From the NCBI RefSeq assembly GCF_017569205.1, contig NZ_CP071870.1:1-64000 (forward strand): DNA of 64,000 nt. Reading direction: 5' to 3'. Below the pieces are notes generated by a model. The model saw only the letters and a list, made by a program, of their open reading frames with translations, was not told where the DNA came from and did not search any database. Made by a program: the position numbers and the translations under genes. This stretch comes from Propioniciclava sp. MC1595 (GTDB lineage: Bacteria; Actinomycetota; Actinomycetes; Propionibacteriales; Propionibacteriaceae). Numbering within the stretch: the first letter of the stretch is position 1; the number at the start of each line of letters is the position of its first letter. Shown in pieces: positions 1-64,000 of the stretch.

Positions 1-104
1 GTGGAGGACCATTTGCCGGGGCTCGTCGCTTGGGGATAGCGTAACCCACCACGACCGCCGTAGTACGCCCCCACCACACGGGCGCGTGCCGCCCGTGTCG
101 TACC

Positions 105-137
105 TTGTCCACACGATGTGGACAGGGATGTGGACGA
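105..137. promoter_or_regulatory. DnaA-box cluster upstream of dnaA
   Basis: A perfect actinobacterial DnaA box, TTGTCCACA, lies at 105-113. It is followed by two inverted near-matches, TGTGGACAG at 117-125 and TGTGGACGA at 129-137, each with one mismatch to TGTGGACAA. The cluster ends 35 bases before the dnaA start, so DnaA autoregulation is the likely role. That role is inferred; the boxes are seen. Confidence 0.7.
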
Positions 138-172
138 TCGAGGCACCAGCACCACCCGAGGGGACGTGATCC

Positions 173-1561
173 ATGACGCAGGACGAGTCCTCGGCCCTCG
201 TCGCAGCATGGGGTCAGGTCTGTTCGCTCGCCCCCGACCCGGTCAAGCCCTGGGTCAAGGCGGCGCAGCCGCTGGCGCTGCACGAGTCCACCCTGGTCGT
301 GGCGGTGCCCAACGACTTCTCCCGTGAGCGGGTGGCCGTGCGCCACCGCGACTGGATCGAGTCGACGCTGGCCGGCCACTTCGGACGCCCCATCCACCTC
401 GCCGTCTCCGTCGACTCCTCGCTGGAGACCGACCTGGCGGACGCGACGGCCACGGCGTCCCCCGAGCTGCCGCTGGACGCGCCCACGCTGGGAGCCGGCT
501 CGGCGCCGACTGCGATCGGCAACGGCGACCGGCTGAACCCCAAGTACACGTTCGAGAACTTCGTCATCGGCTCGTCGAACCGCTTCGCGCACGCCGCGGC
601 GGTGGCGGTGGCCGAGGCGCCCGGCAAGTCGTACAACCCGCTGATGATCTACGGGCAGTCCGGGCTGGGGAAGACCCACCTGCTGCACGGCATCGGCCAC
701 TACGTGCGCCAGTACTTCCCCCAGGTGCGGGTCAAGTACGTCTCGACCGAGGAGCTCACGAACGACTTCATCAACGCGATCTCCGAGAACCGCACGGTCG
801 AGTTCCGGCGCACCTATCGCGACATCGACGTCCTGCTGATCGACGACATCCAGTTCCTGGAGAGCAAGATCCAGACGCAGGAGGAGTTCTTCCACACGTT
901 CAACACGCTGCACAACGCGCAGAAGCAGATCGTGATGACCTCCGACCGCCCGCCGAAGGCGCTCGAGGCCCTGGAGCCCCGGCTGCGCTCACGGTTCGAG
1001 TGGGGCCTGCTGACCGACATCCAGCCGCCGGACCTCGAGACGCGCATCGCGATCCTGCGGAAGAAGGCGACCGCCGAGAACCTGGTCGCCACCCCCGAGG
1101 TGCTCGAGTTCATCGCCGACAAGATCGCGACGAACATCCGCGAGCTCGAGGGCGCGCTGATTCGCGTCACGGCGTTCGCGTCGCTGAACCACCAGCCCGT
1201 CGACCTGCGCCTGGCCGAGGAGGTGTTGAAGGACCTCATCCCCGAGGGCGTCGAGGCCCAGATCACGCCGCCGCTGATCATGAGCCAGACCGCGAACTAC
1301 TTCAACATCACCGTCGACGACCTCTGCGGCCCCGCGCGCACCCACGTGCTGGTGACGGCCCGCCAGATCGCGATGTACCTGTGCCGCGAGCTCACCGACT
1401 TCTCGCTGCCCGCCATCGGGCGCCTCTTCGGCGGCCGCGACCACACGACGGTCATGCACGCGAACAAGAAGATCCGCCAGCTGATGGCCGAGCGTCGCAC
1501 GATCTACAACCAGGTCACCGAGCTCACCAACCGGATCAAGCAGGCGGCCTCGGCTCGCTGA
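173..1561 (+). CDS. dnaA: Chromosomal replication initiator protein DnaA
   Basis: DnaA binds DnaA boxes at oriC, melts the origin and recruits the helicase. The 462-residue product has a short N-terminal domain I and a variable linker. Its AAA+ core has Walker A GQSGLGKT at residues 161-168 and Walker B LLIDD at 221-225. The C-terminal DNA-binding domain carries the DnaA signature [14 protein letters not shown] from residue 420. The ATG at 173 follows the purine-rich GAGGGGAC at the usual distance. DnaA boxes lie on both sides of the gene, as expected next to the origin. Length and motifs match the family, and I see nothing unusual in it. Confidence 0.98.
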
Positions 1562-2007
1562 TGTCGGCCCCTCGGGGCGACACTCACCCTCCTGACACCG
1601 GAGCCCTGTCAGTTCCTGTCCCGGTTGAGTGTCGCGCCACCGCCGCACTGGGGAAGTTCTCCCCAAAACCCTGTGGAGAAGTGGATCATCCTGTGGAAAG
1701 AGGAACGGGGCGGAAACGGCCTCCACAAATCCTCCCCGTGTAGTTCCGAGTTGCCCACACCGGCGTCCCACCCCGAATCGCCGAGCTGACAGCAGCAAAC
1801 GCCGCTCGTCCACGGGATCCACAGGCGTTACTACGACAAGGAAAAGAAAGACATCTCCATCTCCCAAACCTCACGAACCTGCCCGGGTGTGGGTAACCAA
1901 CCGCACCCGCACAGTCAGGATAGGATCGGCAGAGCAGCCACCCGAAGGAGCATTCACGACGAAGCTCCCACGCGGGTGCCGTCGAACCGTGACCCCTGGG
2001 AGCATCA
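1562..2007. other. Putative oriC (dnaA-dnaN intergenic region)
   Basis: This 446-base gap between dnaA and dnaN has no convincing gene. It holds several degenerate DnaA boxes. Single-mismatch copies are TGTGGAGAA (1672-1680), TTGCCCACA (1751-1759) and TGTGGGTAA (1888-1896). Two-mismatch copies lie near 1692, 1806 and 1815. A purine-rich, less GC-rich stretch near 1836-1870 is a candidate unwinding element. The dnaA-dnaN gap is the usual oriC site in actinobacteria. No experiment or skew calculation was available here. Confidence 0.75.
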
Positions 2008-3168
2008 GTGAAGATTCGTGTCGAGCGTGACGTCCTGGCCGACGCCGTCCAGTGGGTGGCCCGCAGCCTGCCCAACCGGCCGAGCGTGCCGATCCTGGCG
2101 GGCCTGCGCATGGAGGCGGCCGGCAACCAGGTCGTGCTGTCGAGCTTCGACTACGAGACCTCCGCCAAGGTGACGATCGCCGCCGACGTGCAGGACGAGG
2201 GCGTCGCCCTGGTGTCCGGCCGCCTGCTGGCCGACATCGCGCGCAGCCTGCCCGCCAAGCCGGTCGACCTCGAGGCCGACACCTCCAAGATGGAGATCAC
2301 CTGTGGTTCGGCGCGGTTCACGCTGCAGTTGCTCCCCGTGGGCGAGTACCCCGACCTGCCCGAGATGCCTGTCTCGACCGGCACCGTGACCCCCGAGACG
2401 TTCGCCCAGGCCGTCTCCCAGGTCGTCGTCGCCGCCGGACGCGACGAGCTGCTGCCGGTCTTCACCGGCGTCCGCGTCGAGATCGAGGGCGACACGCTCA
2501 GCCTGCTCGCGACCGACCGCTATCGCATGGCGCTCAAGGAGCTGCCCTGGAACCCGACCTCGCGCAACACCGAGGCGGCCGCGCTCGTCCCGGCGAAGGT
2601 GCTCGCCGAGTCGAGCAAGTCGATGACCCAGGGCGAGAAGATCTCCCTCAGCCTGTCCTCCGGTGAGGGCGGCGACGGCCTGATCGGCTTCGAGGGCGAG
2701 GGCACCAACGGCACCCGCCAGATCACCACCCGCCTGCTCGACGGCGAGTTCCCCAAGGTCCGCCACCTGATGAACGTCCAGCCGAGCGTGACCGTGCGGG
2801 CGAACACCTCCGAGATCGTCGCGGCCGTCAAGCGCGTCGCCCTGGTCGCCGAGCGCAACACGAGCTTGCGCATGGTCATCAACGACGACCACATCACGCT
2901 CGAGGCCGCCACGGGCGACCAGGCGCAGGCGGTCGAGGCCGTCGAGGCGACCGTCGTCGACGAGACGGGCAACGGCGTGGCCATGACCGCGGCCGGCTTC
3001 AACCCCCACTACCTGCTCGACGCCCTCAACGCGCTCGACACCCCGTGCGTGAACTTCGCCTTCACCGCGCCCGGCAAGCCCTGCCTGCTGACGCCGCTGG
3101 TTGAGCTCGACGGTGAGCCGTCGACCGACTACAAGCACGTCATCATGCTCATGCGCCTGCCCCAGTAG
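2008..3168 (+). CDS. dnaN: DNA polymerase III subunit beta (sliding clamp)
   Basis: The beta clamp encircles DNA and tethers the replicative polymerase. The 386-residue product starts at a GTG (MKIRVERDVLADAV) and has the length of the three-domain clamp. The conserved ends are present: an N-terminal basic start and a C-terminal HVIMLMRLPQ with the typical clamp M(P/L)(M/I)R-like tail. GGGAG at 1998-2002 can serve as the ribosome site. recF starts one base after the stop, so the two genes are probably cotranscribed. Confidence 0.98.
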   Translation: MKIRVERDVLADAVQWVARSLPNRPSVPILAGLRMEAAGNQVVLSSFDYETSAKVTIAADVQDEGVALVSGRLLADIARSLPAKPVDLEADTSKMEITCGSARFTLQLLPVGEYPDLPEMPVSTGTVTPETFAQAVSQVVVAAGRDELLPVFTGVRVEIEGDTLSLLATDRYRMALKELPWNPTSRNTEAAALVPAKVLAESSKSMTQGEKISLSLSSGEGGDGLIGFEGEGTNGTRQITTRLLDGEFPKVRHLMNVQPSVTVRANTSEIVAAVKRVALVAERNTSLRMVINDDHITLEAATGDQAQAVEAVEATVVDETGNGVAMTAAGFNPHYLLDALNALDTPCVNFAFTAPGKPCLLTPLVELDGEPSTDYKHVIMLMRLPQ

Positions 3169-3169
3169 G

Positions 3170-4369
3170 TTGTTCGTCACCCAGCTCAGCCTGGCCGACT
3201 TCCGCTCCTGGGAGTTCGCCGAACTCAGCCTCGCGCCCGGCGTCACCACGCTCACCGGACGCAACGGGCAGGGCAAGACCAATCTCGTCGAGGCGATCGA
3301 GTACCTGGCCACGCTGGGCTCGCACCGCGTCGCCTCGGACGCCCCGCTGATCCGGTTCGGCGCACCCCGGGCCATCGTCCGGGCCCGCGTGCAGGCCGGG
3401 CTGGACGACCCCCGCGCGTTGGGGCTGGAGATCGAGATCCACCAGGGCCGGGCGAACAAGGCGTCGCTCAACCGCGGACCACTCCGCCGCGTGCGCGACA
3501 TCCTCGGCGCCTTGCGCGTCGTGCTCTTCTCACCCGAGGACCTCGCCCTCGTCAAGGGCGACCCCTCCGACCGGCGCCGCTTCATCGACGACCTCCTGAC
3601 CCAGCGCTGGCCGCGGCTGGCCGGCGTGCGCGCCGATTACGACCGCGTGCTGCGCCAGCGGTCGATGCTGCTGAAGTCCTTGTCCGGACGCCGTGGGTCC
3701 ACGTTCCCCGACGCTGCCGCGACCCTCGACGTCTGGGACGACCAACTCGCCACCCTCGGCGGCGAGATCATCGCGGCCCGGCTGCAGACGCTGGCTGAGA
3801 TGGCGCCGTTCGTCGCCGAGGCCTACCTGGCGATCGCGCCCAGCAACAACGATGCGGTGGTCGCCTACCGGTCGAGCTCGCTCGGTCTGGATCCGGCGCC
3901 GGGGGAGCCCCTTCGCCCTTCGGTCCCTGAGCTTGTCGAAGGGCACATCACCACCGCCACCCCCGACGAGGTTGCCGCCCTGCTGAAGGAGTGCATGCTG
4001 GATCGCCGCCAGGAGGAGGTCGCCCGCGGCGTCACGCTCGTCGGCCCCCACCGCGACGACCTGGTGTTGTCGTTGGGGCACCTCCCCGCCAAGGGGTACG
4101 CCTCGCACGGGGAGTCCTGGTCGTTCGCCCTGTCGCTGCGCCTGGGCGCCTACGCGCTGCTGCGTGCCGATGGTGTCGAGCCGGTGCTCATCCTCGACGA
4201 CGTGTTCGCCGAGCTCGACGAAGTGCGTCGCGAACGCCTGGCCGAGCGCATCGCCGGTGCGGAGCAGGTGATCATCACCGCCGCGGTCGCCTCCGATGTG
4301 CCGGCGTCACTGGCCGGCAAGCGCTGGATCATCCACGAGGGAACTGTCACGCTGGATGCCGATGAGTGA
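3170..4369 (+). CDS. recF: DNA replication and repair protein RecF
   Basis: RecF is an SMC-like ATPase that helps load RecA at gaps. I chose the TTG at 3170, one base after the dnaN stop, because the product then begins MFVTQLSLADFRSW like other RecF proteins. Walker A is GRNGQGKTN, the signature region reads KGYASHGESWSFALS, and Walker B is LILDDVFAELD. The 399 residues are slightly longer than usual. A palindromic repeat unit at 3915-3944 inserts an in-frame PSVPELVEG stretch between conserved segments. The stop overlaps the next gene's start. Confidence 0.95.
   Translation: MFVTQLSLADFRSWEFAELSLAPGVTTLTGRNGQGKTNLVEAIEYLATLGSHRVASDAPLIRFGAPRAIVRARVQAGLDDPRALGLEIEIHQGRANKASLNRGPLRRVRDILGALRVVLFSPEDLALVKGDPSDRRRFIDDLLTQRWPRLAGVRADYDRVLRQRSMLLKSLSGRRGSTFPDAAATLDVWDDQLATLGGEIIAARLQTLAEMAPFVAEAYLAIAPSNNDAVVAYRSSSLGLDPAPGEPLRPSVPELVEGHITTATPDEVAALLKECMLDRRQEEVARGVTLVGPHRDDLVLSLGHLPAKGYASHGESWSFALSLRLGAYALLRADGVEPVLILDDVFAELDEVRRERLAERIAGAEQVIITAAVASDVPASLAGKRWIIHEGTVTLDADE
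3915..3944. repeat. Dispersed palindromic repeat inside recF
   Basis: Perfect 8-base arms GCCCTTCG (3915-3922) and CGAAGGGC (3937-3944) flank the loop GTCCCTGAGCTTGT. The same core, TCCCTGAGCTTGTCGAAGGG, recurs at 24345-24364 between gyrB and gyrA. The unit is read through in frame within RecF. Confidence 0.75.
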
Positions 4370-4886
4370 CCTGCCCGACGACGAGACCGAGGCCGTCCCG
4401 TTCGACCCGACGGGGCTCGACCTCGCGCGCCAGGTCGCGGCCGCGGCCGGCCGGTTCGCGCCCGCGCCACCCCCGCGCAAGAAGCTGCGGAAGAAGGCCG
4501 GACCGGGGCGCGGGGCGTCCGGCAAGGAGAGGGGCGAGCCGCTGAGCCTGGGTGAGGCGCTCGAGGGCGTCATCGAGGATCGAGGCTGGGGCACCCAGGT
4601 GAACGTCCACCTGCTGCTGGGCCGCTGGGCCGAGCTGGTGGGGGACGCCGTCGCGCAGCACTCCACGCCCGAGGCGTACCGCGATCGGGTCGTCGTCGTG
4701 CGGACGACGTCGACCAACTGGGCCGCCCAGCTGCGGTTGATGGCGCCGCAGATCGTCGCGAAGATGAACGCCACCCTGGGCCAGGGCACGGTCAAACGCG
4801 TGCAGATCCTGGGGCCGGAGGCGCCGAGCTGGCGCCACGGGCCGCGCTCGGTGAAGGGGCGCGGCCCGCGGGACACCTACGGGTAG
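4362..4886 (+). CDS. DciA-like helicase loader (DUF721)
   Basis: DUF721/DciA proteins promote loading of the replicative helicase in bacteria that lack DnaC or DnaI, and in actinobacteria the gene follows recF as here. The product is 174 residues. A low-complexity basic linker of about 65 residues (PPPRKKLRKKAGPGR) precedes the conserved domain (GWGTQVNVHLLLGRWAELVGD and TSTNWAAQLRLM). The ATG at 4362 overlaps the recF stop. An ATG six bases earlier, at 4356, is also in frame. The gene ends 9 bases from the convergent histidine kinase gene. Confidence 0.88.
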   Translation: MSDLPDDETEAVPFDPTGLDLARQVAAAAGRFAPAPPPRKKLRKKAGPGRGASGKERGEPLSLGEALEGVIEDRGWGTQVNVHLLLGRWAELVGDAVAQHSTPEAYRDRVVVVRTTSTNWAAQLRLMAPQIVAKMNATLGQGTVKRVQILGPEAPSWRHGPRSVKGRGPRDTYG

Positions 4887-4895
4887 TACGCCAGG

Positions 4896-6026
4896 TCAGC
4901 GCTGGCCGGTGGGGAGCGTCACGTGCGTGCGCCACTGGCCGTTCACCAACGACACCTCGGCCGTCCCGTTGAGCAGACGGAGGCGCTCCTCCATGCCGAT
5001 CAGCCCCAACCCTTTGGCGCCGATCCGCTTGGAACGGGTGCGGTTGACGAACAACCCGTGCAAGAGCCCGTCCTCCTCGTACACGGAGAACCAGCAGGTC
5101 GAGCCCGAGGGGGCGTGCTTGATGATGTTGTTGGTCGCCTCACGGACGATCTTGGCCAAGGTGGCGGAACGGGCTGGGGACACCGCTCCCAGGCGGATGT
5201 CGGTGTGGACGATCAGGCCATGCAGGCGGAGGCGCTCAGCTTGGTCCTCGATCATGGTCGTGAGGGCGTCGGGGCCGGGGAGGATCGTCGCGGGGATGAC
5301 GGACGGGTGGCCATCTCGGAGGGACGACAACAGCTGCCGCAGGTCCCTCGCTGCTGAGGCACAGTCCTCTGCGATGCGACCCAACTCGTCACGGGTCGCG
5401 TCCGGGACGCCGGGGTCCTCCGCGGCCATCCATGCGCGCATGGCGGCGTGGGACAGGCTCTGGGCGGTCGTGTCGTGCAGCTCCCGGGCAAGTTCGAGCC
5501 GGAGCTCCTCGATTCGAAGGCGTGACTCCTCCCGCTGGTGGGAGAGGCGAGCGGCAGCGAGCCGCCACAGCAGGGCGGCACCGACGGCCACCAACGTCGT
5601 GACGGCGAAGGGCGTGAAGGACCGAAGCGTCGGGTCGAAGTTGTCGAGGTGCAGGACGAGCCCCACGAAGGAGCCAGTGATCATGGCGGTGGTCAGCGCG
5701 ACCGAGAACCGGTGGTTGCGTGCCGCCGCTGAGGCTGCATTGATGAGGAGCGCAATGGAGGCCGTCGTCGTCTCCGCCGCGGGGATGAACAGTTCAACCC
5801 CGACAGCCACGAGGGCCAGACCGGCCGCCGGGACCGGCCAACGTCCGGACCCGGCAGCCGCCAAGTGGATGACCCCAGCTGTGACCCACGCCCATGGAGA
5901 CGTCTCGAAACTGTGCTGGATCGTGAAGACGAAAAGGAAGCTGAGTAGGGCAAGGCTGGGCTCGGCGAGGTAGCTGAGGGCCAGTCTTTCAGCGGGCTCC
6001 TCGCGAGGGGTGTGCGGCGGGAACAC
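4896..6026 (-). CDS. Sensor histidine kinase (HisKA_3 type)
   Basis: This 376-residue membrane kinase has about four to five hydrophobic segments in its first 160 residues. A HisKA_3 phosphoacceptor box follows (ELARELHDTTAQSLSH). The HATPase domain has an N box (REATNNIIKHAP) and a G box (GAKGLGLIGMEERL). Such kinases pair with NarL/LuxR-type regulators, and one lies just upstream at 6318-6959. The GTG start is 9 bases after the stop of a 47-codon ORF, which suggests translational coupling. As the last gene of the reverse RiPP block it probably regulates that block. The signal it senses is unknown. Confidence 0.9.
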   Translation of the reverse strand: MFPPHTPREEPAERLALSYLAEPSLALLSFLFVFTIQHSFETSPWAWVTAGVIHLAAAGSGRWPVPAAGLALVAVGVELFIPAAETTTASIALLINAASAAARNHRFSVALTTAMITGSFVGLVLHLDNFDPTLRSFTPFAVTTLVAVGAALLWRLAAARLSHQREESRLRIEELRLELARELHDTTAQSLSHAAMRAWMAAEDPGVPDATRDELGRIAEDCASAARDLRQLLSSLRDGHPSVIPATILPGPDALTTMIEDQAERLRLHGLIVHTDIRLGAVSPARSATLAKIVREATNNIIKHAPSGSTCWFSVYEEDGLLHGLFVNRTRSKRIGAKGLGLIGMEERLRLLNGTAEVSLVNGQWRTHVTLPTGQR

Positions 6027-6035
6027 CCCCGGAGT

Positions 6036-6179
6036 CTAGCGGGTCGGCTGGGACCTTACCGGGGGCAGCGGATCGGGATCACCCGACAGATCCAGCTGGT
6101 CCGATCCCTGAGCAGGAGCGTCAGGGATCGGACGAAGGAACAGGACGGTCGGGGACAGGGCGATCACGGCCTCGGTCAT
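6036..6179 (-). CDS. Small ORF (47 aa) between response regulator and kinase genes
   Basis: An ATG at 6179 is preceded at proper spacing by AAAGG. The ORF encodes 47 residues beginning MTEAVIALSPTVLF. It has a hydrophobic N-terminal half and a Pro/Asp-rich C-terminal half (GDPDPLPPV), with no cysteine. Its stop is 9 bases before the kinase GTG, which fits a real, coupled gene. I do not recognise a family. It could be a leader or coupling peptide, or a small regulator of the kinase. The missing Cys argues against a lanthipeptide precursor. Confidence 0.4.
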   Translation of the reverse strand: MTEAVIALSPTVLFLRPIPDAPAQGSDQLDLSGDPDPLPPVRSQPTR

Positions 6180-6317
6180 GGGGTGCCTTTCTCGGGTGGG
6201 GATTACGGCTCCACGGTAGGCACGACGGAGAGGCTGTGGTGGACCGGGTCTACCCGGGAGGATGCTTTGTCGACCGGGGTGGTTCACCCGGTCAACCTTC
6301 GGGTGGGTGACGCCTCG

Positions 6318-6959
6318 TCAGCGTGGGACGAGCCCCCAGGTGTGGGCCAGTGCGGCCAGCGCGGCGCGATTGGGTTGCTCGAGGCGGCTCAGCAGTCGGG
6401 ACACATAGGTCTTGACGGTGCTGGGCGACAGGAACAGGAGTTCGGCGATCTCGGCGTTGCTCAACCCGCGACCGACGTGGCCGAGGAGTTCCTTGTCGCT
6501 GTCCGTGAGGTGGTCCGGCGGAGGGGTGTGTCGCGAAGCGACCGTCCGGAGCAGGGAGGCGACGAGCTTGGGCGACACGAGCGCGTCACCGCTGTACGCG
6601 CTGCGCACGCCGTGGAGGACCAGGCCCGGGTTGTCGGACTTCAGGAGGAAGCCGGAGGCGCCAGCCTCCAGCGCCCTCACCAGGGACCGGTCATCGCCAA
6701 GAGCCGTGAAGCAGACAACCCGGCAGTTCACCGGTAGGGCCGTGATCCGCGCCGTGACTTCGATCCCGTCCAAGTGCGGCATGTGCAGGTCGACGATGGC
6801 CACGTCGGGCAGCAGTTCCTCGGCCAAGCGAACGGCTTCGGCGCCGTCGGAGGCGATCCCCACCAGTTCGAGGTCGGTGGCACGGGCGAGATACGTCTCG
6901 ATGGCGCGCTGGGCGAGGGGGTCATCCTCAGCGAGGAGGACGCGGATGTGGGGTGACAT
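6318..6959 (-). CDS. Response regulator, NarL/LuxR family
   Basis: This 213-residue regulator starts MSPHIRVLLAEDDPLAQ. The receiver domain has the acidic pair (EDD) near residue 10, the phosphoacceptor Asp in VAIVDLHMPHLDG, and conserved FTALGD and LLKS segments. A LuxR helix-turn-helix forms the C-terminus (LSNAEIAELLFLSPSTVKTYV). The open frame continues upstream through other genes, but the ATG at 6959 gives the canonical receiver start. It lies in the reverse RiPP block, upstream of its probable partner kinase, and probably controls the lanthipeptide genes. Confidence 0.93.
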   Translation of the reverse strand: MSPHIRVLLAEDDPLAQRAIETYLARATDLELVGIASDGAEAVRLAEELLPDVAIVDLHMPHLDGIEVTARITALPVNCRVVCFTALGDDRSLVRALEAGASGFLLKSDNPGLVLHGVRSAYSGDALVSPKLVASLLRTVASRHTPPPDHLTDSDKELLGHVGRGLSNAEIAELLFLSPSTVKTYVSRLLSRLEQPNRAALAALAHTWGLVPR

Positions 6960-7009
6960 GAACCCAATGTACGGGTCCGCGCCGGGAGTTGCGTCAGCCA
7001 GCCCGTTGC

Positions 7010-7912
7010 TCAGCCCCGTTCGTTGACCCCGTAGGTGATGCTCGAGGCCGCTTGCATCAGGGTCCGCGCGTAGACGCGGTCGGTCAGGGGCACGATGGCG
7101 CGCCCGATGAGGCCGAACGAACGTCGAGCGGCGACCCGCGTGATGTGGCATCCACCGGTGGCCCGCCGGATCTCGAACCGGTCGATCGTGAGGAGCTGAC
7201 CGGCGCGTGGCCCCTCGACCAGTTCGGCGCGCCACACGACGATGGAGGCACCGTCCTCCTGGCGGCTGCTGGGGTGCATGTGAACCGAGGTGTCCCCGCC
7301 TCGTTGGTGGTGGTGGATGGTGGTGCCGTCCCCGGAGCGCGTGGCACGGGTGGGATCGTATGCCCACCAGTCCAACGAGTCGGGTCGGATCAGGGCGTCG
7401 GTGACCGTCGCCCCCGGGACGGAGACGTACCAGGTGAGTCGCTGGACCCGAGCAGGTGCGGGTAGCTCCACGGGGGCTCCGGGGATTACCGTGGGGACGA
7501 AGGGGTCGACGGCCGTCACGTCCAGTTCGGCGGTGAGCATCGCCGGGCGAAGGCCGGCCGCTTCCACGAGGCGTGTCACGACGCCTGACGGGTCCTCGAG
7601 CAGACTCATCAACAGCGCAGCGGTCCCGGGGGCCGTCCGGAGGGCCTCCTCGGTCAGGGCCTGCGCCGGCGGTGTGAGGGGCAGTGTCGCCTTGGGGTGG
7701 GTCGCCGGCCCGGTAGCGGGACCGGTCAGGGCGACGACATGTGTCCTCGCGGAGTCGAGGCTGATCCCGTGCGTGCCGAGCAGCCGGGCTGCATCGCCGC
7801 CGGTCTGGAGGAGGCCGAGGTAGAGGTGGGCACGGTCGATCCGCGTCGCCCGGAGGCGCAGCGCCTCGCGGTGGGCGGCCGTCGTCCACAGGTTGGCGAG
7901 GTTGAGTGTCAT
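7010..7912 (-). CDS. Clp N-terminal domain protein with SRPBCC-like C-terminus
   Basis: The 300-residue product starts MTLNLANLWTTAAHREAL after a strong GGGAGGA site. Residues 1 to about 130 hold two Clp-N-type repeats (RIDRAHLYLGLLQ and TEEALRTAPGTAALLMSLL), normally the adaptor-binding part of ClpA/ClpC chaperones. No AAA+ ATPase follows. The last 150 or so residues contain a Trp/His-rich beta pattern (LTWYVSVPGATVTDAL and TTIHHHQRGGDTSVHMH) that resembles SRPBCC-fold proteins. The gene sits between the exporter and the response regulator. A chaperone, self-protection or immunity role is possible but unproven. Confidence 0.6.
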   Translation of the reverse strand: MTLNLANLWTTAAHREALRLRATRIDRAHLYLGLLQTGGDAARLLGTHGISLDSARTHVVALTGPATGPATHPKATLPLTPPAQALTEEALRTAPGTAALLMSLLEDPSGVVTRLVEAAGLRPAMLTAELDVTAVDPFVPTVIPGAPVELPAPARVQRLTWYVSVPGATVTDALIRPDSLDWWAYDPTRATRSGDGTTIHHHQRGGDTSVHMHPSSRQEDGASIVVWRAELVEGPRAGQLLTIDRFEIRRATGGCHITRVAARRSFGLIGRAIVPLTDRVYARTLMQAASSITYGVNERG

Positions 7913-7952
7913 GGGGGTCCTCCCTGTTGCTGGGTGATGGGGTGCTGAACTG

Positions 7953-9845
7953 TCAGGACGGGCTCGCGACCCCTTGTTCTTCGATGTCCAGGGACGTCGG
8001 CTGCGGGTCGCCGTAGGCGGAGGCCTGAAGGTGGTAGAGGTGGGCGTACTGTCCGTTCACGGCAAGGAGCTCCTCATGGGTGCCCTGCTCGATGATGCGG
8101 CCACCGTCGATCACGACCACACGATCAGCGATGCGCACCGTGGAGAACCGGTGGGCGATCAGGAAGGTGCTGGCGTCCCGCGTCTGCTCCCTGAACCGCT
8201 CGAAGATCTCGCGTTCGGACTCGGCATCGATGGCCGCGGTCGGTTCGTCGAGCACCACGATGGGCGCCTTCCGCACGAAGGCCCGGGCCAGGGCCATCCG
8301 CTGCCACTGGCCGCCGGAGAGCTGACGCCCGGCCACGAAGTGCCGTCCGAGCGTGGTGTCGTAGCCGTGCTCCATCTGTCGGATCTCGGCGTCGATCCCC
8401 GCAGCTGCGGCAGCCCCCGCAATGGACGTGGGGTGTGCCAGCTCATCGACACGCCCGAACCCGATGTTGTCCCGCACGCTCATCTCGTAGCGGATGAAGT
8501 CCTGGAAGATGACCCCGATGTTGGCTCGGTAGGCGTCGAGGTCGTACTCCTCGATCGGGCGCCCTTCGAGCAGTATCTGGCCCGACGTCGGCTCGTAGAG
8601 ACGCGTCAGGAGCTTGACCACGCTCGTCTTGCCGGAGCCGTTTCGCCCCACGAAGGCGACGCAGGTGCGCGCGGGTATGCGGAAGCTGACGTCGTGGAGG
8701 ACCTCCCGCGTGGTCCCGGGGTAGGTGAAGGAGACGTTGCGGAACTCGATGCCCTGCTTCAGTGTCCGGGGGAAGGGGAGCCCACCGGTGCCTTCACGGT
8801 TCCGGGGCATCCGGAAGACCGCGAACAGGTTGCCCAGGAACAGTGACAGCTCGAAGAGGCCGCCGACAGCCGCCAGGAGCGCCAGCATCGAGGCGTTGAT
8901 GGTGGTGAGGGCCTGCAGGTAGCCGGCCAGTTCCCCCAGGCGACCGTTGTCGAGGGCGAGGAACAGGGCCGCCGTGATCGCAGCGCCCGCTCCCACCACC
9001 GTGACCAGCCCCAGCCCGCCCAGGACCCATGCCTGCCGCGCGGCGATGCTGCGATCGACCGCCAGGAACTCGCGGACGAGTCCGCGGTAGCGGTTGATCA
9101 GGTGGGCGCCCAGCCCGAACAGGCGCACCTCCTTGAAGGAGTGGTCCCTGGTGGTGAGGTGCTGCAGGTAGCTGAGCAGACGCCGTCCCGGCGCGCGGTC
9201 GTACTCGATCTGGTAAGAGATGGCGCCGAACCACATGGTGCCGATGGCCGCCGGGATGGGGGACAGGATCACCAACAGGGCGATCCAGGGGTTCCACCCC
9301 ATGATGACCACGGCCACCGACACGAGCGTGAGTGCTTCACGAGCAACCTCGAGCACGCTGCTGAACAACTGCTGGATTCCACCCCCGCTGCTCTCCTGGG
9401 AAGCCCGTTGGAGCTTGTCGTAGGAGGCTGCGTTCTCGTAGTCCTCGAGTTCCAGGCGCGTCCCCACCTCCATGAGCCGTTCGCTGACCAGCGCGCCCAG
9501 TTTGAGCTGCATGACGTGGGACAGGTACTGGGTGGCGATACCGAGGACATGGGCCGCCAGCATCACGCCGGCGAGCAGGGCTGCGGGCAGCGCCACCGCC
9601 CGGACGGCCGAGGAGCGATCAGCCTGGGTGATCCCGTCCGCGACCGCCTGGACTGCCCAGGCCAAGGCCTGCACCTGGACGGCCGGAAGGGAGGCCGCGA
9701 CCACGGTGAGGAGGATGATCCCCAGGATCGTGAGGGGTCCGGTCGACCACAGCAGGCGGAAGGCGCTGATCCAGTCGTGCCAGACGCTGTGCCCGTCCCT
9801 CTGTTCGGACGCCGTGCGCAGGGCGGCACGCCCCAGACCCTTCAC
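7953..9845 (-). CDS. Lanthipeptide-type ABC exporter (TMD-NBD fusion)
   Basis: The 630-residue half-transporter has a six-helix membrane domain and then an ATPase domain. Walker A is VGRNGSGKTS near residue 396, the signature is LSGGQWQRM near 506, and Walker B is IVVLDEPTAAID. An H-loop follows (LIAHRFSTV). There is no N-terminal C39 peptidase, as in LanT exporters of class I lanthipeptides, so leader removal needs another protease. The GTG at 9845 overlaps the stop of the upstream dehydratase-like gene (GTGA), which sets the start. An upstream in-frame start at 9905 is less likely. Confidence 0.88.
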   Translation of the reverse strand: MKGLGRAALRTASEQRDGHSVWHDWISAFRLLWSTGPLTILGIILLTVVAASLPAVQVQALAWAVQAVADGITQADRSSAVRAVALPAALLAGVMLAAHVLGIATQYLSHVMQLKLGALVSERLMEVGTRLELEDYENAASYDKLQRASQESSGGGIQQLFSSVLEVAREALTLVSVAVVIMGWNPWIALLVILSPIPAAIGTMWFGAISYQIEYDRAPGRRLLSYLQHLTTRDHSFKEVRLFGLGAHLINRYRGLVREFLAVDRSIAARQAWVLGGLGLVTVVGAGAAITAALFLALDNGRLGELAGYLQALTTINASMLALLAAVGGLFELSLFLGNLFAVFRMPRNREGTGGLPFPRTLKQGIEFRNVSFTYPGTTREVLHDVSFRIPARTCVAFVGRNGSGKTSVVKLLTRLYEPTSGQILLEGRPIEEYDLDAYRANIGVIFQDFIRYEMSVRDNIGFGRVDELAHPTSIAGAAAAAGIDAEIRQMEHGYDTTLGRHFVAGRQLSGGQWQRMALARAFVRKAPIVVLDEPTAAIDAESEREIFERFREQTRDASTFLIAHRFSTVRIADRVVVIDGGRIIEQGTHEELLAVNGQYAHLYHLQASAYGDPQPTSLDIEEQGVASPS

Positions 9846-11575
9846 AACAACCCCCTGTCCCGGGCCGCCTGACGGCTGCGGAGCGTGCGCAATACCTCGT
9901 GGCACAGGAAGTAGATCTCCGCTTCGCGACCAAGGTCGATGGGCAGCAGGCGGTTCACGAGCATGTGGGCCAGACTGCCGATGAGGGTCTTGTGGTCCCC
10001 GCGCAGGCGCCCCTCCACCTCGGCCAGACGTACGGCGTCTCCGGCTCGGCGGTGCTCCGCCTCCCCGATGCGCAGGGCGACATGGAGGTCGTCCAGGGCC
10101 GGGTCAGGGTTTCCGCCCGTGACGGTTTCGGCCAGACTGACGAGCCTGCGGGCGTCACTTCTCAGCGCTGCTCGCATGCGGTCGGAGGGTTGCCCTGTGG
10201 GCAACATGTCGCTCAACTGGTCGGGTGTGCAGCCCCACTGGCTGAACAAGGCGAGCACGGCGGCCATGCCCACCTGTTCGTTGGTGAACGCGCCTCCGCA
10301 GTCCTCACGGAACGGCAGGAGGGCCACAGCAAGACGACTCGAGGCGTGGAAGGTCTCTTCCACGATCGGGAACACGTCGGAGCCCCCATAGCGGGCCTCC
10401 TCCGGAACATAGGGCAGCAAGCTGTAGTGGGATGCGCGTGCCCGCCCGACCAGATCCTCGGCCAGTTCGACGACCTGACCGACGAGCTGGGCAGCCGTTG
10501 CGCCGACAGCGCGCCTGATCCGCAGGCGGAGGTGGGGCCGCGGATCCATGTACCGGATGTGGAACCAAGCCTGGACCACGCCTTGGGCCACCCAGGCTTC
10601 GCACCGCTCTGCGATTTCTTCCATCAGGATGCGGTCCTGTTCCACGGTGTTGGCGTACAACACCAAGTAGCACCACTCCCCTCCGGCCCCGTGCCGCTGC
10701 CCGGTGTCCAGAGGCCCGATGCTCATGGGGGCGGGCATGGGGTGCGCATCGGTGGCCACCAGGGGAACGACCAGCTCGCTGGCGTGGCGTTCGCCCGCGT
10801 CGCCGCGCAACCACGTTCCGTCGGAGCAGGGCAGCATCTCGTTGATGGTCAGGCCCTGGACGTGGGCGGGATCGTCGAGGAGCGACACGAGTTCACGGAC
10901 GCATGCGGGGTGATCGAGATCCAGCAGCAGCCGGTTGTCGAAGTCAGCGGCATAGACCCAGCGGGGAACCCGGTGCCTGTGGCGCCAGCGGGCGATCGTC
11001 TCCGGCGAGAGTGACTGGTCGGGGAACAGTGCGGCGAGCAGACGGCGGGACACGGTCCACGTGGCGGGGCGCAGCACCACGTCGCGGTGGATGACGCGGG
11101 GCAGGGCGGTCGCCCCCTCGAGGCGTCCCCAGGTGAAGCCGGACGGCATGACGTACCCGTCGGCCGACACGTCGAGCAGGAACCGGGCCACGTTGGGGGC
11201 CATCTGTTCGTTCAACATGTGGCTTTGGATCACCACGACTTCGCGTTGGAGACGTCGGCACCACAGGAACATCCGGGTGGCGGAGATGCCCACCTCGAGC
11301 TCGTCGAGGGAGATGCGGCCCTCCTCGTCCGCAGTCGCTCCCGCGTTCAAGACGATCTCGTGGTCGGTCAGCAGCGGCCGGACGGCCACATTGGCGGCGT
11401 GCCCCGACGATGGCAGATAGCACAACTCGGCGATCACGGCCTCGGGGCGACTACGGTGCCACGCTCTGTACAAGTCCTCGAGGTTCGTCATCGACGTGGG
11501 CGGCAGAATGTCATGGAAGCGCCCGTAGGTGCGCCCCCCGAGGCTGAAGGTGCCCCGTCGTCGGGTGGCCACCAC
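9842..11575 (-). CDS. LanB-like dehydratase lacking the N-terminal half
   Basis: The 577-residue protein matches the second part of class I lanthipeptide dehydratases. Residues 1 to about 270 resemble the end of the glutamylation domain (GRTYGRFHDILPP, ELCYLPSSGHAANVAVRP and QSHMLNEQMAPNVARFL). Residues from about 299 form the SpaB_C/thiopeptide-type elimination domain (WCYLVLYANTVEQDRILM and WFHIRYMDPRPHLRLRI). Full LanB proteins have about 1000 residues, so roughly the first 400 are absent. An in-frame stop just upstream, which is the precursor gene's own stop, rules out a longer start here. The protein may work with a separate partner or be a remnant. Confidence 0.82.
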   Translation of the reverse strand: MVATRRRGTFSLGGRTYGRFHDILPPTSMTNLEDLYRAWHRSRPEAVIAELCYLPSSGHAANVAVRPLLTDHEIVLNAGATADEEGRISLDELEVGISATRMFLWCRRLQREVVVIQSHMLNEQMAPNVARFLLDVSADGYVMPSGFTWGRLEGATALPRVIHRDVVLRPATWTVSRRLLAALFPDQSLSPETIARWRHRHRVPRWVYAADFDNRLLLDLDHPACVRELVSLLDDPAHVQGLTINEMLPCSDGTWLRGDAGERHASELVVPLVATDAHPMPAPMSIGPLDTGQRHGAGGEWCYLVLYANTVEQDRILMEEIAERCEAWVAQGVVQAWFHIRYMDPRPHLRLRIRRAVGATAAQLVGQVVELAEDLVGRARASHYSLLPYVPEEARYGGSDVFPIVEETFHASSRLAVALLPFREDCGGAFTNEQVGMAAVLALFSQWGCTPDQLSDMLPTGQPSDRMRAALRSDARRLVSLAETVTGGNPDPALDDLHVALRIGEAEHRRAGDAVRLAEVEGRLRGDHKTLIGSLAHMLVNRLLPIDLGREAEIYFLCHEVLRTLRSRQAARDRGLL

Positions 11576-11584
11576 GGTCTGGGC

Positions 11585-11764
11585 TCAGTTGGCCGGTTCG
11601 TCCATGCCGCACCCGATGGTGCACATGGGCGTGCAGGTGTTGGAACAGAAGCAGGTCCACTTGGTGCACTTGATGGTCCGGGAACGCGCGGGCGTCCAGG
11701 AGGCGGGCTCCACGTGGCCGGCCGCCGGCGTGCTGATCCGGACATCGAGCTGGAAATCACTCAT
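11585..11764 (-). CDS. FxLD-type lanthipeptide precursor peptide
   Basis: The 59-residue peptide starts MSDFQLDVRIST, which matches the F-x-L-D leader motif of FxLD-family class I lanthipeptides. The C-terminal half is a core with six Cys at 33, 38, 40, 44, 48 and 52. Seven Ser/Thr (30, 34, 37, 41, 43, 45, 49) could be dehydrated, so up to six (methyl)lanthionine rings are possible. The tail is GMDEPAN. AAAGGA lies about 10 bases before the ATG. The dehydratase-like gene starts 9 bases after the stop. The core sequence is not one I recognise from a known product. Confidence 0.85.
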   Translation of the reverse strand: MSDFQLDVRISTPAAGHVEPASWTPARSRTIKCTKWTCFCSNTCTPMCTIGCGMDEPAN

Positions 11765-11808
11765 GACGAAACACATCCTTTCTTGGGGGATTGTGGGAAC
11801 GCCGAAAA

Positions 11809-11825
11809 GACGAATTGGATTCGTC
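11809..11825. promoter_or_regulatory. Palindrome upstream of the lanthipeptide precursor
   Basis: A perfect inverted repeat, GACGAAT-TGG-ATTCGTC, lies 45 bases upstream of the precursor ATG, within the gap between the divergent genes at 11764 and 12054. Its position fits an operator or activator site for the cluster's response regulator. I could not place convincing -35 and -10 boxes. Confidence 0.4.
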
Positions 11826-12053
11826 GATCGGGATTCCCGACGGGAGGGGGTTCCCGCGGTTTCATCACACTCGGGACTCTTGGTCCGGCACAAGGGCTCG
11901 GTCGCCTGGGTCGACTTTCGGTGGAGGCTGGCGACCCGAAGGTTGACGGTCGTGTCATCGATCGGGTGCACCGTGGGCCGAGCGTCGCGACGGGGTGAGG
12001 TGCAGGCTTCGTGGCGTTGTACCGTGGCGAGACCGAACACCTGGAGGATGCCC

Positions 12054-12305
12054 ATGCACACCACCAAGCGATCAGCCCTTGCGGTGGCCCAGCTCGTGGG
12101 AGGCGCGGCCATGGTCGTCGCCTTCTTCGCCTATCTCGTGCTACGTCCGCCCGCCTCGACGTGGGGGGGTTCTGGTGCACCCTGGCTCGGTTGGGGCGTC
12201 TATGCCGTGGCCTTCCTCGTCCTGACCGGCGGCGTCAGCCTCGCCGCAGCCGGGTGGAACGCCCTCTCATCCGCCCGGCGCCGCACGCGTCCCCAGGGCG
12301 ACTGA
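12054..12305 (+). CDS. Small membrane protein, two predicted TM helices
   Basis: The 83-residue protein starts MHTTKRSALAVAQLVGG after CTGGAGG at 12041-12047. An in-frame ATG at 12048 is too close to that site. Two hydrophobic spans are visible (VGGAAMVVAFFAYLVL and GWGVYAVAFLVLTGGVSL), with a basic C-terminal tail (SARRRTRPQGD). It is transcribed divergently from the precursor gene across a 289-base gap. It belongs to no family I recognise. A role in cluster immunity is conceivable from position only. Confidence 0.55.
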   Translation: MHTTKRSALAVAQLVGGAAMVVAFFAYLVLRPPASTWGGSGAPWLGWGVYAVAFLVLTGGVSLAAAGWNALSSARRRTRPQGD

Positions 12306-12437
12306 CTTCTATCTTCGGGCGCGCTGCCATGCCCCATCGGCCGTGGGATTGCCCATTCGAGTCCTGGCCGGAATTGTCAGAACTGAAAGATTCCTACCGG
12401 ACAGTCGGATCGAATCGGTCCTGAGCAGGAGAACCCG

Positions 12438-12677
12438 ATGTCGAGATTGCCTATGAGAACCTTGCGTCATGGGGCGCTCCGCTGGATCCTGCGCCCGTGC
12501 CCTGACCGCGTGGCACCAAGCCTCGAGCTGAGCAACAACGAGCCCCTGGCCGACGAGCACAACGCCCTGCTGCCCCCGGACTCGTTCCACCTGCCGGTGG
12601 GGCGCCCGGTCACCCACACCATCTATCGGGACGCCGCCCACCCCAGCCGGCTCGTCCTGCCGTACACGATGGGGTGA
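12438..12677 (+). CDS. Hypothetical protein (79 aa)
   Basis: The ORF has a good ribosome site (AGGAGA at 12427-12432) and encodes 79 residues beginning MSRLPMRTLRHGAL. The second half (LADEHNALLPPDSFHLPVG) reads like ordinary protein, and the end (LVLPYTMG) is abrupt. I do not recognise it. It could be a short real gene or the remnant of a longer one. The 130 bases before it contain no gene. Confidence 0.35.
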   Translation: MSRLPMRTLRHGALRWILRPCPDRVAPSLELSNNEPLADEHNALLPPDSFHLPVGRPVTHTIYRDAAHPSRLVLPYTMG

Positions 12678-12728
12678 GCCATCGGGGTGAACCGAGGCTT
12701 CTGGCAGCACGGACGGGCCCCCGCCTCT

Positions 12729-12806
12729 GTTGCGAAATGGGGCCGATGATGAGGGGCCGATGGTCGGCGCGCCCATTCCCTCCGAACAGCGGCCCCATTC
12801 GACAAC
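12729..12806. repeat. Imperfect long inverted repeat
   Basis: The 17-base arms at 12729-12745 and 12790-12806 pair at 15 of 17 positions, with a shared perfect ATGGGGCCG/CGGCCCCAT part. They lie in the 162-base gap between two small genes. The structure could be a terminator for the 79-codon ORF or the remnant of a small inverted-repeat element. Confidence 0.5.
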
Positions 12807-12839
12807 GCGGCTGCTGCGGCACCGTGCGACGATGGCTCC

Positions 12840-13238
12840 ATGGAGCCGATCACCCCGTCGCGCCCGGGGCATGTGTTCGCGGAAGTCTCCGGGTGGGAGG
12901 TGGAGTGCTGCGGCTCGCCCTTCAGGGTGGGTGACCTCGTGGACGCCGACCTGTACGACTACTTGGCCCCCGCAGCGCAGGAACTGTTCACCCCACTCGA
13001 GCAGTACTGGTCGTGGCACGACGACAGTGCGGCCCCTCGGGTGCGGGCCCGGGTCGTGAACCTGTGGGAGGTCTGGTGGGAGTTGCGTCAGGTCGGTGAA
13101 CGAGCGTTCGAGACGCTGACGGGGCGCGGCCGGGCGATCGGCGTCCACGAGGTTGAGATCGACTTCGACCGTCAGCCCAGCGGGTGGGTGGTCGAGCTGG
13201 CACCCGTGGTCGTGCTCCCTCACGCCCCCGGCAGTTGA
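12840..13238 (+). CDS. DUF6578-like hypothetical protein
   Basis: The 132-residue soluble protein begins MEPITPSRPGHVFAEV and contains GWEVECCGSPFRVGDLV. That segment resembles an actinobacterial family of unknown function (probably DUF6578). A Trp/Glu-rich middle follows (LWEVWWELRQVGE). No strong ribosome site is visible before the ATG at 12840. The 3' end overlaps the convergent DUF299 gene by 19 bases. The biochemical role is unknown. Confidence 0.6.
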   Translation: MEPITPSRPGHVFAEVSGWEVECCGSPFRVGDLVDADLYDYLAPAAQELFTPLEQYWSWHDDSAAPRVRARVVNLWEVWWELRQVGERAFETLTGRGRAIGVHEVEIDFDRQPSGWVVELAPVVVLPHAPGS

Positions 13239-14107
13239 CTCGTGGTGTTGGCCGGACGCCGCAGGCGACCGCCCATGCGCCGGCCCCGCTCGCGGACGAT
13301 GTCGATGACGCGGGCCGCGGACTCCTCCAGCGCCATGTCGGTGGTGTTGAGCACAGGGCAACGCAGGCGGCGGTGCAGGGCGTTCACCTCGTCGAGCTCG
13401 TCGTAGATCGCGGCGAGGTTGACGTAGCCGTCCTTCATGCCGGCATAGCCCTGCCCGCTCACGCGTTCGGAGCGGATGTGCTGGAGCTTCTCGGCATCCA
13501 TGGTGAGGCCGACGATGCGCCACCGGTCGACGTCGAACAGCTCCTCGGGTGGCACGATGCCCGGGATGATCGGCACGTTCACCACCTTGTAGCCCAGATA
13601 ACCCAGGAAGATCGACAGGGGCGTCTTGCCCGAGCGCGAGGGGCCCACGAGGCAGATGTCGCCCTCGTGGAACGACGAGGGCGCGGCGCCGTCGTCGTTG
13701 CGCACCGCGAAGTCGATCGCCGAGATGCGGGTGAAGTAGTCGACCTCGACGCCGACCGGGCGCAGGGGTTCGCGGTCGGGCTCGACCCCGCTGATCGTCC
13801 GTAGTGCGCGGATCGCGTCCGTCATCAGGTCGGCGCACGGGACCCCGATCTCGGCACAGGCCTTGGTCACCAGGTGGGCCTTGTCCTCCTTCACGAACGT
13901 GAACATCACCGCGGTCGGCCGCCCCTCCTGAGCCCGGGCGCGGACGGCATCGAGCGCGCCCATCACGGCCTCGCTGGTGGTCATCCGGCGGTGCCGCACC
14001 AGGGTGAAGTCGCGGGTCGGGAACTGCGCCACGGCCGCGCGAGCGATACGGGCCGCGGTCTCGCCGGTGGAGTCGGCGATGAGGTGGATCTCGAGGTCGT
14101 CCGTCAT
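13220..14107 (-). CDS. Pyruvate phosphate/water dikinase regulatory protein (DUF299)
   Basis: DUF299 enzymes are bifunctional serine/threonine kinases and pyrophosphorylases that inactivate and reactivate PEP synthase or pyruvate phosphate dikinase. The 295-residue product starts MTDDLEIHLIADSTGETA, the classic family N-terminus. It has the P-loop GPSRSGKTPLS and the conserved segments NVPIIPG and GLTMDAEKLQHIRSER. The ATG at 14107 is preferred over the longer open frame because the family start falls exactly there. Whether the target is PpsA-like or PpdK-like cannot be told from this window. Confidence 0.93.
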   Translation of the reverse strand: MTDDLEIHLIADSTGETAARIARAAVAQFPTRDFTLVRHRRMTTSEAVMGALDAVRARAQEGRPTAVMFTFVKEDKAHLVTKACAEIGVPCADLMTDAIRALRTISGVEPDREPLRPVGVEVDYFTRISAIDFAVRNDDGAAPSSFHEGDICLVGPSRSGKTPLSIFLGYLGYKVVNVPIIPGIVPPEELFDVDRWRIVGLTMDAEKLQHIRSERVSGQGYAGMKDGYVNLAAIYDELDEVNALHRRLRCPVLNTTDMALEESAARVIDIVRERGRRMGGRLRRPANTTSQLPGA

Positions 14108-14274
14108 GGGTCCATCCTCGCCGACTCCGGTGCGTGGGCGTCGCGAATGCCAGCACTCCGGCGGTCGACCGGGTCGTCGGGCGGGGGGAGTGCTCCCCTG
14201 TGGAAAACACGGGTCGGGCCCGTCGGTGCTGTTAGGTTCGAGATGACCGCCCGTTCGCCCCCAGGAGGCCAACC

Positions 14275-17200
14275 ATGAGCGTGATGCAGGGCATCACCGA
14301 GGACGTCCCGTTCGACCACGGCGCCGCTGACGCACTGGTGACCGCGTGCACGAACGCCGCCTCGGCCATCGAGGGTCAGACCGGGTCGCGAGCCTCCTGG
14401 GTGGCGCACGGGCTCGAGGACTTCAAGGGCTACTACGCCCAACTGTTCGAGCAGAACGGCCGGACGCAGGCCAGCGACGCGTCCCACCTGGCCACCCGAT
14501 TGCGGCAGGTGGCCACGGCGGTCGGTGACCTCAAGGCGTCCGCCACGGCCGAGCAGAATCGCCGCCAGACGGCGCGCGACTGGAAGGCGCGGCAGGAGGC
14601 GCGCGGCTTCTGGGACAAGGTGAGTGACTGGTTCACCGGTGGCGAGCCGCCGCCCGTCGGGGGCCCCGACCCGACCAAGAACCTGTCGGTGCCGCCGTAC
14701 TCACCCCCGCCGCGGGAACCGCTGTCGGGCAACGGGTCGACCGGCACCTCCTCCGCGCGGCCGGCGAACCTCCGCTCGTTCGCCAGCAACTCCCGGGGGG
14801 CCAACGACGCGCTCGCGCCGCACCCCGGTCGGCTGCGCACCGCCTACGACGCCTTCACGGGGTCCTGCACGTGGGGGTCCCTCGACGCCGCCGGTGTGTG
14901 GGGCGGGTTCGCCGCCTACCTCACGGCCAACGGGCAGGACGTGTCGTGGGCCGACACGGTGGCCGGTGCCTTCGAGGCCGCGGGCAGCTCGGGTGTGGTG
15001 ACGACCTCCAACGCGGCCATCACGGCGTCCCTGCAGACGGCGGGGGTCAACGCGAGCCGTGACGACCTGGTGATCACCGCGCCCGAGGCCATCGGCGCCC
15101 CGCCGACCACCGGCTACGCCAACGACCCGGTCAACACGGCGACCGGCAACTTCCTCGAGCCCGAGACCGATCTCACATTCGGCGGTGGGGCCGCAAGCCT
15201 CCGCCTGACCCGCATGTACAACTCGGTGCACCCCGCGGTGGGCGCGTTCGGCCCCGGGTGGTCGTCCTGGACCGAGGCGGGCCTGCTGTTCGACGACGGC
15301 GGCGCCCGCTGGGTGCGCGACGACGGCCGGCACGTGCTGTTCCCCCGACAGGGCGATGGCTGGGGCCGCGCCACCACCGAGGCTTTCTGGCTGACGGCCC
15401 GCCCCGACGGGCACGCGATCACCGACAACACCGGCGCCCGCTGGGAGTTCGACGCCGCCGGACGCCTCGCCGCGACCTCCGTCGGCCCCGGCAGCCGCGT
15501 GGTGCTCTCCTGGGACGGGACGCGCCTGGTGCGCCTCACCCACCAGCGCGGGCGGCGCATCGACCTCACGTGGTCCGACGACCGGGTCGTCGCCGCCGAG
15601 GCGTCCGATGGTCGACGCGTCACCTACGACTACGACGACGCCGGCCGCCTGGTGTTGGCCACCTCGCCCCAGGGCACGCGCCGCTACGACTGGAACGACG
15701 CCGGCCTCGTTCACCGGGTGACGGACGCCGACGGCGTCATCGAGCTGGAGAACACCTACGACGACCGCTCCCGCGTGGTGGAGCAGCGTTCGCCGCACGG
15801 GCGGGTGACGCGCTTCGCCTACCTGCCCGGCCACGTCACGGTGGTCTCCGACCCCGATGGGTCGCGCGCGAACACGTGGATCCACGACAACCGCGGCCGC
15901 CTCGTCGGTGTCGTGGACGCCCACGACCAGCGGCAGTCGATGGCCCGCGACCAGTACGGCCAGGTGGTGATGACGACCGAGCGCGACGGGTCGATCACCG
16001 TCCGCGAGTACGACGAACGCTCCCGGCTGACGGCCGAGGTGACCCCGTCCGGCGCCCGGGTCGAGACGGCGTGGGACGAGCACGACCGTGTCGTGAGCGT
16101 CACGGTCGAGGGCGGGGATGCCCCCGCCACCACCCGCTTCGAGTACGACGGGCTGGAGCGAAACCCCCACACCATCATCGACGCCGAGGGTGGCCGGACC
16201 GGGTTCACCTGGGCCGACGGCCTCCTCACAGAGACGGTCGACCCGACCGGGGCTCGGGTCACGATGGCCCACGACGAGCACGGCGACCTGGTCGCGATGG
16301 CCGACGGCCTCGGCAACACGGCCCGGCTCGAGCGTGACGCCGCGGGTCGGATCGTCGCCAGCACCACCCCCCTGGGGCACCGCACGACGTTCACCTGGGC
16401 GGACGAACGACTCGCCGCGCGCACCGACCCCGATGGGGGCACGTGGCGGTTCGAACACACGCCGGCCGGACGCATCGCCGCGGTCATCGACCCGTTCGGT
16501 GCGCGCACCGAGTACGGGCACGACGAGGCCGGGGAGACGGCATCCGTCACCGACCCGTTGGGGCGCACGACCTCGCGCGTGTTCGACGCGCTGGGCAACC
16601 TGGCGCGCACCGAGCTGCCCGACGGCAGCACCTGGGTCTTCACCCACGACGCGCTGTCGCGACTCGTCGCCACCATCGACCCCGAGGGCGGCGAGTGGCG
16701 CTGGGAGTACGACCTGAACGGCACTCCCGTCCGCGCCATCGACCCCACCGACCGCACCACCGTCGTCACCCGCAGCACCGACCGCACGGTGACCCGGACT
16801 GGATCGGTTCGCGAGGACGGCCCCGCCTCCACGCTCGTCACCGACCGCATCGGTCGGATCGTGTCCGTGACCCAGCCGGGGTACGGCAGCCAGCTCACCC
16901 GGTACGACCGGTGCGGGCGCCCGGTCGAGTACGTCGACCCCGACGGGAACGTCACCAGCCTGGAGCGGGACGCGGCCGGCCGCGTGCTGGGCCTGCGGCG
17001 TCCGGGCGGCGCCACGACCCGGTACACCTACGACGCGCGCGGCAAGCTCGCCTCGGTGACGGACGCCGCGGGCGCCACCACCACGTTCACGATCGACGCC
17101 GACGGACGCCTCGAGTCCGAGCTCGGCCCGACCGGTGAGGTGCTCCGATACGAGTACGACGCCAACGGACGGGTCACTGCGTCGGTCCGGCCCGGTCTGG

Positions 17201-19563
17201 GACGCACCACGTGGGCGTACGACCTCGTCGGCCGGGTCGTCGCCATCAGGAGCCGGCAGTGGGGGTTGCGCCGGTTCGCCTACGACGCGGCCGGCCAACT
17301 CGTCGAGGCGCAGGACGCCCTCGGCGGGGTCACGCGCTACCGCTACGACCTCAACGGGCGGGCCGTCGAGGTCACCGACCCGCTGGGCCACACCACCGTC
17401 CGTTCGTTCAACGCCCGCGACCAGAAGGTCGAGGAGGTCGACCCGCTCGGGCGCCGCAAGCACGTCGGCTACGACGCGGCCGGGCGCCTGGCCTGGCACG
17501 AGTACGGCACCGGCGAACGCGTCGCCTGGGCGTACGACGACGACGGCGCCCTCAGCCGAGTCAGTCTCGACGGCGAGACGGTGGCGCAGCACCAGCGCGA
17601 CTTCGCGACGAACACGCTCACCATCCTCGACCACACCGACCCCGCCGGCGAGGTCACGCATCGCCTGCGCTGGGACCGCCGCGGCCACCTCGTCGAACGG
17701 TCCCGTGGCGATGACACGGTGCACTGGGCGTACGACGTCGACGGGCGGTGCGCCGCCGTCGCGGCCCCCAACGGCGCCACGACCCGCTACGAGTACGACC
17801 CGGTCGGCCGACGGGTCGCCGTGGACGCCGCGGGTGCGGGCCGGGTGCAGCTCACCCTGGACGCGGCCGGGCGCCTCGTCGCCGCGACCGCGCCCGGCGC
17901 CGAGCAGGCGTGGGTGCACGAGGACGGGGACGTCGTCTCCCACACCCTGACCCGTGGTGGCGAGACCAGTCGCACCGAGGTGGAGCGGGGCGCCGACGGC
18001 CGGATCGCCACGATCGTGCGCGACGGCGTCCGCACCGAGTACGGGCACGACGCCGCGGGCCAACTGGTGTCCGCGACCACCGGTGCCGCGACCCAGCGGT
18101 GGGAGTACGACGCCGGCGGACGCCTCGTGCGCGAGGCGGACGGCCCGACGACCAGGACGTACGCCCACGACGACGCCGGCCAACTGGTGCGACGTGACGC
18201 CGACGGGGTGGTCACCACCTACAGCTACGACGCCGCAGGGCGCCGCACCGGCGAGGTCGGGCCCCACGGCGAGACGACGTTCACCTGGAGCCCGATGGGG
18301 TGGCTGTCGGCCATCGAGGGCCCGCACGGCCACACGAGCGTGCACGTGGACGCCCTCGGCGAACTCGCCCGCGTCAACGACGCCGACGTGTTCTGGAACA
18401 TCGCCGAACGCAGCGTCGCCCCCGTTCAGGTCGGCGGCGACGCCGTGACTGCGGCCCCCGGGTTCCTCAGCGATGGCGCTGGCTGGCTGGCGACCGGGTG
18501 GCGTACCGAGCGCGGTGACGCCGTCGATCCGTGGGCGCTGGCCACCGGGTCGACGCACGGGCCGATCAGCCTCGGGGCGTCCGGGCAGGTCGTCTTCGCG
18601 GGGTTGGAGTGGCTCGGCGAGCGGGTCAACGACCCTGCCTCGCGCGGATTCCTCAGCCCCGACCCGCTCGACCCGACCCTGGGCGCGCCGTGGGCCGGCA
18701 ACCCCTACAGCTATGCGGGCAACGACCCGTTGCACGCGCTCGACCCGACCGGCCTGCGCCCGGTCACCGACAAGGAACTCGCCGATTACACCCATGCCGC
18801 CCACACCGGGAACTTCTGGGAGCGCAACGGCGACACCATCGTCGGCGGCCTGGTCACGGCGGCGGGCGTGGCGATCATGTTCGCGCCGATCCCGGGCGCC
18901 CAGATCATCGGCGCGGGTATCGCCAGTGCCGGCATCAACGTGGTCACCCAGACCCTGCAGAAGCCGGGCATGCCGATCGACTACGTCGAGGTCGGCATCA
19001 ACGGTGTCCTCGGAGCGATCCCCCTCGGCCGGGCGGCGACCGTCTTCAGCGCCTTCGGGCGGGGAGCCGGCGCGGGTGCCGCCACGGGTCTCGTCACGGG
19101 CATCTACACCGGAGTCCGCGACGGCTTGTCGGGCTCCGACCTGGTCTCCAGTGTCGCGCAGAGCGTGGGGATGGGTGCGCTGTTCGGGGGCATCCTCAAC
19201 GGGATCGGCCACGTCGCCTCCACGCCGAAGCCGTCGACCTCGACCGACCTGGTGCCCGTCAACCCGGCCCCGAGCCAGGCGCCACCGGCCCCGGCGCCGG
19301 CGGCACCCGCCCCGTCCACGGAGCTGGTGCTCTACCGGCCGCCGTCGACCGAGCTGGTCCTCTACCAGCCGCCGACCCCGGCGCCGGTCGCCCCGACCGC
19401 GCCGCCGGGGCCGCTGGCCCTGCCACCGGGAGCACCACCGCCGTTGGCGTTGCCGCCGGGCCCGAGCGCGCCGTTGGCACTGCCGCCGGGGGCACCCCCG
19501 TTGCCGGCGCTGCCGGCACCGCCCCCGATGCTCGCGCTGCCGCCGGGCCCCTCGGCTGGGTAG
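14275..19563 (+). CDS. WXG-like/RHS-repeat polymorphic toxin-like protein
   Basis: This 1762-residue protein starts after AGGAGG at 14263-14268. Residues 1-95 look like a helical WXG100/LXG-type export domain. DUF6531 begins near residue 283 (NDPVNTATGNFLEPETDL). Dozens of YD/RHS repeats run to about residue 1450. The RHS core ends with GFLSPDPLDPTLG and DPTGL near residue 1494. The C-terminal 268 residues contain glycine/alanine-rich hydrophobic stretches (GGLVTAAGVAIMFAPIPGA) and a Pro-rich tail with four LALPPG units. I see no known nuclease or deaminase motif there. A secreted, cell-associated or toxin role is inferred from architecture. Confidence 0.85.
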   Translation: MSVMQGITEDVPFDHGAADALVTACTNAASAIEGQTGSRASWVAHGLEDFKGYYAQLFEQNGRTQASDASHLATRLRQVATAVGDLKASATAEQNRRQTARDWKARQEARGFWDKVSDWFTGGEPPPVGGPDPTKNLSVPPYSPPPREPLSGNGSTGTSSARPANLRSFASNSRGANDALAPHPGRLRTAYDAFTGSCTWGSLDAAGVWGGFAAYLTANGQDVSWADTVAGAFEAAGSSGVVTTSNAAITASLQTAGVNASRDDLVITAPEAIGAPPTTGYANDPVNTATGNFLEPETDLTFGGGAASLRLTRMYNSVHPAVGAFGPGWSSWTEAGLLFDDGGARWVRDDGRHVLFPRQGDGWGRATTEAFWLTARPDGHAITDNTGARWEFDAAGRLAATSVGPGSRVVLSWDGTRLVRLTHQRGRRIDLTWSDDRVVAAEASDGRRVTYDYDDAGRLVLATSPQGTRRYDWNDAGLVHRVTDADGVIELENTYDDRSRVVEQRSPHGRVTRFAYLPGHVTVVSDPDGSRANTWIHDNRGRLVGVVDAHDQRQSMARDQYGQVVMTTERDGSITVREYDERSRLTAEVTPSGARVETAWDEHDRVVSVTVEGGDAPATTRFEYDGLERNPHTIIDAEGGRTGFTWADGLLTETVDPTGARVTMAHDEHGDLVAMADGLGNTARLERDAAGRIVASTTPLGHRTTFTWADERLAARTDPDGGTWRFEHTPAGRIAAVIDPFGARTEYGHDEAGETASVTDPLGRTTSRVFDALGNLARTELPDGSTWVFTHDALSRLVATIDPEGGEWRWEYDLNGTPVRAIDPTDRTTVVTRSTDRTVTRTGSVREDGPASTLVTDRIGRIVSVTQPGYGSQLTRYDRCGRPVEYVDPDGNVTSLERDAAGRVLGLRRPGGATTRYTYDARGKLASVTDAAGATTTFTIDADGRLESELGPTGEVLRYEYDANGRVTASVRPGLGRTTWAYDLVGRVVAIRSRQWGLRRFAYDAAGQLVEAQDALGGVTRYRYDLNGRAVEVTDPLGHTTVRSFNARDQKVEEVDPLGRRKHVGYDAAGRLAWHEYGTGERVAWAYDDDGALSRVSLDGETVAQHQRDFATNTLTILDHTDPAGEVTHRLRWDRRGHLVERSRGDDTVHWAYDVDGRCAAVAAPNGATTRYEYDPVGRRVAVDAAGAGRVQLTLDAAGRLVAATAPGAEQAWVHEDGDVVSHTLTRGGETSRTEVERGADGRIATIVRDGVRTEYGHDAAGQLVSATTGAATQRWEYDAGGRLVREADGPTTRTYAHDDAGQLVRRDADGVVTTYSYDAAGRRTGEVGPHGETTFTWSPMGWLSAIEGPHGHTSVHVDALGELARVNDADVFWNIAERSVAPVQVGGDAVTAAPGFLSDGAGWLATGWRTERGDAVDPWALATGSTHGPISLGASGQVVFAGLEWLGERVNDPASRGFLSPDPLDPTLGAPWAGNPYSYAGNDPLHALDPTGLRPVTDKELADYTHAAHTGNFWERNGDTIVGGLVTAAGVAIMFAPIPGAQIIGAGIASAGINVVTQTLQKPGMPIDYVEVGINGVLGAIPLGRAATVFSAFGRGAGAGAATGLVTGIYTGVRDGLSGSDLVSSVAQSVGMGALFGGILNGIGHVASTPKPSTSTDLVPVNPAPSQAPPAPAPAAPAPSTELVLYRPPSTELVLYQPPTPAPVAPTAPPGPLALPPGAPPPLALPPGPSAPLALPPGAPPLPALPAPPPMLALPPGPSAG

Positions 19564-19573
19564 GGTGGCGTCG

Positions 19574-20152
19574 ATGAACGACACCCGCCCCGCCGACCTC
19601 GGCCGAGCCCCGGGCCCGATCCGGGAGTTGGCCGACCTGCTCGCCTCCCGCGGCACGCCGCTGCGGGAGGAAGCGCTCAGCGGTGCACCACGGGGCGACC
19701 GGACGTTGCACGCCACGACCCCCATCGGCATCGTCCGCGTCTGGACGAACTCGGGGTACTGGGGCGTCGACGTCGCCCTGCCCGGCGTGGGTGGCTTCGT
19801 GGACGCCGACGTGTGGGCCGCGTGCGCCGAGGGGAGGAAGCTCGCCCGGTTCGACCAGCCCCCACCCAAGCGAGCGGTCGCCTGGGTACGAAGCCTGCTC
19901 GAGGCACCGTCGCTGCCCCCCTACGACGCCGACTGCCTGACCCGCATCGCCGGCGAACGCGTGGCCGGACAGGGCCCCGCCACCGGGCGCACCCTGGCCT
20001 GGCTCGTCGTGGCGCACATCGTCTTCGTCGTCGTGGCCCTGTGGGGGGCCGCCGCGTTCGACCTGGCGATCCTGCGGATCATGGGCTCCCTCGGGGTCGT
20101 GAGCCTCGTGGTCCTGCTGGTGCGCCCCGCGCTGCAGCGGCGTCGCTCCTAG
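19574..20152 (+). CDS. Hypothetical protein, possible RHS immunity partner
   Basis: The 192-residue protein starts 10 bases after the RHS gene's stop. It begins MNDTRPADLGRAPGPIREL. The middle part (GIVRVWTNSGYWGVDVALPG) looks like a compact beta domain. Two C-terminal hydrophobic helices (AWLVVAHIVFVVVALWG and GSLGVVSLVVLLV) and a basic end would anchor it in the membrane with the N-terminus cytosolic. Genes directly after RHS toxins commonly encode immunity proteins. That is the only evidence for this role, and I recognise no family. Confidence 0.55.
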   Translation: MNDTRPADLGRAPGPIRELADLLASRGTPLREEALSGAPRGDRTLHATTPIGIVRVWTNSGYWGVDVALPGVGGFVDADVWAACAEGRKLARFDQPPPKRAVAWVRSLLEAPSLPPYDADCLTRIAGERVAGQGPATGRTLAWLVVAHIVFVVVALWGAAAFDLAILRIMGSLGVVSLVVLLVRPALQRRRS

Positions 20153-20313
20153 CGCTGCCGAACCCGGCACTCGTCGCCGAGACATTCGACCAAAGTCGGT
20201 TCTTGGGAGTGAGGTCGCGCAGAACGGGTGACACGTCCCGCCAACAACGGCAACGATGGTCCCGGCACTCCACACCGCCCGTGGAGTGTGACACCCCTGG
20301 CGAAAGGTTCCCC

Positions 20314-22032
20314 ATGTCATCCCGACCTCGTTCGTGGCGCAGTGCGCTCGCCCTGGTTGCGGCTGGTGCGCTGGCACTGTCCACGGCAACGACGGTGCTC
20401 CCCGCGGCGTCCGCCCCACCGCCCAGCAAGGCAAAGCCGGACGCCGGCGTCCTGGCCGCACACCTGCTCAACCAACCCATCGCGTGGGAGGCGTGCGACT
20501 TCGGCGAGGACCTCAACGCGTTGTTCGAGAACATTCCCGGGCTGGCGTGCGCGACGGTCACCGTGCCGCGCGACTGGCACAACCCCCGTGACGGAAAGAC
20601 CATCACGCTGCGCATTTCGAAGACGGCGACCGCCACGAATCCGGCCACCCGTGAGGGCATCGCGCTGGTGAACCCGGGCGGGCCGGGCGGTTCGGGCCTG
20701 CTGTGGGGGCCGGGCATGGCGTTCCTCGCGCCCGAGCTGGCCACCGAGTACGACTTCTACGGCTTCGACCCGCGCGGCGTGGGGGAGAGCACCCCGCTCG
20801 AGTGCGACTACGCCGGTGACCTGGAGACCGCGAGCTACGAGGACCTGGCGCTCGCCTGCCGCAGCAACCCGCTCACCCCGTACATCAACACCGAGCAGAC
20901 CGCCTACGACATGGACTTCATCCGGGCCCTCATGCGCGAGCCGAAGCTCAGCTACATCGGCTACTCCTACGGCACGTGGCTCGGCAGCTGGTACCAGCGG
21001 GTGTTCCCCACGCACACGCACCGCTTCCTGCTCGACTCCTCGACCGATGTGACGCGCAAGTCGCTGCAGGAGACGTGGGACCTGCAGCCGCGCAGCCGCG
21101 ACCGGCAGTTCCAGGAAGCCATGCTGCCCTACCTGGGCCGCAACGCGGCGACGTTCGGCGCACCCACGAGCGACCCGCAGGAGCTGCGTCGCCTCTGGGA
21201 GCAGGCCGGCGGCACCCGCGACCCGCTCGGCCAGCTCATCACGGGCTTCGTCCTGCTGCCCGCGATGTATTACACCGGTGACTACCCGATCGCCGCCGAG
21301 ATGATCTCCCTGTTCATCGAGTTGGGTGGGTCCGGTGGTGACGAGGCCCAGGCGCTCGCGCAGCTGGAGAAGCTGGTGAAGAAGGCCGCCCAGAACCCGG
21401 CCCTGACGGCCGACCAGAAGGCCCGGCTGAACAAGCACCTCGCCGCGGCCAAGCGGGGTGGCCTCGCCGAGGTCTACACGTACACGGGCTTCGAGTTCGA
21501 GGCGATCCGCTGCCAGGACGGCCCGTGGAAGCAGTCGCAGGGCTACTGGAAGGCCTGGCTCGCTGACCTCGACAAGAAGGCGCCGTTCATCGCTCCGCTC
21601 ATGGAGGCCCCGGTGTGCGCCCAGTGGCCGGCGGTCACCGAGATGCCCCAGAAGCTCTCCAAGAAGGACGCCCCGAAGACGCTGATGATCCAGACCGAAC
21701 TGGACGCCGCGACGCCGTACGAGGCGGGCGTCCGTTCGGCCCAGCAGGTGCCCAACACGTCGCTGATCAGCGTCGACAACGAAGGGTCGCACGCCATCTA
21801 CCCGTACGGCACCACGTGCGTCGACGACGCGGTGGAGGCGTACATGCTGCGGGGCGTCCAGCCCGCCGCGTTCACCACGTGCCAGGCCAAGCCGCTGCCG
21901 TTGGAGGACAAGACGTACGAGGTCGCAGGCTCGATCGGGCCCAAGGGGACGATCAAGTTGAAGATGCGCACCGAGGAGGTCAAGAAGGCCAACGCCATGC
22001 TGCGCGACCTGCTGGTCACGCAGTCCCGCTGA
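20314..22032 (+). CDS. Secreted alpha/beta hydrolase, tripeptidyl aminopeptidase-like
   Basis: The 572-residue protein has an N-terminal Sec signal ([18 protein letters not shown], cut near ASA). It shows the layout of actinobacterial SlpD/tripeptidyl aminopeptidases. An oxyanion/GG segment (NPGGPGGSG) is followed by the nucleophile elbow GYSYGTW with the catalytic Ser. A late acidic residue lies in [10 protein letters not shown] and the His in NEGSHAIYP, within the C-terminal TAP-like domain. The ATG at 20314 follows GAAAGG. It probably releases peptides from extracellular proteins for uptake. The substrate is not deducible. Confidence 0.88.
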
Positions 22033-22041
22033 ACCCGCGCT

Positions 22042-22102
22042 GGGCGTCCGTTCACCCCCCGGAGGTGTACCGGGGGTCGGAAACCGGGGGGAACGGACGC
22101 CC
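22042..22102. terminator. Strong hairpin terminator after the hydrolase gene
   Basis: Perfect 12-base arms GGGCGTCCGTTC (22042-22053) and GAACGGACGCCC (22091-22102) are extended by an inner C-run/G-run pairing. There is no T tail, as is common in high-GC genomes. It separates the hydrolase gene from gyrB. Confidence 0.8.
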
Positions 22103-22252
22103 AACCGGCCACAGAAGCCCGATCAGGGGCAAATCACCACTCACAGACACGCGGTTTTCGAGGCCTTCCTAGTAGGATGGACGAGTTCAAGGGTCGCCGC
22201 CCCGCACTCAGGAGTGAAGGGCGGCGTCCGCGTGCTAGGAGATGTGAAGTCT

Positions 22253-24313
22253 GTGACGGACACGAACCAGTCAGCGCCCCGCAACGGGTCGTCGCACTCG
22301 GTGGAGGCGGGCGTCTACGACGCGAGCGCCATCACGGTGCTCGAGGGCCTGGAGGCGGTCCGCAAACGGCCCGGCATGTACATCGGGTCGACCGGTGAGC
22401 GGGGCCTGCACCACCTCGTCTACGAGATCGTCGACAACTCCGTCGACGAGGCGCTGGCCGGGTACGCCGACCTGATCACGGTGACGCTGCTGCCGGGCGA
22501 CGGCATCCGGGTGACCGACAACGGGCGAGGCTTCCCGGTCGACCTGCACCCCAAGGAGAAGATCCCGGCGGTCACGCTCGCGCTGACCGTGCTGCACGCG
22601 GGCGGCAAGTTCGGCGACGGCGGCTACAAGGTCTCCGGCGGTCTGCACGGCGTGGGCGCCTCGGTGGTGAACGCGCTGAGCGACCACTTCCAGGTCGACG
22701 TGAACCGCGACGGGTACCACTGGCGCCAGGAGTTCACCCTCGGCGTCCCCGACTACGACCTGCAGCGGCTGGAGGAGTTGGGCGAGGAGGACGAGATCGG
22801 CACGACCGTCACGTTCCACGCCTCGCCGACGATCTTCGAGACCACGCACTTCAACTGGGAGACCCTGGCCAGCCGTTTCCGCGAGATGGCGTTCCTCAAC
22901 AAGGGGCTCACCATTCGGCTGCGCGACGAGCGACCTGCGGCGTCCACCGAGGGCAACGGCAACGGGAACGGCGCCGGCCTGGATGACTTCGAGGACGACG
23001 TCTCCGGCCACCCCGAGGAGATCACGTTCCGCTACGACGACGGCCTGATCGACTACGTGAAGTACCTCACGGGCAACAAGGACACGATCCACCCCACCGT
23101 GATCGCGATCGACGCCGAGTCGCCGACCGACAAGCTGTCGCTCGAGGTCGCCATGCAGTGGAATGTCTCGTTCAGCGAGTCGGTGCACACCTTCGCGAAC
23201 ACGATCAACACCCACGAGGGCGGCACGCACGAGGAGGGTTTCCGCGCGGCGCTGACCAACACCGTGAACCGGTGGGGCGAGACGTGGGGGATGATCAAGA
23301 AGAAGGAGGACCGGCCCAGCGGTGACGACATCCGCGAGGGGCTGACCGCCATCATCTCGATCAAGCTCGGCGAGCCGCAGTTCGAGGGCCAGACCAAGAC
23401 CAAGCTGGGCAACACCGAGGCCAAGAGCTTCGTGCAGAAGGTCGTCAACGACCTGCTCGGCGACTGGTTCGAGAAGAACCCGGCCGAGGGCAAGGACATC
23501 ATCCGCAAGGCCCAGGCCGCCGCTATGGCGCGCATGGCGGCCCGCAAGGCCCGCGACATGGCCCGCAACCGCAAGGGACTGCTCGGCTCGACGAGCCTGC
23601 CCGGCAAGCTCGCCGACTGCTCCAGCCGCAACCCGGTCGAGTGTGAGGTGTTCATCGTCGAGGGTGACTCCGCCGGTGGTTCGGCCAAGGGTGGGCGCGA
23701 CCCGCGCACCCAGGCGATCCTGCCGATCCGCGGCAAGATCCTGAACGTCGAGAAGGCGCGGCTGGACCGCATCCTGGCCAACAAGGAGGTCGAGGCGATC
23801 TTCAACGCGCTCGGCACCGGCTTCTCCGACGACTTCGACATCGAGCGCCTGCGCTACCACAAGGTCGTCCTGATGGCGGACGCCGACGTCGACGGCGCGC
23901 ACATCCGCACCCTGCTGCTGACGCTGCTGTTCCGGTTCCTTCGGCCGCTCATCGCGGCGGGCCACGTCTACCTGGCCCAGCCGCCGCTGTTCCGCCTGCG
24001 CTGGACGAACGCGCCGCACGAGTTGGCGTACTCCGACGAGGAGCGCGACCGGCTGCGCGATGTGGGCCTCGAAGGTGGCAAGAAGCTGCCGAACGTGAAC
24101 CCGATCCAGCGGTACAAGGGTCTGGGCGAGATGGACGCCGAGGACCTGTGGAACACGACCATGGATCCCGAGCAGCGCACCCTGGCGCAGGTGACCCTCG
24201 AGGACGCTGCGGCGGCGTCCGACATGTTCAACATCCTGATGGGCGAAGACGTGGAGCAGCGCAGGAACTTCATCCAGCGCAACGCCAAGGACGTCCGGTT
24301 CCTCGACATCTGA
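22253..24313 (+). CDS. gyrB: DNA gyrase subunit B
   Basis: GyrB supplies the ATPase of DNA gyrase. With the GTG at 22253, 11 bases after AGGAG, the product has 686 residues. Upstream in-frame starts at 22214 and 22244 are possible but worse placed. The GHKL fold is visible ([11 protein letters not shown] and [14 protein letters not shown]). The TOPRIM part has [15 protein letters not shown] and [15 protein letters not shown], and [15 protein letters not shown] is also present. A short Gly/Asn insert (GNGNGNGAG) lies in the transducer region. gyrA follows. Confidence 0.97.
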
Positions 24314-24344
24314 CGACCAGGTCCCTGAGCCAGCTACCCACAGT

Positions 24345-24366
24345 TCCCTGAGCTTGTCGAAGGGCC
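24345..24366. repeat. Second copy of the dispersed CCTGAGC/CGAAGGG repeat
   Basis: TCCCTGAGCTTGTCGAAGGG lies in the 68-base gyrB-gyrA gap. A partial copy (GTCCCTGAGC) sits at 24321-24330. The core is identical to the one inside recF at 3924-3943. Here it is intergenic, so the recF copy probably also arose by insertion. Confidence 0.75.
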
Positions 24367-24381
24367 AAGGAGAGAACAACC

Positions 24382-27133
<2,752 letters not shown>

Positions 27134-27141
<8 letters not shown>

Positions 27142-27616
27142 CACCCAACCACAGGAGACGTTGCGTACGGCGTCCGGCAATGAGTTCGAGCCGGTCGCCG
27201 AGAAGCGCACGGCGAAGTCCGACACGCGCCCGCGCCCGAGCATCCGCGTGCGGCGGGCCCGCCTGCGCATCTCGCGGGTGGACCCGTGGTCGGTGATGAA
27301 GACGTCGTTCCTGTTCTCGATCGCCGCCGGCATCATGACCTGGGTCGCCGTCTACGTGCTGTGGACGCTGATCGGGGCGTCCGGGATGATCGAGGCGATC
27401 AACGGCGTGCTGACCACGCTGCTGAGCTCCGACCAGAACCTGACCCCGACCCGGGTCGAGGACTTCGTGAACACCAACAAGCTGATGGGCTTCACGACGA
27501 TCTTCGCGGTGGCGAACGTCGTGATCCTCACCGCGCTGGGCACGATCTTCGCCTTCCTGTACAACCTGTCCGCCAACATCCTGGGCGGCCTGGAGTTGAC
27601 GCTCGCCGAGGACTGA
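27134..27616 (+). CDS. DUF3566 transmembrane protein
   Basis: DUF3566 proteins follow gyrA in most actinobacteria and have no established function. The GTG at 27134 overlaps the gyrA stop by 8 bases and follows GAGGAGGA. The 160 residues comprise a basic, disordered N-terminus ([25 protein letters not shown]) and two TM helices ([18 protein letters not shown] and [20 protein letters not shown]). The DPWSVMK and [16 protein letters not shown] segments are typical. The gene is part of the gyrBA transcription unit. Confidence 0.92.
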
Positions 27617-27617
27617 G

Positions 27618-28232
27618 ATGTCCGAGCCGCCGGTTCACCCCCGCTCGGTGGCGACGCCCCGACGCCAGTCAGGGCCCGACGAGCCGCTGCGCCCGTGGAC
27701 GATCCCGAACGCGGTGACGCTGCTGCGCCTGTTGCTGCTCGTGCCGGTGTGCTGGTTCGTGTGGCACGGAGTCCAGGGATCGTGGCTGCCCGTGGTGCTG
27801 CTGGCGATCTGGGCCTCGACCGACTGGGTGGACGGCCTGCTGGCCCGGTTGCTCGACCAGCGCTCGAAGCTGGGGGAGTGGCTCGACCCGTTCACCGACC
27901 GCCTCGGCATCTGGGGCCTGGCGTTGACACTGTCGGTGTCGGGCGTCATCGGTTGGTGGGTGCTGGGCATCATCGTGGTCGTCGACATGGTGGTCGCTGT
28001 TTCGGCGGCCAAGGCGGCCCGGGCCGGTGAACTGGGCGTGAGCTGGGTCGGCAAGTCCCGCACAGCCGTCCTGTTCGTCGCCGTGCTGTTCGTCGTCATG
28101 GGCGCCACCGTGTGGCCGGCGGCGGACGCGATCGGCCAGGTGCTCCTGGTCGTCGGTGTGGTGCTGCACGTCATCGCGGCGCTGGGCTACATCACCAAGG
28201 CCCAGCGCCACCGCCAGTCGCTGCGCGCCTGA
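27618..28232 (+). CDS. CDP-alcohol phosphatidyltransferase family protein
   Basis: The enzyme would exchange CMP of a CDP-lipid for an alcohol, as in phosphatidylglycerolphosphate synthesis. The 204-residue membrane protein carries the full catalytic motif D-x2-D-G-x2-A-R-x8-G-x3-D-x3-D: D69, D72, G73, A76, R77, G86, D90 and D94. About five or six hydrophobic helices surround it. The ATG is one base after the DUF3566 stop, so it is cotranscribed with gyrA. Whether the substrate is glycerol phosphate (PgsA-like) or another alcohol is not clear. Confidence 0.88.
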   Translation: MSEPPVHPRSVATPRRQSGPDEPLRPWTIPNAVTLLRLLLLVPVCWFVWHGVQGSWLPVVLLAIWASTDWVDGLLARLLDQRSKLGEWLDPFTDRLGIWGLALTLSVSGVIGWWVLGIIVVVDMVVAVSAAKAARAGELGVSWVGKSRTAVLFVAVLFVVMGATVWPAADAIGQVLLVVGVVLHVIAALGYITKAQRHRQSLRA

Positions 28233-28301
28233 CGCCGACAGCCTGCGTTCCCTGCGGCGACAGCCTGCTTTCCGTGCGGCGATCGGGTTGCCGGACTCGA
28301 T

Positions 28302-28331
28302 TTGAGCCCCCCGCACCCCGGGCGCTAGAGT
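28302..28331 (+). promoter_or_regulatory. Putative tRNA-Ile promoter
   Basis: TTGAGC (28302-28307) and TAGAGT (28326-28331) are separated by 18 bases and end 23 bases before the mature tRNA. This fits a housekeeping-sigma promoter. It is read from sequence only. Confidence 0.5.
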
Positions 28332-28354
28332 GTCTCCCCGGTGCACCGCACAGC

Positions 28355-28431
28355 GGGCCTATAGCTCAGACGGTTAGAGCGCTGCCCTGATAAGGCAGAG
28401 GTCACTGGTTCAAGTCCAGTTAGGCCCACCA
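28355..28431 (+). tRNA. tRNA-Ile (anticodon GAT), CCA encoded
   Basis: A full cloverleaf is visible. The acceptor arms GGGCCTA and TAGGCCC pair, the D arm contains AGCTCAGACGGTTAGAGC, and the anticodon GAT lies at 28389-28391 in CTGATAA. The T loop is TTCAAGT and the CCA is encoded. The gene is intact despite serving as the attachment site for the island to its right. A Rho-independent terminator follows. Confidence 0.97.
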
Positions 28432-28433
28432 CG
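28409..28433 (+). repeat. att site, left copy (tRNA-Ile 3' end)
   Basis: The 25 bases from the T loop to just past CCA are repeated exactly at 45137-45161, which has no tRNA body. This is the classic footprint of tyrosine-integrase insertion into a tRNA gene. Similarity continues for more than 100 bases to the right of both copies. Confidence 0.85.
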
Positions 28434-28435
28434 CA

Positions 28436-28466
28436 AAACCCCCTCCCACTAGGGCAGGGGGTTTTT
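28436..28466 (+). terminator. Rho-independent terminator after tRNA-Ile
   Basis: ACCCCCTCCC and GGGCAGGGGGT form a GC-rich stem around a short loop and are followed by TTTT. A near-identical copy follows the second att site at 45163-45191. Confidence 0.8.
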
Positions 28467-29130
28467 GCATGCCCACTTCCGAGGATTTCGTGCCCAACAT
28501 GTGCCCAATCGTGTCGGTTACACCGTCGATCAGGCGCGGAGTGCATGGAGGACTCGAACGAAGTCATCGGCGGTCCGTACGAGCCACTGCACCAGTCGGT
28601 CAGCCTGTCCGGGGTCCCGGAAGTCGCCGGGACGCTCACGAATGATGCGGTTGGCCCAGTGTCGGCATCCTGGCGATCGGTGGAAGAAAGCGTGCGTGGC
28701 ATGTTGGCGGCCCCACTGCTGCACCGACGTCCAAAACGCGGCCTGCTGGACGCCCAGGCCCCCAGGATCTGTGGTTGTCTTGCCTGCCGACGGCGGCGCC
28801 TCCTCAGAGTGGACGCATCGATGTCCAGCCCCATTCCGGCCGCCAGTTCGACGGCGTCCATGAACCGCTCCGGGTCGGCACGACCCACCACGTCGACGTG
28901 GACCCCCTCCGCACGGAGCAGGTCACGAGGGTCGTCCGTCCGGTGCTGGTCGGTCCAGCGGAATTGGGCAGACAGGGTCCCGCCAGCGTTCAGCACACGC
29001 CACGGGTTCGGCATCGGGTGGTTCGCGATCGCCTGCCCCACCGGGACGGGGTGACTGCCGACCACGACCGCTACTTCGCCGTGGGTGGTCCACCGGCCGG
29101 AGGGGATCTCGGCCAGCACCGTGGCGACGT

Positions 29131-29604
29131 CTAGGGCGTGTCTCGTAACCGTTGGAGCCATCTGATGATCGCGTTCAGGACCGCGGCCCCGCGGTAGACG
29201 ATGCCGAGTTTGTCGTAGCGGGTGGCGAACCCGCGCCATTGCTTGCCGTGGTTGAACGAGCGTTCGACGTGGTTGCGGTTCTTGTAGTCGACCGGGTCGA
29301 AGGCGGGAGGTCTGCCTCCGCTGCTGCCGCGGCGTTTCCGGTTCGCGATCTGGTCGGCCGGTTCAGGGATGGTGGTGGTGATCCCTCGCGAGCGCAGCAG
29401 CGAGCGGTGCCCGCGGGCGGAGTAGGCCTTGTCGCCCCGCAACCGGTCCGGGGTGGTGCGGGGCCGGCCCGGTCCGATCCGGGGCACCGACAGGTGGTCC
29501 AGCAGGACCGGCAGCATCGGCGAGTCACCGGACTGGCCGGCTGACACGACCACGACCATCGGGGCACCGCGGCCGTCGACGAGGTGGTGGATCTTGCTGG
29601 TCAA
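29131..29604 (-). CDS. IS5-family transposase, C-terminal part (orfB)
   Basis: This is the second frame of the element, whose coding sense continues upstream of the first ATG (DHGIGRSRGG before TSKIHHLVDG). It carries the second catalytic Asp (LRGDKAYSARG) and the Glu region (NHVERSFNHGKQWRG) of the DDE fold. It lies in the +1 frame relative to orfA and is probably joined by ribosomal frameshifting near a G5 run. The stop lies within the terminal repeat. The element appears intact, so it may be active. Confidence 0.85.
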   Translation of the reverse strand: MTSKIHHLVDGRGAPMVVVVSAGQSGDSPMLPVLLDHLSVPRIGPGRPRTTPDRLRGDKAYSARGHRSLLRSRGITTTIPEPADQIANRKRRGSSGGRPPAFDPVDYKNRNHVERSFNHGKQWRGFATRYDKLGIVYRGAAVLNAIIRWLQRLRDTP

Positions 29605-30079
29605 CCCGCCCCGGGAACGCCCGATGCCGTGGTCAGACGGTTCCAGTCGCAGATTGTTGTAGTTCGGTGGCGCCCCCTGTGTCCCGGGGCAGGTTGGTGC
29701 CGTGCTGGTGCGCCCGGTTGATCGTGGAGTCCACGTTCACTGACCAGTCGATCCGCCCGGCCGCGTCCGCCTGGGCCATCAGCATGGCGTGGATCTTGTC
29801 CCAGGTGCCGTCCTCGCTCCACGCTCGGTGCCGGGCCCACACGGTCTGCCACGCCCCGAACTCGGCGGGCAGGTCCCGCCACGGGCTCCCCGTGCGGTAG
29901 CGCCACACGATGCCCTCCACCACCAGCCGGTGATCCGCCCACGGCCGGCCACCCCTGGCACCGGCTCGGGGCATCAACGGCGCCAACCGAGCCCAGTCCT
30001 CATCGGTCAACACCGGCATCCGACTCACGGGACCTCACCCTGCCCGAGAAGCCCCTGCAGGGTAACGAGACACGCCCTA
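29132..30079 (-). mobile_element. IS5-family (IS427-like) insertion sequence, copy 1
   Basis: Perfect 17-base terminal inverted repeats start GGGCGTGTCTCGTAACC (29134-29150) and end at 30061-30077. A TA duplication lies outside each end. The element holds two overlapping transposase frames and sits in the broken DUF262-type gene. Comparison with the intact gene shows the insertion point directly. Confidence 0.92.
29633..30028 (-). CDS. IS5-family transposase, N-terminal part (orfA)
   Basis: The 131-residue frame begins MSRMPVLTDEDWARLAPLMP. It has the family's N-terminal DUF4096-like region (GGRPWADHRLVVEGIVWRYRTG) and the first catalytic Asp (WSVNVDSTINRAHQHG). It ends shortly after the presumed slip site. 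Together with orfB it would form a DDE transposase of about 270 residues. Confidence 0.85.
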   Translation of the reverse strand: MSRMPVLTDEDWARLAPLMPRAGARGGRPWADHRLVVEGIVWRYRTGSPWRDLPAEFGAWQTVWARHRAWSEDGTWDKIHAMLMAQADAAGRIDWSVNVDSTINRAHQHGTNLPRDTGGATELQQSATGTV

Positions 30080-30484
30080 GGCGCAGTTCCGATTCCCCGT
30101 CACGGACCCCCACGAGTTTCTCGTTGGGGCCGGGCCACAGGTCGATGATGCGCTCCGCCAGTGCCTGCCCGCGGTCGGTGATCTCGCTGGCACCCCACGT
30201 CGGGTGCTCCGCGATCGTCTGGTTCATCCGCACGCCGCTCTTGGCGAGCATCGTGCGTTTCTGAGAGAACGGCCGGTTGCTCAGCTCGCTGTTGTACCCG
30301 GTGAGCGTGAGATTCCCCAGCGTGTGGACCAGGCGCTCGTGCTCGAACGCCACCTCCGCCTCTGCCGGCAAGGTTGCGCCGAACTCGGTGCGCACGGCGT
30401 CCGTCAGGGTTTGCGGTAACACGTGCTCGATCGTGAGCTGCCTGGCATCGACCGGCTCCTTCGGACGCAGGGACTCCTCGAGCA

Positions 30485-30833
30485 GGCCCTTCACCTTCAT
30501 GCCGGCGATGGCGAGTTGCTCGGCAGCAATGTTCGAGGTGGTGAGTTCGGGCCAGATGGTGGCGCTTCCGCCGCCGTCGAGCGAGACCAAGATGCGGCCG
30601 GACACCGGAGAACTTGCCCTTCTTGTGGGCGGCTTGGCGTCCGTGCGTGAACTTCTGCGGTAGAAACCCTTGTTGCCACGACATTCTGTGTTCCCCCCCC
30701 CGTCGCGACCAGTGTTACTAGGGTGTTGTTTCCCGGGGAGGCGTTCCCCGGGGCCCCGCCGTGCGTTGCCCGGGCGGCCGCACCGACCGACCGCCCCCCG
30801 CCCGCCGCTTGCTTCCCGGAAGGATTGACGTTC
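30485..30833. other. Junction and upstream region of the DMT transporter gene
   Basis: No complete gene is visible. The reverse strand of 30485-30620 holds a short coding-like remnant (GRILVSLDGGGSATIWPEL) joined to the broken DUF262-type copy. I do not recognise its family. A run of nine C occurs at 30693-30701. The remaining bases should contain the promoter of the transporter gene at 30834. Confidence 0.4.
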
Positions 30834-32168
30834 ATGAACCAGTTGGCCAGCGCGAGGACAGGCGTCCCGGTCAAGGAGGTGACCCACGGCAAGGCCGTCC
30901 TCTGGCTGCTCCTCGGCACCCTCTTCCTCTCGGGGACCCCGTTGTGGGTCAAGGCTTCCAACATGGACCCGGCCACGCAAGCCTTCCTGCGTGTCATCCT
31001 CGGCTTTCTCATTCTCCTGCCCCTGGGGCTCCACGAAATCCGGCGCAAGGGAGGTCTGCACCGCCAAGGCATCATCCTGGCTGCGATCTCGGGCATCTTC
31101 CTCGGAATCGACTTCGTCGCCTGGAACTATTCGATCTTCCTGATCGGTTCCGGTGTCGCAGCGATTCTGCTCAACCTGCAGGTCGTGATCGTGCCGATGC
31201 TGACGGCCCTCATCGACAAGGTGAAGTTGCCCAAGTCGTTCGTCTTCATCCTGCCGATCATGATCGTCGGTGTCCTCTTTACCGGCGGCGTCTTCGAGCC
31301 GGCTGAGGGTGCGGCCGGCCCGGCGATGATCGGCGGGATCAAGACGTCGGTCATCGGTACCGCCGCCGGTCTCACCTCCGGCCTGTGCTACTCCCTCTAC
31401 CTGTACCTTTCGCGGAAGGCGTCCACCAGTGCCCCGCGCAAGGACCTCTACATCCAGCCGATGATGTACACGATGCTGGCCCAGGCGGTTGCCCCGGTCA
31501 TCTGGATGTTCACCGGCGGCAACGGCTTCAACATCACCCGCGGCGTTCTCACCCAGGACCCGACCACCGGCGAGATGGTGCTGCCGACGACGCTGGGCGC
31601 CAACCCGTCCCTGCGCGAGGCCACCATGGCCGGCGACCCGATCAACTTCGGCAACTGGGTCGCCCTGGCCCTGCTGATCGTCCTCGGCCAGGCTGCTGCC
31701 TGGACCCTCGTCCAGTACGGCTCGGTCTGGCTGCACCCGACCCTGTCCGCCGGCATCCTGCTGCTCTCGCCCGTGACCTCGGTCATCATCGCTGGCCCCC
31801 TGTTCGCCGAGTGGCCGTCCTGGCTGCAGTGGGTGGGCGTGGCGCTGATCCTCGCGTGTGTCGGGTGGCAGAACGGGTTGATCCAGGCAGGCGTCGGAGC
31901 GCTCACCGGCAAGAGGAGAGCGGGCTCCGCAGAGCTTGGGGCCGATGCTGCCGCCGTTCCACGAGAACGCCAGGGGGCGAGGAGCCGTGCCGTGTTCGCC
32001 CTGCTCGGCGCCGCTGCGGTGCTCCTCGGCATCGCCGCCGCCGCACACAACTTCGTGACAGGCCAGATCGGCTGGAACACGGCCTTCACCATCGCGCAGA
32101 CGGTCGTCGCCGCGGCCCTGATGGTCATCGTCATCCAGGATGGGCAGGGGGGAGGCGAGAGATCCTGA
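30834..32168 (+). CDS. DMT-superfamily (EamA-like) transporter
   Basis: The 444-residue membrane protein starts after GGAAGGA. It shows the two-repeat EamA layout with about ten helices, for example TPLWVKASNMDPATQAFLRV, IGSGVAAILLNLQVVIVPML and GILLLSPVTSVIIAGPL. A loop of about 60 residues (TGGNGFNITRGVLTQDPTTG) separates the halves. Two extra C-terminal helices follow residue 380. It is the first gene before the urease operon, separated by a hairpin. A substrate linked to urea or ammonium metabolism is possible, but nothing in the sequence proves it. Confidence 0.82.
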   Translation: MNQLASARTGVPVKEVTHGKAVLWLLLGTLFLSGTPLWVKASNMDPATQAFLRVILGFLILLPLGLHEIRRKGGLHRQGIILAAISGIFLGIDFVAWNYSIFLIGSGVAAILLNLQVVIVPMLTALIDKVKLPKSFVFILPIMIVGVLFTGGVFEPAEGAAGPAMIGGIKTSVIGTAAGLTSGLCYSLYLYLSRKASTSAPRKDLYIQPMMYTMLAQAVAPVIWMFTGGNGFNITRGVLTQDPTTGEMVLPTTLGANPSLREATMAGDPINFGNWVALALLIVLGQAAAWTLVQYGSVWLHPTLSAGILLLSPVTSVIIAGPLFAEWPSWLQWVGVALILACVGWQNGLIQAGVGALTGKRRAGSAELGADAAAVPRERQGARSRAVFALLGAAAVLLGIAAAAHNFVTGQIGWNTAFTIAQTVVAAALMVIVIQDGQGGGERS

Positions 32169-32184
32169 CCGCCCTGGCGCGGGT

Positions 32185-32207
32185 GGGCGCCCGGGTCACG
32201 GGCGCCC
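32185..32207. terminator. Hairpin between the DMT gene and ureAB
   Basis: Perfect 9-base arms GGGCGCCCG and CGGGCGCCC flank a 5-base loop, GGTCA. It lies 17 bases after the transporter stop. It could terminate that gene or attenuate read-through into the urease genes. No T tail is present. Confidence 0.6.
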
Positions 32208-32278
32208 CCTGGCACTTCCACTCCCCATCCCGTTCCATCTCGTCAACAAAATCAGCTCCATCGATCTAGGAGGAAGAC

Positions 32279-32950
32279 GTGCGGATCACACCGCGAGAAC
32301 AAGAGAAGCTGCTCATCGTCGTGGCAGCAGACGTTGCCCGCCGCCGGAAGGAGCGCGGCGTGAAGCTGAACCACCCCGAGGCCGTGGCACTCATCACGTC
32401 CGAGATCATGGAGGGCGCCCGTGACGGGCGCGCCGTGGCCGACCTGATGAGCTTCGGCACCACCATCCTGACCGCATCCGACGTGATGGACGGCGTCGCC
32501 GAACTCATCGACGTGATCCAGGTCGAGGCCACGTTCCCCGACGGCACCAAGCTCGTCTCCGTCCACGACCCCATCCGTGCCGCGGTGGGCGTCGACGCCG
32601 GCGAGGCCGGTGCGCGCCCCGGTGAGGTCATCCTCAACGACGAGCCCGTCGTCATCAACGAGGGTCGCGAGGCCATCACGGTCGACGTCAAGAACACCGG
32701 CGACCGCCCCGTCCAGGTCGGTTCACACTTCCACTTCGCCGAGGTCAACTCGGCGTTGGAGTTCGACCGCGACGCCACGGTCGGCTTCCGCCTCGACATC
32801 CCCGCGGGCACCGCCGCGCGGTTCGAGCCGGGTGACGCCAGAGCGGTGAACCTCGTGGCCTTCGCGGGCAACCGCGCGGTCTACGGGTTCAACAACCGCC
32901 ACGAGGGCCCACTGGACGCGGCCGCGAGCAAGAAGGAGAACGCATCATGA
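32279..32950 (+). CDS. ureAB: Urease gamma-beta fusion subunit (UreAB)
   Basis: The 223-residue protein joins the gamma subunit (residues 1-100, [27 protein letters not shown] and the ASDVMDGV end) to the beta subunit (from about 105, [19 protein letters not shown], then [10 protein letters not shown]). Such fusions occur in several bacteria, while many keep separate genes. It scaffolds the catalytic UreC. The GTG start follows AGGAGGAAG. The stop overlaps the ureC ATG, so translation is coupled. Confidence 0.96.
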
Positions 32951-34659
32951 GCCAGAAGATCGAGCGCCGCCAGTACGTCGAACTCTACGGCCCCACCACC
33001 GGCGATGCCGTCCGCCTCGGCGACACCGACTTGTTCGCGAAGGTGGAGCGCGACCTCGCCGTCTACGGTGACGAGGCCGTGTTTGGTGGCGGCAAGGTGA
33101 TCCGCGACGGCATGGGTCAGAACTCCCGGGTCACGCGGTCGGAGAACATCCCCGACACCGTCATCACCAACGCGCTGATCATCGACCACTCGGGCATCTA
33201 CAAGGCCGACGTCGGCCTGCGGGACGGCCGGATCTTCGCCATCGGCAAGGCCGGCAACCCCGACGTCCAGGAGGGCGTCGACATCACGATCGGCGTGGCG
33301 ACCGAGGTCATCGCCGGTGAGGGCAAGATCCTCACCGCGGGTGGCATCGACACCCACATCCATTACATCTCGACCGACCAGATCGGCGTCGCGTTGGCGT
33401 CCGGCCTGACGACGATGATCGGTGGTGGCACGGGCCCGGCCGAGGGCACCAAGGCGACCACGATCACGCCCGGCCCCTGGTGGGTCAAGAGGATGCTGCA
33501 GGCCACCGATGACTTCCCGATGAACATCGGCATCCTCGGCAAGGGCCACGGGTCCGCCCCCGAGGCGCTGGCCGAGCAGATCACCGCCGGCGCCTGTGGA
33601 CTGAAGGTGCACGAGGACTGGGGCTCGACCCACTCGTCCATCGACACCTCGCTGAGCGTCGCGGACGAATACGACATCCAGGTGGCGATCCACACCGACA
33701 CCCTGAACGAGGGCGGCTTCGTGGACGACACGATCGCCTCGATCAACGGTCGCGTGATCCACACGTTCCACACCGAGGGTGCCGGCGGCGGACACGCCCC
33801 CGACATCATCAAGATCGCGGGCCTGCCCAACATCCTCCCGGCATCGACCAACCCGACGCTGCCCTTCACGGTCAACACGGCCGAGGAGCACATGGACATG
33901 CTGATGGTGTGCCACCACCTGAAGCCGTCCATCCCGGAGGACGTCGCGTTCGCCGACTCCCGCATCCGCAAGGAGACGATCGCGGCCGAGGACGTCCTGC
34001 ACGACATGGGCGTCTTCGCGATCACCTCGTCCGACTCCCAGGCCATGGGTCGCATCGGCGAGGTCATCACCCGCACCTGGCAGGTGGCCGACTCGATGAA
34101 GGCCCAGCGCGGCCCGCTCGAGGGTGACTCCGAGCACGACGACAACAACCGCATCAAGCGCTACATCGCCAAGTACACGATCAACCCCGCCATCGCGCAC
34201 GGCATCGGCGACGAGGTCGGCTCGGTGGAGGTCGGCAAGTTCGCCGACCTGGTGCTCTGGGACCCGAAGTTCTTCGGGGCCAAGCCCGACCTGGTCATCA
34301 AGGGCGGCATCATCGCCAACGCGGTCATGGGTGACGCCAACGCGTCCATCCCGACGCCGCAGCCGCGGACGATGCGCAACCAGTTCGGCGCCCACGGGCG
34401 TGCGCGCGGCGAGAGCAGCCTCGTGTTCGTCTCGCAGGCGTCGCTGGACGCCGGCGTCCCGGAGGAGTTGGGCCTCACCAAGAAGCCCTACGCAGTCCAC
34501 GGGATCCGGAACCTCACGAAGGCCGACCTCAAGCTCAACTGCGAGACGCCCGACATCAAGGTCGACGCGCAGACGTACGAGGTCTCGATCAACGGGGAGG
34601 TGCTGACGTCCGAGCCTGCCGAGAAGGTGGCCCTGGCGCAGCGCTACTTCCTCTTCTGA
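32947..34659 (+). CDS. ureC: Urease alpha (catalytic) subunit
   Basis: UreC hydrolyses urea to ammonia and carbamate at a dinickel site. The 570-residue product keeps every key residue. H137 and H139 lie in DTHIHY. The carbamylated K220 and H222 lie in LKVHEDWG. H249 (IHTDTLNE), H275 (HTFHTEG), the flap HH at 323-324 (VCHHLKP) and D363 (TSSDSQAMG) are all present. Length is standard. It is the second gene of the operon and overlaps ureAB by four bases. Confidence 0.98.
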
Positions 34660-34671
34660 TGGAGGAGCCCG

Positions 34672-34705
34672 GGGGAGGGCCGGTGACACCACCACGGCCC
34701 TCCCC
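34672..34705 (+). terminator. Hairpin between ureC and ureE
   Basis: Arms of 11 bases, GGGGAGGGCCG and CGGCCCTCCCC, flank a 12-base loop in the 79-base ureC-ureE gap. It is followed by CTTCGG rather than a T run. It may lower expression of the accessory genes relative to the structural genes or protect the structural mRNA. Confidence 0.55.
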
Positions 34706-34738
34706 TTCGGCTGGCCCCGAACACCACGCGAAGGAACC

Positions 34739-35209
34739 ATGCTCATCACCCAGATCCAAGGGAACGTGCACGAACGGCCGCTGCCCGAGGGAACCCATGT
34801 CGAGACCATCACGGTCCCCAGTTCACAGCTGGTCAAGCGCATCCAGCGGCTGCGCACCGACCACGACAACGAGGTGGGCGTCCGCCTGCCTACCGGGGCG
34901 CCGGACCTGCGCGATGGCGACATCCTCTCCCACGACGGGCACAATGCGATCGTGCTGAAGGTCGAGGCGTCCGACGTGCTGGTCATCAAGGCCCGCACGA
35001 TTCTGGAGATGGCGATCGTGGCCCACACGCTGGGCAACCGCCACCTGCAGGCGCAGTTCTTCGGCGCCGACTCCGAGTACGGAGCCGAGGTCATGGTCGT
35101 CCAGTACGACCACACCGTCGAGGCCTACCTCGAGCACGTCGGGGTGCCATTCGAGCGACAGGATCGGGTCATGCCCGTCCCGTTCCGGCACAGTGAGCAC
35201 ACCCATTGA
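34739..35209 (+). CDS. ureE: Urease accessory protein UreE (nickel chaperone)
   Basis: UreE hands nickel to the UreFGD complex. The 156-residue protein has the N-terminal peptide-binding domain (IQGNVHERPLPEGTHVETITV) and the C-terminal metal domain (MAIVAHTLGNRHLQAQF, whose HxxGNRH carries the conserved His). The tail ends HSEHTH, a short His cluster rather than the long His-rich tail of some homologues. GAAGGA precedes the ATG. The stop overlaps the TTG of ureF. Confidence 0.95.
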   Translation: MLITQIQGNVHERPLPEGTHVETITVPSSQLVKRIQRLRTDHDNEVGVRLPTGAPDLRDGDILSHDGHNAIVLKVEASDVLVIKARTILEMAIVAHTLGNRHLQAQFFGADSEYGAEVMVVQYDHTVEAYLEHVGVPFERQDRVMPVPFRHSEHTH

Positions 35210-35844
35210 GACCCCTCGCCCTGCTGCTCCAGCTGAGTGACTCCGCCCTGCCCACGGGCGGGTTCAGCCACTCGTTCGGCTTCGAGCAGTACATCTCCCG
35301 CGGCGAGATCCGCGACGCCGCCACGTTCTCGGCGTGGCTGCGCGTCTACACCGCCAACCAGCTGACCCACACGGACGCCTTGGCCATGCGTCTGTTCTAC
35401 GAAGGGTTGCCCGAGGCCGACCTGGCCGACCGGGTGGTCGCCAGCACCCTGCCCGCCCAGCTGCGGGCGGCCGACGTGGCCATGGCCAAGCGGCTGCGCA
35501 CCATCGGCGCCGACGCGTTGGGCGTCCCGCGCGCGGAGACCGAGTTGGCGCACCCGGCGATCGAGTTCGCCCGCATCGCGCAGCATTTCGACGTGCCCTG
35601 CGAGGACGCCATCGTCGGGCACCTGAGCGCCACGGTGAACACCCTCACGCAGAACGCGGTGCGGGGGATCCCGATCGGCCAGTCCGACGGGCAACGGGTC
35701 GTCACGGCGGCCCACGCCTGGGTCGAGAACGCCTGCCGGCGGGTGTGGACACTGGAGGAGGGCGACCTCGGCATGGTCGCCCCCGGGCTCGAGGTGGCCC
35801 AGATGCAGCACGAGCGCCTGCGGGCGCGCATGTTCATGAGTTAG
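35206..35844 (+). CDS. ureF: Urease accessory protein UreF
   Basis: UreF acts with UreD and UreG in GTP-dependent insertion of nickel into apo-urease. The 212-residue, mostly helical protein shows the family start [20 protein letters not shown] and the mid-part [14 protein letters not shown]. The start is a TTG that shares bases with the ureE stop (TTGA), the only start giving the conserved N-terminus. Length is usual. The gene is followed 10 bases later by ureG. Confidence 0.95.
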
Positions 35845-35854
35845 GAGAGAAAGC

Positions 35855-36471
<617 letters not shown>

Positions 36472-36475
<4 letters not shown>

Positions 36476-37347
36476 GTTCGGCCCTGGGGTTCAGCCCGGC
36501 CGCGTCCGGGCGGGCAGCGTACGCGGGGACGATGAACCTGTCCGTGGGGCGGTCCGGCGACCGTTCCCGGCCTGTGCGGACCGAGAGCGCCGGCGTCCTG
36601 CGGTTGATGAAGCCGCTCCACCTGGACGACTCGGGGCAGGTCGCCTACTTCGTCGTGAACCCGGGCGGTGCCTACTTCAGCGAGGCCTGCCGGATGGACG
36701 TCGAGGTGTTGCCCGGCGCCAGCCTGCTGCTGTCCTCGCAGGGCGCCACCCGCATCTACCGGACGCCCCGCGGCCCGGCCGTGCAGGAAGCCGCCTTCAC
36801 GGTGGGGGAGGGCGCTCGGCTGGAGTACGTCCCCGACCAGCTCATCGCCTACCGGGACGCCGACTACCGCCAGGTGACCACGATCACGATGGCGGCCGGC
36901 GCGCAGGTGTTCGTGGAGGAGATCGTCACCCCCGGCTGGGACCCCGACGGGACCCCCTTCACCTACACCGGCATGCTGTTGCGCCTGGAGGTCCGCCATG
37001 CCGACGGCGGCCTCGTGTGCGCCGACAACGTGCGGATCGTGCCCGGCGACATCGGGGCGGCCATCGACGGCATCGGCTACCTGGAGGGCTCCTCCCACAT
37101 GGGCAACGTGCTGATCCTCGGCCAGCACGTCGACGAGGCCTACGTGGATGCCGTGCGGGAGCTGGTGGACGCGTCCGGCTTGGCGCGGGCGGGGGTGACG
37201 TCCGGTGCGCGCCACGGGATCCCGTGGGTCATGGTGCGTGCGTTGGCGTCCTCGACCGACGTCCTCAGCGCCCTGGTGCTGTCCGTCAACGAGCACGACC
37301 GGTCGGTCACGACCGGGCAGCGCCGCCTGAACCTGCGTCGGTACTGA
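36472..37347 (+). CDS. ureD: Urease accessory protein UreD (UreH)
   Basis: UreD bridges UreF and UreG to apo-urease during nickel insertion. The 291-residue beta-rich protein shows family segments: [34 protein letters not shown] and [13 protein letters not shown]. The ATG overlaps the ureG stop. It is the last urease gene and ends 6 bases from the convergent nickel importer operon, with no room for a separate terminator. In this operon ureD comes last instead of first. Confidence 0.94.
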
Positions 37348-37353
37348 CCCAGC

Positions 37354-37971
37354 TCACCGGGTGCCGCGCACAGCGTCGGTCAGGTCCAGCGAGCGGGTGG
37401 CCAACCTCCGGGTCAGCGCTGGTGAGTGCGAGACGAAGACCAGCCCGAGGTTGCGGCGCTCGGCCTCAGCCAGCAGGAACCCCCAGATGCGCGCCTGGGT
37501 GACGGCGTCCAGCATCGTGGTGATCTCGTCGGCGATGAGGTACGCCGGGTTGGCCGTCAACGCCCGGGCGATGCAGAAGCGCTGCATCTCGCCCCCGGAC
37601 AACTCATGCGGATGCCGGGTCAGCCACTTCTTCTGGATCCCCAACGCGTCGAGCACCCGCCCCTCAGGCTCGCCGGCCTCGGCGAGACTGCTCGCCATCC
37701 GCAACCGCGGGTCGAGCACACGCTCGGGATGTTGGTTGATCAGCTGCACCGGGCAGACACCCCGCTCGGGCAGCGGCACCCCGTCGATCAGCACCTGCCC
37801 GGCCCGGGGCCGCTCGTAGCCCGCCAGTAGCCGGCACAGGGTCGTCTTCCCGAACCCGGACGGCGCGCGCAGCGCCAGCCGCTCCCCCGGCGACACGCTC
37901 AGGCTGAGCCCTTCGAACACCGGCCGGCTCGCTCCTGCGTGCCGGAACCCGAGATCACGTGCCTGGAGCAT
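37354..37971 (-). CDS. ABC transporter ATPase (nickel/peptide type), second subunit
   Basis: The 205-residue ATPase starts MLQARDLGFRHAGASR. Walker A is APSGFGKTT, the signature is ELSGGEMQRFCIARA, and Walker B is YLIADEITTMLD. An H-loop follows (VFVSHSPAL). It is short for the OppF/NikE family. The usual Glu after Walker B Asp is present. It overlaps the upstream ATPase gene and is the last gene of a five-gene reverse importer operon that converges on the urease operon. Nickel as substrate is inferred from that context. Confidence 0.88.
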   Translation of the reverse strand: MLQARDLGFRHAGASRPVFEGLSLSVSPGERLALRAPSGFGKTTLCRLLAGYERPRAGQVLIDGVPLPERGVCPVQLINQHPERVLDPRLRMASSLAEAGEPEGRVLDALGIQKKWLTRHPHELSGGEMQRFCIARALTANPAYLIADEITTMLDAVTQARIWGFLLAEAERRNLGLVFVSHSPALTRRLATRSLDLTDAVRGTR

Positions 37972-38908
37972 CGCGCCCCTCCTCCTGCGACGCCCCGGGC
38001 TCAGAGGCCCCCTCGGCCACGACGAAGTCGTGCTCGGGCAGCGCATGCCACAGCGCCCGCGAGAACGGATGCCGCAGCAGCTCGGGGCGCGCGAAGCGGC
38101 TCACCGGCACCTCTTCGACGACAGCGCCGTCCTGGAAGACCGCCACCCGGTCGGCCACCTGCAGGGCCAACTCGATGTCGTGGGTGATCAGCAGAACCCC
38201 ACCGCCCGCGTCGGCGAAGTCGCGGAAGTCGCCGAGCGCCTGCACCGCCAGTTCGAGGTCGAGGCCGGGCGTCGGCTCGTCGGCGATGATGACCCGCGGG
38301 TCGTCCATCAGCGCGCAACACAGCAGGACGCGCCGCGCCATCCCGCCCGACAACTGGTGCGGGTACAGCCGCGCCACGTCGGCGTCCAGGCCGTAGCGGG
38401 CGAACAGCTCCCGCTGGAGGAGCCTCCGGCGCTGGGCGTCCGCGCGGTCAGTGGCAGCACCCTGCACCTGCCGACCGACCTTCATCGTGGGGTCCAGGTA
38501 CGCGATGCTCTGGGGCACCAGCGACAGCCCGTTGCCCCGTAGGCGGCGCAAGCCCGCGGCGTCCTGCAGTTCGCCGTCGACCCAGATCCGGCCCCGGACG
38601 AGTGCGTTCGGCTCGTAGAAGCCCATGATCGCGTCCGCCAGCAGGGTCTTTCCCGCACCGGACGCCCCCACCACCGCCACCACCTCGGCCGCGTGCACCG
38701 AGATGTTCAGGCCCTCGATGGTGGGGAACATCTGCTGGCGCGCCGCGAAGAACGACGCCCCGGGGTCGTACATGCGAAATCCGATCGACAGGTCTTCGAC
38801 CTGCAGCAGGTGGTGTCCGGCGACATGGCGGCTGGCCGACGCGTGCGTGTGCCCGTGGTGGTCCTGGGCCGCGTCGTGGGCGTCGAATGCGTGGCGAGTG
38901 CGGTCCAT
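37955..38908 (-). CDS. ABC transporter ATPase with His-rich N-terminus
   Basis: The 317-residue NikD/OppD-type ATPase starts MDRTRHAFDAHDAAQDHHGH. About ten His/Asp residues fall in its first 35 positions, before the core begins (HLLQVEDLSIGF). Walker A is GASGAGKTLL, the signature is LSGGMARRVLLC, and Walker B is VIIADEPTPGLD. The C-terminal Opp extension follows (HPFSRALWHALPE). The His-rich head may bind Ni and regulate or store it. This is unusual for the subunit and supports nickel as substrate. Confidence 0.88.
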   Translation of the reverse strand: MDRTRHAFDAHDAAQDHHGHTHASASRHVAGHHLLQVEDLSIGFRMYDPGASFFAARQQMFPTIEGLNISVHAAEVVAVVGASGAGKTLLADAIMGFYEPNALVRGRIWVDGELQDAAGLRRLRGNGLSLVPQSIAYLDPTMKVGRQVQGAATDRADAQRRRLLQRELFARYGLDADVARLYPHQLSGGMARRVLLCCALMDDPRVIIADEPTPGLDLELAVQALGDFRDFADAGGGVLLITHDIELALQVADRVAVFQDGAVVEEVPVSRFARPELLRHPFSRALWHALPEHDFVVAEGASEPGASQEEGRDAPGT

Positions 38909-38912
38909 GGCG

Positions 38913-39782
38913 TCAGTCCTGCGCACTGGAGGGGTCGACGATGCGGCGCAGACGCGTGCCCACCAGGTCGAACGACACCACCACCAGCACCAGCGCCACG
39001 CCCGGGAAGATCGCCAGCCACCACAGTCCGGCCGACAGGTACTTCATCGCCTCCGACAAGATGATGCCGATCGCCGGCTGCTCGGGCGGCAACCCGAACC
39101 CGAGGAAGGTGACGGCCGCCTCGTGCAGGATCGCGTGCGGGAAGAGCAGCGCCAGGCCGACCAGGAACTGCGGCAGGACATAGGGCAGCACATGCTGTAC
39201 CGCGATCTGCACGCGGCTGCGGCCCAGCTTCTGCGCGACCTCGACGAAGCCGGCCTCCCGGCACTGCAGCACCTCGGCTCGCACCACGCGGGCCAGGCTC
39301 GGCCAGTGGGTCACGGCGATGCCGACAGTCACCCCCCAATACCCCTTGCCCAGCGCGAACGAGATCAAGATGAGCAGCACGATGTGCGGCACCCCCAGCA
39401 CCAGGTCGATCAGCCAGGTGATGGCCGCGTCCACGCGCCGCCCGCCCAGCGCGGACGCCGTGCCGAGCGTCAGGGCGATCAGCGCCGACACGGTGGCCGC
39501 CAGGAGCCCGACCCGGATGCTGGTGGCCAGACCGGCGAGGGTGCGCCAGAACATGTCCCTGCCCATCCAGTCGGTGCCGAACAGGCGCCCCGGGCCGGGA
39601 GGCAGGTTCTTGGCCAGGAAGTCGGTCCGGGTGGCCGCGTCCTCGAACGCGCTACCCGTCAGCAACACCGCGACGAGCACGGCCGCGGCCACCACCAACG
39701 TCACGACGGTCGCCCGGCGGTTGGCGAACCGGACGCGTCCTGGCTCGTGCAGCAGCGGTGACAGTGATTCGGCAGCGCTCAT
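38913..39782 (-). CDS. ABC transporter permease (NikC/DppC type)
   Basis: The 289-residue inner-membrane protein has an N-terminal helix followed by the binding-protein-dependent permease domain. The family segment FGTDWMGRDMFWRTLAGLATSI and the EAA-loop region (CREAGFVEVAQKLGRSRVQIAVQHVLP) are clear. Six hydrophobic spans are visible. Its ATG overlaps the stop of the partner permease. With that protein it should form the translocation pore. Confidence 0.93.
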   Translation of the reverse strand: MSAAESLSPLLHEPGRVRFANRRATVVTLVVAAAVLVAVLLTGSAFEDAATRTDFLAKNLPPGPGRLFGTDWMGRDMFWRTLAGLATSIRVGLLAATVSALIALTLGTASALGGRRVDAAITWLIDLVLGVPHIVLLILISFALGKGYWGVTVGIAVTHWPSLARVVRAEVLQCREAGFVEVAQKLGRSRVQIAVQHVLPYVLPQFLVGLALLFPHAILHEAAVTFLGFGLPPEQPAIGIILSEAMKYLSAGLWWLAIFPGVALVLVVVSFDLVGTRLRRIVDPSSAQD

Positions 39783-40768
39783 GATCGTTGCGCTCGCAGA
39801 ATCCGGGGGTCGACCGCGGCGTAGAGAGTGTTGGCGACGACGTTCCCGGTGAAGACGAACGCGGCCGAGAACAGCGCGATTCCGGCCAACAGGGCGACGT
39901 CGCTGCCCAGCCCCGCCGTGATGGCTGCCTGGCCGAGCCCCGGATACGAGAAGACCTGCTCGACCAGCACCGACCCGCCGAAGATCTCGGCCAGGGACGC
40001 GAACTGCAGCGTCAACGCCGGCAGCGCGATGTTGCGCAGCCCATGGCGGCGCAGAACCGTGCGCATCCCCTGCCCGCGGGACAGCGCGAATTTCACGAAA
40101 TCGGATTGGAGCACGTCGATCGTCTTCTCGCGCGTGTGCAGTGCGATGTTCGACACCCCGATCACCGACAGCGTCAACGCGGGCAGCGCCAGATGGCGCA
40201 GGGAGTCGGCCAGGGTCACGTCGGCGGCGGACTTCCCGATCGGAACCGAGAACCCCATCGGGAACCAGCCCAGCTGCACCGCGAACACCGTCAGCACCAG
40301 CAGCCCCAGCCAGAAGGTCGGCGTCGAGGCCAGTACGAAGCAGTACCCCTTGATCAGCCGATCAACCCAGCCATCCCGCCGGACACCGGCGACCACTCCC
40401 AGAACGGCCCCGATCACTCCGCTGGCCACCCAGGCGATCCCCAGGAGGGCCAGTGAGTTGATGGCGCGCTGCGCGATGACCTGCCCGACCGGAGCGTTGA
40501 AGCGTAGCGACGTCCCCAGATCACCGCGCAGCAGCGCGGCGGCCCAGTTGAGGTAGCGCTCCGCCAGCGGTGCGTCCGCGCCCCAATAGGACGCCAACTG
40601 TGCGCGTTTGGCCCCGCTCATCCCGACGTAGGCGGCCTGCCCCACGTTGGCCTGCACCGGATCGATCGGTGAGGCGCTCACCAGTACGAACACCACTACG
40701 CTCACCGCGGCCATGAGCAGCGCCAACTTGGCAAGGGTGCGAAAAGCGAAGCCGATCCACCGCTCCAC
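39779..40768 (-). CDS. ABC transporter permease (NikB/DppB type)
   Basis: The 329-residue permease begins MERWIGFAFRTLAKLALLM. It shows the DppB N-terminal layout, including the first-helix VVVFVLVSASPIDPV and the ASTPTFWLGLLVLTVF segment. The EAA loop (KFALSRGQGMRTVLRRHGLRN) and a conserved SYPGLGQAAI follow. Six helices are predicted by eye. The gene lies 35 bases after the binding-protein gene and overlaps the partner permease. Confidence 0.93.
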   Translation of the reverse strand: MERWIGFAFRTLAKLALLMAAVSVVVFVLVSASPIDPVQANVGQAAYVGMSGAKRAQLASYWGADAPLAERYLNWAAALLRGDLGTSLRFNAPVGQVIAQRAINSLALLGIAWVASGVIGAVLGVVAGVRRDGWVDRLIKGYCFVLASTPTFWLGLLVLTVFAVQLGWFPMGFSVPIGKSAADVTLADSLRHLALPALTLSVIGVSNIALHTREKTIDVLQSDFVKFALSRGQGMRTVLRRHGLRNIALPALTLQFASLAEIFGGSVLVEQVFSYPGLGQAAITAGLGSDVALLAGIALFSAAFVFTGNVVANTLYAAVDPRILRAQRS

Positions 40769-40803
40769 GGCTCACCCCCCGTCCCGGTCAGAGCCTCGAC
40801 GGG

Positions 40804-42441
40804 CTAGACGTCCCACTGGTCGACGTTGTTCACCAGCGACCACCCGTGCCCGTGCGGGTGCGGCTTCTGCTGGGCGATCGTGATGCCGTCGCGCTGGAAG
40901 TACAGGTGGTCGATGTTCGCCAGCCACACCCAGGTGGACGCCCCCTGGGGCGCCACGCCGGTCTGCGTCGCCTCGTCCCACTGGGCCTTGCGATACGGCT
41001 CGTAGGAGTTCTCGACGGTGCGTGCGGCGCGGGCCTGGTCGAGGTGAGCGTCGATCTCAGCGTTGTCGTAGCAGGCGTAGTTGCCCCAGCCCTTCGAATG
41101 GGTCAGTTGGTAGAGCTCGACCGGCGAGTTCGACCCCCACCCCCACAGCACGGGCGAGCTGTACTGGTTGGGGTAGATGTCGTCCCAACTCGCGCCCTTC
41201 GGACTGACCTCGATGCCGATCTGACGCATCTGGTCGGCGAAGTCGGCGGCCAGCGCCTGTCGTACCGAATCGGAGGACGCGTAGTACAGGTCGAACGCAG
41301 CCCGGAGGCCGTCCTTCGTCATGATCCCGTCGCTCCCGACCGTCCAGCCGCCGTCGGCCAGCACCTGCCGGGCGCGTTCAATGTTGCTGCTGACCTTCAT
41401 GTCTGCGGACGCCCACGGCAGCGCGTCGCCCACGCTATGCGCCGCCGTGCCGTGGCCGTTGAGCACGTGCTCGATCATGCGATCGCGATCGACCGCGCTG
41501 TTCATCGCTTGGCGCAGCGCCAGATCGCTGGTGACGTTGTTGCCCGCCGGGTAGCTCTCCTTGGTCGCGCCGGCCGGGATGGACGGCAGCGAGATGCCGC
41601 GCGAGTCGACGGTCTTCGCGCTGAATAAGGAGAACCCCGCCGGAACCTGGCCGGCGAGCGTCGCCGACGTGTAGGCGACATCGACCTGGCCCGCCGCGGC
41701 GGCCGCCAGGGAGGCGTCCTCGGACATGAACAGCACCACCACGCGACCGACCTTGGGGGCGGGGCCGTAGTAGTCGGGGTTCGCGGTCAGGATGACCTGC
41801 TGGCCCCTGTCCCACTGTTCGAGGCGGTAGCGGCCCGAACCGATGGGGTTGCTGCCGTAGTCCTGGTCGTACGCGTGGGCGGGCACGATGCCCACAACCG
41901 CGAGCGTGTAGAGGATCGTGTTGTCGGGATGCGTCATGTGCAGTACCACCGTCGAGTCGTCGGACGCCACCGCCTCCCTGATCGACGACAGGTCGGCCTG
42001 GGCCGCCTCCGAATTGATGATGCCGTTGATCGTGAAGGCGACGTCCTTCGCGGTCAGCTTCTCGCCGTCGGTGAACCGGACGCCGTCGCGGAGGGTGAAC
42101 GTCCACGCCATGCCGTCGGCCGAAACCTCGTACCCCGTCGCCAGGTCGTTGACGAACCCGAGCTCGAGGTCGGTGTTGATCAGCGTCGATTGAATCAGCG
42201 GCTCGTGGACGTGTTCACCGCAGCCCCACGAGAACAGCGGGTCGAAGCCCGCCTCCGGTTCCGAATTGACGGTCATGGTCACGACGACCTGCTTCACCCC
42301 CGCACCGGGCGAGGCCGCGGCGCTGCCGGTCGCAGCCTGCTGGGTGCCGTCGGACGTGCAGGCGCTCACCAACCCACCGAAGCTCAGGGCGGCAGCGCTG
42401 GCACCTAGTTTGACGAACGTACGCCGCGAGATGACCTCCAT
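40804..42441 (-). CDS. Substrate-binding lipoprotein (SBP family 5), likely nickel
   Basis: The 545-residue protein starts at an ATG after AGGAGG. It has a twin-arginine lipoprotein signal (SRRTFVKLGAS, then LVSAC with the lipid Cys). The mature part is an SBP_bac_5 fold (GWTFTLRD-like AWTFTLRDGVRFTDGEKLTA and NPIGSGRYRLEQWD). The C-terminus is His-rich (QQKPHPHGHGW). The family binds peptides or nickel. The adjoining urease genes, His-rich partners and ArsR-type regulator favour nickel. It heads the importer operon, opposite the regulator. Confidence 0.87.
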   Translation of the reverse strand: MEVISRRTFVKLGASAAALSFGGLVSACTSDGTQQAATGSAAASPGAGVKQVVVTMTVNSEPEAGFDPLFSWGCGEHVHEPLIQSTLINTDLELGFVNDLATGYEVSADGMAWTFTLRDGVRFTDGEKLTAKDVAFTINGIINSEAAQADLSSIREAVASDDSTVVLHMTHPDNTILYTLAVVGIVPAHAYDQDYGSNPIGSGRYRLEQWDRGQQVILTANPDYYGPAPKVGRVVVLFMSEDASLAAAAAGQVDVAYTSATLAGQVPAGFSLFSAKTVDSRGISLPSIPAGATKESYPAGNNVTSDLALRQAMNSAVDRDRMIEHVLNGHGTAAHSVGDALPWASADMKVSSNIERARQVLADGGWTVGSDGIMTKDGLRAAFDLYYASSDSVRQALAADFADQMRQIGIEVSPKGASWDDIYPNQYSSPVLWGWGSNSPVELYQLTHSKGWGNYACYDNAEIDAHLDQARAARTVENSYEPYRKAQWDEATQTGVAPQGASTWVWLANIDHLYFQRDGITIAQQKPHPHGHGWSLVNNVDQWDV

Positions 42442-42514
42442 AGCCCTGACCTCCTGAAGAGTCGCCCGGGTAGGATGGGAAGCAGTTCCCATCGCCGCAA
42501 TCTACCCATGAGGA

Positions 42515-42536
42515 CATATGTCTTATCAGACATATG
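42515..42536. promoter_or_regulatory. Perfect palindromic operator between importer and ArsR genes
   Basis: CATATGTCT-TATC-AGACATATG has exact 9-base arms around a 4-base centre. It lies 73 bases before the binding-protein start and 45 bases before the ArsR start. AT-rich palindromes of this size are typical ArsR/SmtB sites. Binding by the adjacent regulator is inferred. Confidence 0.75.
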
Positions 42537-42581
42537 ACGTGCTGGGAGCGTAGCACGGCGCACCTGACCAGCGAGGGCTCC

Positions 42582-42884
42582 ATGTCGAAGTTGAGCAAGC
42601 CAGTCGGCCCACCGGGCACCCTGGACGAGTGGGGCCACCGGTTTGAGCTGCTCGCAGATCCGACCCGGCTGCGCCTGCTGACCCACATGCACCTGCACCC
42701 CGGCTGCCCGGTCAACGAACTCTCCGAAGCGGCGGGCATCACCCAGACGGCGGCGTCCCAGGCGTTGCGGGTGCTGCGCGAGAAGAACTGGGTGCGCGCC
42801 ACGCGCGACGGACGCCTGTCGCGCTACGAACTGATCGACGGCGGCGTCCACCACATCCTGCACTTCATGGGCCACCAGCACTGA
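42582..42884 (+). CDS. ArsR/SmtB-family regulator, probable nickel sensor
   Basis: The 100-residue winged-helix protein begins MSKLSKPVGPPGTLDEWGHRF. It has FELLADPTRLRLLTHM and the recognition region NELSEAAGITQTAASQALRVL. Metal ligands appear as His in THMHLHPGC and a His-rich C-terminus (DGGVHHILHFMGHQH), as in the nickel/cobalt sensors NmtR and KmtR. The ATG at 42582 leaves the palindrome upstream. It is transcribed away from the nickel importer and probably represses it when nickel is sufficient. Confidence 0.85.
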   Translation: MSKLSKPVGPPGTLDEWGHRFELLADPTRLRLLTHMHLHPGCPVNELSEAAGITQTAASQALRVLREKNWVRATRDGRLSRYELIDGGVHHILHFMGHQH

Positions 42885-43020
42885 TTCGCGGGCGACCCGT
42901 GGCAACCCGGTCGCGAAACGGGCCACGTGGGCCGCCCCCCGATGGCCTCGTCCTTTGGCCCCGGCAGTCGCCGCCCACAGTCCCCGCTCGGCCCGACGGC
43001 CGACCCCCGCAAGGAGCCCC

Positions 43021-44419
43021 ATGGGTGAGCCGACGCCCGCCCCGCCCTGGATGTCCGACGCCCCGCTCGCCGTCCCCGAAGCCGACGAACGTGAGACGTC
43101 CACCCGCGCCGCCCTCCGCAACCCCCGCCGCCTCAAGACCGAGGTGCTGGGTGGCTCGTGGTGGCGCGCAGGTTGGGCTCTTGTCGAGCTTCGTCATGGC
43201 CGTCACCATCGCCACCGTCATCCTCGCCGGCATTCTCCAGATCATCGCAGCCGCCCTCGGGGTGGCGAAACTGATGCGGTTCATCCCGCGCATGGTGATG
43301 GTCGGCTTCGTGAACGCCCTTGCCATCCTCATCTTCCTGGCGCGATCCCGCACCTGGTCGGCGTCCCGATGCTCGTCTACCCGCTGGTCGCCCTGGGCCT
43401 CGCGCGATCCTGGTCTTCCTACCCCGCGGGACGACCATCGTCCCCGCCCCACTCGTCACCATCATCGCCGTCACCGCCGGCGTCTGGATCACCGGCTGGG
43501 ACCTCCCCGACGTCGCCGACCAGGACGAACTGCCCCGCTCGCTGCCTGAGCTGTTCATCCCCCAGGCGCCTCTCACGGTCGAGACCCTCCGGATCATCGG
43601 CCCCGTCGCCCTCGGCATGGCCCTGGTCGGCCTGCTCGAATCGCTCATGACCGCCAAGCTCGTGGACGGCATCACCGACACCCACTCCAACAAGACCCGC
43701 GAGAGCAGGGGCCAAGGCGTCGCCAACATCCTGTCCGGCTTCTTCGGCGGCATGGGCGGCTGCGCGAGGATCGGCCAGAGCATGATCAACCTGAAGGTCT
43801 CGGGCGCCCGCACGCGAATCTCCACGTTCCTCGCCGGCGCCTTCCTGCTGGCGCTCGTCGTGGGGGCCGGCGACGCGGTGGGCATGATCCCGATGGCCGT
43901 CCTGGTCGCGGTCATGATCATGGTGTCGGTCGCCACGATCGACTGGCACAGCATCCACCCCGCGACCCTGCGCCGCATGCCGCTGAGCGAGAAACCTGGT
44001 CATGCTGCTCACCGTGGGCGTCACGGTCGCCACCGGGAACCTCGCCTACGGAGTCATCGTCGGCGTCAACGCCGTGATCATCGTGTTCGCGCGCCGGGTC
44101 GCGCGCTTCGCGTCCATCGAACCGCTGTCGGACGCCGACGCCACGGCCGGGGTGCGCACGTACAAGGTGCGCGGCGAGATGTTCTTCGCCACCAGCAACG
44201 ATCTGGTCTACCAGTTCGACTACTTGGGCGACCCGGATCGGCTCGTCATCGACTTCTCCGACAGCCACATCTGGGACGCCTCTACCGTCGCCGCCCTGGA
44301 CGCCGTGCGCCACCAAGTACGCCAAGCTCGGCAAGTCCGTGGAGATCGTGGGCGTGAACGAGTCGTCCGCCGCCCGCCACGAGCTGCTCTCCGGCCGCCT
44401 CGGCGAGACGGAAGGATGA
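43021..44419 (+). pseudogene. Decayed SulP-family anion transporter
   Basis: Clear SulP pieces occur in three different frames. The start is LRNPRRLKTEVLGG. Then come VMAVTIATVILAG and GVAKLMRFIPRMVMVGFVNALAI, next LVTIIAVTAGVWI through GMGGCARIGQSMINLK, and last LLTVGVTVATGNLAYG with a STAS domain (FATSNDLVYQFDYLG and VIDFSDSHIWDAS). Most of the first transmembrane part is deleted near 43165. Frameshifts lie near 43340-43410, 43995 and 44310. The protein cannot be made. SulP proteins carry sulfate or bicarbonate. Confidence 0.88.
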
Positions 44420-44449
44420 CGAGGCCCCGCCCGGCATCCCGGGCGGGGC

Positions 44450-45141
44450 CTGCTTGCCACGGCGATGCGGAAGATCGCCTTGAGCAGCGAGTAGGCGTGG
44501 GTGCGCATGGTCGGCGCCTCGGGACGGGAGTGGAACCAGCGCTCCACGTCGGCGGTGGTGATCGAGGTCAGGGGCAGGTCGTGGAACGGTGCGAACCAGC
44601 GCTCGTGGATGTCGAGGTAGTGCTCCTTGGAGCGGTCCTTCAGGGGGCGCCCGCGGACCAGCCGTTTGTCGATCCATTCCCGGGCAAACCCGTCGAAGGT
44701 GATCGCTTCGGCCTCGGCCAGCTTGCGGCGCACGGCCGGCGGCGTCCACTCGCCTCGCTCGATCAGCCCCAGTTCTTGGCCTAGCCATGTCTGAGCGCGG
44801 ACTTCGTTGCTGAAGGTAATGCTGGCGGTATGATGTTTCCTATCGGGCCCGGTGTAGCGCACGGCGAATCGATTGCCGGTCTTCAGAACCGATCCGAACG
44901 AACGAAAGCGCGTGCCCTTGGCTGGCCCATGGTGGCGTTTCTCGGAGCTCGGGCTCGATCTTTCTTCCCCGATCCTGTGTATCTTCAGTGTATCTTCGCG
45001 GCTCGATTCGGCGCCGCGCGCCTTCTTCGTCACCTGCCTGATACTAGGCCGAAGAGCAGTGAAACACCTAGTGGATGCCTGATTGGCCCGAAGTGTCACG
45101 GGTCGGCCATCAAGGCCGTTTGGGTCAATGGTCAATTTCAA
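44450..45141 (-). pseudogene. Truncated tyrosine site-specific integrase
   Basis: Reverse-strand reading gives the N-terminal half of a phage-type integrase. It has an arm-binding part (FGSVLKTGNRFAVRYTGPD and KHHTASITFSNEV) and the SAM-like core-binding domain (FAREWIDKRLVRGRPLKDRS and LTSITTADVERWFHSRP). It stops making sense after AIFRIAVASR near 44450. The catalytic R-H-R-Y domain is missing. Its N-terminal end abuts the att copy at 45137, where an island integrase is expected. The island can no longer excise by its own enzyme. Confidence 0.85.
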
Positions 45142-45161
45142 GTCCAGTTAGGCCCACCACG
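45137..45161 (+). repeat. att site, right copy (tRNA-Ile 3' end duplicate)
   Basis: It is identical over 25 bases to 28409-28433 but is not preceded by the rest of a tRNA. A copy of the tRNA's terminator follows at 45163-45191 with three or so substitutions. It marks the right end of the urease island and possibly the left end of the next one. Confidence 0.85.
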
Positions 45162-45256
45162 AAAAACCCCCTCCCACCAGGGCAGGGGGTTATTGCTTGC
45201 CCACTCCCGCGGATTTCGTGCCCCACACGTGCCCGATTGTGTCGATTACACCTCGA

Positions 45257-47782
45257 TCAGGCGTGGCGTGCGTGGAGCACTCGAACGAAGTCATCGGCGG
45301 TCCGTACGAGCCATTGCACCAGTAGGTCAGCCTGTCCCGGGTCCCGGAAGTCGCCGGGACGCTCACGAATGATGCGGCTGGCCTTCTTCTCCGGTTGCTC
45401 CCGCCACTCCACGGCGTAGCCGAGGTCGCGCTCGATTTCCTGCCTTTGGTTGTGCAGCGCGTGGAACTGGTCCTTGCCTCCTTCGATGTACGCCTCCACG
45501 TAGACCCTTGGCTTCGTGGTGTTGACGATGAGGTTCACCCCTGGGGTGACCCCAGCGGGGTGAACGGGGTACCAGTGTCGGCGTCCTGGCGATCGGTGGA
45601 AGGAAGCGTGCGTGGCATGTTGGCGGCCCCACTGCTGCACCGACGTCCAAAACGCGGCCTGCTGGACGCCCAGGGCCCCAGGATCTGTGGTTGTCTTCCG
45701 TGCCTGCCGACGGCGGCGCCGCCTCAGAGTGGACGCATCGATGTCCAGCCCCATTCCGGCCGCCAGTTCGACGGCGTCCATGAACTGCTCCGGGTCGGCA
45801 CGACCCGCCACGTCGACGTGGACCCCCTCCGCACGGAGCAGGTCACGAGGGTCATCTGTGCGGTGCTGGTCGGTCCAGCGGAATTGGGCAGACAGGGTCC
45901 CGCCAGCGTTCAGCACACGCCACGGGTTCGGCATCGGGTGGTTCGCGATCGCCTGCCCCACCGGGACGGGGTGACTGCCGACCACGACCGCTACTTCGCC
46001 ATAGGTGGTCCACCGGCCGGAGGGGAGCCCGGCCAGCACAGTGGCGACGTCCACACGCAGTTCCGATTCCCGGTCACGGACCCCCACGAGTTTCTCGTTG
46101 GGGCCGGGCCACAGGTCGATGATGCGCTCCGCCAGTGCCTGCCCGCGGTCGGTGATCTCGCTGGCACCCCACGTCGGGTGCTCCGCGATCGTCTGGTTCA
46201 TCCGCACGCCGCTTTCGGCCAGCATCGTGCGTTTCTGAGAGAACGGCCGGTTGCTCAGCTCGCTGTTGTACCCGGTCAGCGTGAGATTCCCCAGCGTGTG
46301 GACGAGACGCTCGTGCTCGAACGCCACCTCCGCCTCCGCAGGCAAGGTTGCGCCGAACTCGGTGCGCACGGCGTCCGTCAGGGTTTGCGGCAACACGTGC
46401 TCGATCGTGAGCTGCCTGGCATCGACCGGCTCCTTCGGACGCAGGGACTCCTCGAGCCACAGCAGGATGAGCTTCTTCTGGGACGCCCGCCCCTGCCAGT
46501 AGAACGGAACGGCTGTCACGGACTCTCGCACCTGGGCGTCCGTCGCGAAGTGCTTGCGCCCCTCCGACAGGTAATCCCGCAACGCCACCTCCACGTCGGA
46601 CGCCTCAGCGATGGCACCGACCGCCTGCAAGAGCGTCCGGTTCAACCCGGCAGTCGCCCGGCCGATCACAATCCTGCGAACGAAGTATGACTCCAAGCAC
46701 GCGAGGGCAGCGATGGCCTTGTCGTCCGAAACGCGTCCAGCCGTTCGCTGCGCCAACACCTGCATCACGATTGGGTACGCGGTCGTGGACCCCCAGGCCC
46801 GGATGCGTTCAAGCCGCTTCCGCAGGGTGACGTTCTGCTCGCGTTGCGGCTTGAGGATGGTGGCCAGCACTTCGCCTAGCTTGGCGATCCGTTGGATCTC
46901 GGCCTCGACGTCGGCCGCTGTGGTCAGCGTGTCGAAGCGGCGTTGCTGCCCTAGGTACGTGTCGGACTGCTTGGCCTTCTCGTCGCTCTGCACCAGGTCG
47001 AGCCAGAACAACAGCTCCAGGTTCTCCGAACCGAGCTTGTCCTCCAGCGGACGCCACAGCGCCTCGTACACCTCCTCCGCACGATCACCCAGCCGCATGA
47101 ACAGGTGGTTCTTCAGCAGGTCCGATTGGGTGAGGCGCAATCCGGTGTTGTTGAGCGACTCGAAGATCCTGTGCGCGTTGTCGCCCGCCTCCGCCGTCAC
47201 CGCCACCAGCGCGAGTCCACGGAGCACGGCGTTCTCGATAGCCGCGATGTCGTGGGGATCCTCGGGGTCGTCGACCTCGGCCAGCTTCACACGGAAGCGC
47301 CGGTACGCCGCACCCACGGCGTCCTCGCCACCTGCCTCCGCGCTCGCACGCACGATCGCCAGGTACGCCGATCGGTCGGCCTGCGTCGGCACCAGCTTGG
47401 GAGGCTTGCCCGCGTCGTACGTGTTCACGAGGTACTGGGCATCGATCCGGTCGCGGTGTTCCTGGCCGTCGGACTCGGCCAGGTGGTCGCGGATCGCGGC
47501 CAACAGGATCGACAAGGTGGTGAGCCGCTGCTGACCGTCGACGACCAGGAACTTGTGGACGCCGACCACGCCGTTGTCAGGACTCGCCGCCAGTACCAGC
47601 GACCCGATGAAGTGGGTGGGGGTACCCCCGGCCCGACGCGCCTCGGCAATCTCCATCAGGTCATCCCACAACTGGTCGATCTGCTTGGGCCCCCACGAGT
47701 ACACGCGCTGATACAGCGGCACCTGGTACTGCCGCTTGCCCTCGAGGATGCCCTCGAGGTTGGTCTCGTTCGCCTTCACCAT
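45257..47782 (-). CDS. DUF262-DUF1524-ATL-DUF4268 fusion protein
   Basis: The 841-residue protein starts MVKANETNLEGILEG after GGAGGAG. Residues 1 to about 230 are DUF262 (QVPLYQRVYSW, then VVDGQQRLTTL at 81-90), the nucleotide-using half of GmrSD-type enzymes. DUF1524 with the HNH-like IEHVLPQ lies near 455. An alkyltransferase-like segment from about 580 (GRWTTYGEVAVVVGS) has PWRV where MGMT has PCHR, so the acceptor Cys is absent. The last 100 residues match DUF4268 (EWREQPEKKASRIIRE). A role in restriction of modified DNA is inferred. A broken copy lies at 28530. Confidence 0.85.
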   Translation of the reverse strand: MVKANETNLEGILEGKRQYQVPLYQRVYSWGPKQIDQLWDDLMEIAEARRAGGTPTHFIGSLVLAASPDNGVVGVHKFLVVDGQQRLTTLSILLAAIRDHLAESDGQEHRDRIDAQYLVNTYDAGKPPKLVPTQADRSAYLAIVRASAEAGGEDAVGAAYRRFRVKLAEVDDPEDPHDIAAIENAVLRGLALVAVTAEAGDNAHRIFESLNNTGLRLTQSDLLKNHLFMRLGDRAEEVYEALWRPLEDKLGSENLELLFWLDLVQSDEKAKQSDTYLGQQRRFDTLTTAADVEAEIQRIAKLGEVLATILKPQREQNVTLRKRLERIRAWGSTTAYPIVMQVLAQRTAGRVSDDKAIAALACLESYFVRRIVIGRATAGLNRTLLQAVGAIAEASDVEVALRDYLSEGRKHFATDAQVRESVTAVPFYWQGRASQKKLILLWLEESLRPKEPVDARQLTIEHVLPQTLTDAVRTEFGATLPAEAEVAFEHERLVHTLGNLTLTGYNSELSNRPFSQKRTMLAESGVRMNQTIAEHPTWGASEITDRGQALAERIIDLWPGPNEKLVGVRDRESELRVDVATVLAGLPSGRWTTYGEVAVVVGSHPVPVGQAIANHPMPNPWRVLNAGGTLSAQFRWTDQHRTDDPRDLLRAEGVHVDVAGRADPEQFMDAVELAAGMGLDIDASTLRRRRRRQARKTTTDPGALGVQQAAFWTSVQQWGRQHATHASFHRSPGRRHWYPVHPAGVTPGVNLIVNTTKPRVYVEAYIEGGKDQFHALHNQRQEIERDLGYAVEWREQPEKKASRIIRERPGDFRDPGQADLLVQWLVRTADDFVRVLHARHA

Positions 47783-48229
47783 GCCACTCCTCCGTAATCT
47801 GCGTTCATCCTGCCCTGTCGAGCAGGCAGGCGAAGGGAGCATCCCCGGGGCCGGTCAGTACTCGCTGCCGCGTTAGTCAAGGCCCGCTGTCGACACCTGG
47901 CCGGCCGGGAGTCGAGGCCGGACGGCTCATGGGGCCGGGTCGTGGTCGGCCGGGACGCGGAGGCGGTCGAGGTGCTCAAGGCCGCCCGGTTGCTGGAGCA
48001 GGCTTACGCGTCCGAGGAGCCTACTCCCGCCCGCGGGACGGCTCGGGGGACGTGATCGCCCACTCACACAGGAAGCGGGTGACCTCGGAGGGGGTGAAGC
48101 ACGCGCCGCGCGCCTTCCGCAGCTCAGCGGAATCGCCAGCCAACTCCATCGTCACATCACCCTCCCGAAGTCCACCCTACCGACGAGAGACTCCACCGCT
48201 GGTCTGACAATCCGTGAGGAGGGCCTCTG

Positions 48230-48377
48230 ATGACCAACCCGCTGGCGGGCGGTCCCGAGGACGCCCCCCGGAAGCCCGATGACCCACAGCCCTCACCTCA
48301 TGGTCGTGATCTCACTCAACTGCCCATGTGGGGACGTCGACCTCGCGAGGTGCGTGACCTCGCGGACATGCCGATGT
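48230..48377 (+). pseudogene. Small ORF interrupted by the ISL3 element
   Basis: The ATG at 48230 has a strong ribosome site. It encodes 49 residues, rich in Pro and charged residues, including DLTQLPMWGRRPRE. The element then interrupts it at the duplicated octamer GCCGATGT. Rejoining across the element gives an unconvincing continuation into the end of the SMC-like gene, so the original gene may already have been truncated. I do not recognise a family. Confidence 0.4.
48314..48340. repeat. 27-base direct repeat shared with 62074-62100
   Basis: The shared stretch contains CTCAACTGCCCATGTGGGG and continues to CGTCGA. Read on the reverse strand, both copies end an open frame with DVPTWAVE and a stop. 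Both lie at joins between accessory segments, so it may be a conserved end of a lost mobile element. Confidence 0.6.
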
Positions 48378-49040
48378 GGCTCTTCATACCTGCGGTGGGT
48401 GGGGGGCCGACACGCCGAGTGAGGCTGGTTTGCTGAGGTAGGGGTCGGGGCCCTCAGGATCAGGAGTTACCAAGCTTCTTATCCACCGAGGACCCCGACT
48501 GTGTCTGAGCCTACGGCGTGTGCTGCGCGCTGCCCCCATGACGACGCCTACTGCGACAACTGTGACCGTCTCGTCGGCCTGCCCGGCGTGCACGTCATCG
48601 ATGTGGACCGACGACCTGCCGGGCTGGTGGTCGAGGTCGAGTCCCCACCAGCGGTGATGGGCTGCCCGACCTGCGGGGTGGTGGCCCGCAGCCATGGCCG
48701 ACGGACGGTCACCTTGGTCGACATCCCCTGCTTCGGCGCCCCGACACGCGTGCGTTGGCGCAAACGCACGTGGACGTGTCCCGAGCCGTCCTGTCCGGTA
48801 GGGGTGTTCACCGAGCAGGACACCGGGATCGCCAACCCGCGGGCGATGCTGACCACCCGGGCGTGCCGCTGGGCGACCGAACAGGTCCGACGCGAGCATG
48901 CCAGCATCGCCGGACTGGCTCGGCAGTTGGCCACGACGTGGCGGACCGTGTGGAGGAGCATCGAGCCGATCCTCGCCCGCGCCGCCGCCGACGAGTCCCG
49001 CTTCACTGGGGTTACCACCCTCGGGGTGGATGAGCACCTG

Positions 49041-51217
49041 GTGCGCCACGAGGCGCTGTTGTTTCGGATGGAGGTGAGAGACCTGCATCGCCCCGCTGTC
49101 GTAGCAGTGGGGTGAAGCTGGCGGCAGCCTGACTTCGGGGAACGCCGGGGTTGGGTGGGAGCAGCCGCGACAAAGTCAGGACGGTCCAGCACTACCGGAT
49201 GGGCCGGGTCTGGTGAGCAAGACGGGAAGGTGTACGAGAGGAACCGGTGTCGTAAAGCCTCTTGATCGTCGACCAGCTCGAACCCGGTGGATGCGGGCTG
49301 GAGTGCGGTGCGTAACCGCCGTGGGGGTCGTCAGCCAGACGGCCGTCGGGGTGGGGAACTGTCGGAACGGTGAATGTGTCGGGTCCGGCAGGTTGTGGTG
49401 AAGGTCTACGGCGTAGCCACGACGATGCCGCAGGGGCAAAGCCGGGCGCCTCGCCCGTCAACCGAACAGCAGTGAACGTGGGAACCCTCCGCACTCCGTT
49501 CCCCACCACCTTGGTGGGGATAGGCGCGTTGCCGGCCGAAGGGTGTGGGTGGGGGCGGAGCCGTCGTAGTACTCCGAGGTCGGGAAAGCCGACCGCATGG
49601 GAAAGGGCGGCAGCGAGAGGAAGCAGGAAGGAACTGTGATGTCCGAAGACGCACCGGTGAATACCGGTGCCACTGGGTGGCCGAGCGATGCTCGCGCCTT
49701 TCTGGCGGTACGGAGGATGCAGACCAAACTGCATGGTTGGGCGGCCGCGGATCGCGGCCGCCGGTTTGATGATCTGTACAACCTGGTCTGTGACCCGGCG
49801 TTTCTGACGATGGCGTGGGAACGCGTCGCTGGGAACAAGGGGGCACGGACACCGGGGGTGGACCGGGCCACGGTGGCCCACGTTACCTCCGGGATGGGGG
49901 TCGAGGCGTTCCTGCGGCAGGTACGGGACGAGTTGAAGTCCCGGACCTTCCAGCCGGTGCCGGTGCGGCAGGTGATGATCCCGAAGGCCAGCGGCAAGCT
50001 GCGCAAGTTGGGCATCCCCACCGTCACCGACCGGGTGGTGCAGGCCGCCTTGAAGCTGGTACTGGAACCTATTTTCGAGGCGGACTTCCAACCGTGCTCG
50101 TACGGGTTCCGCCCGAACCGGCGCGCTGCTGACGCGATCGCCGAGATCCACCACTTCACCAGCAAACGGTATGAGTGGGTGTTGGAGGCCGACATTGAGG
50201 CGTGTTTCGACATGATCGACCACACCGCGTTGATGGACCGCCTGCGAGCGAGGGTTTCGGACAAGCGTGTGCTGGCGTTGGTGAAGGCGTTCCTGAAGGC
50301 GGGGGTGCTCACCACGGTGGGTACCACCGAGGGAACGGTGACCGGCACCCCGCAGGGCGGAATCTTGTCCCCGTTGCTGGCCAACATCGCTTTGTCCGTG
50401 TTGGACGACGAGTTCGCACGTCGCTGGACCCAGGAGATGGGAACGGCGAACCAGCGGAACCGGCGCCGCTATCACGGCGAGGCGACCTACCGGCTCATCC
50501 GGTACGCCGACGACTTCGTGATCGTGGTCAAAGGCGAACGATCTGATGCCGATCAGTTGCGCGAGGAGGTGGCAGTCGTGTTGGTCCCGATGGGGCTGCG
50601 ACTGTCGCCGGACAAGACCCGAGTGGTCCACATCGACGACGGGTTCGACTTCCTCGGCTTCCACATCCGACGGATGCGGAAACGCGGGAGCCACAAGTCG
50701 TTTGTGTACACCAAGCCGTCGACGAAGGCGATCGCCTCGATCAAGGCACGGGTGAAGGCCATGACGTACAGAGCAACCCTGCACCGCGACCCGGGCTACC
50801 TGATGGCCTACCTGGGTCGAGTGTTGCGTGGGTGGGCGAACTACTTCCGGCACGCGGTGGCCAAACGAGCCTTCAACGCGGTCGATTCCTACACGTGGGA
50901 ACGGATCACGTCGTGGCTACGGAAGAAGCACCGTCGTATCGGATGGCCAGAGCTCCGGCGCAGGTACTGTCTGCCGGGCAGTTGGCGGCTCGCCCACGAC
51001 GGGGTCAGGTTCAAGGGCGCAGCCAGCGTCCCCATCGTCCGGTACCGCTACCGCGGCTACCAGATCCCGACCCCGTGGACCCCATCGACCGTCGCAAGCT
51101 GACCAACCCCCTCACGTGGAGAGCCCGGTGCGGTGAAAGTCGCACGCCGGGTTCGGCGGGCGGGCTGTGGAAACCCACCACGGGTAACCGTGGCAGGGCG
51201 CCACAGCCCGACCCAAC
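49041..51217 (+). mobile_element. Group II intron with maturase, inserted in the ISL3 transposase
   Basis: The intron begins with the canonical GTGCG at 49041 and ends with AC at 51217. Domain V lies at 51121-51154: a 34-base hairpin starting GAGCCCGGTGCGG with the GAAA-type loop and an AGC catalytic triad. Domain VI follows (GGGCTGTGG at 51162-51170 with CCACAGCCC at 51201-51209). The first 598 bases before the maturase gene form domains I-IV RNA with no other gene. The exon junction falls on a codon boundary (CTG/TGG). Confidence 0.95.
49639..51102 (+). CDS. Group II intron-encoded reverse transcriptase/maturase
   Basis: The 487-residue protein copies and helps splice its intron. The ATG at 49639 follows AGGAAGGAA. 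RT motifs are clear: GVDRATV, RQVMIPKASGKLRKLGIPTV, EADIEACFDMIDH, TPQGGILSPLLANI, the catalytic RYADDFVIV and DFLGFHIRRM. The maturase/GIIM part follows (WANYFRHAVAKRAF and SWLRKKHRRIGWPELRRRY). The protein ends soon after, so it lacks an HNH endonuclease domain. It is intact and possibly functional. Confidence 0.95.
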   Translation: MSEDAPVNTGATGWPSDARAFLAVRRMQTKLHGWAAADRGRRFDDLYNLVCDPAFLTMAWERVAGNKGARTPGVDRATVAHVTSGMGVEAFLRQVRDELKSRTFQPVPVRQVMIPKASGKLRKLGIPTVTDRVVQAALKLVLEPIFEADFQPCSYGFRPNRRAADAIAEIHHFTSKRYEWVLEADIEACFDMIDHTALMDRLRARVSDKRVLALVKAFLKAGVLTTVGTTEGTVTGTPQGGILSPLLANIALSVLDDEFARRWTQEMGTANQRNRRRYHGEATYRLIRYADDFVIVVKGERSDADQLREEVAVVLVPMGLRLSPDKTRVVHIDDGFDFLGFHIRRMRKRGSHKSFVYTKPSTKAIASIKARVKAMTYRATLHRDPGYLMAYLGRVLRGWANYFRHAVAKRAFNAVDSYTWERITSWLRKKHRRIGWPELRRRYCLPGSWRLAHDGVRFKGAASVPIVRYRYRGYQIPTPWTPSTVAS

Positions 51218-51723
51218 TGGCACCACGTGAGCCCCCGCAAGCGCGGCCCGAAGGAGTTGACCGGCATGGTCGATTTGACTCGTGACAAGGACGGACGCGT
51301 CCGAGCCCGGCTGCTCGACCTGGTGCCGGGCCGCTCCGGGACGGTGTACAAGACGTGGCTCGACCAACGCGGCAAGACGTTCAAGCAACGGGTGGAAGTC
51401 GCCACGTTGGATCCGTTCCATGGCTACAAGAACGCCATCGACGACAAACTCGCCGACGCCACCGCTGTGCTCGACGCCTTCCACGTGGTCGCCCTGGCCG
51501 GCCGGGCGGTCGACGAGGTCCGTCGCCGGGTGCAGCAGGAGATCCACGGCCACCGCGGCCGCTCCGGCGACCCGCTCTACGGGATCCGCAACATCCTGCG
51601 CTGCGGGGCCGAGCGGCTCACCGACAAACAACACGCACGCCTCGCGGCGGCGATCGCCGCCGATGAACGCCACGACGCCGTCCACATCGCCTGGCAGTGC
51701 GCCCAACGGGTTCGCGCCGCCTA

Positions 51724-52624
51724 GGGCGTGTCGCGTAACTGATTTGGGTGGTGGGGGTCAGGGTTGTCTTTGTGACCAGGAGTCCTCAGTTCAGTGACGA
51801 GATGTGGGCGCGGATTGAGCCGTTGATGCCGCGTGGGGGCGCGAAGGGCGGCCGTCCGTGGAATGACCACCGGCGGACGGTGGAGGGCATCTGTTGGCGG
51901 TTGCGGACGGGGTCGCCGTGGCGGGACGTGCCGGCCGAGTTCGGATCGTGGTCGAGCTTGTGGCGCCGCTTCAACGCGTGGGCCCAGGACGGTACCTGGG
52001 ACAAGATCCTCACCGCCATCGCCGGTTCACCGGAGGCAGAAGGTCTGGTCGCGGTGGTGGACGGCACGATCGTGCGGGCCCACAAGCACGCTGCCGGCGC
52101 CCGAAAAGGGGGATCCACCGAACTACAAGAATCCTCGGGCCGAACCAGCTGATCACGCCTTGGGGCACTCCCGTGGCGGGTGGACGACGAAGTCCCACGC
52201 CCTGGTCGACGCCTCCGGTCACCTGTGCTCGCTGGTGGTCACCCCGGGTCAGGCCGGTGAGAACCCCCGCCTGTTGGATGTGATCGATCTTGCCCCTCAC
52301 CGGGTTGTCCGGGTGGTCGCGGACAAGGCCTACTCCCATCCCTCGACCCGAACCGAGCTCCGGCGGCGAAGGATCAAGGTGACCATCCCCGAACGCTCCG
52401 ACCAGATCGCCCGTCGCAAGGCCAAGGGCAGCCGCGGCGGTCGCCCACCTGCCTTCGATCCCACCATCTACAAGGGCAGGAACGTGGTGGAACGCTTCTT
52501 CAACCGGATCAAGGAGTTCCGCGCCATCGCCACCCGCTACGACAAACTCGCTCGCAACTACCGCGCCGGCCTCGTCCTGGCCAGCACCATCATCTGCCTA
52601 CGAGACCAGTTACGCGACACGCCC
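51724..52624 (+). mobile_element. IS5-family (IS427-like) insertion sequence, copy 2
   Basis: Perfect 18-base inverted repeats GGGCGTGTCGCGTAACTG (51724-51741) and its complement (52607-52624) are flanked by TA on both sides. It sits in the third segment of the ISL3 transposase and has two overlapping frames. It is related to, but clearly different from, the copy at 29132. Confidence 0.93.
51748..52152 (+). CDS. IS5-family transposase orfA (copy 2)
   Basis: The frame encodes FSDEMWARIEPLMPRGGAKGG and the rest of the N-terminal region (RLRTGSPWRDVPAEFG). The first catalytic Asp is in VAVVDGTIVRAHKH. A slippery run AAAAGGGGG at 52104-52112 precedes the switch to the +1 frame, where orfB continues. 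The true start may be the GTG a few codons in (VTRSPQFSDEM), since the first codons have no ribosome site. Confidence 0.85.
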   Translation: MVGVRVVFVTRSPQFSDEMWARIEPLMPRGGAKGGRPWNDHRRTVEGICWRLRTGSPWRDVPAEFGSWSSLWRRFNAWAQDGTWDKILTAIAGSPEAEGLVAVVDGTIVRAHKHAAGARKGGSTELQESSGRTS

Positions 52625-52918
52625 TACGCCCACCCCGACCCGGCAGCCGGCCGCCAGCTCGCCGAGCAGGTCGTCGACGGCTTCCCGTCCTGCCCCATCC
52701 CCGAGATCGCCCGCCTCGGCCGAACCCTGAGACAGTGGAAGGACGCGTTCCTGGCCTACTTCGACACCGACCGCGCCAGCAACGGCGGCACCGAGGCCAT
52801 CAACGGGCTCATCGAGCTCCACCGCCGCATCGGCCGAGGGTTCCGGAACCGAGAGAACTACCGGCTACGCATGCTCCTCGTCGGCGGCGGACTCACCCTG
52901 GACCCACCGCAGGTATGA
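52113..52918 (+). CDS. IS5-family transposase orfB, reading through into the ISL3 tail
   Basis: After the slip site this frame runs SRGGWTTKSHALVDASG, DKAYSHPSTRTELRR (second Asp) and GRNVVERFFNRIKEF (Glu). It has no stop at the terminal repeat (RDQLRDT). It passes through the repeat into the displaced ISL3 C-terminus (ending GGGLTLDPPQV), which makes a chimeric product. It has no own clear start and depends on frameshifting from orfA. Whether the extra 98 residues impair transposition is unknown. Confidence 0.75.
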
Positions 52919-52996
52919 AGAGCCGCCGATGTGCGGGCGTCCGCACCTCCGCGATGCTGGAGTCTGCTATCCGGCGTCAGGCGACGAGTCGCCGCC

Positions 52997-55168
52997 TCAC
53001 GAGGCGACGACAGCAGGCTCACTGAACCCAACTCGTCGCGTTTCGACTTGCGGACCCTCGCGACTCCACCCGAGGAATCGGTGAACAATGGTCGCCCCTT
53101 CGGTCGGCGACATAGTCAGCTTTCGCTCAAGCAGCCGCGCGAACCTCTCCTCGTGCGTCGACAGCATCACCTGCTTCTGCGCTCGCAACTGCCCGACTAG
53201 GTCAGAGAACCCCAGCACATTGACATCATCGAGGGACTGAAGGGGATCGTCCATCAGTACGAAGGGTAGACCATTCCTCCCGGCGGCCCATCCGAGAGCA
53301 AGAAACGCGGAGAGCACTACGACGTTTGCCTGCGCGGCTGAGAACACGAGCAACGGATTTGCTTGCACGTCGTTGTCTTCATCGGTGACGGAGGCCATTG
53401 CGGTGCCACGCCCTCGGTAGCGTTCGATCGCGAAATCCAGTTTCGTAAAGGTCGGATGCGGGTCGAGTCTGCTGTAGATGTCGTTCATCAGCGGGTCAAT
53501 GGCTTCGAACCGACCCTCGAAAATGGACGCAACTGCGGCCGCTGCGGCGACCCGGAGCCCCTCGGTTGCCGTTAGCTCGCGGCGCGCAGCATCGTGCGCC
53601 GAGGCTGCAGCTTCGACCTCCGACTCGATGACCTCAAGAGCCGCTCTCAACTGCGGGACTTGCCCGCGCCGGTGGAGTGAGTCCTCGCGGACCGCAATGC
53701 GGTGCCGAGCTGATGATGCGACGGGGGACAGCTCAGCCAGTCTGCGCTCCAGGTTCGCAAGGATCGAGACGAGCTCTTGCCTCGATTCTCCTGGAAGAAA
53801 GACGCGCGCGACCAACTCGTTCGGTGCTTCTCCCGCAAGCCCCACTACTTCGAACGACTTGACTCCGAGCAGAGCGGCGAGGCTTCGCCCCAAGTCATCG
53901 ATGCGGCCCGCTAGTAGCTGGTCCGCTTGTAGACGCTCCAGGAAGTCCTCGCGCGCCAGACGGGCAGCATTGAGCTCACGACGCGCAACAATCCAGGCTT
54001 CCCGGGCTTCCTCCACGGCCGTATCCGCGTCCGCTAGTTCGGTGCTGGACTCGCCACGTCTGACGAGTCGCTCGATCGTCGACTTGACGTCTATTCGCGT
54101 CTCGCACACCGGGCAATCCGCGATACCGCTCTCGGAGTGCGCCTCCAGCAGTGGAATCGCTTGCGCGATAAGGGCAACCACCTCGTCGTGCTTCGCGGAA
54201 GCCCGATCCCGTGCCTCCTTGGCGGCATCAAGCAAACGCTGCGACTCCCGGTACCTTTCCTCTGCGGCATCGCACTCGGCACTAAGTACATCAACGTTGC
54301 CTTCGAGCTCCGTCCGCGCCGCTGGCATGCCACGGATTGCCTCAAGCGCGCCGCTCGACGCCGACCGCGCGATCTCGACGTCGGCGACAAGATCCTCGAT
54401 GTCACGAAGCGACTTGACGTCGCTTCGAGGCCGAAGTGTCCCCGACTCCGAGTCGAGACTAATGCGGAGCGACTGGATCTCGGAAGGTTCCTGCAGCGAG
54501 ATCGCTGAGAGGGTCTCAACCGTCTCAATGCGGTCTCTGGTCTCCGTCGCGCGAGAACGACATTGATCGAGTCGGAGCTTGGCGGAGCTAACGGTTGCGC
54601 GCGCCGACTTGAGGTCCGACTCAACAAAGCGTTCGAACTGCTCCAGCGACTCGAGCCCAAGTAGCCGGAGAAGTTGGCGGAACCGCGCATCCGGTTTATC
54701 CCTGAGCATTTGACGCAGGTCGTCCTGCTGAAGAAGCCCGCTCGTGGCAAGGATCTCCTCAAGAGGCAACGTGCCATGCGAAAGGCGTGCCCTGAGTTCC
54801 CTGTCGGCGTCCGCGTTTGTCAACTCGTTTCCGACAGGATCGCGTAACGAGAGTGTGCTATATGCACTTGTTCCAGTTCTCTCGACGTCGAACACCAAAG
54901 AACCCGCTCGGACTCTGGCTTGAACACGAGCTGGTCGCGACGCCCCGTAGGCGCTAACGATGTATTCGTCGTTTCGGCGTAATGCGTGAGCCTTCAAGCG
55001 TGGCAGCGAACCCTGGAGCAACCAGAGTAGACCGTCGAACACGGTGGTCTTGCCGGTTCCGTTTGGGCCCCAAAAAAGGACAACGGGGGCGTCCAAGTCG
55101 AACGTTTGCCGTCCGCGAACGCCGCGGAAATTCTCGAGAGTGACGGAGATAAAGCGTGATGAAAGCAT
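52997..55168 (-). CDS. Rad50/SMC-like ATPase of a three-gene defence-type operon
   Basis: The 723-residue protein has Walker A GPNGTGKT at residues 34-41. Long helical coiled-coil arms surround a CPVC zinc-hook-like motif near residue 352. The C-terminal half has FSAAQANVVVLSAFLAL, a variant signature, and Walker B VLMDDPLQSLDD near 637. This is the layout of Rad50/SbcC-like ATPases of the ABC-3C conflict systems. It starts 5 bases after the middle gene's stop and is the third gene of the operon. Base composition is less GC-rich than the neighbouring chromosome, suggesting transfer. Confidence 0.88.
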   Translation of the reverse strand: MLSSRFISVTLENFRGVRGRQTFDLDAPVVLFWGPNGTGKTTVFDGLLWLLQGSLPRLKAHALRRNDEYIVSAYGASRPARVQARVRAGSLVFDVERTGTSAYSTLSLRDPVGNELTNADADRELRARLSHGTLPLEEILATSGLLQQDDLRQMLRDKPDARFRQLLRLLGLESLEQFERFVESDLKSARATVSSAKLRLDQCRSRATETRDRIETVETLSAISLQEPSEIQSLRISLDSESGTLRPRSDVKSLRDIEDLVADVEIARSASSGALEAIRGMPAARTELEGNVDVLSAECDAAEERYRESQRLLDAAKEARDRASAKHDEVVALIAQAIPLLEAHSESGIADCPVCETRIDVKSTIERLVRRGESSTELADADTAVEEAREAWIVARRELNAARLAREDFLERLQADQLLAGRIDDLGRSLAALLGVKSFEVVGLAGEAPNELVARVFLPGESRQELVSILANLERRLAELSPVASSARHRIAVREDSLHRRGQVPQLRAALEVIESEVEAAASAHDAARRELTATEGLRVAAAAAVASIFEGRFEAIDPLMNDIYSRLDPHPTFTKLDFAIERYRGRGTAMASVTDEDNDVQANPLLVFSAAQANVVVLSAFLALGWAAGRNGLPFVLMDDPLQSLDDVNVLGFSDLVGQLRAQKQVMLSTHEERFARLLERKLTMSPTEGATIVHRFLGWSREGPQVETRRVGFSEPAVVAS

Positions 55169-55173
55169 GATAC

Positions 55174-55761
55174 CTACTCCACGACGTCTGTCTCTAGTTC
55201 AGGCCGAAGCTCAGTGGACGGGGCGCTTCTGAAGCGACGAATGACAGCTTGCACAGCCTCCGCATCCAGCCCGTCTTGAATGAGACGACTAGACATCTCG
55301 TCGATCGGATCGAGTGTCTCCGTCCCCGCCGTGACTGCGGCCAGCGGAAGAACTGGACGCAAGGCTCGCGCGACCCCGGCGGCAGTGGCGTCGATTCCGA
55401 CGCGCACGATGCGCCGCACGTGTCGCAAGTTGTAGGTAACTCCGAACAAGGACTCACCCTGTCGTGCCTCCGCCCGTTGGCTAGTGAGCAGGAGGACGTA
55501 ACCGTCCCGTCGTCGATCTGGGATCTTGTGATCGCCGAGCAAACCAATCATGGCTGAGCTCAAGATCGGCTCTAGCGCGAGCAGTCCATCGACCGTAGTC
55601 GCGGAGCCGACTAGGACGACCATGAGTTCAGACTCTGCGTGCACCACTGGAACCGAGCTCACGTCGTCGATCTTCGCAGTGAACCCAGCCGCCGCAAGAG
55701 CAAGGAGTGACAGGTCGAGCAGCCCAAGATCCCCCAGGTCGTCGCCTTCAGTGTTGAACAC
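55174..55761 (-). CDS. Middle protein of SIR2-SMC operon (ABC-3C middle-component-like)
   Basis: The GTG at 55761 lies 10 bases after the SIR2 stop, with GGGGGGAT as ribosome site. The 195 residues begin VFNTEGDDLGDLGLLDLSLLALAAAG. They include ELMVVLVGSATTVDGLLALEPIL and GLLGDHKIPDRRRDGYVLLL, an alpha/beta pattern without an obvious catalytic motif. Size, position and the SMC-like neighbour fit the middle component of ABC three-component systems. That assignment is by architecture, not by a motif I can prove. Confidence 0.65.
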   Translation of the reverse strand: MFNTEGDDLGDLGLLDLSLLALAAAGFTAKIDDVSSVPVVHAESELMVVLVGSATTVDGLLALEPILSSAMIGLLGDHKIPDRRRDGYVLLLTSQRAEARQGESLFGVTYNLRHVRRIVRVGIDATAAGVARALRPVLPLAAVTAGTETLDPIDEMSSRLIQDGLDAEAVQAVIRRFRSAPSTELRPELETDVVE

Positions 55762-55771
55762 TAGATCCCCC

Positions 55772-57202
55772 CTACTCGATATCGATGATGCGATCGCCGG
55801 CGACGAGGCTGAAGGTGCCTCCCACGATCGAGTCGATGAGATGGTCACTCCCGGCACCACCAACCAAATGATCGTCGGTCGAGTGAGATAGCACCGGGAG
55901 GTCCGCAAGCGTTGCCCCACGTTCGAGATCCAGTTCGCCGGGGCCGAGCCGACCATGGTGCCCATGGCAGAGGACGATCACCTGACAACCGGGCGTTAGA
56001 AGGCCCTCGGCGCGCGCATTTCCGACGCGGCGCTCCGCCTCGGTTGCCATCTGTCCGCCACCGGGCGCGTGATCTGCAACGAGCAGGAGGATCGCGACGT
56101 CGGTCGAGGTCGGGGCTAGTGCGATGCCACCGCCAGACAGACGCCAATTCGGGTGATCCGAGGACAGCAGGGATAGCGCGAGCATGCCTTGCAGCACGCG
56201 GCTGGAGCTGATGACGGATTGGCCGACAGTGAACTTCCAGGCAAGCGCGCGCAGCCATCGGGCCGCGCGCACCGCGGTCTTCTGCTCAAGGGAGGCCACC
56301 AGCAGCTCGGTTCCCCGCCTCTGGGGATGATCGTCGTCAAGGTTCTCGATTGCCGCGCGCAGGCGACGGATCAGGTCGCGAACGTAGAAGCGGAGGACAT
56401 GATCGCAAAACTCGTCCGCGGGCATCGCCACGCGGTTTGCGGGCGCAAGCGCGGGAACAACATCACTCCACCCGCTCTGCTCCCAGCGGTCGATCGCAGG
56501 GTCGACCAGCACCAGTGAGGCGGGCGACACTCGGCCGACAAAATTCGCGACGCTTGCGCGAACGTAGTCCGCCGGGCTGCCCAACCCGATGAATGCGACA
56601 TCCCCCGCCGACAAGCGTGCCGCGAGTTCCGCGCCCGCGTATAGGGGCGGATTGGCAAGCTCCGCGGTCGTCGCCAGCATGCTGTCGGGCCGCGTAATGC
56701 AGCCATGGACCTTAAGGAGCGCACCATTAGCCATGGTGATCCGGTCGCGGTCGTCCACAGCGACCGGCAAGAGTTCCGGAACGGCGCCTCGCTCAATGCA
56801 ATTGTCGTAGTTCGCCTCGAGAACGGTGACCGCACCCTCACAGATGAGGAGTCCCAGGACCTCATGTGCATAATTCGGATCAGCTGTGTCGAAGCCTGCC
56901 ACCCGCGCAATTGACTCGTGAAGCAGACGAGTTCCCGTAGGCGCCGACGCGATCTTGTCGGCGACTGCGACGAGATCCCACTCATCGACCCCGGTCAGAT
57001 CCACCACATTCGACAGATCGCCTGCGATCAGATGGGCGAGCGTGGCGGCACCGGGAAGCGAGGTAGGCGCGGCGGCAGATAGACCTGCGCCTGCGTACAC
57101 GGTGAGCCGGCGAGCGAGTGCTGCCGTCCCAACGACCGCCGCGCTGGGGTCGATCGAGGACGCCAGTGGCGCGCCGACATACATAGCGCGGAGTCTATCC
57201 AT
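55772..57202 (-). CDS. SIR2-domain effector-like protein
   Basis: With the ATG at 57202 the protein has 476 residues (an ATG six codons later is also possible). The SIR2 fold is visible: GAGLS at 38-42 (VYAGAGLSAAAPTSLPG), NYDN at 131-134, the catalytic-type H166 in LKVHGCI, and a late FIGLGSPADYVRAS. SIR2 domains in phage-defence proteins often degrade NAD+. The C-terminal 220 residues are unassigned; an acidic-to-hydrophobic domain there (IVLCHGHHGRLGPGEL) may sense or bind partners. It is the first gene of the operon. Confidence 0.82.
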   Translation of the reverse strand: MDRLRAMYVGAPLASSIDPSAAVVGTAALARRLTVYAGAGLSAAAPTSLPGAATLAHLIAGDLSNVVDLTGVDEWDLVAVADKIASAPTGTRLLHESIARVAGFDTADPNYAHEVLGLLICEGAVTVLEANYDNCIERGAVPELLPVAVDDRDRITMANGALLKVHGCITRPDSMLATTAELANPPLYAGAELAARLSAGDVAFIGLGSPADYVRASVANFVGRVSPASLVLVDPAIDRWEQSGWSDVVPALAPANRVAMPADEFCDHVLRFYVRDLIRRLRAAIENLDDDHPQRRGTELLVASLEQKTAVRAARWLRALAWKFTVGQSVISSSRVLQGMLALSLLSSDHPNWRLSGGGIALAPTSTDVAILLLVADHAPGGGQMATEAERRVGNARAEGLLTPGCQVIVLCHGHHGRLGPGELDLERGATLADLPVLSHSTDDHLVGGAGSDHLIDSIVGGTFSLVAGDRIIDIE

Positions 57203-57260
57203 GCTTGGGCCCGCACTCGCTCTGCGCACGACACTGACCAAGCCAACGCAGATCACAGAC

Positions 57261-57437
57261 CGTCTCCAAAAGAACGTCCTGAACCGGCACGCCTGGGCCA
57301 CCCGCGACCAGCTCCGGATCGCGATCGTGACCTGGACCGAACGCACCTACCACCGCCGCCGCCAAGACGGGCTGGGCCGATTGACCCCCATCGAATACGA
57401 GACCATCATGACCACGACAGCCGATGAGGCTGCGTGA
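57261..57437 (+). pseudogene. IS3-family transposase C-terminal fragment
   Basis: The last 58 codons of an IS3-type integrase-core transposase are readable (LQKNVLNRHAW, IAIVTWTERTYHRRR and LTPIEYETIM), ending at 57437. Everything upstream is replaced by the divergently reading SIR2 operon. This is a scar marking one edge of the defence operon. Confidence 0.85.
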
Positions 57438-57620
57438 CAACCACTGTCACCTAGTCGTGCAGCAAACCCAACCCCAAGCGGAGCCTAGCCAGCCGCCTCG
57501 TCCGAAGCATCCGCATCTGCCGCTGCAAGTGTTCTCCCAAGGTTCGGCGGGCAACATGCTCCATGCGACACCCAGGTCTTCGACCGATGAGTTCTCCGTG
57601 AAGCTCGTCACCGTTGCCTA

Positions 57621-57682
57621 CGATGGGCCCATGTTCCGTTCCTGATGACAGATCACCAACGCCCATCGACACGAACGGAACA
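57621..57682. repeat. Interleaved inverted repeats before the GNAT gene
   Basis: CGATGGGC (57621-57628) pairs with GCCCATCG (57661-57668). TGTTCCGTTC (57632-57641) pairs with GAACGGAACA (57673-57682). The pairs interlock, as in a pseudoknot, and end three bases before the GNAT ATG. Confidence 0.6.
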
Positions 57683-58152
57683 ATCATGCCCTCTGACCTG
57701 ATGACCCTCTCACTCACCGCTCGCTCAACCACTCCCGGCGGCATCGACGCCGTCGAGCTCCGAGGCATCCAGACGTCTGATCGCGACGCCCTCGCCACCG
57801 CCTATCTCGCGGCATACCCGCCCGGTGTCGCGGCCACCAGCCTGAGCGACGCCCAGCAAGAGATGGACGACACCTTCGCCGGCGAGTTCGGCGTACTGCG
57901 CCACGACCTCACCCGGGTCGCCACCTTCGAGAACCGACCCGTCGGTGCGATCCTGGTGGTGGGTAAGTCGATCTGGGACCCCCGGCTGGACGGGCCCTTC
58001 ATCATCGACCTTTTCGTCCATCCCGACGTGCGAGGCATGGGCGTCGGCCGAGCCCTGCTCGACACCGCGGTGCACGCCGGCGCGCGGGCTGGGGATGCCA
58101 CCCTCTCGCTGCGCGTCGGCGAGGGCACTTCCCCAGCGGCTCTCGCGCTCTA

Positions 58153-59606
58153 GAGCAATGATCAGAACCTGTGGATGGCTCTCGGCGAGGTGACGTGAAA
58201 CGGGCGTACCTCCCGAGCAAGATCGAAGCCCATGCAAGTTCTGATCAGGGTCGGCGTTGGCGCGCCGGCTCGGGAAGGTACGCCCATGCTCAAAGTAGTT
58301 CACAACGCTGAGGAGTCCAACGAGCCAGGCGGTGCGTCGCTGTTGGACGGGCTGGTCCGCGACGCGGCCCGTCAGATGCTCGCGGTTGCGCTGCGGGCCG
58401 AGGTCGCCGCCTACATCGACTCCGCTGCCGACCAGCTTGACGATGCCGGTCGGCGCTTGGTGGTGCGCAACGGTCACCACAACGAACGCGAGGTCCTGAC
58501 CGCGGCGGGCCGGGTGCCGGTGCGAGCCCCGCGGGTCAACGACAAGCGCATCGATGAGGCCACCGGAGAACGTAGGCGGTTCGCTTCGGCGATCCTGCCG
58601 GCGTGGGCGAGGAAGTCGCCGAAGGTTGCGGAGGTGTTGCCGCTGCTGTACCTGCACGGTTTGTCCTCCTTGGACTTCGGTCCGGCGCTGACCCAGTTCC
58701 TGGGCTCGGCGCAGGGCCTCTCGCCGGCGACGATCACGCGGTTGACCAAGGACTGGCAGGACGAGGCGGCCGCGTTCAACACCCGCTCCCTGGCCGGCAC
58801 CGACTACGTGTACGTGTGGGTCGACGGGATCCACCTCAAGGTTCGCCTCGAGCAGGATAAGGTGTGCCTGCTGGTCATGATCGGCGTCCGCGCGGACGGC
58901 ACCAAGGAGCTGATCGCCCTCGACGACGGGCACCGGGAGTCCACCGAGTCCTGGCTGGACCTGCTCCGCTCGGCCAAGCGGCGTGGCATGCGGGCGCCGG
59001 TGCTCGCGGTCGGCGACGGCGCGCTCGGGTTCTGGGCCGCCCTGCGGGAGGTCTTCCCTGAGACCGTGGAGCAACGCTGCTGGTTCCACAAGATCGCCAA
59101 CGTCCTCAATGCGTTGCCGAAGTCGGTCCAGCGCGGCGCGAAGACCGCCCTGGCCGAGATCTGGAACGCCCAGGACAAAGAGCACGCCCAGAAGGCTGCC
59201 AAAGTGTTCGTCGCCGACTACGGGGTCAAGTGGCCCAAGGCCACCGCCAAGATCAGCGACGACCTTGACGTGCTTCTGGCCTTCTACGACTACCCGGCCG
59301 AGCACTGGGTCCACCTGCGCACGACGAACCCGATCGAGTCCACCTTCGCTACCGTACGGCTACGTCAGCGCGTCACCAAGGGGCCCGGCTCCCGGGCCGC
59401 GGGGATCGCGATGGCATTCAAGCTCATCCAGTCCGCACAAGCCAGGTGGCGAGCAGTCAACGCGCCCCATCTCGTCGCTCTGGTCCGTGCCGGCGCGACC
59501 TTCGACAAAGGCATCCTCGTCGAACGACCCGACGAACCGACCCACGAATCAGGAGGCGATCAACACGTCGCGTGACACGCCCATCCACAGGTCTTGACTA
59601 TTCCTC
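58153..59606 (+). mobile_element. IS256-family (Mutator) insertion sequence
   Basis: Imperfect 26-base terminal repeats share the inner ACCTGTGGATGG. A 9-base target duplication CGCGCTCTA lies at 58144-58152 and 59607-59615. The 1454-base size and the 8-9 base duplication fit IS256. It disrupts the GNAT gene. Confidence 0.92.
58286..59575 (+). CDS. IS256-family transposase
   Basis: The preferred ATG at 58286 (MLKVVHNAEESNEPGG) follows GGGAAGG and gives 429 residues. An upstream in-frame ATG exists at 58232. Mutator DDE residues are present in YVWVDGIHLKVR, LAVGDGALGFW with the C/H segment EQRCWFHKIANV, and TTNPIESTFATVRLR. The N-terminal helix-rich region (DAARQMLAVALRAEVAAYI) is typical. 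It is full-length and has no frameshift, so the element may be active. Confidence 0.94.
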   Translation: MLKVVHNAEESNEPGGASLLDGLVRDAARQMLAVALRAEVAAYIDSAADQLDDAGRRLVVRNGHHNEREVLTAAGRVPVRAPRVNDKRIDEATGERRRFASAILPAWARKSPKVAEVLPLLYLHGLSSLDFGPALTQFLGSAQGLSPATITRLTKDWQDEAAAFNTRSLAGTDYVYVWVDGIHLKVRLEQDKVCLLVMIGVRADGTKELIALDDGHRESTESWLDLLRSAKRRGMRAPVLAVGDGALGFWAALREVFPETVEQRCWFHKIANVLNALPKSVQRGAKTALAEIWNAQDKEHAQKAAKVFVADYGVKWPKATAKISDDLDVLLAFYDYPAEHWVHLRTTNPIESTFATVRLRQRVTKGPGSRAAGIAMAFKLIQSAQARWRAVNAPHLVALVRAGATFDKGILVERPDEPTHESGGDQHVA

Positions 59607-59799
59607 CGCGCTCTACACCCGAGCAGGGTTCCAGCAACACTGACAGCGCGGTCCGAGTGGCGCTCCACCCGGTCGGCCACTCGGACTGCGCCTTGCGCCG
59701 GTGGCCTGGGAGCAACCCTCCCTGCCTCGGTCAAACACATCCGCTCATGCCGCGATCAGCCGATCGAGCAGGGGCTGTCGGCTCTGCAGAGCACTGAGC

Positions 59800-60843
59800 T
59801 CAGCTGAACAGCAGGTTGAAGCCGAACCCGATGATCATGATGCCGACGGCGACGACCGCGAAGAACAGGATGAGCAGCGGGGGCTTGAGGACGCGCCGCA
59901 GCATGATGGCCTCGGGGATGGACAGCGAGATCGCGCTCATCATGAACGCCATCACGGTGCCCAGACTCATGCCCTTGGCCCACAGGGCCTCGGCGATCGG
60001 GACGACACCGGCGCCGTTGACGTACAACGGGATCGCCAGGACGGTCACGATCGGGACCGCGAGGGGGTTGTCGGGGCCGGCCCAGGTGGCGAAGAACTCC
60101 GCCGGGACCCAGCCGTGGATCGCCGCGCCGATGCCGACGCCGAGCAGGATCCACTTCCAGATCCGGCCGAGGATCTCCTTGGTCTCCTCGATCGCGGCGT
60201 CGACGCGTTCGGCCAGGGTGGGGACGTGGCCGTCCACCCGGAGTTGCCCGATCCTGGTGGCGAACACCATGTCCTCCACCCAGTGGTCCAGGTTGAACCT
60301 GGAGAACACCCAGCCGACGGCCATGGCCAGCACCGACCCGGACAGCACATAGGCGCCGGCGATGTGCCAGCCGAACTGGTCACCGATCATGATCGCGGCG
60401 ATCTCGCTGACCAGCGGTGAGGCCAGCAGGAACGTCAGGGTGATCGACAGCGGGATGCCGGCGGCGACGAACCCCATGAACAACGGGATCGAGCTGCACG
60501 AGCAGAAGGGCGTCACCACGCCCAGCACGACGGCGAGGAAGAGGCCGACGAACAGGCCCTTGCCCTCGAGGTAGGCGCGGGCCCGCTCCAGGTTGAAGCT
60601 CGCCCTCAGCATGCCGATCACGAACATCAACCCGGTCAGCAGCAGGAACAGCTTGCCCACGTCGTAGAAGAAGAAGTGCACCGCGCCTCCAAGGGGCGAG
60701 GCGAGGTCGAGCCCGGCGAGGTCACGGAACAGCCACGTCCACAGGCGCTCGTTGAGCTGGTACAGGGCCACCCACGCCAGGGCCGCGCCGGCCAGGCGCA
60801 GCCACAGGGAGGTGGGGGTCCGGACATCGGTCCGGCTGGTCAT
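59800..60843 (-). CDS. Permease of the ArsP/DUF318 family (PF03773)
   Basis: The 347-residue membrane protein has about eight to ten helices. The family's conserved cysteine motif lies in VVTPFCSCSSIPLFMGF, and a second conserved segment is VNGAGVVPIAEAL. ArsP-type members export trivalent organoarsenicals, while others have no known substrate. It is the last gene of a reverse trio with a thioredoxin-like protein and an ArsR regulator, a common arsenic-linked arrangement. Export of an arsenical or another thiol-reactive metal compound is inferred. Confidence 0.85.
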   Translation of the reverse strand: MTSRTDVRTPTSLWLRLAGAALAWVALYQLNERLWTWLFRDLAGLDLASPLGGAVHFFFYDVGKLFLLLTGLMFVIGMLRASFNLERARAYLEGKGLFVGLFLAVVLGVVTPFCSCSSIPLFMGFVAAGIPLSITLTFLLASPLVSEIAAIMIGDQFGWHIAGAYVLSGSVLAMAVGWVFSRFNLDHWVEDMVFATRIGQLRVDGHVPTLAERVDAAIEETKEILGRIWKWILLGVGIGAAIHGWVPAEFFATWAGPDNPLAVPIVTVLAIPLYVNGAGVVPIAEALWAKGMSLGTVMAFMMSAISLSIPEAIMLRRVLKPPLLILFFAVVAVGIMIIGFGFNLLFS

Positions 60844-60873
60844 CGGGTCTCCGTTCCGGAGGGATCGGGCGGC

Positions 60874-61116
60874 TCAGCGAGCCAGGGGCGCGAGGAGTTC
60901 CTTGACGTGCGCCTTGGTGGGCACCCGCCCCGAGACCAGGACCTGCTCGTCGACGACCAGTCCGGGCGTGCGCATGATGTCGTACGCGGCGATGTCCGCG
61001 TAGTCCACGACCTTCTCGATGGTCGCATCGAGGCCGAGTTCGGCGACCGCCTCGCGGGCGATCTTCTCGAGCTTCACGCAGTTCGCGCACCCGGGGCCCA
61101 GGATCTTGATGTTCAT
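60874..61116 (-). CDS. Small redox-active thioredoxin-fold protein
   Basis: The 80-residue protein begins MNIKILGPGCANCVKLEKI and has a CxxC (C10-A-N-C13). It matches the MTH895/redox-active disulfide protein 2 family. The cis-Pro segment MRTPGLVVDEQVLVSG is present. It lies between the ArsR and permease genes, 30 bases before the permease. A role in reducing or handing over the permease substrate is plausible from repeated co-occurrence of these families. Confidence 0.88.
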   Translation of the reverse strand: MNIKILGPGCANCVKLEKIAREAVAELGLDATIEKVVDYADIAAYDIMRTPGLVVDEQVLVSGRVPTKAHVKELLAPLAR

Positions 61117-61174
61117 CGTTGGTTCGTTCTTCCTTGTTGGACGACGCCGTAAGGCGTCCGTTGGTTGGGTGGTT

Positions 61175-61507
61175 CTAGCCGATGACGGTCAGGTGGCGGC
61201 TGGACCTCTGAGCCGACGGGAGGGCGGCGTGGAGCCGGTCCAGGGCACCCTCGGTGAGCGAGTAGTCGATCCAGCGGCCGCGCCGGGCGCCCTCGATGAG
61301 ACCGGCTTCCCGCAGAACCTTGAGGTGGTAGCTGAGCAGGTTCCCCGGGATCTCCGGTTCGACCTGCAGGTCGCACACGCACGACGTCCGTGCCGCCAAC
61401 TGGTTCAGCAGTTGCAGCCGGATCGGGTCGGCCACCGCAGACAGCAGGGCAGCGGCCTCCCCGACGATTTCAGCGTTTCTTGATGCAACCACACTTGAAT
61501 CATTCAC
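61175..61507 (-). CDS. ArsR-family regulator of the permease operon
   Basis: With the GTG at 61507 the product has 110 residues. The winged helix is clear (ALLSAVADPIRLQLLNQL and GNLLSYHLKVLREAGLIEG). The metal-binding motif SCVCDL sits in helix 3, the arsenite site of classic ArsR proteins. The start is uncertain because no good ribosome site is visible. Other in-frame starts lie at 61594 and 61492. It probably represses its own operon and responds to As(III) or a related ion. Confidence 0.85.
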   Translation of the reverse strand: MNDSSVVASRNAEIVGEAAALLSAVADPIRLQLLNQLAARTSCVCDLQVEPEIPGNLLSYHLKVLREAGLIEGARRGRWIDYSLTEGALDRLHAALPSAQRSSRHLTVIG

Positions 61508-61600
61508 CCGATCAGTCCGGCGGTCAACTGGGCTCGATCCAGGGCCGGCCGCGATGCCCAACCTTTTTGATGTTGGTCGAAACCATGGCACCATCTACCC

Positions 61601-61963
61601 ATGCCCAGACCGCTCCCGTTGCTCGAGGACACCTCCCCGATCTGCTGCGCGCCACTCGGCACCCAGGACCCGATCAGCGCCGCCGACGCGACCGCCCTGG
61701 CCGTCCGGCTCAGGGCGCTGGCCGACCCCGTCCGGCTGCAGATGCTCGGGTACCTGCTCGACCGGGCCGGCCGGGAGGCCACGACCGGGGACCTCGCCCG
61801 CCACGTGGGCGTGTCCGACGCCACCGCGAGCCACCACCTCAAGACCCTCGAAACCGTGGGCCTGCTCACCAAGCAGCGCCACGGCATGAGGGTTCACCAC
61901 CACGTCGTCGGCGAGGCCATCCACGCCATCGCCAAGGCGCTGCACGTCAACGCCTGCTGCTGA
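61601..61963 (+). CDS. Second ArsR-family regulator, divergent
   Basis: The 120-residue protein has the ArsR core (RALADPVRLQMLGYL and SDATASHHLKTLETVGLL). Paired cysteines lie near the N-terminus (SPICCAPLG) and at the very end (NACC). N-terminal Cys pairs are used as arsenic ligands in some actinobacterial ArsR proteins. It is transcribed away from the first ArsR across 93 bases. A short inverted repeat, CCAAC...GTTGG at 61558-61576, lies just upstream. Confidence 0.85.
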   Translation: MPRPLPLLEDTSPICCAPLGTQDPISAADATALAVRLRALADPVRLQMLGYLLDRAGREATTGDLARHVGVSDATASHHLKTLETVGLLTKQRHGMRVHHHVVGEAIHAIAKALHVNACC

Positions 61964-61972
61964 AGGAGCACC

Positions 61973-62219
61973 ATGAGTCACACCCTGTTGGACGTCCGAG
62001 CAAGCGGCCAAGCGGCCCTCATCCCCTTGGGCGCCCATCGGGTGTGCTCGACTCTGCCGACGGGCGTGTGGTTACTCAACTGCCCATGTGGGGACGTCGA
62101 GGTCAACGGTCGTGACCGCACGCACGTGCTTGATGCCGAATGGCGGATGTCTGGACCGGCCGTAGCGAGCGTTGGGCTTCGCTGGAGAGCCTCGTCTGTG
62201 CTTTGTCCCCGTCGAGGGC
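61973..62219 (+). pseudogene. Start of an unidentified gene, broken at a junction
   Basis: An ATG at 61973 follows AAGGAG and lies 9 bases after the ArsR stop. It encodes MSHTLLDVRASGQAALIPLG and further text without a recognisable fold. The frame then runs into the 27-base repeat and the antisense of merR. It looks like the first codons of a gene once cotranscribed with the ArsR gene and later cut. It could also be a real short ORF. Confidence 0.35.
62074..62100. repeat. 27-base direct repeat shared with 48314-48340
   Basis: It is identical to 48314-48340 over 27 bases. It lies between the truncated post-ArsR ORF and the mer-like block. On the reverse strand it again ends an open frame (DVPTWAVE, stop). 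Confidence 0.6.
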
Positions 62220-62621
62220 TTACTTCGCTGAGGAGAGTATGTGGCAGATGTCGTCGTCTTCGCAGTCGGCGGGATCGAGCAGCTCACTGTGGTCGCGGAG
62301 TGCTTCGAGCTCGGTTTGCAGCGCGGCAAGTTGTTTGATCCGTGCACGGACGTCAGCGAGCTTGGTGTCGATGAGCGTAACCACGTGCGCGCAGGGCAGG
62401 TGCCCGTCGTCGCGAAGGGCGATGATGGTGCGAATCTCGGACAGTGTCAGCCCGGCGGCCTGGGCCACGTTGATGAAGCGCAACCGGGCGAGCATGGCCT
62501 CGTCGTAGACGCGGTACCCGTTGGCGCCTCGTTCGGCGTCCGGCAACAGGCCCCTGCGCTCATAGAACCGCACGGTCTGGCACGTCACCCCGGCAATGTC
62601 GGCAAGCTCACCGATCAACAT
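62220..62621 (-). CDS. MerR-family transcriptional regulator (mercury-type)
   Basis: The 133-residue protein starts MLIGELADIAGVTCQTVRFY, with AGAGGG as ribosome site. It has the MerR helix-turn-helix and RGLLPDAERGANGYRVYD. Cysteines in the effector part (DGHLPCAHV and DPADCEDDDICHI) are placed like the Hg(II) ligands of MerR, although the last two are closer together than in the enteric protein. It is divergent from the thioredoxin-fold and oxidoreductase genes and shares their operator. Confidence 0.85.
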   Translation of the reverse strand: MLIGELADIAGVTCQTVRFYERRGLLPDAERGANGYRVYDEAMLARLRFINVAQAAGLTLSEIRTIIALRDDGHLPCAHVVTLIDTKLADVRARIKQLAALQTELEALRDHSELLDPADCEDDDICHILSSAK

Positions 62622-62638
62622 GTCATCCCTCTTAACGC

Positions 62639-62670
62639 TTGACCTTCTACCACGGTACAAGGTCTAGCGT
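62639..62670 (+). promoter_or_regulatory. MerR-type promoter/operator
   Basis: The -35 box TTGACC (62639-62644) is followed by an inverted repeat with arms ACCTT (62642-62646) and AAGGT (62659-62663). A TAGCGT -10-like box lies at 62665-62670. The 20-base spacer is over-long, the hallmark of promoters that MerR proteins activate by DNA twisting. Confidence 0.75.
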
Positions 62671-62676
62671 CGCACC

Positions 62677-62988
62677 ATGAACGTCTCTCTGTTGTACTTC
62701 GATGACTGCCCCAACTGGAAGGTCGCCGACCAGCGACTTGCAGCGATCGCCAACGAACGCCCCGATATCGTGGTGACGCGACTCCGCGTCGAAACGCTCG
62801 AGGAGGCGGAGCGGCTGGGGTTCCACGGCTCGCCGAGCATCCTGGTCGAGGGCGTCGACATCTTCGCCAAACCCGGCGACGGGGTCGGGTTGTCCTGTCG
62901 GCTCTACAGCACACCCGATGGGCTGGCGGGGGCGCCCACGATGCAGGAACTCCGGGCTGCGCTCGGCGTGGCCGAGGTGCTGTCCTGA
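62677..62988 (+). CDS. Thioredoxin-fold protein of the mer-like locus
   Basis: The 103-residue protein begins MNVSLLYFDDCPNWKVADQRL. It has a single Cys in CPNW where related proteins have a CxxC/U site, and the segment GFHGSPSILVEGVDIF holds the cis-Pro. Such proteins accompany mercury genes in actinobacteria and are annotated as DF-family or thioredoxin-like. It may bind or relay Hg(II). The stop overlaps the oxidoreductase ATG. Confidence 0.75.
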   Translation: MNVSLLYFDDCPNWKVADQRLAAIANERPDIVVTRLRVETLEEAERLGFHGSPSILVEGVDIFAKPGDGVGLSCRLYSTPDGLAGAPTMQELRAALGVAEVLS

Positions 62989-64000
62989 TGACGCGCAGCT
63001 ATGACTTGATCGTGATCGGTGCCGGCATGGCCGGCGTCGCGGCGGCGAACAAGTGCGCTTCCGCGGGCTGGAGGGTCGCGATCGTCGACGCGCTTCCCTA
63101 CGGCGGCACCTGTGCGCTTCGAGGGTGCGACCCGAAGAAGATCCTGCGTCGCGGGGCCGAGATCATCGACAGCGCCCGACTGATGCGGGGCAAGGGAATC
63201 GACGACGCCGGCTTGTCGATGAACTGGGCCGATCTGATCAAGCACAAGCACGGCTTCACCGACCCGGTCCCGCGAAACATGGAGGACAGCCTTTCGGGCA
63301 ACGGTGTGGACACGCTCCACGGGCAGGCGCGGTTCACGAACGCGCACACCATCGCGATTGACGGCAGGTCCTACGACGCAGCTCACTTCCTGATCGCCGC
63401 GGGCGCCCGTCCACGGCCGCTGGACTTTCCCGGTCACGAGCATCTGGTCGACAGCACCGCCTTCATGGACCTTCCAGCGCTGCCACGTAGGATCTTGTTC
63501 GTCGGTGGTGGCTTCATCTCGTTCGAGTTCGCTCACATCGCGGCGCGGGCGGGCAGCACCCCGGTCATCCTCGACCGCGGGCCGCGGCCGCTCAAGGCGT
63601 TCGACCCCGACCTCGTAGAGCTCCTCATCAACCGCGGCGCCGAGGCCGGGATCGAGCTGTGGCGCTCCACCACGATCACCTCAATCGAGAAGTCCGGTGG
63701 CGGTTACCAGGTCAGCTTGGCACGATCCGGCCGACCCGAGGACGTGGAGTTCGACCTCATCGTGCACGGTGCGGGCCGGATCCCCGAACTGTCCGGCCTC
63801 GACCTCGACGCCGCCGGAGTCGAGTGGGACGAACAAGGAGTGCGGGTAGCGGCTCACCTGCAGAGCACCAGCAACGCCGCGGTCTACGCCGCCGGCGACG
63901 CGGCCTACACCCCCGGGATGCCACTGACCCCAGTCGCAGTGATCGAAGCCAAGGTCGCGGCCTCCAACATGCTCAAAGCCACCACGACCGTCCCCGACTA
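62988..64000 (+). CDS. FAD-dependent disulfide oxidoreductase (partial, runs off window)
   Basis: The gene overlaps the preceding stop (ATGA), and 337 codons are visible before the window ends. The N-terminus has the FAD Rossmann motif VIGAGMAGVAAA. The class I redox disulfide is GGTCALRGCDPKK, a C-x4-C where mercuric reductases read GGTCVNVGCVPSK. The NAD(P)H Rossmann motif is VGGGFISFEFAHIAARAG, and the second FAD motif ends VYAAGDAAYT. The mer-like context suggests mercuric reductase activity. The variant redox motif and missing N-terminal HMA domain leave a general thiol reductase possible. Confidence 0.8.
   Translation, partial: MTRSYDLIVIGAGMAGVAAANKCASAGWRVAIVDALPYGGTCALRGCDPKKILRRGAEIIDSARLMRGKGIDDAGLSMNWADLIKHKHGFTDPVPRNMEDSLSGNGVDTLHGQARFTNAHTIAIDGRSYDAAHFLIAAGARPRPLDFPGHEHLVDSTAFMDLPALPRRILFVGGGFISFEFAHIAARAGSTPVILDRGPRPLKAFDPDLVELLINRGAEAGIELWRSTTITSIEKSGGGYQVSLARSGRPEDVEFDLIVHGAGRIPELSGLDLDAAGVEWDEQGVRVAAHLQSTSNAAVYAAGDAAYTPGMPLTPVAVIEAKVAASNMLKATTTVPD

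Follow-up and report, generated by a model that had tools for sequence, protein, structure and literature searches.

LanB dehydratases comprise a glutamylation domain of about 700 residues and an elimination domain of about 300 residues, with the split point at the boundary between the two (PMC8546558). Dehydration by NisB is abolished by the Y80F substitution and lowered by substitutions of R14, R83 and R87 (PMC4341554), and in MadB residues of the RRE between positions 176 and 222 contact the leader (PMC12241602). Chains on which the elimination domain is not accompanied by a full glutamylation domain are described for the split LanB of thiopeptide systems (TpdB/TpdC) and for artificially split NisB, which is active in trans (PMC8546558). 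Lantibiotic loci may also be partly deleted. Incomplete salivaricin A loci of Streptococcus pyogenes carry deletions in maturation genes, the precursor and two-component genes being present (PMC4162386).

The window analysed here, a stretch of 64,000 nucleotides from Propioniciclava sp. MC1595, contains a locus that very probably is the relic of an FDLD class I lanthipeptide cluster from which one continuous block of ~2.9 kb, and with it the dehydration pathway, was lost. It would thus add to the lantibiotic loci that have lost parts and retained the precursor, and in actinobacteria it would parallel the sal locus of streptococci. As in the latter, maturation genes are missing, and precursor and two-component genes are left. 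However, the salivaricin A loci, as PMC4162386 describes them, have an enzyme of another type (SalM), and their deletions also affect secretion and are widespread among strains, whereas the present locus is known from one genome. A search of the literature by title found no published account of such a cluster.

The precursor and the LanB remnant

Coordinates of the features in the window
Feature	Position	Strand	Basis
FDLD-family class I lanthipeptide precursor (59 aa; core with six Cys)	11585..11764	-	NF038155 and homology
Apparent deletion junction, 9 nt from precursor stop to remnant GTG	11576..11584	-	interval comparison, start scoring
LanB remnant, 577 aa: last third of glutamylation domain and elimination domain	9842..11575	-	Pfam PF04738, PF14028; alignments
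ABC exporter, permease and ATPase	7953..9905	-	PF00005
Clp_N-domain protein, 300 aa, role uncertain	7010..7912	-	PF02861
NarL-type response regulator, putative pathway link	6318..6959	-	PF00072, PF00196
HisKA_3-type sensor histidine kinase, putative pathway link	4896..6026	-	PF07730
Insert carrying cluster	4883..13219	.	blastn of both flanks; gene content at relatives' sites

The core locus consists of the precursor gene with the LanB remnant directly behind it (9842-11764, minus strand). The precursor, MSDFQLDVRISTPAAGHVEPASWTPARSRTIKCTKWTCFCSNTCTPMCTIGCGMDEPAN, lies in a frame that extends open further 5' (11585-12112), and its start, the ATG at 11764, was picked on Shine-Dalgarno and leader fit. 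The leader motif is FQLD and the match to the NCBIfam model NF038155 (FDLD family class I lanthipeptide) is above the curated cut-off (27 bits, cut-off 20, E 5.6e-6), which bears out the FxLD leader of the first-pass annotation, as the sequence does its six-Cys spacing C-x4-C-x-C-x3-C-x3-C-x3-C. The core is rich in Ser/Thr and Cys, as in clusters with complete enzymes. Identity is 58% to the precursor of Crossiella sp. SN42, which stands ahead of LanC-LanB-ABC, and 38-58% to six precursors from LanC-LanB-ABC loci (six of the seven loci of the interval comparison below). Across 396 genomes of the phylum the FDLD precursor model gave three matches including the own genome, too few for a survey.

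In the LanB remnant, Pfam Lant_dehydr_N (PF04738) is matched only at profile positions 433-649 of 649 (protein residues 13-229), with positions 1-432 absent, and Lant_dehydr_C (PF14028) is matched at positions 1-252 of 255 (residues 301-559). Alignments to MadB, MibB and NisB place the start of homology at about residue 459 of NisB and about residue 477 of MadB, so that about 430-475 N-terminal residues are missing, close to the first 400 or so originally estimated. The missing part includes the equivalents of NisB Y80, R14, R83 and R87 and of the MadB RRE residues. The elimination domain retains the predicted catalytic histidine, H537, which is the equivalent of NisB H961 and is invariant in both alignments. 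A predicted structure of the remnant (mean pLDDT 83.3, pTM 0.54) gave MadB as best Foldseek match (E 3.3e-30, TM-score 0.46 by query); model and match only confirm a LanB fold and decide nothing on function. To a genome-mining tool a lanthipeptide cluster of this kind can seem intact, with precursor, 'lantibiotic dehydratase' and exporter, and yet miss parts that it needs to work; annotation of the short LanB as a functional dehydratase is to be avoided.

Related clusters and the missing block

A genome scan for relatives found none with a single-protein query; an alignment-based query found relatives. Related clusters of Crossiella and Streptomyces with close precursor homologues (L052-L056, L058 and L060) share with the window the precursor type and core motif, the C-terminal half of LanB (38-41% identity) and an ABC exporter directly behind LanB. 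They differ in the LanC and full LanB that stand between precursor and exporter (order precursor-LanC-LanB-ABC exporter) and in that no Clp_N gene was found in the stretch. FDLD clusters on plasmids of S. goshikiensis and S. globosus likewise have the order precursor, LanB, ABC, but with a sulfotransferase, LanC and a full LanB, and with the response regulator on the opposite strand. LanC-LanB-ABC in a row is carried by 13 of the 80 related loci (filter applied). In the seven loci with the most similar precursors, chosen by eye, the distance from the precursor stop to the LanB codon that corresponds to residue 13 of the remnant is 2871-2977 bp, against 45 bp in the window. An open frame of at least 350 residues precedes the homologue of residue 13 in 75 of the 76 loci whose 5' side is not truncated by the end of a contig. 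LanC is absent from the stretch in seven of these 76 loci, all with full LanB frames; LanB without a nearby LanC is thus not rare among related loci. In a sample of the order, LanB homologues lie at 16 places (14 of 292 other genomes), and all 16 are in frames of at least 927 aa. Neither this sample nor the 80 related loci contains a second short LanB of the window's kind.

Removal of a ~2.9 kb block carrying LanC and the first half of LanB from the related layout would yield the layout of the window. We propose that an ancestral cluster with this gene order (precursor-LanC-LanB-ABC exporter), which probably arrived by horizontal transfer, lost one continuous block, most simply in a single event. 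The block would have reached from immediately after the stop codon of the precursor into mid-lanB. Its loss would have taken away LanC, the leader-binding element and the greater part of the glutamylation domain, leaving open frames for the precursor, the exporter and the C-terminal part of LanB. The first-pass annotation had named complete LanB genes in close relatives and a simple deletion in this strain, with no peptide made, as the outcome that would tell against its reading; as far as the genes go, that is in substance what the comparison indicates, although the complete clusters sit in other genera.

It is very unlikely that the strain has an intact cluster from which 2.9 kb were dropped in assembly. 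The sequence analysed is that of the assembly, and a 14-nt direct repeat (D13, 93%) has a copy at 11564-11577 that spans the remnant start and touches the junction. However, the genome is a single contig (completeness 100, contamination 0.22), and the other copy of the repeat lies 800 bp inside the remnant, D13 being short enough for chance.

Because the stop codon of the precursor (TGA) shares its frame with the LanB remnant, LanB sequence from beyond the junction was considered as a source of the precursor tail, MDEPAN; we neither claim nor exclude this origin. The tail of the L058 precursor is nearly as long, and those of other related precursors are shorter.

Missing activities, translation and divergence

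The own genome, one contig of 3.43 Mb, yielded no LanC with Pfam PF05147 at E <= 10 or with a related LanC protein as query at E <= 1, and no second N-terminal (glutamylation) part of LanB. The LanC protein query and the LanB N-terminal query matched five of five control genomes, which had been selected for an already known LanB homologue. Among the seven cluster-region proteins scanned with Pfam there is no protease family, and the reported absence of a cyclase and of a leader protease from the cluster stands. With four own-genome searches negative, the last two with positive controls, supply in trans from the chromosome is rejected. For the same reason it is extremely unlikely that the window holds half of a natural, thiopeptide-like split LanB whose glutamylation half and LanC lie elsewhere and act in trans. 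The activity of artificially split NisB in trans speaks for such an arrangement. However, no partner is found, and the break falls within the glutamylation domain, at Pfam position 433 of 649, rather than at its boundary with the elimination domain; a third of the domain (217 residues) remains attached, unlike in TpdB/TpdC and split NisB.

In the absence of LanC, of the leader-binding element and of most of the glutamylation domain there would be no glutamylation of Ser/Thr, no dehydroamino acids and therefore no ring closure; on this gene content the cluster has most likely ceased to make its product.

The first-pass annotation held that coding frames and ribosome sites are all intact, which would argue against long decay. 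The argument is fair as far as the remnant has no internal stop codons and a coding-like GC3 (0.85, similar to neighbouring genes), but there is some sign of relaxed conservation, and the claim about ribosome sites is wrong for LanB. The GTG start has almost no anti-Shine-Dalgarno pairing (-1.9 kcal/mol, compared with -3.4 to -10.9 at the other 11 starts scored), and an internal ATG at residue 29 has +0.7 kcal/mol. The remnant would be translated at best weakly, by re-initiation after the precursor stop.

On the branch leading to the window, the relative rate of LanB to ABC divergence is 1.55 (5-95% 1.30-1.93) and exceeds 1 in 60 of 60 bootstraps, a soft sign that the remnant has changed about 1.5 times faster than would be expected from the neighbouring exporter. 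The median for L057 is 1.29, and raw LanB/ABC ratios on three short branches (L052, L054 and L060) are 1.81-2.06, compared with 1.88 for the window; the faster LanB rate could predate the deletion. By part, the median is 1.83 for the elimination domain and 1.25 for the glutamylation remnant. The remnant retains 85 of the 101 columns invariant in the other sequences (40 of 45 in its elimination domain), and the exporter 133 of 146.

The first-pass annotation had left three options, supply in trans, a reduced pathway or a relic; the first is excluded for the chromosome and the last is favoured. The reduced pathway is unlikely. Here the remnant would be a leader-binding export adaptor, its elimination domain binding both the FDLD leader and the exporter, and the unmodified six-Cys peptide would be secreted, perhaps to form disulfides outside. 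All frames are open, the exporter is well conserved and the precursor retains its leader and six Cys. In addition, the separated elimination domain of NisB was purified together with the leader peptide, and a C-terminal part of NisB of ~30 kDa was pulled down with NisT and NisC (PMC8546558). However, it is the elimination domain that has the higher relative rate, the remnant is without an evident ribosome site, and the arrangement has no second example in the order sample or the related loci. Moreover, work cited in PMC8546558 found export of unmodified NisA without NisBC to be extremely inefficient and favours only one leader-binding site, located elsewhere than in the elimination domain. If true, a lanthipeptide cluster would have turned into a plain peptide secretion system, and binding of leader and exporter by the remnant would test whether an elimination domain alone can direct export.

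The insert and its other genes

The cluster lies in an insert in whose place the sister genome G004 has 191 bp, an empty site found by blastn of both flanks (L044). Gene content was compared at the sites of eight of 12 relatives, and the LanB of the cluster was found in none of the 12 other genomes of the genus. A direct repeat (D5, 18 nt, 89%) at 4849-4866 and 13114-13131, near the insert ends, may be chance.

The likelier start of the ABC gene is the GTG at 9845 by Shine-Dalgarno score. The gene is syntenic with those of relatives, and its product is 43% identical to that of its counterpart immediately downstream of LanB in the FDLD cluster on the S. goshikiensis plasmid. The Clp_N gene is present at the locus, but its place in the pathway is doubtful because none was found in the 80 related stretches. 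A paralogue (42%) lies elsewhere in the genome (G000:C1:922202-923125).

The precursor and the truncated dehydratase

The lanthipeptide cluster is best explained as a relic left by a deletion, a reading that we hold with high confidence. A published precedent is found in Streptococcus pyogenes, where, according to a review, most of the salA1-bearing isolates examined have deletions in maturation and secretion genes, while the immunity and sensing genes further downstream have mostly stayed intact (PMC4162386). The precursor scores 27 bits (cut-off 20) with NCBIfam's FDLD class I lanthipeptide model, in agreement with the FxLD-type assignment of the first-pass annotation, and is 56–58% identical to two Crossiella precursors and 38–49% identical to the other four compared.

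Features in and around the cluster; the first six are its genes in order on the minus strand, 11764 to 4896
Feature	Coordinates	Strand
Precursor, 59 aa	11585–11764	−
LanB-like protein, 577 aa	9842–11575	−
ABC exporter	7953–9905	−
Clp_N-domain protein	7010–7912	−
Response regulator		−
Histidine kinase		−
47-aa open frame	6036–6179	−
79-aa open frame	12438–12677	
RHS-repeat protein with DUF6531, 1762 aa	14275–19563	+
Clp_N paralogue, own genome	G000:C1:922202–923125 (L147:9191–10237)	

The LanB-like protein matches positions 1–252 of 255 of Lant_dehydr_C and only positions 433–649 of 649 of Lant_dehydr_N, bearing out the earlier claim that roughly the first 400 residues of the glutamylation domain are lacking. 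Aligned to solved structures, its homology begins around residue 477 of MadB and residue 459 of NisB, and the elimination-domain histidine is present (H537, equivalent to NisB H961). Leader contacts in MadB are placed between residues 176 and 222 (PMC12241602). For NisB, PMC4341554 reports no dehydration with Y80F by itself and less dehydration on substitution of R14, R83 or R87. Along with the LanB N-terminal part, the FDLD-box-binding RRE is lost, as are the counterparts of these four glutamylation residues.

Neither a LanC (E ≤ 10; with a Crossiella LanC query, E ≤ 1) nor a second LanB N-terminal part (including with a Crossiella LanB-N query) was found in the organism's own genome, a single contig of 3,430,973 bases; in these searches each of the two Crossiella queries matched all five control genomes, taken from the order. 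The first dehydration step and cyclisation are missing, and no replacement was found in the chromosome. The absence of LanC first noted for the cluster extends to the genome as searched, and on these results supply of LanC and the LanB glutamylation half in trans from the chromosome was rejected.

Related loci and the junction

Among 13 genomes of the genus, two of the other 12 being just 72–73% complete, the LanB of the window was detected in its own genome alone (E ≤ 1e-5). Homologues occur in 14 of 292 other genomes sampled from the order (E ≤ 1e-20), and all 16 homologue places sit in frames of at least 927 aa. Contigs from 84,980 species were also scanned, and the best 80 of 434 confirmed loci were taken as a sample of the nearest relatives. 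A contig end cuts the 5' side in 4 of these 80; in 75 of the 76 uncut loci an open frame of at least 350 residues, measured stop to stop, precedes the homologue of residue 13. The sole exception, locus L123, has 205 residues of open frame and a LanC piece. LanC was not seen in the stretch for 11 of the best 80 loci, four of them contig-end cases and seven with full LanB frames, so absence of an adjoining LanC alone is no proof of decay. The proposed comparison of gene order with relatives found FDLD precursors immediately ahead of LanC in Crossiella and some Streptomyces loci, and LanC, LanB and ABC consecutive in 13 of the best 80 loci by our filter.

The precursor stop and the codon matching residue 13 of the window LanB are 2871–2977 bp apart in seven loci, chosen by eye as having the most similar precursors, versus 45 bp in the window. 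A single continuous block of ∼2.83–2.93 kb therefore distinguishes the two layouts, and it holds both missing functions. The view that the LanB ribosome site is intact does not stand: the remnant GTG, 9 nt after the precursor stop and in the same frame as that stop, has nearly no Shine-Dalgarno pairing (−1.9 kcal/mol versus −3.4 to −10.9 at 11 other starts), and the internal ATG at residue 29 scores +0.7. If the short gene were native, a proper start for it would be expected; the remnant may be translated by re-initiation behind the precursor stop.

Evolutionary rate of the remnant

Rates were compared for 15 sequences on a topology fixed from the concatenated tree, in which two nodes are supported at just 58 and 61. 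The window branch has a length of 1.51 in the LanB half and of 0.80 in ABC, a ratio of 1.88 versus 1.30 for the whole tree; since three short branches (L052, L054 and L060, Crossiella/Streptomyces FDLD loci) give raw ratios of 1.81–2.06, this raw ratio by itself is not unusual. Normalised to the remaining tree it is 1.55 (5–95% range 1.30–1.93; above 1 in 60/60 bootstraps), and five other long branches have normalised medians of 0.74–1.29; bootstrapping covered these six of the 15 branches. By domain, the glutamylation remnant has a normalised relative rate of 1.25 on the window branch (above 1 in 52/60 bootstraps) and the elimination domain one of 1.83 (60/60). Of the columns that do not vary among the other sequences, the window retains 85 of 101 in LanB and 133 of 146 in ABC; for the elimination domain the count is 40 of 45. 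This pattern is consistent with relaxed selection on the remnant, though as soft evidence, and it gives no date for the deletion. The reading frames are open and the remnant has a GC3 of 0.85, which argues against great age; from the intact frames the first-pass annotation had likewise argued against long decay.

The higher rate of the elimination domain weakens the alternative in which this domain guides an unmodified peptide to export. Two findings in PMC8546558 would favour such a role: when separated, the elimination domain of NisB binds the leader, and a C-terminal part of NisB occurred together with NisT and NisC. We nevertheless consider this role very unlikely here.

Genomic setting and accessory genes

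On one side of the cluster is a DciA-family gene (formerly DUF721) behind a RecF-like gene, and on the other a kinase/pyrophosphorylase gene; dnaA and dnaN come before this region and gyrB behind. These flanks are 85% and 82% identical in G004, a genome of the same genus, and stand 191 bp apart there versus 8,337 bp in the window. The histidine kinase, Clp_N, LanB and precursor genes were not found at eight sites, representing 8 of 12 relatives (tblastn E ≤ 1e-4, at which the short precursor could be missed), and lone weak matches in the relatives' stretches lie away from the site (response regulator, 36%, L048; ABC, 29%, L049). From the 191-bp site and these absences, the cluster belongs to an insert here. 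The recF–gyrB interval seems variable within the genus. In the 79-aa open frame, a run of 51 residues has a 94% identical counterpart in another genome of the genus (G009, L045); the counterpart sits between the DciA-family gene and gyrB, and the cluster genes were not found there. At the corresponding position G004 encodes a relative of the RHS-repeat protein (55% identity across residues 4–1583).

The Clp_N paralogue (42% identity) lies near fructose-bisphosphate aldolase and adenylosuccinate synthetase genes and has Clp_N plus a sub-cut-off Polyketide_cyc2 match; no Clp_N gene was found in the related stretches of the best 80 of 434 loci. The copy in the window may come from the host and not belong to the lanthipeptide set. 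Between the response regulator and histidine kinase, the 47-aa open frame (MTEAVIALSPTVLFLRPIPD...) has a moderate Shine-Dalgarno (−6.2 kcal/mol), no Cys and no Pfam match, and stops 9 nt ahead of the kinase GTG; it may encode a small regulatory peptide or have arisen by chance.
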